Part shown: in pieces, positions 1 through 41,867 of the stretch
Layout: each line of letters begins with the position of its first letter
Position numbering within the stretch: the first letter of the stretch is position 1
Origin: Lachnospiraceae bacterium
Lineage (GTDB): Bacteria > Bacillota > Clostridia > Lachnospirales > Lachnospiraceae
Assembly: GCA_017532145.1 (NCBI GenBank)
Contig: JAFXJR010000041.1
Location: forward strand, 1 to 41,867
Reading direction: 5' to 3'
DNA length: 41,867 nucleotides
Program-made: the position numbers and the translations under genes
Notes under the pieces: generated by a model
What the model was told of the DNA's origin: nothing
Databases searched by the model: none
Seen by the model: only the letters and a program-made list of their open reading frames with translations

Positions 1-237
1 AATCATGTAACAATAAAAAAACAAAAAAGAAAATACTCTTATCAGGTAAATTATACGGTTGCATTTAATGCCTGCCACTATTTCATACGGCTTCGTAACA
101 CTGAAGTCCCGCCCAAAATAGAAAGCCTGATTGAGCAGAATATACTGCCAATCAGGCCTGGTAGGAATTATGCCCGCCAGCATAGATTCCAGATTCCGGT
201 CAGCTTTACTTACCGCTTCTCGTAAGGTTTTGACCAC
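1..237 (-). CDS. Partial hypothetical protein, N-terminal 79 residues
   Basis: A reading frame on the minus strand stays open from a GTG codon at 237 to the left edge of the window. The GTG is preceded by AAAGGAG with about ten bases of spacing, which supports it as a true start. The visible protein begins VVKTLREAVSKADRNLESML and continues with a GIIPTRPDWQ segment. The last 15 residues before the edge are strongly hydrophobic (I, L, F, Y rich), and the DNA there becomes A/T rich, so the 3' half may be decayed or lead into a membrane segment. I do not recognise the family. It is divergent from the PD-(D/E)XK gene at 722. Confidence 0.45.
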   Translation of the reverse strand, partial: MVKTLREAVSKADRNLESMLAGIIPTRPDWQYILLNQAFYFGRDFSVTKPYEIVAGIKCNRIIYLIRVFSFLFFYCYMI

Positions 238-460
238 TATTAGTATACTCCTTTTTCAGGCAGATGAAAATCTGTCTTTTTGTCATATTTAATTTTTATG
301 AAAAATATATTTTTTGCGTCATCTCAGTTATTATTTTGACAATCAGCCCCTTAATGTTTAAAAATTATTTTTACTTTTTGTCTTATCTAAATGACATTGT
401 TTCACACCCACACCACACACTCTGCACAGAGCGTGGAGAGAACACGTAAATTCATCCAAT

Positions 461-504
461 GCATCGCCTGCCTCGCTGTAGGTGACTTTATATGCAGGCG
501 ATGC
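461..504. repeat. Perfect 11-bp inverted repeat (stem-loop)
   Basis: GCATCGCCTGC at 461-471 is exactly complementary to GCAGGCGATGC at 494-504, leaving a 22-base loop. No T-run follows on either strand, so it is a weak intrinsic-terminator candidate. It sits in the 484-base gap between the divergent partial gene (1-237) and the gene at 722. The rest of that gap is A/T rich and holds only a promoter candidate at 592-620. A transposon end or operator is equally possible. Confidence 0.5.
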
Positions 505-591
505 CCATTGCTATTTACAGATCAGCTGGTTGGCTACACAGCAGCATAAAAGCATCGAAGCCAGGATTTTATGAATAGGGGGTTCTGGATA

Positions 592-620
592 GTCACAAAA
601 TATGATATAATAAATATAAT
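592..620 (+). promoter_or_regulatory. Candidate promoter for the PD-(D/E)XK gene
   Basis: A perfect TATAAT box at 615-620 lies 17 bases after GTCACA at 592-597, which matches four of six positions of the -35 consensus. The predicted start site near 627 would give a leader of about 95 bases before the ATG at 722. Confidence 0.4.
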
Positions 621-721
621 GATTCAGTAAGTCTGCACTGACTGTTTGACAATCCAAATAGAATCCAGAAAAACAGATAAAAAACAGTAGAAGAATCCAT
701 ATATAGCAGAAAGGAGAATCT

Positions 722-1693
722 ATGCAACTTCTTGACTGGAAAGAAACAAACTTAAATATAAATACTCCTTATGATGATGTTTTCCGTACCCTACTGATGG
801 ATTGTCGCCAACTTATCATTCCAATAATTAACGAAATTTTTGGTACGAATTATAGCGGAAAGGAAACGGTAATCTTAAAGGAAAATGAAATATTTTTAAA
901 ATATCCAGACAGTAGTTCAAAAAAGAGAATTACTGATTCCTCTCTGCTGATTTCCACTGTTCAGAAAGCGGCCCATTATCATATAGAATGCCAAAGTACA
1001 TCTGATGGTAGTATGCTAATTAGAATGTACGAATATGGTTCTCAAATTGCTTTAAAGGATGGCATATACAAAGATGGAGTTTTGGAGGTATATTTTCCTG
1101 AATCAGCTGTACTATATTTACGGCACACCAAACATACTCCTGACCAGATGACTATCCGAATTCATACTTCTGGTGGTAGTATCTCTTATGATATTCCTAC
1201 CTTGAAAGTACAAGCCTATAGCATTGAAGATATCTTTTCCAAAAATCTTCTATTTCTGCTTCCTTTTTATATTTTTACCTTTGAAAAACAGCTACCAAGG
1301 CTGGAAGCAGATTCCTATCAAAGACAACAGCTAAAGAAATTCTATGCTGATATTACGATAAAACTGGATAGATTATGCTATAAAGGTGAGTTGGATGAAT
1401 ATACAAAAAAGACACTTTGTCAAATGTCAGAAAAAGTATTAGACAGTATTGCATCAAAATATGATGCCGTTCGAAAGGAGGTTAGGGAGGTTATGGGTGG
1501 AAATATTTTAGAATATGAAGCAAAAACTATCCTGCTTAGAGGTCGGGAAGAAGGTCGGGAAGAAGGTCGAAAAGAAGGTCAAGAAGAAGCAGCCCACAGA
1601 ATGTTTGAAGCTGGATTTTCTCCACAGGATATTTCAAATATTCTGAAAATCGATTTGGAAAAACTAAATTTTTTAAAGGAATCCCCCAAATAG
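722..1693 (+). CDS. Rpn/PD-(D/E)XK nuclease family transposase-like protein
   Basis: The 323-residue protein has the layout of the Rpn / 'PD-(D/E)XK nuclease family transposase' group. The YDDVFRTLL opening is followed by a short strand with Asp72 (RITDS) and then Glu89-Cys-Gln91 in YHIECQS, which together make the nuclease D...ExQ signature. The C-terminus carries four tandem G-R/Q-E/K-E-type units (about residues 274-289), also typical of this group, and ends in a small helix-turn-helix-like stretch (GFSPQDISNILKI). AAAGGAG lies 6-7 bases before the ATG. It is the only plus-strand gene in the window. Family members act in RecA-independent DNA exchange or exist as domesticated mobile genes. 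No terminal repeats or target duplications are visible around it, so it is a stand-alone accessory gene. Confidence 0.85.
   Translation: MQLLDWKETNLNINTPYDDVFRTLLMDCRQLIIPIINEIFGTNYSGKETVILKENEIFLKYPDSSSKKRITDSSLLISTVQKAAHYHIECQSTSDGSMLIRMYEYGSQIALKDGIYKDGVLEVYFPESAVLYLRHTKHTPDQMTIRIHTSGGSISYDIPTLKVQAYSIEDIFSKNLLFLLPFYIFTFEKQLPRLEADSYQRQQLKKFYADITIKLDRLCYKGELDEYTKKTLCQMSEKVLDSIASKYDAVRKEVREVMGGNILEYEAKTILLRGREEGREEGRKEGQEEAAHRMFEAGFSPQDISNILKIDLEKLNFLKESPK
1541..1588 (+). repeat. Four tandem 12-bp units inside the Rpn-like gene
   Basis: Four near-identical 12-base units of the form GGTCGGGAAGAA (1541-1552, 1553-1564, 1565-1576, 1577-1588) encode Gly-Arg/Gln-Glu/Lys-Glu repeats. The first two units are identical and the others differ by one to three bases. 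Such in-frame tandem units can change copy number by slippage and would lengthen a charged linker without breaking the frame. Confidence 0.85.
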
Positions 1694-1700
1694 TATATCG

Positions 1701-1741
1701 TATCGTAAAGCCCCATAGCTAAAGCAAGGGGCTTTATGATA
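1701..1741. terminator. Stem-loop between convergent genes
   Basis: The arms TATCGTAAAGCCCC (1701-1714) and GGGGCTTTATGATA (1728-1741) pair over 14 bp with one G-T wobble and a 13-base loop. The hairpin begins eight bases after the stop of the plus-strand gene and faces the end of the minus-strand metH/metF-like gene at 1770. That is the position of a shared terminator for convergent transcripts. A long T-run is lacking on both sides. Confidence 0.6.
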
Positions 1742-1769
1742 CATTGAATAAAATTCATCTTCTAATTTA

Positions 1770-3548
1770 CTACAATATCTTCTCCAACAATCTGACTCGA
1801 TTAAACGGAATGGAAAAATAATAACCATCCACAAAATCTTTCGTCATTTCCATTACCTGCTTAGCAATTGCTACTCCTTCCAGTTCTCCTTCTTCTTTGC
1901 TCATTTCCGGAGAAAACCGGGCAATCGTTTCATCATCCACATGAATACCTACCATCTCATTTTTAATAAACAGGGCGTTACGCAGACTGACCAGAGGCAT
2001 AATTCCACAAAGGATTCTGGCACCTGTTTCTTCCTTTATCCTTCTTACCCGGTCTGCATCCTCCAAAGTAAAGATTGGCTGAGTCAGGAAAAATTCTGCC
2101 CCATGCTCCATCTTTCTTCTGGTTCTTTTTATCTCTACCTCCAGATTGGGGCGTCCGGGATTTAAAGCACCACCGAAGGTAATAGGGTCTTTAGCCAACT
2201 CCTCTCTATTCAACTCCTGAATAATCTTCATCAACCCTACTGCATCAAAGTTAAACACACTTTTAATATCCTGCCGCATTAAAGTAGGCACCGGATCCCC
2301 TGTAATCGCCAAAATATTCCTTACTCCGTTAATATAGCCTCCCAATAGCTGAGAACGCATAGCAATCGCATTTCTGTCCCGGCAACAGATATGGGGCATT
2401 ACACACAGTCCTGTCTCCTGCTGTACCTTCATCGCCATCAACAGAGAATCTGCTCTGGTTCTTCCTGAGGGAGAATCCGGGAAAGTCAGTACATCTACCT
2501 CCATAGATTGCAGACGAAAGGCGGCTTCCATTACCTTCTCATCATCAATACCCGGAGGAGGTGACAGTTCTACAGCAATCAGCTTTCGTCCCTTCTCCTT
2601 CTTTCCCCAAAAGCTACTGTCCTTTAACCGTACTCCCTTGGGAACAGCACGCATGGGAACTGCCCTTCTTTCTCCCCCTGCACAAACGTCTATCCTATGA
2701 CACATTTCCTTAACATATTCTGGATTGGTTCCACAGCAGCCGCCAATAAAATCTACACCCAGAGCAGCAATTTGCTGCATTTTATCGGCAAAATATTCCT
2801 TACTGTTGCTAAATACCTTCCGATTTCCAACATATTTAGGATAGCCTGCATTGGGCAGGGCAGTGATAAACTTATCGTTTGGAAAATCCATACCCTCCAG
2901 CAATTTCTGCAGATGTCCGGGACCTACACCACAATTAAAACCTACTGCATCAATCTCCGGTACTCTACCAGCTTCCTCCATCAGTCTGCGGACACTGATA
3001 CCAGCATTGCTGTGGCCGTACTGATTTACACAGAATTGAACGATAATAAACAACTCCCTCTCCTGCTTTATCTTCTGAATAGCCGGCAGGATATCCTCCA
3101 TATCCATAAAAGTCTCAAATAATAGAATATCAGCACCTGCTTTTACCAATCCTTCACTGATTAACAGATACTCTTCCTGTCGTTCTTCTGCTGTCATTCC
3201 TATACTGTCTAAAAGAGGTCCCACATCACCTGCAATAAAACAATCCTCTCCCTGTCGTTTTCCACAGGCTTCTACCGCCTTTACTGCATTTTCCCAGCCT
3301 GCCTGCAGATTCTGGAAAAGTCCTTCTCTATCACAGCCCAATGCCCTCCGGCCAGACGCAAAGGTATTCGTTCTGATTAATACTGCTCCAGCTTCCAGAT
3401 ACCCCTGATGTACCTGTTGTATCCGTTCAGGCTGTGACAGATTATAACACTCTGGCAGACGTGCTTCACCATATAGCTGGGAAAAATAGGTGCCAAAAGC
3501 ACCATCACATATGATTTTTTTCGTTTTTAAATACTCTTGTATTTTCAT
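1770..3548 (-). CDS. Bifunctional homocysteine S-methyltransferase / methylenetetrahydrofolate reductase
   Basis: This 592-residue fusion resembles Bacillus YitJ in size and domain order. The N-terminal half is a homocysteine S-methyltransferase barrel starting CDGAFGTYFSQ, with the zinc-binding cysteines in GFNCGVG (Cys206) and GGCCGTNPEY (Cys271, Cys272). The C-terminal half, from about residue 320, is a MetF-type reductase (AVELSPPPG near its start, then FPDSPSGRTRADSL, ITGDP, FFLTQPIF). It would make methionine from homocysteine and feed one-carbon units. An upstream ATG at 3584 would add 12 residues and overlap the preceding gene, but it has no ribosome binding site. The chosen ATG at 3548 is preceded by AGAGGA and TAAGTTAAAA, the same context as the Crp-like gene at 41461. 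It is the last gene of the run starting at 13299. No SAM riboswitch or T-box is visible ahead of it. Confidence 0.9.
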   Translation of the reverse strand: MKIQEYLKTKKIICDGAFGTYFSQLYGEARLPECYNLSQPERIQQVHQGYLEAGAVLIRTNTFASGRRALGCDREGLFQNLQAGWENAVKAVEACGKRQGEDCFIAGDVGPLLDSIGMTAEERQEEYLLISEGLVKAGADILLFETFMDMEDILPAIQKIKQERELFIIVQFCVNQYGHSNAGISVRRLMEEAGRVPEIDAVGFNCGVGPGHLQKLLEGMDFPNDKFITALPNAGYPKYVGNRKVFSNSKEYFADKMQQIAALGVDFIGGCCGTNPEYVKEMCHRIDVCAGGERRAVPMRAVPKGVRLKDSSFWGKKEKGRKLIAVELSPPPGIDDEKVMEAAFRLQSMEVDVLTFPDSPSGRTRADSLLMAMKVQQETGLCVMPHICCRDRNAIAMRSQLLGGYINGVRNILAITGDPVPTLMRQDIKSVFNFDAVGLMKIIQELNREELAKDPITFGGALNPGRPNLEVEIKRTRRKMEHGAEFFLTQPIFTLEDADRVRRIKEETGARILCGIMPLVSLRNALFIKNEMVGIHVDDETIARFSPEMSKEEGELEGVAIAKQVMEMTKDFVDGYYFSIPFNRVRLLEKIL

Positions 3549-3570
3549 TTTTAACTTATATCCTCTGCTT

Positions 3571-5820
3571 TTATCGATTCTCATTTACATAAATCTGTAT
3601 TCTACTTTGAATAATACCGGCTACCTCCTCTACCTTCTTTTGACCAGCAAAATAGTGGGCAGCCTCCTCTTCAATAATATTTACCAGTTCCATATCATAA
3701 GTATAAATCTGATCTATCGAACTAATGTATGCAATTACCTCATCCACCTCTTTTTGAGACATGGGAGTAATCACAATTTCCTGCCCGCCCACATAATGGG
3801 TCTGGTCATACTCTACCATCGCACCTGTCTCATCCTCATAGGTGGGCTTTTTCATTGCTTCCTTACCCAAAGCCTCCACCCTTTTTTTACTTAAGGGCAG
3901 ACCATAGGGAATCTTCTCCTGATATTCTTCCATCAGGAAGTGACGCAAAAACTGCCATGCACCTTCCTTGTGTTTGGATTTAGAAGACATAGCCAGCTCC
4001 ATACCAGAAGAAATCGCTGCACCTTTTCCTTCCTGAGAAGGAAAGCCAATCAAGGTAATCTCTTCTCCAAAGGTGCCTTTTTTCGTCATATTGTAGCTGG
4101 AAAAACTATCTAAATAAAAGCCCATCAACAGAACCTTTCCATTTCTCCATAAAGAATCGCTATTGTTCCAATAATCCTCGTTATAAAAATCATCACCCAA
4201 TTCCTCTGGAAACTGTGCAGCAAACTCCAACAGACGAATAAATCCCTCTGAATCAAAACTACATTTTCCACTATCCCAATCAATAAATTCTTCCCCCGTC
4301 ATCTGGATACTATAGCGCAGTATACCACTTCTGGTCATGCCATCAAAATACTGCGTTCCCTGAGGCTTCTTCTTCATTACCGCTTCTAAATCCTCCAGTG
4401 TCCAGCCTGACTCGGCACCCACATCAGCAGTCTTGCCCACTACTGTATTAATGGTAAAGCTGGGAACCAGACGATAAAGCTTTCCATCTGTCTCATAGGC
4501 AGATAGAATATTAGAGAAGAAATTGTCTCTTTCCAACTCCTGGTCTCCATCAATATAAGGATACAAATCCTCAAACAACCCCTTAGCCACATAACTGGCC
4601 ATCGGAAGCTGAGCATTAGGCAGAAGGATATCCGGCACATTTCCTGAAGCAAGATCTGTATTTAGCTTCGTCAATCCAGCTGAATAATCCTCCTCTGTAT
4701 CAAACTGACTATAGTCCGTAATCTGGATTCTATACTCCGTATTACTTTTATTAAAATCTACTATCTGCCTCCGTATATCCCAATCCAGACCATAACAAGC
4801 CAGAGTAAGTATAATTTTCTCCACCACATCCTCCGGCGCTACCTTGGTCAGCTTTAATAACACATTTTCTCCTGTTGACTCATCATTGGAAACGGCATAA
4901 AGCTCCTTTTCACTAACTGCTGACAGACTATGCACATAGGGACTACTCATATCTGAATCAATAAAATCCATCAAAGGTGTTATTTCCTTTGCACCCAAAT
5001 TATAGCCAAAAATTTTATTATTTCCTATCAGATAAAAATCGTAGCCTGCTCCTGTGTAGAGAGAATAGCTTCCGGAATTGCCTGGAATAACATAATTGCC
5101 AGACAGTTCTCCTGTATCCACATTCAATTTATTCAGCATATATGTATTGCTTGTTGTATCATAGCCATAAACAACCAGCTCTCCGTTGGTAAGCTGGTAG
5201 ATATCGTTACTCTCATTTTCTGTCCGCAGCTGAACAGTTTTTATCAAACTGCCATTTCCTTGATACAGATGCAATCCCTTAGAATCCATCAGAGCAATCC
5301 TCTCGTCAGGCAGTAGCTTCATCCACTGAATCCAATATCCCTCTCCCTCAGCTATATCTGTATTCAAAGGAATTTTCCAAGTTTCACTACCGTTTTCACC
5401 CAGATGCATCAGAAAATAATTTTCCTCATAAAGTACCTGATTTGGATTACTTTCATCTGAAATATACTCATTTAACACCACATAATATCCCCCTTCACCA
5501 TCGGGTGCTTCATGAGTATAGTTTTGATTATTTCCGGTTTCCAGCTGGATAACCTTTACATCTGATCCATCCATATTCTTACTAATCAGACTCATCGTGG
5601 CACCGCCTTCTTCCTTCCATTCATAGCTATTAAAATACATCCGGTCATTTTGGATATAAAACCTGCCCAAAGAACTCATTTCTCCTAATTCTTCCAAGGG
5701 AATCTCTTCTGACTTATACACATAGTTCTTAGAGCTGGTTATTTGTTCCTCCCCTTTGCCGCAGGCTGCCAGAGCCAATACCATTACCCCTGCTATCCAA
5801 CTTATCAGCCTTTTTCTCAT
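3571..5820 (-). CDS. Extracellular solute-binding lipoprotein with propeller-like N-terminal half
   Basis: The 749-residue protein starts with a lipoprotein signal peptide (basic start, hydrophobic core, lipobox L-A-A-C, Cys20 from this start). About 320 residues follow with repeated strand-turn patterns such as LPDERIALMDSKGLHLYQGN, which look like a beta-propeller. From about residue 335 it becomes a family-1 ABC solute-binding domain (ILTLACYG..., IVDFNKSNTEYRI). The last 23 residues are almost the same as those of the lipoprotein at 10849-13299, so the two are paralogues. AGGGG lies six bases before the ATG at 5820; a TTG at 5826 would sit too close to it. It probably captures a ligand for the permease pair at 8952-10849, but the ligand cannot be read from the sequence. 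Confidence 0.85.
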   Translation of the reverse strand: MRKRLISWIAGVMVLALAACGKGEEQITSSKNYVYKSEEIPLEELGEMSSLGRFYIQNDRMYFNSYEWKEEGGATMSLISKNMDGSDVKVIQLETGNNQNYTHEAPDGEGGYYVVLNEYISDESNPNQVLYEENYFLMHLGENGSETWKIPLNTDIAEGEGYWIQWMKLLPDERIALMDSKGLHLYQGNGSLIKTVQLRTENESNDIYQLTNGELVVYGYDTTSNTYMLNKLNVDTGELSGNYVIPGNSGSYSLYTGAGYDFYLIGNNKIFGYNLGAKEITPLMDFIDSDMSSPYVHSLSAVSEKELYAVSNDESTGENVLLKLTKVAPEDVVEKIILTLACYGLDWDIRRQIVDFNKSNTEYRIQITDYSQFDTEEDYSAGLTKLNTDLASGNVPDILLPNAQLPMASYVAKGLFEDLYPYIDGDQELERDNFFSNILSAYETDGKLYRLVPSFTINTVVGKTADVGAESGWTLEDLEAVMKKKPQGTQYFDGMTRSGILRYSIQMTGEEFIDWDSGKCSFDSEGFIRLLEFAAQFPEELGDDFYNEDYWNNSDSLWRNGKVLLMGFYLDSFSSYNMTKKGTFGEEITLIGFPSQEGKGAAISSGMELAMSSKSKHKEGAWQFLRHFLMEEYQEKIPYGLPLSKKRVEALGKEAMKKPTYEDETGAMVEYDQTHYVGGQEIVITPMSQKEVDEVIAYISSIDQIYTYDMELVNIIEEEAAHYFAGQKKVEEVAGIIQSRIQIYVNENR

Positions 5821-5847
5821 TATCAACCCCTGCTTTCTTTAATTCGG

Positions 5848-6924
5848 TTAAAAATGCTCCCACTTATTTTTTTCTCCATGAATTTTCTCCAGGATACCAT
5901 CCTTACATTCCAGTGCAAACCTTCCCACATCCTTTATGGTCCAGTTTCTCCTTCTCCAAAGCCCCACCACAGTCACCATCAGTATCAGGGATGAAATAAG
6001 GATACAGAGTATCTGGAGAACAAACACTAAAGAAAGTACATCCTCCCATCCTCTTGCCACATTCTCCCAATAAGGATAGTCAATGGCCTTCTCACTCATG
6101 GAACGAATGCCAAATTCAGAAGCTACCGCCAGTAGCCCTTCCCAACCATAGCGAGCCGAATTTTCCACTACCCACATACTATTTTCATTCATGCCAAACT
6201 TTTCCTTTACCTTGGAATAAGCAAAATCTTTTACCGGATTAGGCATAACAACCTCATAAGTATTGATGCCTGATGTGATTCCAAACTGAGTAAGTGTCTG
6301 ATAGGACACATATACCATGGTCTCCTTTAGTCCGGCCGCAGAATGAAATCGTCCTGTCTCTCTTTTAATTACACCGGCAATCATATGAGGAATTCCTCCA
6401 ATCTGCACCTGCATTCCCACTACATCATTAGAACCAAACAGCTTCCATGCTGCCTCCTCATCGATGATAATCCTATCCTGCATCAAATCCTCTCCCGTAA
6501 AGTAAGCACCATACAGCAGCTGCATAGGATGGAAAAAGAAGAAGTCTCCCCCCACACCTATGGCTTGTGCTTCCAGTTGTTCCGTACCATTACTAAGAGA
6601 AATACTTCCCTGGGCACTGTAGGCATCTACCCAGAGTCTTGCTGACGCATTAGGAGCTGTTATCGAAGCTTCCATCAGCAGACTATCCAGATTATGCCGA
6701 AATTCCAGTATTTTATTTTCATCTACTTTTACACCTTCTGCAAAAAAACAGCTAATCTGGGCATTATCCCCCTCATGCGACCACCGGACTGCTGCATTTT
6801 GATCTTGCAGTCCATTCTTTTTTTCTATAGAAAAAAGAGTCAGACCTCCCCAGAGCAGCAGGCACAGAATTACGATGATTACCTTTCCTGAAAGATGTTT
6901 TAAAAAATAATTAAACTTATTCAT
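5848..6924 (-). CDS. MacB-like periplasmic-core membrane protein lacking the FtsX permease domain
   Basis: The 358-residue protein has one membrane segment at residues 14-31. A long extracytoplasmic region follows with MacB periplasmic-core features (GVGGDFFFF, LLYGAYF, IIIDEEAAWKLFGSNDVVGM, GGIPHMIAGVI). A second membrane segment lies near residues 300-325, followed by a basic cytoplasmic tail. Full MacB/FtsX-type permeases have four membrane helices and a C-terminal FtsX domain. Here the protein stops after the second helix without a frameshift in view, so the short form looks genuine. The gene sits 27 bases before the second lipoprotein and 24 bases after the HlyD-like adaptor, so it is cotranscribed with both. 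It may contact the adaptor across the cell envelope. Confidence 0.75.
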   Translation of the reverse strand: MNKFNYFLKHLSGKVIIVILCLLLWGGLTLFSIEKKNGLQDQNAAVRWSHEGDNAQISCFFAEGVKVDENKILEFRHNLDSLLMEASITAPNASARLWVDAYSAQGSISLSNGTEQLEAQAIGVGGDFFFFHPMQLLYGAYFTGEDLMQDRIIIDEEAAWKLFGSNDVVGMQVQIGGIPHMIAGVIKRETGRFHSAAGLKETMVYVSYQTLTQFGITSGINTYEVVMPNPVKDFAYSKVKEKFGMNENSMWVVENSARYGWEGLLAVASEFGIRSMSEKAIDYPYWENVARGWEDVLSLVFVLQILCILISSLILMVTVVGLWRRRNWTIKDVGRFALECKDGILEKIHGEKNKWEHF

Positions 6925-6948
6925 ATTCCGTTTCCAAACAATCCTTGA

Positions 6949-8937
6949 TTAATCTGCCAAACGAACCTGTTTGCCTGCTTCTACAGGCTTGTTGGCCGTA
7001 GTAATTACATACTCATATCCATACAGGGCTGCCGAAACGGCAGTATGAGTGTCGTCTGTAGCCAGTACCTCCACATCTGCCCTTGTGGCAATGTAGCGGT
7101 TGCCCAAAGGGCTGCTCTTTGATTCCACAATCAGGATAAACTTACCATTATTATCCTCTCTAATGGCACTATTAGGTACCACCAGCTCATATTCAGAGCT
7201 TTTCTGCCCTACCGACAGACTCATCGACTGACCTGCCTGAACGTCTCCCTCTACTTGGAAAGTCAACAGCTTCTTCTGTGCCGGCTCATTAGGATCCGGT
7301 TTAATGGAAGCCAGAGTAGCCTTGACTCCTTCATAATACCATGCATTTTGAATCTCTGCCATATCGCCTACCGAAAGCTTCTTTGCCTGTGCAGCAGTTG
7401 CCGAAAAAGAGAGGGTAGAGCCTTTACCCTCTGGCTGAATCACTGCCACTGCCTCCTCCGGTCTGGTAGACTCTCCTGCCACCAAACTGATTCCTGTAAT
7501 TGTACCTGAAACAGGTGCAGTAATGGTAGTTCCCATAGATTTTTCCTTAAGTCGCTGTACCTCAGCTTCCTTTTCTGCTATTTGAGCATTTCTGGCATTC
7601 AGATTCAGCTGGGCAGTTAAAGACTTAATTAAATCACTTTTCTCTGTTTCCAATTGGGTAATCTCTGCCGTAATCCTTTCCACCTGAGCATCTGCTTCAC
7701 TCTTACTATTGGTGGCCTGTGCAATCTGGATATTCAAATCGTTTTGAGCACTGACATTTTTCGCACTGGCCTCTTTATTGCTTAATGCCTCCTGGGCTGC
7801 TGTCTGTGTAGACTTTGCATTTTCCAGATTATTTTCCGCACTGTCTAAAGAAGCCTGCAAAGAATCCAATAATGATTTGTTAGCATTATAGGAAGCTAAA
7901 GCTTGAGATGCCTTTTCCAGCTCACCGGCTGCTACTGTTACCTTATCCTGTGCTACCGTCACTGCATTCACTGCTACATCATAAATATGTACCTTAATTT
8001 CATCATATTCTCTTTGGGCAGTTGCCAGCTGTTCCGGATTATTTGCCGCAACTGCCTCATTCAGCTTCTGCTGAGCCTGAGCCAGTCTTCCTTCTGCTTC
8101 TGTCAGTTCTGCTCTTTTCTGATTCAATTCTGCCTCTGCGGCTTTTTTTGCTTCCTCATGATTAGTCAGTCCTCCCTCCAGACTTATATTTCCATTTCCA
8201 TCAGTTACCGGGCTGCCCAATAAAGCAATCGTCTCTGTCAATTTAGCATTAACTGCTGAAATTTCAGACTGAAGCCTATCTACCTCTGTCTGAGCATTGG
8301 ACACAGAAGAGGCTGCTGCATTAACCGCCTGCTGTTCTGCTGTAGTATCTACCACTACAGCATCCTGAATATTTTTCTGGCTGTTTAGATTATTTAGATT
8401 ACTCTGTGTATTTCTCTGATTTTCTGTGGCTGACATCAGACTGTTTTTTGCTGCCGTCAGCCGGTTATCCACGTCTGCCAGCTGTGCCTGATAAGCTTCT
8501 GTACTGACAATCCTTCCGCTTTCTACCTGGCTGATAATGTCACTGGTAATGTCTCCGGTAAACAGTCCTGTCAAATAGGCCAATCTTAAATCATCCAGTT
8601 CTTTTTGCGCCTGCTGCAGTTCCTCACTTTCCACATCCTCCAGATAAAAGAGTACCTGATCCTTTTCTACGGTATCTCCATTCTTCACCTTAACACTTTC
8701 AATTTTTCTGCTTTCCTTTACCATTACACTATAGGGGTCTGTCGCCTCCAAGGTACCCGTACCTCTTACCTTTTCTGTAATCGTCCCCTGCTGTACATAC
8801 TCTGTTGCTACCTCTGGAAGAGAATAATTCATAATAGTATTCGAGCAAAAAGTCAGTACCAGCATAATCGTCAGAAAGACGATTGCCACATTCTTTACCC
8901 AGTCCCTTCTCTTCGACGGATTATTATTCTCGTTCAT
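6949..8937 (-). CDS. HlyD/MacA-type membrane-fusion (adaptor) protein with very long coiled coil
   Basis: The 662-residue protein has a cytoplasmic N-terminus and a membrane anchor at about residues 17-36. A half biotinyl-lipoyl motif follows (GTGTLEATDPYSVMVKESRK, VKNGDTVEKDQVLFYL). Then comes an Ala/Gln/Glu-rich coiled coil of about 350 residues (roughly 115-470), the second lipoyl half (TTITAPVSGTITGISLVAGE), and beta-barrel and membrane-proximal domains to the end. Typical Gram-positive MacA-like adaptors have about 400 residues; the extra length is all coiled coil. AGGAGG lies ten bases before the ATG. Adaptors normally serve MacB or ABC exporters, so its place between importer-type permeases and a truncated MacB-like protein is unusual. 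Confidence 0.85.
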   Translation of the reverse strand: MNENNNPSKRRDWVKNVAIVFLTIMLVLTFCSNTIMNYSLPEVATEYVQQGTITEKVRGTGTLEATDPYSVMVKESRKIESVKVKNGDTVEKDQVLFYLEDVESEELQQAQKELDDLRLAYLTGLFTGDITSDIISQVESGRIVSTEAYQAQLADVDNRLTAAKNSLMSATENQRNTQSNLNNLNSQKNIQDAVVVDTTAEQQAVNAAASSVSNAQTEVDRLQSEISAVNAKLTETIALLGSPVTDGNGNISLEGGLTNHEEAKKAAEAELNQKRAELTEAEGRLAQAQQKLNEAVAANNPEQLATAQREYDEIKVHIYDVAVNAVTVAQDKVTVAAGELEKASQALASYNANKSLLDSLQASLDSAENNLENAKSTQTAAQEALSNKEASAKNVSAQNDLNIQIAQATNSKSEADAQVERITAEITQLETEKSDLIKSLTAQLNLNARNAQIAEKEAEVQRLKEKSMGTTITAPVSGTITGISLVAGESTRPEEAVAVIQPEGKGSTLSFSATAAQAKKLSVGDMAEIQNAWYYEGVKATLASIKPDPNEPAQKKLLTFQVEGDVQAGQSMSLSVGQKSSEYELVVPNSAIREDNNGKFILIVESKSSPLGNRYIATRADVEVLATDDTHTAVSAALYGYEYVITTANKPVEAGKQVRLAD

Positions 8938-8951
8938 CTAAATATTTCCTC

Positions 8952-9908
8952 CTATCCTTTAATTCCACCCTGGTAAGTAATTCCCTCTACCAAATAATCC
9001 TCTCCATAGAGAAATACGAGCAGTGTAGGAATCATATATATTGTTGCTACTGCAAAAGCAAGTCCAATTTCCTCTTTTTTAATTTTAGAAAGAAAGACAG
9101 AAAGGGGATGCATAGCTTCATCCGACAGCAGAATCAGCGGCTGCTCCACCATATTCCAATAGTCAATAAAAATCAGAATTGCTACAGAACACATACAGCC
9201 TTTACATAACGGCATACAGATTTTTCTAAAAATCTGCCACTCTCCTGCCCCGTCAATCTGAGCTGCTTCTATGACAGAAATGGGAATCCTTCGCATAAAT
9301 TTCGTCAGCAGATAGACGGCAAAGGGAGAAAAGATTCCTGGCAGCCAGATTGCCCATCGGGTATCCAGAATATTCAACCATCCGGAAACCAGATAATTTG
9401 GTACCAGTGTCACCTGATAGGGCATCAGCATCAAAATAATATAGATGAAGAAGATAATTTCCTTCAGGCGACTTCTGCATCGAGTAAAGCCATAGGCAGC
9501 AAGTAAAGCCACAAATAGCTGAAAAATAACGATGGGAGCCACCAGAATTACCGAATTCCAAAATTTAAACAAATAGTCAGGACTTTTTAACAACACAGTA
9601 ATATATTGGCTGAAAGACACCATATCCGGAATAAATTTTAGATTTACCTTCTCTGAAATGAAAGTTTTTCCTCCATCATTTGAAGTAGCAAATACCTGAC
9701 CATAGTTGGAAGAAATCTCGGATGCTGCCATAAAAGAATTAGTCACAGTCAAAATAATGGGAAGCAAAAACAGAATAGCAAAAAAGGCTGCTACTAAAGT
9801 TGCCACCACCCTGCCCACATAGCTTTTTCCCATCTTTATCCTTGCTCTGCGCCGATACGCCTGCTGGGAAGGCATTCTGTGTTTTTTCTCTCGTTTTATC
9901 CCACTCAT
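8952..9908 (-). CDS. Carbohydrate-type ABC transporter permease (MalG-like)
   Basis: The 318-residue protein has six predicted membrane helices, the first at about residues 33-57. The family's cytoplasmic EAA loop is intact: EAAQIDGAGEWQIFRKICMP near residue 215. The C-terminus, ending in GEDYLVEGITYQGGIKG, is typical of sugar-type permeases (MalG/LacG/UgpE). AAAGGA precedes the ATG by nine bases. The start overlaps the upstream permease stop by four bases, so the two are translationally coupled. It would form the inner-membrane channel with the product at 9905-10849. No ATP-binding subunit is encoded in the run, as is usual for sugar importers that share one ATPase. Confidence 0.9.
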   Translation of the reverse strand: MSGIKREKKHRMPSQQAYRRRARIKMGKSYVGRVVATLVAAFFAILFLLPIILTVTNSFMAASEISSNYGQVFATSNDGGKTFISEKVNLKFIPDMVSFSQYITVLLKSPDYLFKFWNSVILVAPIVIFQLFVALLAAYGFTRCRSRLKEIIFFIYIILMLMPYQVTLVPNYLVSGWLNILDTRWAIWLPGIFSPFAVYLLTKFMRRIPISVIEAAQIDGAGEWQIFRKICMPLCKGCMCSVAILIFIDYWNMVEQPLILLSDEAMHPLSVFLSKIKKEEIGLAFAVATIYMIPTLLVFLYGEDYLVEGITYQGGIKG

Positions 9909-10849
9909 CCTTCCACATCCTTTCCAAAATGATTCTCTGCCAAAAAAAGAATCCCTATAATCACCACCATCACTGCTGCCATCATAATGGCTGCTGCAGA
10001 CAGCTTTTGATAGTCCAGCTTAGCAAAAGTGTTATTCATAAAATGCTGCATCATATATACCGTATTATAGGGATAATCATCTGTCAACAGATAGATTTCC
10101 CGGAAAACCTTAAAGGAATTAATGAGAGACATAATCGTCACAAATAACAGGGTGGAGGAAAGATATCGAAGTTTAATATGAGAAAAAATCTGCCAGGCAT
10201 TTGCACTTTCCAGTACAGCCACTTCTAAAATATCCTTGGGAATACTGGCTAACGCTGCCATAAACAGAATCATATTGTATCCCAGATTCTTCCATAGAAA
10301 AAGAACCACGATTACTACCTGGGCATGTGCTGACTTAAGCCAATCCACCTTATCCGCTCCCAAAAAAGTCATAATATCATTTACCATACCATTATAATGG
10401 AAAAGCACCTGCCAAATCAGTACCACAGAAGCAATCGGTACCATCATAGGGGTAAGAAAAAAAGTACGAAACTGGCTCTTAAAGGGCATCTTACTCTCCA
10501 GCAGCATAGCCAAGCCCAACGACAATACTACTGCCAATGGTACAGCTACAGCCGAAAAGGTCAAGGTATTATAGGCAGCCTGCCGAAAGGCCGAATTTTG
10601 GAATACCTGAACAAAATTATCAAAAAATACAAATTTACGATTAATAGGATTATCTATGACCGAATAGAAAACCACTACCAGAAAGGGGAGTACAAAAAAC
10701 AGGAGTACCCCCAGCAGGCTGGGGGCAAGGAAGACTCTGGAAAGTCTTCTGGTTCTTGCCTCTCTTTTTGCCTCAGGCTTTTCCCCTTTTTTCATGCCTA
10801 TTTTTTTTATTTTTAGTTTTTTCCCTTGTGTTTTTTTCCCTATCATCAT
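9905..10849 (-). CDS. Carbohydrate-type ABC transporter permease (MalF-like)
   Basis: The 314-residue protein has a long Lys/Arg-rich cytoplasmic N-terminus (residues 1-35) and then six membrane helices. The EAA loop is present in divergent form near residue 235 (EVAVLESANAWQIFSHIKLR), where the usual E-A-A...D-G-A is V-A-V...E-S-A. That divergence may reflect a specialised partner ATPase. The ATG overlaps the stop of the upstream lipoprotein gene (TAATG). An internal ATG at codon 19 is an alternative start. Confidence 0.88.
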   Translation of the reverse strand: MMIGKKTQGKKLKIKKIGMKKGEKPEAKREARTRRLSRVFLAPSLLGVLLFFVLPFLVVVFYSVIDNPINRKFVFFDNFVQVFQNSAFRQAAYNTLTFSAVAVPLAVVLSLGLAMLLESKMPFKSQFRTFFLTPMMVPIASVVLIWQVLFHYNGMVNDIMTFLGADKVDWLKSAHAQVVIVVLFLWKNLGYNMILFMAALASIPKDILEVAVLESANAWQIFSHIKLRYLSSTLLFVTIMSLINSFKVFREIYLLTDDYPYNTVYMMQHFMNNTFAKLDYQKLSAAAIMMAAVMVVIIGILFLAENHFGKDVEG

Positions 10850-13299
10850 TATCGGTTTTCATTGACGTATATCTGTATCCTGTTCTGGATAATATCCGCC
10901 ACTTCCTCCGCCTTTTTTTGTCCCTCGAAGAAAGCTGCCGTCTCCTCCGAAATAATCGTCATAATCTGTTCATCATACTGATACAGCGTATTAGCACTCT
11001 CAATCAGTTCTCTAACCGCTGCAATTTCTTCCTCTGTAGCAGCATAAATTTCTATCTCAAAATCGTCATAGCCCCAGGTAGTCTTGGGTGCTTTCTCCTT
11101 ATTTCCCTCAGCATCCTCATAATATTCTTCTTCCATATCAGCAGCAAACTGTGCTTCCAAAGCCGATTTCATTACAGGAAATCCATTATTTCCTCCACGG
11201 CTCTGTACCTCCTGGCTTTCCTTTGTCAACTCTTCCCGGATAAAAGCCCAACCGCCTTCCTTATAGGGAGACTTTGAACTAATGCCTATCAAATTATCCT
11301 GTCCGCCAATCATGGAACCACTTTTCTTTGAGGTAGGATATCCTACAAAGGCTACCGGCTCTCCAAACATCCCCTGATACATCTGAAACTCCTGAACAGA
11401 GGTAATAGTGCTTGTAGTCATCAATAGCTTGCCTTCCCTTATCTTTGTGGGCATGGAAAGTTCATCCTCACTATTTGTCATCTCTGTTTTAAACTGATTG
11501 GCAAAGGTAAGAGCCTGAAGAAATTCTTCACTGTTAAACCTGCACTCCCCTGTATTCCAATCTACATATTCGTCCAGATTCATCATCAGATTCATCGTCA
11601 ATATGCTCTGCTTAGTCCCATAAGGATACAATTCTGTCCCTTCCGGCAGACTCTTCATCAGCTCAATAACCTCTTTTGTTGTGATACTGGTTCTTTCCCC
11701 TACATCAGCGACCTTAGCCATAACCGTATTAATATTGAATCGGGAGGGCAGAGTATAGAGTTTTCCATCCATTTCATAGGCCTGAAGTACATTTTCCAGA
11801 TAGTCCTCTTTATTAATTTCTGCATCTGCTTCCATATAAGGATATAAATCCTCTAAAACCCCTTTAGCAGCATACATCTGAAAGCTGCCGTTAGAAAGGT
11901 CAATCAAATCCGGACACTGCCCACTAATAATATCCGCATTCATCTTTTCTGCTGCTGCCTCATAACCCTCCGTAGAAATATCACTGAGATATTCTTTAAT
12001 TTCAATACGGTACTCCTGATTAGTCTTATTAAAGTTGATAATTTTTGATTTTATATTATATCCCAAACTCATTGTACCAAAAGTAAGAATTTTTTTCTCC
12101 GGTACCTCTGACCCCTTCTTTTTCGTCAGATATACCAGCTCTGTGGTATTCTTTCCCTGGTCATCCCACATAGAAGTAATGGCCAGCACTCTGCCATCTT
12201 CTAAAATACTGAAGCCATCCAATCGGCTTCCATCCAGGTCACAGTCAGTCCATTTCAATACCTCTACGGCTGCCTGCTCTCCCTTATTGTAGGTGTATAG
12301 TCCATTATCTACAGAAAAAATAAAATCTGCAGCCTCTCCCTGAGAAAAAGTATAGTTTCCATAGTTATTTACCTGCAATTCCTGAATTTCTTCACCCATC
12401 TGCTTTTTCTCTGCATCTACCGAATGGATTTCCATCCCCTGATCACCATAATACACAGCCATTACCGTTCCATCCTTGCTGCTGAATATATCGGTAATCC
12501 AGTTTTCGGCTTCCACCTCTCCCAGCTTACTGCCTGAAGGATCCAGAATAAGAATCTTTTGATCGCTGGACAGATAGATATTCCCCTGTCCATCTGCTGT
12601 CATATCCTGGATATAAGAAAGCTGTGCTTCTTCTACTACCTGGGTAATATCCTGCTTGGATTGGACAGCTCCATCCTGTCCAAAGCTGTAAAGTTCCGTT
12701 TTTTGTTGAGATTCACTAAACATACCCATCTCCGGCTCCACTGCTATGGCTGTGGATGTAGCAGAAACCGCTATACTGGCAGTAGTTCCATCTGCTTCCT
12801 CAGCCTGTGTGGTTTCCGCTTCAGCGTTTTCTTCTGTAGCCACTTCCTCACTGCTTATTTCTTCTTCACTTATTGTCGTTTCTCCTGATGAATCTATTGC
12901 TACGGACTCCTCTGCAGAAGGATAGCTTGTTATTACTGCCTGTAAATCTCCTTCTGCATCTACATACATACCATTAATATTGGAATCCATACCAAAATCC
13001 AGCTCCACCAGTTTAGGAGTAGTTTCTCCCATCTTTAATATTCCCAGATACTGGGTATAGGAGGCAGAAGCTTCATCATAAGTACCGGTAGTAAAATAGA
13101 TAGTATCCTTATGTATATTAATATAGCTGGCTCCATCCTCTAGATCAATTGCGTGGTATTCCGGCACATATACAAACTCCTTCTGTGCTGTGGTTGCTCC
13201 CTCTGTTTTTTTGCCACAGCCTGCTGCCAGTATTCCCACCAGCAACACACCTGCTGCCCAAGCAACCTTTCTCCATGGTAAACCCTTTTGTTTCTTCAT
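10849..13299 (-). CDS. Extracellular solute-binding lipoprotein with propeller-like N-terminal half and acidic insert
   Basis: The 816-residue first gene of the run has a lipoprotein signal with lipobox L-A-A-G-C (Cys28). The N-terminal region (about 40-390) has repeated strand patterns such as GQGNIYLSSDQKILILDPSG that suggest a beta-propeller. A Glu/Thr/Ser/Ala-rich low-complexity insert lies near residues 135-190. From about residue 400 a solute-binding domain begins (KILTFGTMSLGYNIKSKIIN, FNKTNQEYRI). The last 23 residues nearly match those of the lipoprotein at 3571-5820. A GGAAGGAG Shine-Dalgarno lies upstream. The family context is ABC sugar importers, but a propeller fused to a binding protein of this size is not standard. 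The ligand is unknown. Confidence 0.85.
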   Translation of the reverse strand: MKKQKGLPWRKVAWAAGVLLVGILAAGCGKKTEGATTAQKEFVYVPEYHAIDLEDGASYINIHKDTIYFTTGTYDEASASYTQYLGILKMGETTPKLVELDFGMDSNINGMYVDAEGDLQAVITSYPSAEESVAIDSSGETTISEEEISSEEVATEENAEAETTQAEEADGTTASIAVSATSTAIAVEPEMGMFSESQQKTELYSFGQDGAVQSKQDITQVVEEAQLSYIQDMTADGQGNIYLSSDQKILILDPSGSKLGEVEAENWITDIFSSKDGTVMAVYYGDQGMEIHSVDAEKKQMGEEIQELQVNNYGNYTFSQGEAADFIFSVDNGLYTYNKGEQAAVEVLKWTDCDLDGSRLDGFSILEDGRVLAITSMWDDQGKNTTELVYLTKKKGSEVPEKKILTFGTMSLGYNIKSKIINFNKTNQEYRIEIKEYLSDISTEGYEAAAEKMNADIISGQCPDLIDLSNGSFQMYAAKGVLEDLYPYMEADAEINKEDYLENVLQAYEMDGKLYTLPSRFNINTVMAKVADVGERTSITTKEVIELMKSLPEGTELYPYGTKQSILTMNLMMNLDEYVDWNTGECRFNSEEFLQALTFANQFKTEMTNSEDELSMPTKIREGKLLMTTSTITSVQEFQMYQGMFGEPVAFVGYPTSKKSGSMIGGQDNLIGISSKSPYKEGGWAFIREELTKESQEVQSRGGNNGFPVMKSALEAQFAADMEEEYYEDAEGNKEKAPKTTWGYDDFEIEIYAATEEEIAAVRELIESANTLYQYDEQIMTIISEETAAFFEGQKKAEEVADIIQNRIQIYVNENR

Positions 13300-13354
13300 C
13301 TCTTCTATTATACTCCTTCCTAATACGATATTATCTTTCTCTCATTTTCCTATG

Positions 13355-13372
13355 GGATATTTTATAATATCC
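13355..13372. repeat. 7-bp inverted repeat in the leader of the lipoprotein operon
   Basis: GGATATT (13355-13361) and AATATCC (13366-13372) pair perfectly around a four-base loop. It lies about 40 bases downstream of the promoter candidate and 55 bases before the lipoprotein start. That placement would suit a repressor site or a small leader hairpin. Confidence 0.35.
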
Positions 13373-13411
13373 TGCATTTTCAAGTGGGTATCCTTCATCG
13401 ATTACAGGTAG

Positions 13412-13440
13412 AATATATCATAGTCCAAGTCTCAACACAA
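13412..13440 (-). promoter_or_regulatory. Candidate promoter of the seven-gene transport operon
   Basis: Read on the minus strand, TTGTGT (13435-13440) is separated by 17 bases from TATATT (13412-13417). The -10 box is good and the -35 box is partial. The predicted leader of about 105 bases runs to the lipoprotein ATG at 13299. No other gene of the run has an intergenic gap large enough for an obvious promoter. Confidence 0.4.
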
Positions 13441-13492
13441 TGTAACAATTCTTAATAATTTATAATATTTAACCAAACATCCTCTTTGACTT

Positions 13493-13530
13493 AAGTATGC
13501 AGCATACAGAAAGCTGTATGCTGCATACTT
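13493..13530 (-). terminator. 17-bp perfect hairpin after the PFL gene
   Basis: The arms 13493-13509 and 13514-13530 are perfectly complementary over 17 bp with loop AAAG, starting AAGTATGCAGC. The hairpin begins right at the stop codon of the PFL gene. It therefore closes the housekeeping run and insulates it from the lipoprotein operon promoter. The T-run is short, so termination may be partial, or the hairpin may mainly protect the 3' end. Confidence 0.65.
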
Positions 13531-14894
13531 TAATTCTTAAAGCTATGAATAGGTGCAGGAATCCTCCCCTTTCTATTGATAAAAGCCTCACAGGAAAAGC
13601 CATTGACAGACATTATCGGGGCATATCCCAACAAACCGCCAAATTCTACTGTCTCACCTACTCCTTTACCGATAACAGGGATAATTCTAACTGCAGTCGT
13701 CTTCTGATTCACCATACCAATTGCCATTTCATCAGCGATAATACCGGATATGGTGGATGCCTTGGTGTCTCCTGGAATCGCAATCATATCCAACCCTACG
13801 GAACAGACACAGGTCATTGCTTCCAGTTTTTCCAACGTCAGGGCACCTGCCACAACAGCATCTATCATTCCCTGATCCTCGCTGACCGGAATAAAGGCAC
13901 CGCTCAGACCTCCTACATAGGAAGAAGCCATTACTCCCCCCTTTTTCACCTGATCATTTAACAATGCCAAGGCAGCCGTCGTTCCTGGGGCTCCGGCATA
14001 TTCCAAACCGATTTCACACAGAATGTCTGCTACGCTGTCACCAATAGCAGGAGTAGGGGCCAATGATAAATCTACGATACCAAAAGGAACATCCAGCATT
14101 CTGGAGGCTTCCTGTGCCACCAGCTGTCCTACTCTTGTCACTTTAAATGCCGTCTTTTTAATGGTTTCACACAGTACCTCAAAGCTTTCCCCTCTTACCT
14201 TACTTAGAGCAGTCTTTACCACACCAGGTCCACTGACTCCCACATTAATAATTCTATCACTTTCCGTAACTCCATGGAAAGCACCTGCCATAAAGGGATT
14301 GTCGTCAGGAGCATTACAGAATACTACCAGCTTGGCACAGCCCAGAGAATCCCTTTCCTTAGTATATTCTGCCGTCTGTTTGATAATTTCTCCCATTAAC
14401 CTGACAGCATCCATATTGATTCCAGTTTTCGTGGAACCCAGATTGACAGAACTGCATACTCTCTCTGTACAGGAAAGTGCCATAGGAATAGACTCTATCA
14501 GAAGCCTGTCCGCTTCCGTCATTCCTTTAGAAACCAAGGCAGAATAACCACCAATAAAGTTTACCCCTACCTTCTCAGCTACTTGATCCAGGGTTTTTGC
14601 AATCTGTGCAAAATCCTCCGGTTTTTTACAGGCTGCCGCACCAATCAGGGCAATAGGGGTTACTGAAATTCTTTTATTAACAATAGGAATCCCAAACTCT
14701 CTGGAAATCTCCTCTCCGGTCTGCACCAGCTCCTTTGCTGCCTGATAAATCTTTTGATAAACTTTTTCCCTCAACCGTTCTAAATCTGAATCAATACAGT
14801 CCAGCAGACTAATTCCCAGCGTGATGGTTCTTACATCCAGGTTTTCTTTTTCTATCATCTGATTGGTTTCTGCCACTTCCAATATATTAATCAT
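13530..14894 (-). CDS. PFL family protein (UPF0210/DUF711)
   Basis: This 454-residue protein has the length and sequence of the UPF0210 (DUF711) family, whose structures resemble pyruvate formate-lyase folds without a known reaction. Recognisable stretches include the [12 protein letters not shown] opening, [28 protein letters not shown], and the Gly-rich C-terminus ([20 protein letters not shown]). An AAAGGTGG-like site precedes the ATG. The gene lies 21 bases after the ACT-domain gene. This ACT-UPF0210 pairing is conserved in many Firmicutes and suggests that the small ACT protein regulates the large one by binding an amino acid or similar ligand. Confidence 0.92.
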
Positions 14895-14915
14895 TGCCGC
14901 TTCCCACCTTTGTCC

Positions 14916-15188
14916 TTATATTCTGTGCATCTTGTCAAAGATTTCTTCCTTCTGGCATTTAATCATAACACCAATCTCTTCTCCCAAGGTATGAAGTTCA
15001 CCTACAATATCTCCAAAATGCTTCTCTTTCTGGTTCATATCCACCACCATCATCATATTAAAATAGCCTTGTACAATGGTCTGGGAAATATCCAGTATAT
15101 TAATATTATTCTGTGCCAGATAGGTACAAACTCTGGCAATAATCCCTACTGTATCTTTTCCTACTACTGTGATAATTGCTCTTTTCAT
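14916..15188 (-). CDS. ACT domain-containing protein (UPF0237)
   Basis: The 90-residue protein is a single ACT domain: MKRAIITVVGKDTVGIIARV is the first strand and ligand-loop helix, and NINILDISQTIVQGYFNM is the second strand-helix. ACT domains bind small ligands, often amino acids, and form dimers. AAGGA lies seven bases before the ATG. It is cotranscribed with the PFL gene downstream and is probably its regulatory partner. Confidence 0.92.
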   Translation of the reverse strand: MKRAIITVVGKDTVGIIARVCTYLAQNNINILDISQTIVQGYFNMMMVVDMNQKEKHFGDIVGELHTLGEEIGVMIKCQKEEIFDKMHRI

Positions 15189-15205
15189 CTCGTTATCCTT
15201 GCTCC

Positions 15206-16006
15206 TTATGCTATATGAATAATCTCTGACATCTGGCTTCTGCTGGCTACCTTGATGGAAAAATCTTCCGGTCGATAACCAGTATCTGCCATAATCAGCT
15301 CTACTCTAACCGTCTCAAAAGCCAGCTCTGGTAAATTGTTCTCTTTGCTAAGATGCCCCAACACCACCGTCTGCATTCTGTCATGCAGCAGTCTACATAA
15401 CAGCTTTCCTGAAAGTTCGTTAGAAAGGTGTCCCCTGTCTCCCAGAATCCTTTTTTTCAAAGAATAGGGATAGGGGCCTACCTGTACCATATTTACATCA
15501 TGGTTTGCTTCAATTAAAAGGGCATCCATTCCTTTTAATCCCTCTACAATATAGTCATTATAACAGCCTAAGTCTGTTACAATTCCCAGCTGCTTTTTTC
15601 CATGACTGATACGATAAGCTACCGGCTCTGCTGCATCATGGGAAATTCGCATAGGATTTAATCCCAAATCCTTTATCATTACTCTTTCATCTGCTTTGAT
15701 TTCTGAAAACAATCCTTCGTCGATACAGCCTACAGAGGAAGACTGTCGAATAGCCTCCAAAGTACCCTTAGTACCATAGATAGGAATACCATACTTTCTG
15801 GCCAATACTCCCAAACCACTAATATGGTCTGAATGCTCATGAGTGATAAAAATACCATCCAATTCTTCCGGCTTTACTCCCAGTTTTTCTAAACCTTCCT
15901 TTACCCTCTTTCCACTGATTCCTACATCTACCAGCAGGTGAGTAGTATCCGAACCTACATAGATGCAATTGCCACTGCTTCCACTGGTGATACTGCAAAA
16001 TCGCAT
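15206..16006 (-). CDS. MBL-fold metallo-hydrolase (YycJ/WalJ type)
   Basis: The 266-residue metallo-beta-lactamase-fold protein opens MRFCSITSGSSGNCIYVGSD, the usual start of YycJ/WalJ. It carries the metal-binding motif THEHSDH about 58 residues in, with further ligands in SHDAAEP, DLGCYND and EANHD, and a late GHLSKENN. Family members are single-strand-specific exonucleases linked to cell-wall and replication control. An upstream ATG at 16036 would overlap the preceding gene; the ATG at 16006 has GGAG six bases before it and is preferred. The classical walRK partners are not nearby. Confidence 0.88.
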   Translation of the reverse strand: MRFCSITSGSSGNCIYVGSDTTHLLVDVGISGKRVKEGLEKLGVKPEELDGIFITHEHSDHISGLGVLARKYGIPIYGTKGTLEAIRQSSSVGCIDEGLFSEIKADERVMIKDLGLNPMRISHDAAEPVAYRISHGKKQLGIVTDLGCYNDYIVEGLKGMDALLIEANHDVNMVQVGPYPYSLKKRILGDRGHLSNELSGKLLCRLLHDRMQTVVLGHLSKENNLPELAFETVRVELIMADTGYRPEDFSIKVASRSQMSEIIHIA

Positions 16007-16023
16007 ATTTTTCTCCTGTCCTT

Positions 16024-18207
16024 TTACTTCTTCCAATAAACCTCAATCACATCCCCATTCTGCAGTGGTTCCATATATTTGGCAGGTCGTCCATTTAGAT
16101 TCGTTACCACTCCATTTCCCTTAGGATTGCTTAAGTCAAAATCAATATATTCAAAAATATCCACATAGATATATCCGGATTTTTCTCTCATCACCACAGG
16201 CTTACCATTGACCATTACAGTAATCGTCATCGTGGCCTGTTGGATTTCCTGACTGTCCCCTGCCTCTTGTACACTGTCTGCTATCCCTTGCTCGCTGTTT
16301 ACCCTGTCTTCCAGACTCTCTGCCCCAGCTTTCCCATAATTGGCATCCTCATCTGACTGGTTTGACCTATCCTGTTCAACAATACTTTCAAAATCCTCCT
16401 CCCCTTCGGCTTCTTCTCCTTCTGTCTGACCTTCTTTTATCATAGCTACTTCCCTGATTACCCAGGATACAGAAAAGTTTTCATAGACACAGGTATTCAT
16501 ATCCGCCAGTCTATTATTCACATACAGCTCCATGGTCTCGTCCAGTGTAACATCCATAAAATCTGTAATCTGCTTTACTGTATAATAGTTTAAAAGTTCA
16601 ATGGCATCATTTTCCTGTATTTGATAATAGCCTGACTGCAGCTGACCGTTTACACTGGCAAATTTAGGCAGACGAATCCTTTTATTATTTACCACTACCT
16701 CAATCACATCATCCGATTCATTTAAGACACTCAATGCCATAGAAGCTGCTTCACCGGCAGTAGAAGGAATTACCTGAATCCTGTCCCCTCTATGGATAGG
16801 AGTATGAATATCGGCTTTTTCCCCATTCACCTTAATCACTGCTGCTTCACCGGGCTGACCTCTGATAATCCGGGTCTTTCCATTGACCATAAAATTTAAT
16901 GCCTTTCCCCTTTTGGGAAACAAACCATCGTTAGGAAACTCTGCCTGCATGGCTGCATCTACTACTGCCAGCATTTTATTATCATAAATCTTCAGACGCT
17001 GCCCATTAAATTCCACAAAGATAAAATTGTTGCTCTGCTCATAGAAGCTCAAACAAATACCGATAGGCGTTACCAATAGGGAATCTTTTTTTACATCCTC
17101 TTCCAAAAATTCAATACCCTGCATCACTTCCTCGCCTCGCACAGCCACTCTTTCCTTTTGAATGCCAAGCTCCTGAGCCAACCTGTCCGTATATCCCGAA
17201 ATCTTTCCGCCACCACCTACAACGAAGACAGCACTTACCGATTTCCCTCCATTCAGCTCCTTGATTTTTTCTGACACCTTAGACACCATATCCTGCACAA
17301 TCGGATCCAGAACCTGCATCAAATCCTGAGAGGAAATGCTCTGCTGTAATCCCATAATATCCTTGTAGCTCACCTCTTCCTGTGTACCACAATCCTTTTT
17401 CATCTGTTCTGCAGTAGCAAAATCCACCAGACAATGTCTGGCAATGGTTTCGGTTAACGCATCTCCTGCCATGGGAATCATGCCAAAGGCGATAATACTT
17501 CCATCCTTGGTGATAGAAATATCCGAGGTTCCTGCTCCCACATCCACCAGTGCAATATTCAACATCCGGTACATCTCTGGGATAGCCACCTGAATAGCAG
17601 CTATTGGTTCCAGGGTCATATTCACCACGCTCAACCCTGCCACCTCTACTGCCTTATTTAAACCATCCACTACATCATCCGGCAGAAAGGTAGCAATCAT
17701 ATCTGCTGCCAGAACCCTGGCCTTATGTCCTTCGGGATTGGAGATAGGATAGCGGTTAATATAATAATGCACCACAGAATGTCCTACACAGTAAAACCGC
17801 ATATCAGTATCGTTTTCCTTCTGGAACATTTCATAGGCTTTTTCCACCCCCAGAGAAGTCAGGGCATAGATATCCTCCTGGGTAATCTCTTTATCCATAC
17901 CATAATCGTTATCAATGGTTATGTTCACTGTACGGAGTACACGACCTGCTGCTGCAATACAGCTTTCCGTCAATACTCTTCCTGTGGCCGCTTCCAGTTC
18001 CTCCTTTACCTGACGGATAGTCCCGCCTACCTTATGAATATCATGAATCTGACCATCCAGCATGGCTCTGGTGGCATGCTCCTTCATTCGCTGTGCTACC
18101 ACATAAAACCGCTCCTCGGTACGGTATCCTACTGTACCGACTACGCTCCTTGTCCCAATATCCAGTCCGAAAACCAGTTGTCCTGCGTGTTTCTTTCCCT
18201 CTGTCAC
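16024..18207 (-). CDS. FtsA-like actin-fold protein with long beta-grasp-like C-terminus
   Basis: The 727-residue protein starts with an FtsA/PilM-type actin fold: phosphate-1 motif FGLDIGTRSVVGTV (13-26), phosphate-2 motif VDVGAGTSDISI (221-232) and adenosine-type GGGGKISGY (331-339). Standard FtsA has about 420 residues. Here a further 330 follow, with repeated 'VNGK...GDxIxV' units at about 437-481, 502-541 and 660-726 that look like beta-grasp (ThiS/SLBB-like) domains. They are interrupted by an acidic linker at about 592-656. No FtsA amphipathic membrane-targeting helix ends the protein. The start is GTG, with GGAGG seven bases before it and four bases of overlap with coaE (GTGA). Its exact role in division or envelope assembly is not shown by the sequence. 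Confidence 0.8.
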   Translation of the reverse strand: MTEGKKHAGQLVFGLDIGTRSVVGTVGYRTEERFYVVAQRMKEHATRAMLDGQIHDIHKVGGTIRQVKEELEAATGRVLTESCIAAAGRVLRTVNITIDNDYGMDKEITQEDIYALTSLGVEKAYEMFQKENDTDMRFYCVGHSVVHYYINRYPISNPEGHKARVLAADMIATFLPDDVVDGLNKAVEVAGLSVVNMTLEPIAAIQVAIPEMYRMLNIALVDVGAGTSDISITKDGSIIAFGMIPMAGDALTETIARHCLVDFATAEQMKKDCGTQEEVSYKDIMGLQQSISSQDLMQVLDPIVQDMVSKVSEKIKELNGGKSVSAVFVVGGGGKISGYTDRLAQELGIQKERVAVRGEEVMQGIEFLEEDVKKDSLLVTPIGICLSFYEQSNNFIFVEFNGQRLKIYDNKMLAVVDAAMQAEFPNDGLFPKRGKALNFMVNGKTRIIRGQPGEAAVIKVNGEKADIHTPIHRGDRIQVIPSTAGEAASMALSVLNESDDVIEVVVNNKRIRLPKFASVNGQLQSGYYQIQENDAIELLNYYTVKQITDFMDVTLDETMELYVNNRLADMNTCVYENFSVSWVIREVAMIKEGQTEGEEAEGEEDFESIVEQDRSNQSDEDANYGKAGAESLEDRVNSEQGIADSVQEAGDSQEIQQATMTITVMVNGKPVVMREKSGYIYVDIFEYIDFDLSNPKGNGVVTNLNGRPAKYMEPLQNGDVIEVYWKK

Positions 18208-18800
18208 AGATATTCCTCCAATTTTCTATCAATCTGTTCATAAGCCTGCTGCAGGCTGTCACTATTGTCAATCACTACCTTGCAGGCTGCCCTGTATTCC
18301 TCCTCTGAAAGCTGTTTATCCAGAATATGAGAGATTTTTTCATCACTATACCCCCTGGCAGCCTTTAATCTGGCTCGTCGTACAGCCTCCTTGGCATAGA
18401 TATACCAAAGCTCATCCAACAGCTCTGTATACCCTGCCTCAATCAACAGGGCTGCTTCCACAAACAGAAAGTCCAGTTTGTCTGCTTCCCGCTCTCGGTG
18501 TATTTCTCCTGTTATCCATTCCTTTACTGCGGGATGAATACATTGATTGACCTGCCCCAGCAAAACAGCATCCTGAAAGATTTTTTCTGCCATCCTGCCT
18601 CTGTGGATTTCTCCTTCCTGGTTCAAAATCTCTTTCCCCAGCAATTCCACCAGCTTTTGATAACAACTCTGCCCTGATTGGCAGACCTGATGTGCTACCT
18701 GGTCAGCCAGAATCACTCTACAGTGATATCGGTTTTTTATATAGGTTAAAATTTCCGTTTTTCCGGAGCCTACACCTCCGGTAATCCCTATTGTTCTCAT
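18204..18800 (-). CDS. coaE: Dephospho-CoA kinase
   Basis: This 198-residue enzyme makes the last step of coenzyme A synthesis by phosphorylating dephospho-CoA. The P-loop GGVGSGKT is at residues 8-15, ILADQVAH with its conserved Asp is near residue 36, and the lid and C-terminal region (ARLKAARGYSDEKISHILDKQ) are typical. The length is normal for the family. AGGATAAAGAG precedes the ATG. It lies 32 bases after polA, a pairing common in Gram-positive genomes, and its stop overlaps the start of the FtsA-like gene. Confidence 0.95.
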   Translation of the reverse strand: MRTIGITGGVGSGKTEILTYIKNRYHCRVILADQVAHQVCQSGQSCYQKLVELLGKEILNQEGEIHRGRMAEKIFQDAVLLGQVNQCIHPAVKEWITGEIHREREADKLDFLFVEAALLIEAGYTELLDELWYIYAKEAVRRARLKAARGYSDEKISHILDKQLSEEEYRAACKVVIDNSDSLQQAYEQIDRKLEEYL

Positions 18801-18832
18801 TCTCTTTATCCTAACCTCAGAACTATCACAGT

Positions 18833-21477
18833 CTACTTTGCCTCATACCAGTTTTTTCCAGAATGCATATCAATCTCCAATACTACCTCCAGCTTGGCAG
18901 CCGACTGCATCTCTTCCTCCAAAATCCGTTTTACCGCTTCTTCCTCTTCCCGGGCTGTCTCCACCAATAGTTCATCATGCACCTGCAAAATCAAGCGGGA
19001 ACGTAGTCCCTCTTCCTTTAACCTTTTCCATACCCGTATCATGGCAATCTTAATAATATCTGCAGCAGTTCCCTGAATTGGTGAGTTCATCGCTACCCTC
19101 TCCCCAAAGGAACGCTGCATAAAATTGGAAGAAGACAGCTCGGGAATCGGTCTTCTCCGCCCAAACATGGTGGTCACAAATCCCTCTTGCATCCTTTCTC
19201 CACCAGCTCATCCAGAAAACGTTTTACTCCCGGATAGGTGGAAAAATACTGTTCAATATATTCTGATGCTTCCTTTCTGGAAATACTTAAATCCTGACTT
19301 AACCCAAAGGAGCTAATCCCATAAACAATCCCAAAATTAACCGCCTTTGCATTCCTTCTATGCAAATCAGTTACTTCTTCAAAAGGCGTATGGAACACCT
19401 TGGATGCCGTAATCCGATGGATATCCTCCTCCATTCGATACGCCTCAATCAACTGCTGATCTCCCGACATATGTGCCAACACACGAAGTTCAATCTGGGA
19501 ATAATCCGCATCAATAAACAGAAATCCTTCTTTTGGTACAAATACCTTCCTTATCAGTCTGCCCAGCTCCATTCTCATGGGAATATTCTGTAGATTAGGC
19601 TCTGTAGAGCTAATTCTTCCGGTTGCAGTAATCGTCTGATTAAAGCTGCTGTGTATTCGGCTATCGTTTCCAATATAAGCAGCTAACCCCTCTGCATAAG
19701 TAGATTTTAGCTTGGTATAACCCCTGTATTCTAAAATATCTGCCACAATAGGATGCTCTGGTGCCAGCTTCTCCAGCACCTCTGCTGCTGTAGAGTATCC
19801 TGTCTTTGTCTTTTTTCCACCAGGTAGCTTCATCTGCCCAAACAGAATTTCTCCCAGCTGCTTAGGAGAGTTTATATTAAAACTACTGCCCGCCTGAGCA
19901 TGAATATTTCTTTCCAACTCCTTAATTCGGCTATCCAACGCCTCCCCATAGGCTTTCAGTTCCTCTCTCCTTACCTGAATTCCTTCCTGCTCCATATGGT
20001 AAAGGACACAGGACAAGGGCATCTCTATCTCCCTCATCAGCTTTTCCATTCCGGTTTCTGCCAGTTTCTTTTCCAAAATCGGTGCTACCATCCAGGATAT
20101 ATAAGCCAGCGAACAGGCATATTTTAACAATTCTTCTCTCTTTTCTTCTGCCGCCTGTACAAAAGAAGCTTTTCCAAACAGCTGTACTCTGCCCGGAATC
20201 ATTAGCCCTAGATATTCAGCAGCAATATCAGAAGGCTCATAATCATTTTTTAAAGGATTCAACAGATAGGCAGCAATCAGGATATCAAAAAGATTTTCTG
20301 TTCTATCCGTTTGCAGATATCTATACTTCCTTTTCATGTCAAAGGCTACCAAATCGAGTATTTTAACCGCCTCTGCCAGCTTTCCAATCAAAACTTCCTT
20401 CTCCATTCCCTGACAGGGTCTGATAAAATATAATTCCTTTTCTCCCAACCCCAGAGCAATGCCTACAAAGTCCTCATCCCTTGCAGAATCTTCCAAAATC
20501 TCAAAGGAAACTCTGCTGCCTTTCTCCATAGCCTGCAGCCTGTCAAACACCTGCTGTGCCTGTTCCACTTGAATAATCTCCTGAAACTTTCCTTCCCATT
20601 CACTGTCTGAAGTTTGTTCAAAACGACTGAGCATATTTTTAAATCCCAACCGCTGAAACAACCCATAGGCCTCCTGTGTATAAAAGTTTCCAAGTCTTGC
20701 CTCCTCTGGCATAAAATCAATATCTCCATCCACATTAATAGTGGCCAGCACCTTACTTAAGTCAGCCAGTTCCCTGTTGGCAATCAAAGACTCTCTGACC
20801 GATTTTTTCGTTACTTCCTCCACACGGGCATAAATCTCCTCCAGAGAGCCAAACTGCTGCATCAGTCCGGCTGCTGTCTTTTCTCCGATTTTAGGCACAC
20901 CGGGGATATTATCCGCTGTATCTCCCATCAGAGCCTTTAAATCAATAAACTGTAACGGTGTCACCTGGTACTTTTCCAGCACATCCTTTTCATAATAATC
21001 CTCAATTTCTGTTTTGCCGCCCTTAGTTTTAGGAATCCGTATCTTAATCTTTTGAGAAGCTACTTGGAGTAAATCCCTATCCCCGGAGATTAACGCTACA
21101 TCCAGACCTTCCTTCTCTGCCCTCTTTGCCAGAGTTCCCAGAATATCATCAGCTTCCAATCCGGGTTTTTCCATAATTTTTATTCCCATAGCCTGCAGCA
21201 GTTCCTTTAAAACAGGAACCTGTTCATGCAGTTCCCGGGGCATGGGCTTTCTGGTCGCCTTATATGCCTGATAAAGCTTATGACGAAAGGTAGGGGCTTT
21301 CACATCAAAAGCCACAACCAGGTACTCAGGAGTCTCTTCCTCCAGAATCTTAAACATAATATTTAAAAATCCATAGATAGCATTGGTATGTAATCCTTCT
21401 GCATTACTTAAATCGGGAACTCCATAAAAGGCACGGTTTAGTATGCTGTGTCCATCAATTAAAACTATCTTTTCCAT
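18833..21477 (-). pseudogene. polA: DNA polymerase I, interrupted by an apparent one-base frameshift
   Basis: The first frame (21477 to 19174, 767 residues) holds the 5'-3' exonuclease (VLIDGHSILNRAFYG, LEADDILGTLA, LISGDRDLLQVA), a degenerate 3'-5' exonuclease region, polymerase motif A (DADYSQIELRV from residue 656) and motif B (RRNAKAVNFGIVYG from residue 707). It then ends with the aberrant tail GCKRDL and a stop. The next frame (19192 to 18833) continues exactly as PolA: QEGFVTTMFGRRRPIPEL, SPIQGTAADIIK, and motif C LQVHDELLVE. Aligned to Bacillus PolA from memory, one residue is expected between Lys (AAA, 19195-19197) and Met (ATG, 19190-19192), but only two bases are present. A single base is therefore missing near 19193. 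As written, the product lacks catalytic Asp of motif C and would have no polymerase activity. A sequencing or assembly error is quite possible. Confidence 0.85.
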
Positions 21478-21587
21478 CTTTCTTTTTTATCTTCCTATCC
21501 TTATTTTTCTTATCATCAATCATTACGGTATATCGCAACAACTCTCTATTCTATGTCAAAGCAGATATTTGCAATCTTTACCATCCA

Positions 21588-21908
21588 TCACATCATCATC
21601 CATACCGCAATCGACACAATCAAAATAATCGCCAGTACCTCTATCCCATAAATAAAATAATGGAAGATACGACGTATTCTCATTTTTCTTCTGGCATCCT
21701 CCAGTATTTTGTCCAACTCATGCTGCAGGTCAAAGGTACTGCCAGTCTCTAACCTTGCCATACCCTCCAGCACTAAAAACTGGATACATAGTTCTTCCTT
21801 ACAGTCTTCACATCTGAAGATATGCTCCATAAATTTACGCAGCTCTCTGTGATCCAATTTATTTTCCAGAAAATCCGGTATCATTTTATTTACTTCTTTG
21901 CAATCCAT
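21588..21908 (-). CDS. Small membrane protein with zinc-finger (anti-sigma-like) domain
   Basis: The 106-residue protein begins MDCKEVNKMIPDFLENKL, like the zf-HC2 anti-sigma-factor zinc finger. His-x3-Cys-x2-Cys follows at residues 29-36 (HIFRCEDC). One membrane helix lies at about 82-104 and there is almost nothing beyond it. Anti-sigma factors usually have a longer extracytoplasmic part, and no sigma factor gene is adjacent, so the role is open. AGGAG lies five bases before the ATG at 21908; an in-frame GTG at 21911 would be too close to it. It is the first gene of the run leading into polA. Confidence 0.75.
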   Translation of the reverse strand: MDCKEVNKMIPDFLENKLDHRELRKFMEHIFRCEDCKEELCIQFLVLEGMARLETGSTFDLQHELDKILEDARRKMRIRRIFHYFIYGIEVLAIILIVSIAVWMMM

Positions 21909-22020
21909 CACAGCTCCTATCTTTCTCCATCACTACTGTACTGCCTGGATCGAAAGGAGACAGCACATTAGTACTATACACTAAAACCAGAGTTTTTAAA
22001 AGTCTCCATTCTAAATTCGT

Positions 22021-22066
22021 AAAAAAAGAATGTCTGCCACAGACATCTTTCTGTACCAGACACTCT
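22021..22066 (-). terminator. Intrinsic terminator of nagA
   Basis: On the minus strand AGAGTGTCTG (22057-22066) pairs with CAGACATTCT (22027-22036), ten base pairs with one wobble. It is followed directly by seven T residues (22021-22027). It lies 16 bases after the nagA stop and closes the nagBA unit. Confidence 0.85.
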
Positions 22067-22081
22067 TTTGTATTTATTTTG

Positions 22082-23215
22082 TTATCTTTTATTTCCCCGT
22101 AAAATTACCTGTTCCAATGCAAGGTCTTCCTTTTTTAACAGAACTACATTGGCAATTTTACCTGGAGCAATGCTTCCATAGTTGTCATAGATACCTACAC
22201 ATTTTGCAGGATTCACTGCTGCCGCCTTCACTGCACTTTCTAAGGGAATCTGCATATTCTGTACTGCATTTCTCATACAGTCCATTAAATTGGTAGCAGA
22301 GCCTGCAATCGTACCATTAGCCAGAGTAGCCCGGTTGCCAACCACCTTTACTGCCTGTCCACCCAGACTGTAGTCTCCATCTTCCAGGCCAGTAGCCATC
22401 ATACTGTCACTAATCAGAATTACCTTATCGTCTCCAAACAACTTAAAGGTAGAACGAACTACAGCAGGATGAATATGCACTCCGTCACAGATTAACTCCA
22501 CCTCTGCCCCTGCATCAGCAGCAGCTCCAATAGGACCTGGTGATCTATGGGTAAAGGGATGCATGGCATTGTACAGATGGGTTACATGGCTGGCACCCTT
22601 TTCAAAGGCTTCCATTGCCGTATCATAATCGGCTGCTGTATGGGCAATAGACATAACTGCTTCCGCCTTCCTTTGCTCAATAAACTCCATAGCCCCCTCT
22701 GTCTCAGGTGCAATCGCTACCAGCTTAATCATCCCTCCACAAGCTGCATTCAGCCTGTCAAACATTCCGGTATGGGGTGTAATAATAAAAGCTCCATTCT
22801 GTGCACCCTTTTTACTCTCTGCTACAAAGGGACCTTCCATATTAATACCACATAGATCTGCTGCCTTTTCTCTACTCCCTGCCTGCACATATGCTCCAGC
22901 TGTTTCACAGATACCCTTTAATGTTTCCTCCGGCAGCGTCATTGTTGCCGGTACAATAGAAGTTACACCAATAGAAGCCTCATACTCAGCTATAGTAGTA
23001 ATGGCTTCCTGAGTTCCATCACAAAAATCATAGCCCATACATCCATGGAAATGAATGTCTGTCAGTCCCGGAATGGCAAAACAGCCGGTCGCATCCACTA
23101 CTTCACTGGCATCTGCTTCTGCCTCTGTTTTTACAAAACGTCCATCCTGAATATAAATATCCTGATTGGCAAACACGCCTTCCTCAGTAAAAACACTTGC
23201 ATTTTTAATTATCAT
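22082..23215 (-). CDS. nagA: N-acetylglucosamine-6-phosphate deacetylase
   Basis: This 377-residue amidohydrolase removes acetate from GlcNAc-6-phosphate to give glucosamine-6-phosphate. The metal site HFHG (His55, His57) follows IPGLTDI. Other conserved stretches are GINMEGPFV with the metal-bridging Glu, SIAHTAADYD, SHVTHLYNAMHPFTHRSPGP, and LISDSMMATGLEDGDY with the catalytic Asp. The length is typical. A GGAG/AGGA ribosome site precedes the ATG. It lies 45 bases downstream of nagB and is cotranscribed with it. Its product is the substrate of NagB. Confidence 0.96.
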   Translation of the reverse strand: MIIKNASVFTEEGVFANQDIYIQDGRFVKTEAEADASEVVDATGCFAIPGLTDIHFHGCMGYDFCDGTQEAITTIAEYEASIGVTSIVPATMTLPEETLKGICETAGAYVQAGSREKAADLCGINMEGPFVAESKKGAQNGAFIITPHTGMFDRLNAACGGMIKLVAIAPETEGAMEFIEQRKAEAVMSIAHTAADYDTAMEAFEKGASHVTHLYNAMHPFTHRSPGPIGAAADAGAEVELICDGVHIHPAVVRSTFKLFGDDKVILISDSMMATGLEDGDYSLGGQAVKVVGNRATLANGTIAGSATNLMDCMRNAVQNMQIPLESAVKAAAVNPAKCVGIYDNYGSIAPGKIANVVLLKKEDLALEQVILRGNKR

Positions 23216-23260
23216 GTTTATTCCTGCTCCTTTCCAAGTCTAAGCTCTACAGACTGGCAA

Positions 23261-23989
23261 CTATTTTACCAGCGACAGTGCTGCCTCATCAGCCACTACA
23301 GTCACATTAGGATGAAGCTGCAGTACGGAAGCCTGTACCTGAGGGGTAATAGGACCAAAGAAAGCATCCCTTACGATAGCCGCCTTGTCTTCACCACTTA
23401 CTACTACCAGTACCTTTTTCGCCAGCATAATGGTCTTAATTCCCATAGTATATGCCTGCTTGGGAACATCGTCATAGGAAGCGAAAAATCTTTTGTTTGC
23501 CTCAATGGTAGAAGGAGTCAAATCCACACAGTGAGTTTCCGGAATAAACTCATCTGAAGGCTCATTAAAGCCAATGTGACCATTATGACCCAATCCCAGT
23601 AACTGTAAATCGATGCCACCTACAGAAGCAATTACCTTATTGTAATCGGAACATGCCTTATCACTGTCCGGCTCTGTGCCATCCGGCAGATGAGTATTAG
23701 CTTTGTCTATGTTCACCTTACTGAACAGATTATCATTCATAAAATAATAATAACTCTGATCATTATCCTTTGTCAGCCCTTTATATTCGTCCAGATTTAC
23801 AGAAGTAACCTTTGAAAAATCCAAATCTCCCTTATTGTACCACTCTACCAACTGCTCATAGGTGCCAATCGGTGTGGAACCTGTTGCCAGCCCCAACACA
23901 CAATTCGGTTTCATAATTACCTGTGCCGAAATAATATTGGCCGCTTTTCTGCTCATGTCCTTGTAATCTTTTGCTCTGATTATCTCCAT
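23261..23989 (-). CDS. nagB: Glucosamine-6-phosphate deaminase
   Basis: This 242-residue enzyme converts glucosamine-6-phosphate to fructose-6-phosphate and ammonia. Signature stretches are LGLATGSTPIGTYEQL, VTSVNLDEYKGL with the catalytic Asp, LLGLGHNGHIGFNEP with the ring-opening His, and TMGIKTIMLAKKV. An upstream in-frame start at 24016 exists, but the ATG at 23989 has GGAG five bases before it and gives the standard family start MEIIRAKDY. It is the first gene of nagBA, preceded by a 250-base gap with an operator candidate. Confidence 0.96.
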   Translation of the reverse strand: MEIIRAKDYKDMSRKAANIISAQVIMKPNCVLGLATGSTPIGTYEQLVEWYNKGDLDFSKVTSVNLDEYKGLTKDNDQSYYYFMNDNLFSKVNIDKANTHLPDGTEPDSDKACSDYNKVIASVGGIDLQLLGLGHNGHIGFNEPSDEFIPETHCVDLTPSTIEANKRFFASYDDVPKQAYTMGIKTIMLAKKVLVVVSGEDKAAIVRDAFFGPITPQVQASVLQLHPNVTVVADEAALSLVK

Positions 23990-24076
23990 TTTTACTCCTA
24001 TCTGCGTGCTGCCCACGCTTATGCCCCTGTTTGGATATGCTTATTTATCCAACGGTTCGTCCTCCGGACGTTGCTT

Positions 24077-24090
24077 ATAGTATATACCAT
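24077..24090 (-). promoter_or_regulatory. Palindromic operator candidate upstream of nagBA
   Basis: On the minus strand ATGGTATATACTAT is a near-perfect palindrome (12 of 14 positions) and includes TATACT, a plausible -10 box. It lies about 90 bases before the nagB start. GntR/HutC-family NagR (YvoA) regulators bind TGGT-AT-rich palindromes in front of nag genes in Bacillus, so a NagR-type site is a reasonable reading. No nagR gene is in the window. The rest of the 24017-24203 gap shows only a small CGTCC/GGACG hairpin. Confidence 0.4.
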
Positions 24091-24203
24091 ATTCATCCAG
24101 AATCCTATCTTATTTTACATATTTTTTTGAATTTAGTGGAATAATAGATTACTGTTCACGACTTCCCTGTGTTTAGTAACAACCTCAATAATGAATAATA
24201 AAT

Positions 24204-24230
24204 ATCGGAAGCCCTTTACGGACTTCCGAT
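24204..24230 (-). terminator. Intrinsic terminator after nagE
   Basis: ATCGGAAG (24204-24211) and CTTCCGAT (24223-24230) form an eight-base-pair stem, extended by CCC/GGA-type pairs. On the minus strand a T-rich stretch follows (TATTTATTATT). It lies 50 bases after the nagE stop and separates the PTS unit from nagBA. Confidence 0.75.
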
Positions 24231-24279
24231 AGCCAGGATTAGCAGTTCAGTCCTTAGACTGTATCTACTCTATAGATAT

Positions 24280-25737
24280 CTATAGCATCTTCTTCATTTC
24301 ATCAGCAACAAACTGTACCTTTGTTCCTACAATAACCTGTACAGATGTCTTGCTGGGTCTCATTACACCTGCAACTCCTGCAGATTTAATCTTCTTCTCA
24401 TCAATCTTGGTATAATCTTTGATTTCAAGACGAAGTCTTGTGATGCAGTTGTCAAGAGATTTTACGTTTTCTTTTCCGCCAAGACCTTCCAGAACGATCT
24501 TTGCAACTTCTGTGAAGTTGTTGTTAGAAAGAACTACTTTCTTCTCAGCTTCCAAATCATCATCTTCTCTACCAGGTGTCTTCAGATCCATCTTTATAAT
24601 CAGAGTACGGAACAGGAAGTAGTAAACAACTGCTACTACTAAACCAATCGGAATAATCATCCATGTATTCAGTGCTGCAGGTAATTTTGCACAAAGAACC
24701 CAGTCGATAAAACCACCACTGAAGGTAAAGCCTGCTCTTACCGGAAGTAATGCACATACTGCACAAACTACACCAGTAATTAAGGCATGAACAACATACA
24801 GCACAGGTGAAAGGAACATAAATGCAAACTCAAAAGGCTCTGTAACACCAGTCAGGAAAGAACACAGAGCAGATGCACCAAGCAGACCAGCTGCAATTTT
24901 TTTCTTATTAGACTTTGCGGTATGATACATCGCCAATGCTGCACCAGGGATACCAAACATCATCACAGGGAAGAATCCTGTCATATACTGTCCTGTCTCA
25001 CCTACTACTGCAGCGGCTGTATCGTATCCACCCATTCCCCAGAACTTATAAAGATCAGCGATACCAATAGCATCAAACCAGAATACAGAGTTAAGTGCAT
25101 GATGCAGACCAACAGGAATCAATAATCTATTAAAGAATCCGTAAACACCTACACCAATTGCTCCTGTGCTTGATACTGCTGTACCAAATGCAACCAGACC
25201 ACCATATACGATAGGCCAAATAAAGAATAATATGATACTTACTGCAACAGTTACTGCTGAAGTAACAATAGCTACGCTTCTCTTACCACTAAAGAAAGAT
25301 AAAGCATCTGGTAGTTTAGTACTCTTAAATTTATTATAACAAGCACTACCAATCAAACCTGACAGAATACCAATAAACTGGTTTCCTGCAATTTTTGTAA
25401 AGGCTACATTGACTTCTTCTGCCGGAGAGCCAGTAAACATAGAAACGGCACCGGGTGACAATAAAGTAGTAATCATCAGATAAGATACCATACCTGCCAG
25501 ACCAGCAGTACCATCATTATCGTCTGACATACCAACAGCAACACCAATAACGAACAGGATTGCCATATTATCAATCAATGCAGATCCTGCCTTACAAAGG
25601 AAAGCTGCAAGAACGTTTCCGCTTCCCCAGCCTGCCGGGTCAATCCAATATCCCAGACCCAACATGATACCTGCAACCGGAAGACAGGCAACAGGTAACA
25701 TCAATGATTTACCAAGTTTTTGTAAATATTTCATCAT
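24280..25737 (-). CDS. nagE: PTS N-acetylglucosamine (glucose-family) transporter subunit IIBC
   Basis: This 485-residue EIICB resembles Bacillus NagE closely, including the LQKLGKSLMLPVACLPVAGI opening, the LLIPVGLHHALNSVFWF pore region, GVTEPFEFAFMFLSP, and the linker TPGREDDD. The EIIC part (about 1-370) spans the membrane. The EIIB part has the phosphorylatable cysteine in LDNCITRLRLE (Cys431). It imports and phosphorylates GlcNAc, or possibly glucose. No EIIA domain is fused; EIIA is a separate gene in the same operon. AGGGGG lies nine bases before the ATG at 25737; a TTG six bases earlier is a less likely start. Specificity rests on similarity and on the nagBA neighbours. Confidence 0.9.
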   Translation of the reverse strand: MMKYLQKLGKSLMLPVACLPVAGIMLGLGYWIDPAGWGSGNVLAAFLCKAGSALIDNMAILFVIGVAVGMSDDNDGTAGLAGMVSYLMITTLLSPGAVSMFTGSPAEEVNVAFTKIAGNQFIGILSGLIGSACYNKFKSTKLPDALSFFSGKRSVAIVTSAVTVAVSIILFFIWPIVYGGLVAFGTAVSSTGAIGVGVYGFFNRLLIPVGLHHALNSVFWFDAIGIADLYKFWGMGGYDTAAAVVGETGQYMTGFFPVMMFGIPGAALAMYHTAKSNKKKIAAGLLGASALCSFLTGVTEPFEFAFMFLSPVLYVVHALITGVVCAVCALLPVRAGFTFSGGFIDWVLCAKLPAALNTWMIIPIGLVVAVVYYFLFRTLIIKMDLKTPGREDDDLEAEKKVVLSNNNFTEVAKIVLEGLGGKENVKSLDNCITRLRLEIKDYTKIDEKKIKSAGVAGVMRPSKTSVQVIVGTKVQFVADEMKKML

Positions 25738-25821
25738 AAGCAATTTACCCCCTGATATATTATGTTTTCATGGTTTTTCTATTGTTCTGCCCTGGCCACA
25801 GAACATCTTTCTATAAAATTA

Positions 25822-26079
25822 CTATAGATTATCCTTAAAAAATTTTTCAATGGCTGTAATAGCCTCTGCTTCATCAGGACCCTCAGCTGTACATTTTACT
25901 ACTGTTCCTTTAACTGCACCTGATGTCATTAATGCCATAATCTTCTTTGCATCAACTTTCTTAACACCAGTATCCAGCATAATGGTACTTTGGTACTTTG
26001 CTGCTTCCTTTACCAGCATTCCAGCCGGTCTGGCATGAATACCCAGTTCATCCTTAATGGTATACTCAAATTCCTTCAC
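25822..26079 (-). CDS. HPr phosphocarrier protein lacking the Ser46 regulatory site
   Basis: The 85-residue HPr passes phosphate from enzyme I to EIIA. The active site GIHARPAG with His15 and Arg17 is intact. The regulatory Ser46 of Firmicutes HPr, normally in a KSIMG-like stretch, is replaced by Lys46 in DAKKIMALM. HPr kinase/phosphorylase could therefore not phosphorylate it there, and it should not serve as a CcpA co-repressor. It may be dedicated to this amino-sugar PTS, with a general HPr elsewhere. The start codon is GTG, with AAAGGAG eight bases before it. It lies between EIIA and nagE. Confidence 0.93.
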   Translation of the reverse strand: MKEFEYTIKDELGIHARPAGMLVKEAAKYQSTIMLDTGVKKVDAKKIMALMTSGAVKGTVVKCTAEGPDEAEAITAIEKFFKDNL

Positions 26080-26149
26080 TGTAAACGCTCCTTTCCCATA
26101 AAATCTGTAGTATATAGTAAACTATTTCTTTACTACCAGCACTAAATTA

Positions 26150-26261
26150 GTTACCATACAAAAATCCATGAAAATCACCTATAGCCATGGGATTTTTGCT
26201 GATTATCACTATGTTTTCCTATAGTCAGCACCACAAGTGTGCAGACCCGCAAAATAGTTAC
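26150..26261. repeat. Dispersed intergenic repeat, copy A (structured)
   Basis: This 112-base stretch fills most of the gap between EIIA and HPr. By hand alignment from 26160 on, it matches 30302-30402 at about 79 of 102 positions, with mostly transition differences. It can form two hairpins: AAAAATCC...GGGATTTTT (26160-26200 region) and TGCTGATTAT...ATAGTCAGCA (about 26197-26230). It begins and ends with TAGTTAC (near 26149 and 26255). It is not coding. Confidence 0.65.
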
Positions 26262-26262
26262 A

Positions 26263-26745
26263 TTATTTTTTTATCTCAATCACCGAATCCCCAGGATTGA
26301 CATCCTTACCTGCCATTCCATTCACACTGCCAAAATCTGCAGAATTACAGATAACAATGGGAGTAATTACATCATAACCTGCAGCCTTGATTTTTTCTAA
26401 ATCAGCCACAATCAGCAGATCTCCTTTTTTTACCTTCTGTCCCTCTTCTGCCTTAATCTCAAAGCCATCTCCCTTTAATGCTACGGTATCCAGACCTAAA
26501 TGAACCAAGATTTCTACTCCATCCTCTGTAGTCATTCCCACTGCATGACCGGTAGGAAAGATAGTGGTAATCACTCCGTCAGCAGGAGCATACATACTGC
26601 CCTCTTCAGGCATCACTGCCACACCCTTACCCAATATCTCATCACTAAAGGTGGGGTCATTTACTTCCTGAATGGCCACACATTTTCCCTTCATCGGCGC
26701 TCCGATTTCAATTCCCTTCTTTTTAAATGCATCAAAAAGTCCCAT
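26263..26745 (-). CDS. PTS glucose-type EIIA component
   Basis: The 160-residue protein is a stand-alone EIIA of the glucose (Crr-like) family. It carries PTGHAVGM with His67 and ILVHLGLDTVALKG with the phosphorylated His82. It takes phosphate from HPr and gives it to the EIIB domain of nagE. The ATG at 26745 has GGAGG six bases before it; an upstream ATG would add 17 residues without a good ribosome site. It lies 51 bases after licT and about 180 bases before HPr. Confidence 0.94.
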   Translation of the reverse strand: MGLFDAFKKKGIEIGAPMKGKCVAIQEVNDPTFSDEILGKGVAVMPEEGSMYAPADGVITTIFPTGHAVGMTTEDGVEILVHLGLDTVALKGDGFEIKAEEGQKVKKGDLLIVADLEKIKAAGYDVITPIVICNSADFGSVNGMAGKDVNPGDSVIEIKK

Positions 26746-26796
26746 ATTTTTCCTCCTGTCTTTTCTCTTTACTTTTATATTTGTGATTATTGGCAA

Positions 26797-27633
26797 TTAT
26801 TCTTCATATAGATCCTTTATCCTTTTTATATTGAGCGTCAGGTAAATTCTTTCCTCTTCTGTCATGGAACAACTATACTTTTGTCTGATAAAAGTATCCA
26901 CCCTACAGACTAAATCATACTCCTGATTACAGTGCTGTCTGATAAAATCATAGAAAATCTCATCTTCTTTTACAGCTACAGGTGCCTCTGTCATCATCCG
27001 ATAAACCAGATGCTTAAAGTTAATTACCAGTCTGTCTCTATGTCCTGCCTTCTGACAGGCCGGTATTTCCTTCTCCATCAGCTGCATCATATCCCGAATC
27101 ATCTGTGTCAGTGTAAAGGTCGTACTAATAGCAGAATCCAACTCTGCATTAACCAGATGTAAAGCAATTGATGCAGCCTCATCCTCCGGCAGTCGAATTT
27201 CTGTTTTTTTTTCAATCAGATACAAAGCATAACAGCCTACTGCATACTCGTTAGGATAAAACATTCTAATTTCCTCAAACAGCGGATTACTGTATAAAAG
27301 TCCCTCCTTATGCCTTTCTATGGCAAAACTGATATGATCCGTCAGTGTGAGATAGACATTTTCATTCAATTCTTTTCCCAAGGTCTCCCTTGCATAAGAA
27401 ATAATTTCATCTGCCACTCTAAGATACTCAAGCGGAAGCCTCTTCAGCAGCTCTTTAAACCGCTCCATACTATCCTTATTATCTAGCTTGAAAATCTTCT
27501 CAATCTTATCTTCATCCAGCAGCTGTCCGGCCTTTTTGCCAAATCCCAGACCTTTACCCATGATAACCAGCTCATTATCATATTCATCCTTAGTTGAAAC
27601 AATATTATTATTGATTATCTTTTCAATTTTCAT
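26797..27633 (-). CDS. licT: BglG/LicT-family transcription antiterminator
   Basis: This 278-residue RNA-binding regulator has the CAT domain at residues 1-55 (MKIEKIINNNIVSTKDEYDN, VIMGKGLGFGKKAG). Two PTS-regulation domains follow, PRD1 from about 65 (YLTLTDHISFAIERHKEG) and PRD2 from about 170 (INFKHLVYRMM). When its PRDs are suitably phosphorylated it binds a RAT hairpin and prevents the leader terminator from forming. Such a RAT-terminator lies directly upstream (27840-27919), so it controls its own operon with EIIA, HPr and nagE. The ATG at 27633 has AGG seven bases before it and gives the standard family start; the frame is open eight codons further. Confidence 0.93.
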   Translation of the reverse strand: MKIEKIINNNIVSTKDEYDNELVIMGKGLGFGKKAGQLLDEDKIEKIFKLDNKDSMERFKELLKRLPLEYLRVADEIISYARETLGKELNENVYLTLTDHISFAIERHKEGLLYSNPLFEEIRMFYPNEYAVGCYALYLIEKKTEIRLPEDEAASIALHLVNAELDSAISTTFTLTQMIRDMMQLMEKEIPACQKAGHRDRLVINFKHLVYRMMTEAPVAVKEDEIFYDFIRQHCNQEYDLVCRVDTFIRQKYSCSMTEEERIYLTLNIKRIKDLYEE

Positions 27634-27718
27634 TTCCATACCTGTCACCCACAGCATATCATGGCAGATATTATGCTAAAGAATTATTGTCTGTAATTAC
27701 TACCGCTGTCCTTGTGTA

Positions 27719-27774
27719 TCATTGTTAAAGACGATATTCGCAATCCACGGATTCAACTTTGTCGAATTTCGCTA
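27719..27774. repeat. Dispersed intergenic repeat, fragment C
   Basis: These 56 bases match 30412-30467 at 44 of 56 positions without gaps in a hand alignment, including the shared core GATATTCGCAATCC and TTCAACTT. It lies in the leader between the RAT-controlled terminator and licT. It corresponds to the second half of the larger repeat at 30292-30467. Confidence 0.6.
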
Positions 27775-27839
27775 CTTGCACCTAAACTGTAATCGTCTGA
27801 ACCATTACCATTTTTTGACATTTTTTTCCTTGTGCATTG

Positions 27840-27897
27840 AAAAAAACCAAATCTTATAGGCTATTTATGCCATAAACATCCTATAAAATCTGGTTTT
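27840..27897 (-). terminator. LicT-controlled leader terminator
   Basis: On the minus strand 27880-27897 (AAAACCAGATTTTATAGG) pairs with 27843-27860 over 18 positions with two imperfect pairs. Seven T residues follow (27840-27846). Its first arm overlaps the 3' end of the RAT at 27892-27919, so antiterminator and terminator are mutually exclusive. It lies about 205 bases before the licT start. Confidence 0.9.
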
Positions 27898-27919
27898 GCC
27901 TGCTTTACAGTAACAATCC
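27892..27919 (-). promoter_or_regulatory. RAT ribonucleic antiterminator for LicT
   Basis: On the minus strand this 28-base element opens with GGATTGTTACTG and closes with GCAGGCAAAACC. These are the two conserved halves of the LicT/SacY/BglG ribonucleic antiterminator, with TAAA between them. The last bases AAAACC are also the start of the terminator stem. This is the target of the antiterminator encoded just downstream. Confidence 0.92.
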
Positions 27920-27954
27920 AATTATATTAAAATTTTATTAATAATTATAAAATA

Positions 27955-27983
27955 ATAATATCAATTCATAAGGATAATGTCAA
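27955..27983 (-). promoter_or_regulatory. Promoter of the licT-EIIA-HPr-nagE operon
   Basis: On the minus strand a perfect TTGACA (27978-27983) is separated by 17 bases from TATTAT (27955-27960). Transcription should start near 27948, about 30 bases before the RAT. The strength of the promoter fits a system controlled by termination rather than by initiation. Confidence 0.85.
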
Positions 27984-28059
27984 GAGAAAAAACTATCTCT
28001 CCTTTGGGATTTACTGGTTAGATGAACACTCCTTATTGCTAGCATCGGAAAATCTTAGC

Positions 28060-28092
28060 AAAAAAGAAAACACCAGATAATTACCTGGTGTT
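28060..28092 (-). terminator. Intrinsic terminator of tRNA-Leu
   Basis: AACACCAG (28069-28076) and CTGGTGTT (28085-28092) form an eight-base-pair stem with an eight-base loop. On the minus strand TTCTTTTTT follows. It starts six bases after the mature tRNA end. Confidence 0.88.
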
Positions 28093-28097
28093 CCCTA

Positions 28098-28180
28098 TGC
28101 TGGTGACGAGACTTGAACTCGTACAAGGTTGCCCTCGTCAGATTTTGAGTCTGATGCGTCTGCCATTCCGCCACACCAGC
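28098..28180 (-). tRNA. tRNA-Leu (anticodon CAA)
   Basis: The 83-base gene starts GCTGGTGTGGCGGAATGGCA and has the long variable arm of class II leucine tRNAs. The acceptor arms GCTGGTG and CACCAGC pair fully, the anticodon loop is CTCAAAA (anticodon CAA, reading UUG), and the T-loop is GTTCAAGTC. The 3' CCA is not encoded. It has its own promoter and terminator. Confidence 0.96.
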
Positions 28181-28205
28181 AAGCCATCTCTAACAGCCGA
28201 TTTAT

Positions 28206-28234
28206 ATAATATCATACTCGGCTGTTTTTGACAA
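28206..28234 (-). promoter_or_regulatory. Promoter of tRNA-Leu, set inside an inverted repeat
   Basis: On the minus strand TTGTCA (28229-28234) lies 17 bases before TATTAT (28206-28211). The start would be near 28199, about 20 bases before the tRNA. The -10 region sits between the arms of a nine-base inverted repeat, AACAGCCGA (28192-28200) and TCGGCTGTT (28218-28226). That repeat could also serve as the 3' hairpin of the decarboxylase gene ending at 28243. Confidence 0.75.
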
Positions 28235-28242
28235 GCCTTTTT

Positions 28243-29532
28243 TTATAATTCTTTCTGAATTTTTTTATGAATTTCAAATCCATCCAGAGTAGCAAAATAA
28301 TCCATTGGATTTTCAGCCCTGCGAATCAACTCTACAGTGCCATCTTCCTTTAATAACAGCTCTGCCGATTTCAGTTTACCATTATAATTATAGCCCATTG
28401 CATAGCCATGTGCCCCTGTATCATGAATCACTAAATAGTCTCCCTTATCAATCTTAGGAAGCATTCTGTCTACTGCAAATTTATCATTATTTTCACAAAG
28501 AGAGCCTGTTACGTCATACTTATATTCGCAGGCTGTATCTTCCTTTCCCAATACAGTAATATGGTGATAAGCACCATACATAGCCGGACGCATCAGGTTT
28601 ACTGCACAGGCATCTACACCAATATATTCTTTATGGGTATGCTTTTCATGGATTGCCTGAGTAACCAAAGCACCATAGGGTCCCATCATAAACCTTCCCA
28701 TTTCGGTATAGATTGCCACGTCTCCCATTCCTGCCGGAACAAGAATTTCCTCATACACCTTTCGTACACCTTCACCAATCAGCCGGATATCATTTCCCTC
28801 CTGTCCAGGCTGATAAGGAATACCTACACCACCAGACAGGTTAATAAATCGAATATCAGCCCCTGTCTCTTCTTTTAATTGAACAGCCAGCTCAAAAAGC
28901 TTCTTAGCCAACATAGGATAATATTCATTAGTCACTGTATTGCTGGCGAGGAAGGCATGGATACCAAAATTCTTTACTCCTTTTTCCTTCATTATACGAA
29001 AGCCTTTAAACATTTGTTCTGTAGTAAAACCATATTTCGCATCCCCAGGATTATCCATAATTCCATTACTCATCTGGAAAATACCTCCAGGATTATACCG
29101 GCAACTCATCGTTTCTGGAAGACTACCCAAAATCTTTTCCACAAAATCAATATGAGTAATATCATCCAGATTGATAATTGCTCCTACCTTTGCAGCATAA
29201 GCATATTCCTGCGCAGGTGTATCATTGGAAGAAAACATAATATCGTCTCCTTCAATTCCCATAGCCTTGCTCAACATCAGCTCTGTGATTGAAGAACAAT
29301 CACAGCCACAGCCATATTCTCTTAAAATGGCTATCAATGCAGGATTAGGATTTGCTTTCACTGCAAAGTACTCCTTAAATCCCTTATTCCACGCAAAGGC
29401 CTCCTGTACTGCCTTTGCATTCTCCCTAATCCCCTTTTCATCATAAATATGAAAAGGGGTAGGATATATTTTTACTATCTCTTGTATAATTTCTTTTGTG
29501 ACAAAGGTTTTCTTGCCATTATGCTCACTCAT
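28243..29532 (-). CDS. Diaminopimelate decarboxylase-like PLP enzyme
   Basis: This 429-residue fold-III (alanine-racemase-like barrel) decarboxylase has the PLP lysine in YFAVKANPNP (Lys59), the Gly-rich phosphate loop LSGGVGIPY, EMGRFMMGPYG, and a C-terminal substrate cysteine region CENNDKFAVDRMLP. In this family it would decarboxylate meso-diaminopimelate to lysine. It belongs to the divergent clostridial branch rather than the classical LysA form; a related amino-acid decarboxylase cannot be excluded. The ATG at 29532 has AAAGGAG eight bases before it; an upstream start at 29580 would overlap ung. It is cotranscribed with ung. Confidence 0.82.
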   Translation of the reverse strand: MSEHNGKKTFVTKEIIQEIVKIYPTPFHIYDEKGIRENAKAVQEAFAWNKGFKEYFAVKANPNPALIAILREYGCGCDCSSITELMLSKAMGIEGDDIMFSSNDTPAQEYAYAAKVGAIINLDDITHIDFVEKILGSLPETMSCRYNPGGIFQMSNGIMDNPGDAKYGFTTEQMFKGFRIMKEKGVKNFGIHAFLASNTVTNEYYPMLAKKLFELAVQLKEETGADIRFINLSGGVGIPYQPGQEGNDIRLIGEGVRKVYEEILVPAGMGDVAIYTEMGRFMMGPYGALVTQAIHEKHTHKEYIGVDACAVNLMRPAMYGAYHHITVLGKEDTACEYKYDVTGSLCENNDKFAVDRMLPKIDKGDYLVIHDTGAHGYAMGYNYNGKLKSAELLLKEDGTVELIRRAENPMDYFATLDGFEIHKKIQKEL

Positions 29533-29558
29533 TCTTGTGTCTCCTTTAGTCTGCTCCT

Positions 29559-30236
29559 CTATAAATTCTCTATCTGCCAATCCACCGGCTCTACTCCGTT
29601 TTCTATAAAAAACTGGTTGGTCTGACTAAAATGTTTACATCCAAAAAATCCCCGGTATGCCGATAAAGGACTGGGATGGGGTGCTTTTAAAATCAAATGT
29701 TTTGGATTAGTCAGCATGGATGTCTTGCTCTGTGCCGGTTTTCCCCAAAGCAGATAGACAATAGGTCTATCTTGTGCATTTACTGCTCGGATAACAGCAT
29801 CTGTAAATTTCTCCCATCCCTTTCCCTTATGAGAATTGGCCTGATGGGCCCTTACCGTCAATACTGTATTAAGAAGCAATACCCCTTGATCCGCCCATTT
29901 TTTTAAGTAACCATGATTAGGGATATTACATCCCAAATCCTCATGTAGCTCCTGATAAATATTCTGCAAAGAAGGAGGGATATCCTTCTGCTCCGGAAGT
30001 ACAGAAAAACTTAACCCATGTGCCTGACGCTCATTATGGTAAGGATCCTGTCCCAACAGGAGTACCTTTACTTTACTTAAAGGAGTTAAATGAAAAGCAT
30101 TAAATATATCGTCCGATGGCGGATAAATTACCGTAGTATTGTATTGCTCCTGTACAAACTGAAACAATTCTTTATAATAAGGCTGGGAAAACTCTGATTT
30201 CAGAGCCTCCAGCCAGTCATTCTGTATCATTGCCAT
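29559..30236 (-). CDS. ung: Uracil-DNA glycosylase
   Basis: This 225-residue family-1 enzyme removes uracil from DNA. The water-activating motif GQDPYHN is at residues 62-68 (Asp64), LLLNTVLTVRAHQANSHKGK is the uracil-recognition stretch, and HPSPLSAYRGFFGCKHF is the C-terminal DNA-intercalating loop. All catalytic positions are present and the length is typical. AGGGG lies seven bases before the ATG. Confidence 0.96.
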   Translation of the reverse strand: MAMIQNDWLEALKSEFSQPYYKELFQFVQEQYNTTVIYPPSDDIFNAFHLTPLSKVKVLLLGQDPYHNERQAHGLSFSVLPEQKDIPPSLQNIYQELHEDLGCNIPNHGYLKKWADQGVLLLNTVLTVRAHQANSHKGKGWEKFTDAVIRAVNAQDRPIVYLLWGKPAQSKTSMLTNPKHLILKAPHPSPLSAYRGFFGCKHFSQTNQFFIENGVEPVDWQIENL

Positions 30237-30291
30237 TTGTAAACCCCTACATCCATTTTAACTTTATCTGTAACTGTTCAGTATCCTCACT

Positions 30292-30467
30292 GTTACGATG
30301 TAAAAATCTATGGAATCGCCTACAGTGATGGGATTTTTGCTTGTTGACACCACGTTTTCCTACAATCAGCACAGCAAGTATATAGACCTGCTGAATAGTT
30401 ACTCTAATGTTTCATTGCCAAAACGGATATTCGCAATCCGTGGGTTCAACTTCATTGAATTTCACTA
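30292..30467. repeat. Dispersed intergenic repeat, longest copy B
   Basis: This stretch between ung and hisF carries both modules seen separately elsewhere: 30292-30402 matches copy A at 26150-26261, and 30412-30467 matches fragment C at 27719-27774. It is followed by two hairpins, CACTAC/GTAGTG (30463-30477) and the longer CCACTT...AAGTGG at 30482-30510, and by a ten-base tandem ATTCGATTA repeat just before the hisF stop. Together these fill the 302-base gap. No reading frame is convincing here. Confidence 0.65.
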
Positions 30468-30481
30468 CAAAGTAGTGTTCT

Positions 30482-30510
30482 CCACTTAGTACTCAGTGTA
30501 CTTAAAGTGG
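30482..30510 (-). terminator. Hairpin downstream of hisF
   Basis: CCACTT-AGTAC and GTACT-TA-AAGTGG form an eleven-base-pair stem with a two-base bulge, about 28 bases after the hisF stop. No T-run follows, so it may be a weak terminator or part of the adjoining repeat B rather than a dedicated signal. Confidence 0.45.
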
Positions 30511-30538
30511 GAGACTTCCTTAATTCGATTAGATTCGA

Positions 30539-31300
30539 TTAAAGTCTTACCGGTACCTGACGACTACGCAAATACTCCTTCACCTGCATAATCTCCAGTT
30601 CCTTATAATGGAACAGAGAAGCTGCCAAAGCTGCATCTGCCTTTCCTTCGGTTAAAGCAGCATAAAAGTCCTCCAAGCTGCCAGCCCCTCCGGAGGCAAC
30701 CACAGGAATAGAAACATTTTCTGCTATCATTTTTGTCAATTCAATATCATAACCAGCTTTCGTTCCATCTGCATCCATGCTGGTCAGCAGAATTTCACCT
30801 GCCCCCAGGCCTTCAACCTTTTTTGCCCATTCTACCGCATCTATACCTACGTCTATCCGACCTCCATTTTTATAAATATTCCAGCCACTGCCATCTTCCC
30901 GCTTTCTGGCATCAATCGCCACTACCACACATTGGCTTCCAAATTTATCCGCAGCATCACTGATTAAAGAAGGATTATTGATAGCAGCAGAATTAATCGA
31001 AACCTTATCTGCTCCTTCTCTAAGAATGGCTTTAAAATCCTCCACTGTACGGATTCCGCCTCCTACAGTAAAAGGAATAAATACTTTTTCTGCTACCCTC
31101 CTGACCATATCCACTACTGTTGCTCTCTCATCGCTGGTAGCAGTGATATCCAAAAAGACTAATTCATCTGCACCAGCCTTATCATAAGCAGCTGCTATCT
31201 CTACCGGGTCTCCGGCATCCCTTAAATTTACAAAATTGACACCTTTAACTACTCTTCCATTATGTACATCCAGACAAGGGATAATTCTCTTTGTATGCAT
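30539..31300 (-). CDS. hisF: Imidazole glycerol phosphate synthase, cyclase subunit
   Basis: This 253-residue TIM-barrel subunit uses ammonia from HisH to make imidazole glycerol phosphate and AICAR. Both catalytic aspartates are in their standard places, Asp11 ([15 protein letters not shown]) and Asp130 (VVAIDARK). TVGGGIRT and [10 protein letters not shown] are the phosphate loops. AAAGGAGG lies ahead of the ATG, which directly follows the hisH stop. No other his gene is in the window. Confidence 0.97.
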
Positions 31301-31921
31301 TTAGTTTTCCTCCTTTGGAATCTTCATAAAATTCTTCAGTATCTGTATACCTATCTTAGAGCTTTTCTCAGGATGAAATTGGCAGGCAAAAATATTTCCC
31401 TTTTCTACAGAAGCATGAATTGAAATTCCATAATCCGTAATGGCTGTTACAATTTTCTCTTCTGCAGCCTTTAAATAATAGGAATGGACAAAATAGACAT
31501 AGCTATCCTCTCCTATAGCTTCAAACAACCGCCCTTTTTGTGGATAGGCTAAAGAGTTCCAGCCCATATGGGGAATTTTCATCTCTGCCTGCTCCGGGAT
31601 TCTGAGAATCTCTCCCTTTAAAATTCCCAGTCCTGAAATACCAGGACTTTCCTCACTTCGCTCAAATAATAGCTGCAGTCCCAAACAAATACCTAAAAAA
31701 GGCGTATTTTTTGAAATCACCTCTTTTATTACATCCTCCAGTCCAAAGCCCCTGAGCTTTTCCATGGCATCACCAAAAGCCCCAACTCCTGGTAAAATCA
31801 CTCGGTCAGCCTCCAGAATTATCTGTTTTTCCCGAGTAACTATAGGTTTTTCTCCTAGAAACTCTAAGGCTTTCTCTACACTTTTTATATTACCCGCATC
31901 ATAATCAATGATTGCTATCAT
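31301..31921 (-). CDS. hisH: Imidazole glycerol phosphate synthase, glutaminase subunit
   Basis: This 206-residue class-I glutamine amidotransferase feeds ammonia to HisF. The nucleophile Cys79 is in FLGICLGLQLL, and His183 and Glu185 are in QFHPEKS, so the triad is complete. IPHMGWNSL is the oxyanion-related stretch. AGGAAG lies nine bases before the ATG. It directly precedes hisF and follows the 570-residue membrane protein gene by 22 bases, so all three are probably cotranscribed. Confidence 0.97.
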   Translation of the reverse strand: MIAIIDYDAGNIKSVEKALEFLGEKPIVTREKQIILEADRVILPGVGAFGDAMEKLRGFGLEDVIKEVISKNTPFLGICLGLQLLFERSEESPGISGLGILKGEILRIPEQAEMKIPHMGWNSLAYPQKGRLFEAIGEDSYVYFVHSYYLKAAEEKIVTAITDYGISIHASVEKGNIFACQFHPEKSSKIGIQILKNFMKIPKEEN

Positions 31922-31943
31922 ATATTGTCACTTCCTACCGCTG

Positions 31944-33656
31944 TTAATTTCGTTTAATCTGTACATTGATTGGCTGGCGGATTCCCTGAATTCTCTCACC
32001 CTGCTGTTCTGAAGTGTGTTCCTGTACTGGCGAAGAAACTTCCTCAGTATCACTATTTTCCTGTTCTGTACCTTCTACAGGCAATTCCTCTGCCGGTGCC
32101 TGTGCTTCTTCCTGTTCTGTATGCTCATTCATGAAAATCTGTTCTTCAGGAAGAAAATCAGCAACTGCTGATGCAGTCTGTGTTTCCTCTCCCGGCATAA
32201 CAAAGGGAGTACCATGTACGATAGATTCCAGCTTTTTGGTATAGGTTAAATCATCATAGCCTATAATTACCTTGGCAACGCTTTCTGAAATATTATACTT
32301 ATCACTCAGAATATTCAATAAGGTTTCATAGATGGCACTTAACTCCTGTTCAATATGATATTCCTCAGCCTCTAACAGAAGATTAGGATATTTTTGTACC
32401 CCGGACATCAAAGCATCTAATGCATAAACCTCCTGATTCACACCCAGATAGTTATGATAGGAATCTAACTTGCGATTTAACTCCATAATAATCCTGGATT
32501 TATTAAAAATAATACTATCACTGCTGTCTAGTCTCTTTCCATAAAGAAGGTCATATGACTTAGCATAATCGGACTCATAATAAGCAACTCTTGCTTCTCT
32601 TCTATCAAAAAACCCTGGTATAGTACTACATAAAACCACAATTATTGCTGCAGAGGTTAATCCAAGCCCAGCAATAATTGCTACATTCTTCTTTGACAGC
32701 TTCTTTTCTGGTCTTTCATTTTCTAATTGTTCAGCAGCCTTTGCCTTCTCCTTTTTAGCCTTACCCTTCTTCCGGCCTTTAGCATTTCCTGCAGTTTCAT
32801 CCAGTTCATCTTCATCCTCAGCCATTGACTCTTTCTGTGCTTTTTTGCTCTTAACCTTCTTTTTCTTCTTTTTCTTATCTTCTTCCTTTAATTGGTTAAG
32901 AACATCCTTATTTTCATCCGATGGAACGATACCGGCCTGCAGCTCATCCTCATCCGGCTCATCTGTTTCTGCCAGAAAATTGAATAAATTAGCAAAAAAT
33001 CCCTTCTTCTTTTTCTTTTCATTCTTCTTATCTTCTGATGGTTTAGTTTCCTCAGTACTATCCTTCTTTTCTGTTTCTTCCAAAGTATCCTGATTATCAC
33101 TGCCTGCCATCACAACATTTCCGCCAAAACCTCCTGATAAGCCAGATTGGCGTTCCACTTCTGTATGGTTATTTTCAAAGGTATTCTCTTCTTCATCCTC
33201 AGACATACCATCCAGAAGTGCCAACATCTCATCTGCTGAAGGTCCCTCTTCCTCTTTTGCAGATGAATCCATGCTTTCACCGATTAAGTCCGTATCATCA
33301 AAAGAAAAGCCATCCATTCCATCCATTAAAATCAGATCGTCCTCTTTTTCATCTCCTCCGATCATAATGGGACCGGACTTTATCAAATCATCATCTAATA
33401 CGTCCTCTGCATTTGCTTTTTCCAGGATAAAATCATTTACGAAAAGGTCTTCCTCCTCACCATGATCCTGAATTGCCAAATCAGCATCCTCCAGCATTCC
33501 AAAATCACTAGACAGATTCAAGTCATCCAAAGCCTTATTAATATCTACTCCTGTTGCCTCTGCCAGTTCCTCTGCTGACATATTACTGGCAGTTCCATCT
33601 TCACCTCCCATAAGAGATTTCAGTAAATTATCCAAATATTCTTCATCTGAACCCAT
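31944..33656 (-). CDS. Unrecognised acidic single-pass membrane protein
   Basis: I do not recognise this 570-residue protein. Residues 1-205 are strongly acidic, with repeated Asp/Glu-Leu clusters (SAEELAEATGVDINKALDDL, EDVLDDDLI, ADEMLALLDGM) that look like short linear motifs. Next come alternating Lys tracts and acidic blocks (about 206-320), one containing GFFANLFNFL, which may be an amphipathic helix. A single membrane helix lies at about 324-346. Beyond it is a helical domain of about 140 residues (YYESDYAKSYDLLYGKRLD), TPR-like in feel, then an acidic Gln/Glu tail and a basic end. Orientation by positive-inside reasoning puts the long N-terminus in the cytoplasm. AGGGTG precedes the ATG. 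It leads hisH-hisF. Confidence 0.75.
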   Translation of the reverse strand: MGSDEEYLDNLLKSLMGGEDGTASNMSAEELAEATGVDINKALDDLNLSSDFGMLEDADLAIQDHGEEEDLFVNDFILEKANAEDVLDDDLIKSGPIMIGGDEKEDDLILMDGMDGFSFDDTDLIGESMDSSAKEEEGPSADEMLALLDGMSEDEEENTFENNHTEVERQSGLSGGFGGNVVMAGSDNQDTLEETEKKDSTEETKPSEDKKNEKKKKKGFFANLFNFLAETDEPDEDELQAGIVPSDENKDVLNQLKEEDKKKKKKKVKSKKAQKESMAEDEDELDETAGNAKGRKKGKAKKEKAKAAEQLENERPEKKLSKKNVAIIAGLGLTSAAIIVVLCSTIPGFFDRREARVAYYESDYAKSYDLLYGKRLDSSDSIIFNKSRIIMELNRKLDSYHNYLGVNQEVYALDALMSGVQKYPNLLLEAEEYHIEQELSAIYETLLNILSDKYNISESVAKVIIGYDDLTYTKKLESIVHGTPFVMPGEETQTASAVADFLPEEQIFMNEHTEQEEAQAPAEELPVEGTEQENSDTEEVSSPVQEHTSEQQGERIQGIRQPINVQIKRN

Positions 33657-33822
33657 GATAACACCCTCACATTCGCATTTTTAATTTGGTTATAGCTATT
33701 CTATCTCCTAATGATTCTATACAAATATATCCAATCTGACTGTACTGAATCATTTTCTGAGACTTGTACATCCATACACCAACCGCTGAATAGCTACACT
33801 TAGTTTATCATATTAACACGCA

Positions 33823-34617
33823 TTAGACAAACCTATTTATAAGAAAATCTAATGGATTTTCATTTATTTTGTATCCTCTTTCCTGAATTTCCTCCGTCAG
33901 CTGATATAATTTACTGTGTACTCTAACCAGATTCGACTTCTGATTTAGAAAAACAATTCTCTCAAAGGGCCATCTGATTACTGTCGGATAGCTCATCCCT
34001 ACTCCTAACTCCAAGACACACAGTCTTCTGTTTAGGGTACGCTGAAGCCAGCTGGTATAATTTTCCCACTGCTTTTGATATCCTGCCTCCACATAAGCCT
34101 CTGCTTCTATATTATTAAATATCAATGGTTCCCCACAAACAGGACACCGTGGGCAGTAGAGGGTATCCGGTTGTCTTATTCCCTTCAGACATTCCTCTAT
34201 TTCCTTTAGTAATACCTGATTTACTTGATAAACCTGTGACTGGCAACCATGCATACACTGAGTCAGACGATAACCTCCACAAGGAGTAACTATTCTGTCA
34301 CTTCTCAAACCAGAATCATAAATACGGTCATCCTTCCTTGTAGAAACGATAAAATAATCCTTGTTTTCCAGCAATTTTTCTAAAATTCCATAAGCTTTCA
34401 TCGTTTGTTCAGCCTTACTATACTTAATTTTAAGCATCCTTATATAGGGCGGCAGCCAAGCCAAATTCTTCTGCTGAGAAATTTTTTCTAAAAACTTTTC
34501 AAAGTCTAACTGTATTGATGTTTCTTCAACTGTTTCTCCAAACTCCTCACCAATTCCTACCAGAACGACCTCAGCATCTTCCAGCTTATCCATAAAATTT
34601 TTCTTTTTTTCCTCCAT
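33823..34617 (-). CDS. Degenerate class-M sirtuin-like protein
   Basis: The 264-residue protein follows the layout of SirTM (class M) sirtuins from residue about 85 on: KDYFIVSTRKDDRIYDSGL, GGYRLTQCMHGC, a cysteine set (Cys121, Cys125, Cys155, Cys158, Cys161) suited to zinc, then LCVLELGVGMSYPTVIRWPF. The key NAD features are altered. The usual GAGAS loop is VGIGEEFG (residues 20-27), the TTNxD segment is STRKDD, and the catalytic-loop region is TPCGGY. The fold may be kept while deacylase or ADP-ribosyl-transfer chemistry is changed or lost. Family SirTMs often pair with macrodomain and lipoylation genes; none is here. It lies between the cheV terminator and the 570-residue protein gene. Confidence 0.7.
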   Translation of the reverse strand: MEEKKKNFMDKLEDAEVVLVGIGEEFGETVEETSIQLDFEKFLEKISQQKNLAWLPPYIRMLKIKYSKAEQTMKAYGILEKLLENKDYFIVSTRKDDRIYDSGLRSDRIVTPCGGYRLTQCMHGCQSQVYQVNQVLLKEIEECLKGIRQPDTLYCPRCPVCGEPLIFNNIEAEAYVEAGYQKQWENYTSWLQRTLNRRLCVLELGVGMSYPTVIRWPFERIVFLNQKSNLVRVHSKLYQLTEEIQERGYKINENPLDFLINRFV

Positions 34618-34674
34618 ACCTTATCTCCCAACTGGACTATTTCATTTAATATATCAGTCGTTGCAACACGAAAG

Positions 34675-34696
34675 CAGCCGGGAAGCTTCCCGGCTG
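34675..34696 (-). terminator. Perfect palindrome after cheV
   Basis: CAGCCGGGAAG at 34675-34685 is followed immediately by its reverse complement to 34696. On the minus strand CTTT follows, 12 bases after the cheV stop. The G/C-rich stem fits an intrinsic terminator with a short T-run. On the plus strand there is no T-run. Confidence 0.75.
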
Positions 34697-34707
34697 TCAG
34701 TCATAGT

Positions 34708-35613
34708 CTATGGCAGTAATTCATCAATAATATGAACTAAATTACCAATTTCAGGCTTTGAAAGTTGTGCATCAGCTCCCAGAGATTCTCCCTTTTTCCT
34801 CATCTCCTCATTAACAAGTGATGAAAAAATAATAACAGGAATATCTTTTGTATCCTCATCTTCTTTGACTAGCTTCGTCAAATGATGACCATCCATTACC
34901 GGCATTTCAATGTCTGTAATTATACACTGTACATGTTCATGCAGTGTACCATCCTCCTTACACTGCTGAATAACCTCATAGGCCTGTCTACCGTTTTCTG
35001 TATGGATTAAATTTGTGTATCCTGCCTGCTTCAAAGATTCTACTATCAGCTTATTCAGCAGAGGAGAATCTTCTACAATCAGAATCGGAACGCCACGTTG
35101 TGGCCTGGTTCCTAATGCATCAATTTCGGAAATTTTTAATCCGGTCTCCGGATTAATATCTGTAACAATTTTCTCAAAGTCCAGAATAATAATCAGCTTT
35201 CCATCTATCTTAATAATACCTGTAGAAATACCATCCTCACTGGTAGATACCGTAGAACCAGGCTTGATAATCTGTTTCCATGATACTCTGTGTATTCCCA
35301 GGACCGCATCTACATGAAAAGCTATATCCAGGCTATTGAAGTTAGTAATAATAAACAGGGAGTTTTCTTTTTCACTATCTGCATAATCCCGCATCTGCAG
35401 ACAATTTCTCAGATTTATGGCGGTAATCATGGTATCTCTTGGCATAAAAATCCTTTCAATACTGGGATGGGAATTTGGTACAGGAGTTACCTCCTGATAA
35501 GGAATAATTTCCCGAATCTTAGCCACATTAATTCCATAATGCTGACCTTCCAATAAAAACTCCAACACTTCTAACTCATTCGTACCACTATCCAGCAGAA
35601 TATTTGTATCCAT
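34708..35613 (-). CDS. CheV-type chemotaxis protein (CheW domain plus receiver)
   Basis: This 301-residue protein has an N-terminal CheW-like domain (about 12-155: EVLEFLLEGQHYGINVAKIR, GIIKIDGKLIIILDFEKI). A C-terminal response-regulator receiver follows (about 175-301) with acidic pocket EDS at 181-183, phosphorylated Asp234 (CIITDIEMPVMDG), and a Lys near residue 286 (AQLSKPEI). CheV couples receptors to CheA and adapts by phosphorylation. AGGTGG lies seven bases before the ATG at 35613. No other chemotaxis gene is nearby, and CheV-like proteins also occur in non-flagellated relatives, so it does not prove motility. Confidence 0.9.
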   Translation of the reverse strand: MDTNILLDSGTNELEVLEFLLEGQHYGINVAKIREIIPYQEVTPVPNSHPSIERIFMPRDTMITAINLRNCLQMRDYADSEKENSLFIITNFNSLDIAFHVDAVLGIHRVSWKQIIKPGSTVSTSEDGISTGIIKIDGKLIIILDFEKIVTDINPETGLKISEIDALGTRPQRGVPILIVEDSPLLNKLIVESLKQAGYTNLIHTENGRQAYEVIQQCKEDGTLHEHVQCIITDIEMPVMDGHHLTKLVKEDEDTKDIPVIIFSSLVNEEMRKKGESLGADAQLSKPEIGNLVHIIDELLP

Positions 35614-35671
35614 ATCTAATCCACCTCGCAACATTTATTAAAAATTATCCTCTGTATTGTAAGCTGGATTA

Positions 35672-35700
35672 ATTATAACATACTTTTAAAAAAAATAACA
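35672..35700 (-). promoter_or_regulatory. Candidate promoter of cheV
   Basis: On the minus strand an extended -10 box TG-T-TATAAT (TATAAT at 35672-35677) follows TGTTAT (35695-35700) with 17 bases between. The extended -10 can compensate for the weak -35. The leader would be about 52 bases. The same stretch is the only sequence between cheV and the CoA-transferase stop at 35709. Confidence 0.45.
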
Positions 35701-35708
35701 TACAATCA

Positions 35709-37049
35709 TTATCTTTTATTTGATTTTTTCCAAATACGCATTTTCTCTGCTTCCTGAATTAACTCATCTCTGAAATCAGGATGTGCAATACTAATAATCG
35801 CCTCTGCCTTCTGCCAGGTTGTCATTCCCTTAATATCAACTAAACCATGTTCTGTTACCAAAATATGGGTATTGGCTCTGGTATCTGTAACAATAGAACC
35901 AGTCTTCAGCGTAGGTACCAATCTGGACTTTACCTCACCATCCTTAGTCTTAAAGGTAGATGAGCAGCAGATAAAACTCTTACCACCCTTAGACAGATAA
36001 GCTCCCAGTACAAAATCCAACTGACCACCTGCTCCACTGATATGTGCAGTACCTGAACTTTCAGAACTAATCTGACCAAACAAATCCACCTCTACCGCAT
36101 TGTTAATCGACATAAAATTATCGATGGAAGCCAATGTTCTGATATCGTTTGTATAGTTTACAGGAGCAGCCATTACCTTTGGATTTTCATTCAGGAAGTC
36201 ATACATCTTCTGAGTACCTGCGGCAAAAGCAAAGCACTGTCTTCCCTTATCAATGCTCTTTTTCATACCAGTTACTCTTCCGGCCTCAGTCATCTCTACA
36301 AAAGCATCCACATACATTTCCGTATGCACACCCAAATCCTTTAAATCAGACTGGGCAATCAGTTTTCCTACTGCATTAGGCATACCACCAATTCCCAACT
36401 GAATACAAGCCCCATCAGGAATCTGTGCAGTGATAAATTCTGCTACCTTCATATCAATTTCTGTAGCTGCTGCAGAACCTAATTCTGCCATCGGGTCATG
36501 TCTGCCCTCTACAATCATATCCACCTGGGAAATATGGAAGCTTTCCTCAAAACCACCATAGCATCTGGGCAGATTCTTATTTACCTCTACAATAATCTTT
36601 TTTGAATTTTCAGCAGCTGCCACCAAGTGAGAAGGATTGGGACCCAGATTAAAATAACCATGCTCGTCCATCTCTGCCACCTGTACCATCAGTACATCAT
36701 TCCCAATAATATGGTCTCTATAATATCTGGGAAGCTCAGAATAACGGATTGGTGCATAGAAGCAAGCGCCTGTAGCAATGTGCTTTCTTTCTACACCACT
36801 CATATGCCAAGAATTCCAGATAAAATGCTCTGCTGGATCGGGTACATCAAAAATAGCCGGCTTCCACAGGCAGACACCACCTCTTACCTTAACATCATTT
36901 AATTCTGCATAACGAGCTGCCAGAGCCTCATCCAATACTCTGGGATGGCCACTGCACCATCCATAGTCTACCCAATCCCCGCTCTTTATTATGCTGACTG
37001 CTTCCTGAGCAGTACATAATTTCTGTTCATACATTTTCCTTACGTCCAT
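35709..37049 (-). CDS. Butyryl-CoA:acetate / acetyl-CoA hydrolase-family CoA-transferase
   Basis: This 446-residue protein resembles butyrate-producer CoA-transferases (But/4-hydroxybutyrate CoA-transferase family) over its full length: [24 protein letters not shown] at the start, [14 protein letters not shown] (residues 215-228), and [13 protein letters not shown] with the likely catalytic Glu244. [27 protein letters not shown] and [14 protein letters not shown] close the protein. It would move CoA between acyl-CoA and acetate or a similar acid. GGAGG lies six bases before the ATG. Exact acid specificity (butyrate, propionate or other) cannot be fixed from sequence; residues after DYGW ([11 protein letters not shown]) differ from the classical Roseburia enzyme as I remember it. 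Confidence 0.85.
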
Positions 37050-37150
37050 ATCTTTCCTCCATATTTATCTTTTATTTCTATTTTTTATTCTCAGTTAATA
37101 ATTCTAACTATTACTTCTACTCAGCATCTTCTATACGCGGACTATTCCGA

Positions 37151-37179
37151 CTTATAGAAGTCAAAATTTCTTGCTTCAA
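37151..37179 (-). promoter_or_regulatory. Candidate promoter of the CoA-transferase gene
   Basis: On the minus strand TTGAAG (37174-37179) is 17 bases before TATAAG (37151-37156), giving a leader of about 95 bases. A small GACTT/AAGTC inverted repeat overlaps the -10 box. The remaining sequence of the 390-base gap (37050-37441) holds no other gene I can support. Confidence 0.4.
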
Positions 37180-37392
37180 CCACTGCTGTATAGACGGATA
37201 CCTTACAATATCACCATGTCTTACACAGTGTCCACAAACGTTAGATTCGTGCTAATTCCCTTCCTACCATAAGAAACTTCAGACCACCAAAGGCATACAC
37301 ATTTCTTCTGATAATATATTTTAACTACATAGCTATCTCTATCACAAATATAACCACAATACTTCCCAAGGATTGACACATTGGATAAACAA

Positions 37393-37423
37393 AAGCAACC
37401 CCAGTAAAAAACTGAGGCTGCTT
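37393..37423 (-). terminator. Intrinsic terminator after fprA
   Basis: On the minus strand AAGCAGCCTCAG (37412-37423) pairs with CTGGGGTTGCTT (37393-37404), twelve pairs with two wobbles. TTTTGTTT follows. It lies 18 bases after the fprA stop and ends the acyl-CoA-dehydrogenase/fprA transcript. Confidence 0.88.
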
Positions 37424-37441
37424 TACATTACTGTTTACCAA

Positions 37442-38647
37442 TTATTTTTCAATTGACTTAATCAGCGCATCAGCAAGTGCGTCGAATTCGGGTTCATTTG
37501 TCTCATTAGCGGATGAGTTTACAGACACCTGTGAGCCTAATACCAGACATTCCTTCAACTCTTCATTAATGAAGGTTCTCATTAAATCACCTGACTTAAT
37601 CGCCCAAGTACCATTCTCAATGATACCAAAAGTTCTCTTCTGGAAATTCAGAGTCTTAAGGTGATGAAGGAAATCATACATCACAGGATAAATCTGTAGA
37701 TTGTAAGTAACGGATGCCAGTACAATATGGCTGTATTTAAATGCTTCAGCAACCAGATAAGACACATGTGTGCTGGAAACATCATATACTGCCACATTTG
37801 TCATACCCTTTTGGCAAAGAGTAGAGGCCAAATCCTGTGCTGCTGCTTCAGTATTTCCATACATAGAAGCATAAACAATCAGTACACCTTTCTCTTCAGG
37901 CTCATATCTGCTCCACTTATCATGCTTATCAATATAATAATTTAAATCAGTACGCCAAACCGGACCATGCAGAGGACAGAACATCTTAATCGGAACTCCG
38001 CCTGCCTTCTGCAACAGATACTGTACAAAAGGTCCATATTTTCCAACAATATTGCAGAAGTATCTTCTTGCATCATCAATCCAGTCTCTATCAAAGTTTA
38101 CCTCGTCATTAAAGAGCTTACCATCCAAGGAACCGAAGGAACCAAAAGCATCTGCAGAGAAAAGTACACCATTGGTTGTATCAAAAGTAACCATCGCCTC
38201 AGGCCAATGCACCATAGGTGCAGCTACAAAAGTTACTTCATGCTTTCCAAAGGACTTGGTATCTCCCTCCTTTACTTCTTCTTTTCTGCCCTCAATCTTA
38301 AATCCAAACTGATGCATAAACATAAACGATTTCTCATTACTGATTACCTTGCATTCAGGATATCTAATCAGCACCTCTTCCATAGAAGCTGCATGGTCTG
38401 GCTCCATATGGTTAATCACCAAATAATCTAATGCCTTTCCATTCAGTACTTCTTCTACATTTTTAATAAAATCCCTACAGCCGGACCAGTCAACTGTATC
38501 AAACAGAACTGTCTTCTCATCCATCAAAAGATATGAGTTATAGGAAACACCTCTTGGAATGGGATGTATATTCTCAAACAGATGGGTACGTTTGTCATTC
38601 GTACCAACCCAGTACAAATCATCAGTTACCTTTCTAACACTGCTCAT
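37442..38647 (-). CDS. FprA-family A-type flavoprotein (flavodiiron oxygen/NO reductase)
   Basis: This 401-residue protein has an N-terminal metallo-beta-lactamase-like diiron domain and a C-terminal flavodoxin domain (about 254-400, FMN loop IVYASMYGNTEAAAQ). All diiron ligands are present: His80, Glu82, Asp84 (NHMEPDHAAS), His147 (MVHWPE), Asp166 (SADAFGS) and His227 (PLHGPVW). Such enzymes reduce oxygen to water, or nitric oxide to nitrous oxide, with electrons from rubredoxin. That fits its place 33 bases after a gene whose product ends in a rubredoxin domain. AGGAGG lies ten bases before the ATG. It probably protects an anaerobe from oxygen. Confidence 0.94.
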   Translation of the reverse strand: MSSVRKVTDDLYWVGTNDKRTHLFENIHPIPRGVSYNSYLLMDEKTVLFDTVDWSGCRDFIKNVEEVLNGKALDYLVINHMEPDHAASMEEVLIRYPECKVISNEKSFMFMHQFGFKIEGRKEEVKEGDTKSFGKHEVTFVAAPMVHWPEAMVTFDTTNGVLFSADAFGSFGSLDGKLFNDEVNFDRDWIDDARRYFCNIVGKYGPFVQYLLQKAGGVPIKMFCPLHGPVWRTDLNYYIDKHDKWSRYEPEEKGVLIVYASMYGNTEAAAQDLASTLCQKGMTNVAVYDVSSTHVSYLVAEAFKYSHIVLASVTYNLQIYPVMYDFLHHLKTLNFQKRTFGIIENGTWAIKSGDLMRTFINEELKECLVLGSQVSVNSSANETNEPEFDALADALIKSIEK

Positions 38648-38680
38648 AGTATAACTACCTCCTTGTTCTATTTATCTATC

Positions 38681-40600
38681 TTATATTGATGATGGGATAA
38701 AGTTCTCCCTCTCTTCTCCACACTCAGGGCAGGTCCACTCTTCAGGCAGACTCTTATAGCTTGTACCCGGTGCAATATCGCCTTCTTCATCTCCATTCTC
38801 AGGAATATATTCATATCCACAGCCAAGGCAGAGATATCTTCCTACCGGAGCCGGATTAGGTTCTTCTGCAACGGCTCGCTTCATCTTCACCATCGGAGGT
38901 GCAGGCTTTTTCTCATTACCATCATCCAATGCTTCTGTCAACAGAGGCAGAATCTCATTCAAATCACCTACAATACCATAATCAGCATTCTTAAAGATAG
39001 GTGCATTGGCATTCTTATTAATTGCTACAATAGTTGCTGCCTCTTTGATACCCTTCAAATGCTGACCCGCACCAGAAATACCGCAGGCAATATAAAGATT
39101 ACCTGTAAACTTCTGTCCACTCATACCAACATAACGGTTCAAAGGTACATACATCAATTGCTCTGCAACCGGTCTGGAAGAACCTACTGCTGCTCCTGCT
39201 GCTTTTGCTAAGTCATAAACAAGCTGCATATTCTCTTTGCTACCAATACCCTTTCCTGCACTAACTACTCTCTCAGCAGAAATAATCGGTGTATCAATAT
39301 CAATACCAACAGAGAAGTCGTGTCCATCAGCTTTCAGACAGTCTACCAACTGTTTTACCTTATCTTCAGAACTTCCTTCTTTGAAAATCATCTTCTTACG
39401 GTTGCCTGTAACAGCTCCCTTCTTCTTTGGCTTCGCTGCTGTACCAGAAGATTTTGCAGCCTTACCCAAAATATAAGAAGAAATAACCACATTTTGAATT
39501 TCATTAGTTCCTTCATAAATTGTACAAATCTTGGCATCACGGTATGCACGCTCTACATCCATACCCTTCAGATAACCTGTTCCTCCAAAAATCTGAAGAG
39601 AATCATTTACTACCTCCAGACAGATATCAGATGCATACTTTTTAGCCATTGCTGCTTCCATTCCATAAGGCTCATGATGCTCCTTTAACTCAGCCGCACT
39701 ATAAACCAGAAATCTAGCTGCACGAATCTTAGTAGCCATTTCTGCAATCTTAAACTGAATCGCCTGTAACTGGGCAATAGGCGCATTAAACTGCTCTCTT
39801 TCCTTAGCATATTCCACAGCTGCCTCATAAGCCCCCTGAGCAATACCCAAAGCCTGAGCTGCGATACCAATACGACCACCATCCAAGGTGGACATAGCAA
39901 TCTTAAAGCCCTGTCCCTCTTTGCCAAGCAGGTTTTCCTTAGGAACCTTTACATTGTCGAACAGTAACTGTGCTGTAGCTGAAGAACGGATACCCAGCTT
40001 GTCATAATGATCACCAAAGGTAAATCCTTCCCAACCTTTTTCAACGATAAAAGCACTAATCCCCTTTGTACCAATACCTGGTGTTGTTACAGCAAAAACT
40101 ATATATATATCAGCTTCACCACCATTAGTGATAAAGATTTTTTCACCATTCAGTAAATAATAGTCTCCCATCAGCTCTGCAGTAGTCTCTGTTCCACCTG
40201 CATCAGAACCTGCATTAGGCTCAGTCAGACCAAAAGCACCTATCTTTTCACCTTTAGCTAATGGAACCAGATATTTCTGTTTCTGTTCTTCAGTACCAAA
40301 AGCAAAAATAGGATATGTACCTAAAGATACATGTGCAGATAAAATAACACCTGTTCCTCCATCTACACGAGAGAGTTCCTCCACTCCGATAGCATAACTA
40401 ATAATATCCTTACCCATACCACCATACTCTACAGGATAGGGTAGTCCCATATATCCCCTCTTTCCAAAATCTTTAATCTGCTCTTTGGGGAATTCACTAT
40501 TCTTATCCAACATAAAGGCAATGGGTTTAATCTCTCTTTCCACCCATTCCCTGATATCAGCACGAAGCTGTTCATGCTCTTCTGATGTCTTGTAATACAT
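38681..40600 (-). CDS. Acyl-CoA dehydrogenase / EtfA FAD-domain / rubredoxin fusion protein
   Basis: The 639-residue protein joins three redox modules. Residues 1-382 are a short-chain-type acyl-CoA dehydrogenase (GAFGLTEPNAGSDAGG, LQIFGGTGYLKG, catalytic base Glu363 in IYEGTNEIQ). Residues about 441-555 are the C-terminal FAD-binding domain of EtfA (VSAGKGIGSKENM, VGMSGQKFTGNLYIACGISG, VAINKNANAPIF). Residues 588-635 are rubredoxin, with iron cysteines Cys591, Cys594, Cys624 and Cys627. The EtfA N-terminal domain and all of EtfB are missing, so flavin-based bifurcation is not expected. Electrons could run acyl-CoA FAD to Etf FAD to rubredoxin within one chain, then to FprA encoded next. AGGAGG lies nine bases before the ATG. 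Confidence 0.93.
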   Translation of the reverse strand: MYYKTSEEHEQLRADIREWVEREIKPIAFMLDKNSEFPKEQIKDFGKRGYMGLPYPVEYGGMGKDIISYAIGVEELSRVDGGTGVILSAHVSLGTYPIFAFGTEEQKQKYLVPLAKGEKIGAFGLTEPNAGSDAGGTETTAELMGDYYLLNGEKIFITNGGEADIYIVFAVTTPGIGTKGISAFIVEKGWEGFTFGDHYDKLGIRSSATAQLLFDNVKVPKENLLGKEGQGFKIAMSTLDGGRIGIAAQALGIAQGAYEAAVEYAKEREQFNAPIAQLQAIQFKIAEMATKIRAARFLVYSAAELKEHHEPYGMEAAMAKKYASDICLEVVNDSLQIFGGTGYLKGMDVERAYRDAKICTIYEGTNEIQNVVISSYILGKAAKSSGTAAKPKKKGAVTGNRKKMIFKEGSSEDKVKQLVDCLKADGHDFSVGIDIDTPIISAERVVSAGKGIGSKENMQLVYDLAKAAGAAVGSSRPVAEQLMYVPLNRYVGMSGQKFTGNLYIACGISGAGQHLKGIKEAATIVAINKNANAPIFKNADYGIVGDLNEILPLLTEALDDGNEKKPAPPMVKMKRAVAEEPNPAPVGRYLCLGCGYEYIPENGDEEGDIAPGTSYKSLPEEWTCPECGEERENFIPSSI

Positions 40601-40676
40601 AATGCTGATCCTCCTTCCTAATTATCCTCTGCACTTTGATTAAATTTTATATGATAAAATTTATTATTTTATACAT

Positions 40677-40726
40677 ATTATATAATAAAATTCAAAAAAG
40701 TATGTAACAAAAGTTACATACTTTTG
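40677..40726 (-). promoter_or_regulatory. Crp/Fnr-type operator and promoter of the acyl-CoA dehydrogenase/fprA unit
   Basis: A 30-base perfect palindrome (40697-40726) contains TGTAA-CAAAAG-TTACA (40703-40718), the two-half-site layout of CRP/FNR-family operators. On the minus strand a perfect TATAAT lies at 40677-40682 with no good -35 box. If transcription starts near 40670, the operator centre is at about -41, the class II activation position. The same palindrome, with six T residues after it, could also end the transcript of the regulator gene 34 bases upstream, so it may do both jobs. Confidence 0.6.
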
Positions 40727-40759
40727 AAAAATTACAATATTACAAAAAATTTTCCATTT

Positions 40760-41461
40760 TTATAATAGATTTTCCATTTTTTCCCTATCTACGACTTTTA
40801 TTTTATGTTTCTCTACTTCAATTAATCCTTCTTCTTGTAGTCTCATAAGAGTTCTTGAAAGAGATGGTCTGGCAACTCCAAAAAAAGAAGCCATTTCTTC
40901 TCTTTTCATTTTTAGTCTAACCACACCATAATCATCCATATTATCCAGAAGCCAGGTAAAAATCTTTTCTTGTAAAGAAGAATGATTTACTACATCCAAT
41001 TTTTTAATAGCCAACCATTCTTTTTCTGAAAGAATTTCCAGCATATTTTTAATTAATTGTGCATGATGAGTACACGCATCATTACAAAAACAATAAAAAA
41101 ACTGCCAAGGAATCTGTAATACTTCTACATCCGTAATTGCTTCAATATCATACCAATATTTATTATAGTTACCAAAAAAATAATGCTCTCCAAAAATAGT
41201 ATTTTCTTCTACTTCATAAAGAATATTCTTTTTCCCTGAACTTAAATTTCTAACAATGGCTACTCTTCCACATAATAATACAAATATAGTTTCTGGTTTT
41301 TCCCCCTGATTACAGATTAATGCTCCATGTGAATACTTTTTTTTCACTGCCTGAGAACATAGTATCATCTGCTGAATACAAGATTCCTCAATATTCTGAA
41401 AAAGTTTATTATTCTTTATCAAAGAAATACCTTCAGAGATATTCTTCGTTGTATATTTCAT
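40760..41461 (-). CDS. Crp/Fnr-family transcriptional regulator
   Basis: This 233-residue protein has an N-terminal cNMP-binding-type beta-roll (about 20-120: GALICNQGEKPETIFVLLCG, FGEHYFFGN). A dimer helix and a C-terminal winged helix follow (MKREEMASFFGVARPSLSRT, then LMRLQEEGLIEV, about 185-217). Seven cysteines (28, 35, 50, 64, 124, 126, 130) are present. They include a CFCNDAC cluster that could bind metal or sense redox, though no classical FNR N-terminal Cys set is seen. The beta-roll lacks a clear cAMP-binding R-x-A-S motif. AGAGGA lies ten bases before the ATG. It precedes the acyl-CoA dehydrogenase gene, with its likely operator between them. Confidence 0.9.
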   Translation of the reverse strand: MKYTTKNISEGISLIKNNKLFQNIEESCIQQMILCSQAVKKKYSHGALICNQGEKPETIFVLLCGRVAIVRNLSSGKKNILYEVEENTIFGEHYFFGNYNKYWYDIEAITDVEVLQIPWQFFYCFCNDACTHHAQLIKNMLEILSEKEWLAIKKLDVVNHSSLQEKIFTWLLDNMDDYGVVRLKMKREEMASFFGVARPSLSRTLMRLQEEGLIEVEKHKIKVVDREKMENLL

Positions 41462-41500
41462 TTTTAACTTATCCTCTTACATATGTTTTTATATATAATT

Positions 41501-41529
41501 AAAAAAAACTACCATATAAATGATAGTTT
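41501..41529 (-). terminator. Terminator between the rRNA operon and the regulator gene
   Basis: On the minus strand AAACTATCAT (41520-41529) pairs with ATGGTAGTTT (41506-41515), ten pairs with one wobble and loop TTAT. At least eight T residues follow. Upstream a second stem, TACACCT/AGGTGTA (41539-41545, 41556-41562), precedes it. The two lie about 160 to 190 bases after the 23S gene end and close the rRNA transcript. Confidence 0.85.
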
Positions 41530-41688
41530 AAAGCAATATACACCTACCACATAGGAGGTGTAATTTAAGCCTGATGGTCTAAAACGGTATATTCTCAAAT
41601 TTTACTATTAAAAGGGATACCCTCAAAACCGAACACCTTTTCCTCTACTCTCTCCATCTTCCTCTTCCCAGCTTCCCCAGCCTTCCTG

Positions 41689-41867
41689 GATAAGCCCTCG
41701 GCCGATTAGTACCGGTCAGCTCCACACATTACTGTGCTTCCACCTCCTGCCTATCTACCCCGTACTCTACGGGGGGCCTTACTATCTTTTGATATGGGAT
41801 ATCTCATCTTGAGGGGGGCTTCACGCTTAGATGCCTTCAGCGTTTATCCCTTCCGGACTTGGCTACC
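41689..41867 (-). rRNA. 23S ribosomal RNA, 3' end (partial)
   Basis: The reverse complement of the right edge reads as the 3' terminal part of 23S rRNA: GGTAGCCAAGTCCGGAAGGG, GATAAACGCTGAAGGCATCT, AAGCGTGAAGCCCCCCTCAA, then GAGCTGACCGGTACTAATCG and GCCGAGGGCTTATCC. The gene continues beyond the window; the 3' boundary is estimated to within a few bases. No 5S rRNA is found between it and the terminator at 41501-41529. Confidence 0.95.

Follow-up and report, generated by a model that had tools for sequence, protein, structure and literature searches.

A gene for an acyl-CoA dehydrogenase fused to an EtfA FAD domain and a rubredoxin (BCR), followed by a gene for a flavodiiron protein (FDP), FprA, and preceded by one for a Crp/Fnr-family regulator, raises two questions: where would the electrons of the acyl-CoA go, and what would turn the pair on? 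Both are asked here of the window, the whole 41,867-nucleotide stretch of Lachnospiraceae DNA that was analysed (Table 1). Judging from sequence, we hold with high confidence that BCR and FprA make up a butyryl-CoA:O2 oxidoreductase (BOOR) and that the Crp/Fnr protein encoded next to them probably turns the pair on. The enzyme mechanism is already published as BOOR, and the window copy joins it; what is new is the regulation of BOOR, in that one clade has an HcpR2-like Crp/Fnr protein in place of an Rrf2-type one, together with a conserved GTAACnnnnGTTAC operator.

Table 1. Features of the locus, in window positions
Feature	Position	Strand	Basis
Crp/Fnr-family regulator with an HcpR2-like recognition helix (VARPSLSR), 233 aa	40760..41461	(-)	cNMP_binding + HTH_Crp_2; rule of PMC1274295
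Predicted operator, 30-bp inverted repeat; core GTAACnnnnGTTAC at 40704-40717	40696..40725	(-)	Sequence conservation
-10 box TATAAT, 28 bp from operator centre	40677..40682	(-)	Spacing test
BCR, acyl-CoA dehydrogenase-EtfA FAD domain-rubredoxin fusion, 639 aa	38681..40600	(-)	ORF + Pfam
Acyl-CoA (butyryl-CoA) dehydrogenase domain, residues ~1-384, catalytic E363	39449..40600	(-)	Pfam; closest experimental structure, C. difficile Bcd (5ol2_C)
EtfA C-terminal FAD domain (domain II only), residues ~401-560	38921..39400	(-)	ETF_alpha 440-519; aligned solved EtfA chains
Rubredoxin domain, residues 588-634, C591 C594 C624 C627	38699..38839	(-)	Pfam; Cys in 81/81
FprA, class A flavodiiron protein, 401 aa	37442..38647	(-)	ODP + flavodoxin domains; diiron ligands 81/81
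Intrinsic-terminator-like hairpin closing the two-gene unit	37392..37424	(-)	14-pair stem + T-rich tail; consensus match only
Butyryl-CoA:acetate CoA-transferase (But), 446 aa, separate neighbouring unit	35709..37049	(-)	TIGR03948, 797 bits (cut-off 674.8)

A fusion protein and its flavodiiron partner

The preliminary description of this DNA had claimed a single polypeptide with a catalytic Glu363, an EtfA FAD domain and a four-cysteine rubredoxin, trailed 33 bases later by an FprA with a full diiron site; domain matches, open reading frame coordinates and a residue census bear this out. All Pfam matches of BCR exceed the gathering cut-offs (Acyl-CoA_dh_N, 6-118; _M, 122-217; _1, 229-373; ETF_alpha, 90.2 bits; Rubredoxin, 63.8 bits) and place in one chain the order Bcd, EtfA C-terminus, rubredoxin that BOOR requires. 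E363 aligns with the Glu of the YEGT motif in C. difficile Bcd and, like the four rubredoxin cysteines and the EtfA FAD-site residues R476, S494, S509, Q513, H514, N528 and D540, is invariant in all 81 rows of a census comprising the best 80 relatives and the window; D546, kept in 76 of the 81, is the sole exception among the site residues. FprA starts 33 bases past the BCR stop and carries the diiron ligands H80, E82, D84, H85, H147, D166 and H227, so that the unit is bicistronic with a class A FDP, as in BOOR. The terminator said to end the pair is present as a hairpin (37424-37392), whose standing as a terminator is that of a match to the consensus. Between 33000 and 41867, no Rfam family besides a 23S rRNA end is matched at gathering thresholds.

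The F. nucleatum pair FN1424 (BCR) and FN1423 (FDP) was named BOOR by Bystrom & Wolthers (2024), as recounted in a 2025 review (PMC12288474). According to that account, electrons pass from acyl-CoA through ACAD-FAD, EtfA-FAD and rubredoxin to the flavodiiron protein and O2 without free Etf or NADH, and the proteins form an alpha4-beta4 complex with butyryl-CoA:O2 activity and, reportedly, no NO reductase activity. The route from acyl-CoA to FprA that had been proposed for the window is thus supported by its homolog; as to the acceptor, given earlier as oxygen or NO, the oxygen half stands and the NO half is unproven. The window BCR is 74-76% identical over ~635 residues to homologs from Fusobacterium species other than F. 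nucleatum (L043, L045 and L059), with 80-81% identity in the ACAD domain and 67-70% in the FDP, a close homology to Fusobacterium BOOR in that sense.

We infer O2-reducing activity, and the substrate chain length, for the window copy. Butyryl-CoA would reduce the dehydrogenase FAD via E363; electrons would move on from there to a second FAD, held by the tethered EtfA domain II, and singly from this one to the rubredoxin Fe(Cys)4 site, ending at FprA, whose FMN and diiron site would reduce O2 to water. The crotonyl-CoA formed could be re-reduced by a separate Bcd-EtfAB (bifurcating in studied homologs), feeding Rnf; the genome encodes crt-hbd-bcd-etfB-etfA and two PF02508 Rnf/Nqr-family genes.

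The pairing extends well beyond the window. A pattern search of a genome collection returned at least 590 stretches and, among the matches listed, 563 encode a relative of the query (E <= 1e-3), so BCR is not a chance feature. In the best 80 of these 563, which share at least 73% identity over nearly the full query, an FDP lies downstream of BCR in 79, the remaining contig stopping too soon to tell. The preliminary description had named a lack of conserved adjacency among relatives as grounds for dropping its proposal, and these counts go against that objection. The same adjacency, for which a survey had been suggested, is found in 15 of 16 sampled family genomes, including the window's own, a sample that overlaps the best 80 relatives (L096/L060, L097/L075, L098/L082, L100/L080) and whose 15 include one locus matched in frame-shifted pieces (L106, G205) and one partial locus (L108, G291); L166 (G311), probably the same organism as L013, was counted once. 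An FDP match with an in-frame stop (L038) was kept in the residue counts and left out of the FDP tree. The parts of BOOR can nevertheless be separated: L107 (G122), the exception in the family sample, has a complete fusion and no FDP within 1.5 kb, and the sister lineage G025 keeps the regulator, the operator, EtfA-rubredoxin and the FDP without the dehydrogenase domain. In the FDP tree G025 groups with 13 clade rows at 100/100 support, the only grouping used, given the very long branch leading to the outgroup L124; the BCR tree, made by a quick method with SH-aLRT only, leaves 24 of 78 inner forks open, and many are weak.

An HcpR2-like regulator and its predicted operator

The gene preceding BCR encodes a protein with matched Crp/Fnr domains, in line with the Crp/Fnr regulator first described beside the pair. 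The HcpR2 branch of this family is marked by Arg-Pro at positions 180/181 and by a GTAACnnnnGTTAC motif (Rodionov 2005, PMC1274295, as far as that source was available). R198-P199 of the window regulator fit the Arg180/Pro181 rule with CRP numbering aligned by eye, RPSLSR is common to 19/19 regulator relatives, and a GTAACnnnnGTTAC operator accompanies the gene. HcpR2 also controls hcp; the hcp region of the same genome (L160) contains no exact GTAAC core and adjoins a different, divergent Crp/Fnr gene (24% identical), so hcp was rejected as a co-target there and we call the regulator HcpR2-like rather than HcpR2. A wider regulon likewise finds no support in this genome, where exact GTAACnnnnGTTAC sites number two (the window and C102:21966) against eight for the reversed control, and TGTAACnnnnGTTACA with up to two mismatches is found at 111 sites, its control at 139.

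Among the best 80 relatives, GTAAC arms lie within 250 bp upstream of BOOR in 9 of 12 loci of a Lachnospiraceae-centred clade and in none of the 68 others; the operator is absent from the clade loci L014 and L017, and a search of their genomes at E <= 1e-15 returned nothing homologous to the regulator. Across 10 aligned loci the core GTAACnnnnGTTAC never changes, although loops and flanks do. Of 11 loci, 10 have the operator 28-29 bp from the -10 box, against a maximum of 5 in 2000 shuffles, the loci being related rather than independent. We posit that the regulator would work as a class II activator, turning on the pair from a GTAACnnnnGTTAC site that lies ~41 bp ahead of where transcription starts; its activator role and its signal we infer.

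Elsewhere the neighbour is of another type. Among the best 80 relatives, BOOR lies behind an Rrf2-type gene in F. gastrosuis (L043) and in 15 further loci (in L061 that gene is the second nearest ORF), and seven loci whose available sequence includes no upstream ORF (L018, L025, L030, L047, L064, L080 and L085) are unclassified. L015, also without one, was assigned via tblastn and then excluded as perhaps misassembled, a regulator fragment running into BCR at a 4.2 kb contig end with no operator. For gut Clostridia, Roseburia inulinivorans among them, a preprint (PMC13404960) places BOOR beside an NsrR-like Rrf2 factor (C0FN14) and, in its accessible part, names neither Crp, Fnr nor HcpR; our literature search found no paper connecting HcpR to BOOR.

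Alternative readings

Could the chain run backwards, with reduced rubredoxin (from an NADH:rubredoxin reductase) driving enoyl-CoA reduction and FprA a mere neighbour? Butyryl-CoA dehydrogenases can work in either direction, and the potentials of rubredoxins are close to that of their substrate couple, yet the near-universal pairing with an FDP (79/80) and a canonical Bcd-EtfAB already available in the genome for crotonyl-CoA reduction make this very improbable. The F. nucleatum pair, moreover, is described as running forward to O2 (PMC12288474). Kinship with Bcd and EtfA could also suggest an electron-bifurcating Bcd/Etf variant, an identity that we reject as scarcely conceivable: the fusion has no match to PF01012 (N-terminal ETF), so it holds neither EtfB nor EtfA domain I and the usual bifurcating flavin is left without a binding site, just as the preliminary description had argued, and in this assembly (87% complete) PF01012 is matched only in the separate EtfAB on contig C65. 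The palindrome, for its part, could do no more than end transcription of the regulator gene, leaving BOOR outside Crp/Fnr control. As RNA it folds into a strong hairpin (z -6.5) ahead of a T-rich stretch, and its outer arms vary among loci while remaining complementary by eye; it is probably a terminator as well, and part of its conservation may reflect this. A terminator and no more is nonetheless a poor fit to a core fixed amid changing loops and flanks, to the constant distance from the -10 box, to the presence of the core near 14 of 19 regulator relatives (12 of 17 without the BOOR loci L112 and L125), and to L020 from the cultured clade member Anaerostipes sp. 992a, the one locus that by eye has the core without outer arms, T-run or adjacent Crp/Fnr gene, its site being preceded by a response regulator gene; we regard this reading as quite unlikely.

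HcpR-type regulators answer nitrosative stress, and herein lies a mismatch, since the F. nucleatum BOOR, as reported, reduces no NO. The clade BOOR might then act mainly against NO, its FDP reducing NO, alone or besides O2, with electrons from butyryl-CoA, hence the HcpR-like switch. The HcpR2-like regulator and operator fit such a role, as does the NsrR-like factor beside BOOR in other Clostridia (PMC13404960), but the neighbours of the regulator relatives are divided: of ten scanned, three are Prismane/Hcp-type (L117, L119, L123) and one is another FDP (L124), whereas five are unconnected with NO (PFL-like, L,D-transpeptidase, YqeC/MobA-like, aromatic acid exporter, one family-less); L162 also has another FDP. 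Two second-sphere positions, each uniform in the 81 BOOR FDPs of the census, disagree as well, with Asp53 resembling Asp52 of the NO-selective E. coli FDP (Lys53 in the O2-selective Entamoeba FDP) and Tyr263 being Entamoeba-type (Tyr271; Ser262 in E. coli); as a swap of both in the E. coli FDP left selectivity unchanged, they decide little. With the F. nucleatum BCR-FDP complex reported to have no NO reductase activity (PMC12288474), we consider a mainly anti-NO enzyme unlikely and retain BOOR as an oxygen-reducing pair.

Implications

At the wall of the gut, butyrate-forming anaerobes are exposed to oxygen as well as nitric oxide, and BOOR removes oxygen at the cost of a butyrate precursor. 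If HcpR-like control in one clade and NsrR-like control in others hold true, two unrelated, presumably NO-linked regulators act on the same oxygen enzyme, a pattern that bears on whether BOOR is an in vivo NO-stress enzyme and whether inflammation diverts carbon from butyrate. It is conceivable, if somewhat doubtful, that in the Lachnospiraceae-centred clade BOOR came under a dedicated HcpR-like activator serving nitrosative stress, making it part of an inflammation response that burns butyryl-CoA on NO/nitrite, and that it may reduce NO besides O2, in which case inflammation would lower butyrate output directly. The sister lineage G025 suggests that EtfA-rubredoxin-FDP, as a module, can be coupled to a different source of electrons.

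Comparison with known systems

The window pair shares with F. nucleatum BOOR its domain order, two-gene operon and class A FDP, and the cell has a separate Bcd-EtfAB and Rnf-family genes in both cases; But adjoins the pair in the window, whereas F. nucleatum uses an acetoacetate:butyryl-CoA transferase. The bifurcating Bcd-EtfAB of C. difficile (PDB 5ol2) has a homologous dehydrogenase and EtfA FAD domain, but the fusion lacks EtfB and EtfA domain I and has an added rubredoxin. In other multidomain FDP chains, namely the C. difficile NADH:O2 FDP and the Trichomonas FDP-Rd-reductase fusion, as described in the material available, rubredoxin likewise feeds the flavodiiron centre, with NAD(P)H as donor in place of acyl-CoA. 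On the regulatory side, the BOOR of F. gastrosuis and the 15 other loci has an Rrf2-type regulator where the window has Crp/Fnr and a GTAAC operator. Roseburia inulinivorans, by the preprint's account (PMC13404960), has the same enzyme pair beside a presumably redox- or NO-sensing regulator, which is of the Rrf2 Fe-S type there and an unrelated Crp/Fnr protein here. HcpR2, as presented in PMC1274295, shares with the window regulator the Arg-Pro at 180/181 and the GTAACnnnnGTTAC motif, but the candidate target here is BOOR, not hcp.

The enzyme and its partner

The fusion and the flavodiiron protein (FDP) FprA form an enzyme that is already known, of which the window copy is a further member. 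Excerpts of a 2025 review (PMC12288474) describe the architecture, an acyl-CoA dehydrogenase (ACAD)-EtfA-rubredoxin protein (BCR) plus an FDP, for Fusobacterium nucleatum under the name BOOR (butyryl-CoA oxygen oxidoreductase; primary paper Biochemistry 2024, 63:2352), place it in many Firmicutes and couple Bcd-Etf and Rnf to it; part of a July 2026 preprint (PMC13404960) has BOOR adjoining an Rrf2 factor in gut Clostridia, Roseburia among them. Compared with three Fusobacterium homologs, the window's BCR is 74-76% and its FDP 67-70% identical. The window's own genome also carries crt-hbd-bcd-etfB-etfA (contig C65), whose separate Bcd is 54% identical to the fusion's ACAD domain, and two neighboring genes of PF02508, a family spanning Rnf and Nqr (contig C81).

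All domains of the fusion exceed Pfam cut-offs: ACAD (residues 6-373), the ETF_alpha FAD domain (440-519) and rubredoxin (588-634). C. difficile Bcd (5ol2 chain C) is the solved structure that matches the fusion best, and in EtfA chains of known structure it is the C-terminal half, with the FAD, to which the Etf part aligns. The preliminary description had read one polypeptide holding an ACAD with Glu363, an EtfA FAD domain and a four-cysteine rubredoxin, followed by an FprA with a full diiron site, and it was correct in all particulars that could be checked: the Pfam matches agree, and E363, R476, S494, S509, Q513, H514, N528, D540 and the four rubredoxin cysteines are present in 81/81 rows aligning the window with 80 relatives (the best 80 of at least 563 fusion-related loci), D546 in 76. 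The seven diiron ligands likewise occupy all 81 rows of the FDP alignment, which comprises 79 relatives, the window's FprA and the copy from genome G025 (the L038 row has an internal stop).

The proposed survey of fusion-fprA adjacency found the pairing conserved. Of the 80 relatives, 79 have an FDP downstream in the same orientation, within 500 bp in 78 cases and at 1272 bp in L078; in the remaining one, L041, the contig stops 90 bp past the fusion. Among 299 family genomes, sampled one per genus and partly overlapping the relatives, 16 (the window's own included) carry the fusion or a fragment thereof, and in 15 an FDP stands beside it. In the exception, G122 (locus L107), no FDP occurs within the visible 1.5 kb; the fusion there is complete (1489-3360, minus strand) with a shortened linker, and the adjacent gene encodes a 271-aa protein. 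Presence is patchy in the window's genus, since only 2/16 genomes, own included, have the fusion. On contig C71 of genome G291 (L108/L125), where pieces of regulator, fusion and FDP were searched separately, the regulator is split in two, the fusion match covers residues 1-253 only and the FDP start is absent; this locus appears degraded, which could be decay or assembly error.

Features of the BOOR locus and of the variant in genome G025
Feature	Position	Strand	Remarks
23S rRNA gene, 3' end	41686-41867	minus	Rfam
Crp/Fnr regulator	40760-41461	minus	Pfam
Palindrome, 30 bp	40696-40725	minus	
ACAD-EtfA-rubredoxin fusion gene	38681-40600	minus	Pfam
fprA	37442-38647	minus	
Terminator-like hairpin	37392-37424	minus	
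Butyryl-CoA:acetate CoA-transferase, separate unit	35709-37049	minus	TIGR03948, 797 bits (cut-off 674.8)
G025 EtfA-rubredoxin/FDP variant	L112:2287-3066; L158:5538-7675		FDP 448 aa

A clade linked to Crp/Fnr

The two nearest upstream ORFs of the 80 relatives include an Rrf2-type gene in 16 loci (a BLASTP cluster, with Pfam confirmation for two members), a same-strand Crp/Fnr gene in 8 (seven complete, a fragment in L015), a divergent Crp/Fnr gene in 6 and other or unclassified genes in 50. Against the Rrf2 and divergent rows, the nine same-strand rows (window included) account for one label change on the fusion tree, a count that leaves out the 50 other or unclassified rows, and all nine fall within one 13-row clade (support 99, SH-aLRT, quick tree) together with L014, L017, L018 and L020. 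The divergent genes (L033, L036, L067, L083, L086, L087; three labelled Anaerovoracaceae) belong to a different Crp/Fnr type; with a GTTGCAnnTnnCAC element found by eye upstream of the fusion in 6/6 loci, they may mark a second occasion on which BOOR was captured by a Crp/Fnr regulator.

At the window's right end, the 23S rRNA gene ends on the same strand some 225 bp ahead of the regulator gene, and an Rfam scan gave no 5S rRNA match between them. In the window, the gene that comes next after fprA encodes the butyryl-CoA:acetate CoA-transferase, and 3 of the 12 other clade loci share this order (L013, L022 and L024, 93, 83 and 65% identical), L015 and L017 having less than 1 kb of downstream sequence; this adjacency links BOOR to butyrate release.

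Operator and promoter geometry

The sequence GTAACnnnnGTTAC, core of the palindrome, begins 77-129 bp ahead of the fusion gene both in the window and in 9 of the 12 other clade loci, and is absent from all 68 non-clade loci (250 bp upstream, or whatever part the contig covers); with all five-base arms around a four-base spacer counted, the next most frequent reached 2/12 clade loci. This core is unchanged across 10 aligned loci, and the flanks vary. Of 11 loci (nine from the clade, the window and L112), 10 have a TATAAT-like hexamer 28 or 29 bp from the operator center, and L019 lacks such a hexamer at 5 of 6 matches; 2000 mononucleotide shuffles gave at most 5 loci with a common offset within 1 bp, a result that is not a probability because the loci are related. 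Class II Crp/Fnr activators bind near -41. Read as a -10 box, the hexamer would put the operator center near -41, where such an activator sits.

Regulator and operator tend to co-occur (L015 counted neither way). They adjoin in seven loci; in L018 the operator sits at a contig end, and the regulator lies on another contig end of the same genome beside an identical palindrome (L161). The L020 operator follows a response-regulator gene, and the only regulator homolog in that genome (39%) is elsewhere, at L162, where a further FDP and a further core site adjoin it. L014 and L017 have neither an upstream operator nor, in genomes of unstated completeness, a regulator homolog at E <= 1e-15. Because it folds into a strong hairpin, the palindrome may double as terminator of the regulator gene.

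Regulator specificity

The window regulator, with recognition helix VARPSLSR, shares the Pro-type helix and the exact GTAACnnnnGTTAC motif with the HcpR2 branch, in which Pro at CRP position 181 is tied to that motif and which is predicted to control hcp in anaerobes (Rodionov et al., PMC1274295, in excerpt); nitrosative-stress defence of C. difficile requires HcpR, according to part of another study (PMC12915319). Homologs at E <= 1e-20 occur in 99/299 family-sample genomes. The 19 best further relatives from this sample (L110-L128, BOOR loci L112 and L125 among them) all contain RPSLSR, and 14 have GTAACnnnnGTTAC in the locus, the next commonest arm reaching 3. Neighbors scanned at ten of them include Prismane (Hcp-type) genes at L117, L119 and L123, an FDP at L124 and EtfA-rubredoxin at L112; the other five show no evident NO link (PFL-like at L113, L,D-transpeptidase at L116, YqeC/MobA-like at L121, aromatic acid exporter at L110, no family at L111). 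At L121, L124 and L127, in three genomes, a stretch resembling rubredoxin (48-52% identity to that of the fusion) occurs no more than a few hundred bases from the HcpR2-like regulator gene. A cysteine triad of the window regulator (C35, C126, C130), invariant in an 8-row alignment and present in 17/19 family relatives, might hold a cofactor or serve as a thiol sensor.

Control of hcp would be the expectation from HcpR2. The window's own genome has its hcp (contig C112, L160) beside another, divergent Crp/Fnr, P0006 (L160:2606-3301, minus), 24% identical to the window regulator and with helix VDRSAMSNEL; a TGTTGTnnnnACAACA repeat separates the two genes (L160:3341-3356). That hcp region contains no GTAAC core, and the only further exact operator site in the genome is C102:21966. 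With hcp thus beside a different Crp/Fnr and without the core, the window regulator is HcpR2-like in specificity, yet appears dedicated to BOOR.

A variant without the dehydrogenase

In G025, the single genome examined of its genus, a window-type regulator and operator precede a 259-aa protein with the EtfA FAD domain and rubredoxin only, followed by an FDP (L112 and L158, contig C14). This FDP is 78% identical to the window's and clusters with the 13 clade rows (support 100/100, FDP tree). The dehydrogenase domain is present in all 80 relatives of the census, although these were selected as best matches to the entire fusion; its absence from G025 thus looks like a loss, if not a proven one. 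G025, one of the 16 family-sample genomes with an EtfA-rubredoxin module, has other acyl-CoA dehydrogenase genes, and the arrangement suggests a self-standing role for the EtfA-rubredoxin part, as an adapter that connects a dehydrogenase to the FDP.

Comparison with known systems

We found no published link between HcpR and BOOR in the full texts searched: the three papers there that name BOOR lack 'HcpR' and 'Crp' and use 'Fnr' only for flavin reductase, 'HcpR' and 'butyryl-CoA' meet only in a Porphyromonas phylogenomics paper, at one mention each, and a looser search was covered for the 20 matches listed of 75. The additions to the known BOOR are modest and comprise a putative HcpR2-like control of class II geometry and the sister that lacks the dehydrogenase. 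In the review, F. nucleatum BOOR is reported as reducing O2, not NO, and why a regulator of the nitrosative-stress type would control such an enzyme is a testable question.
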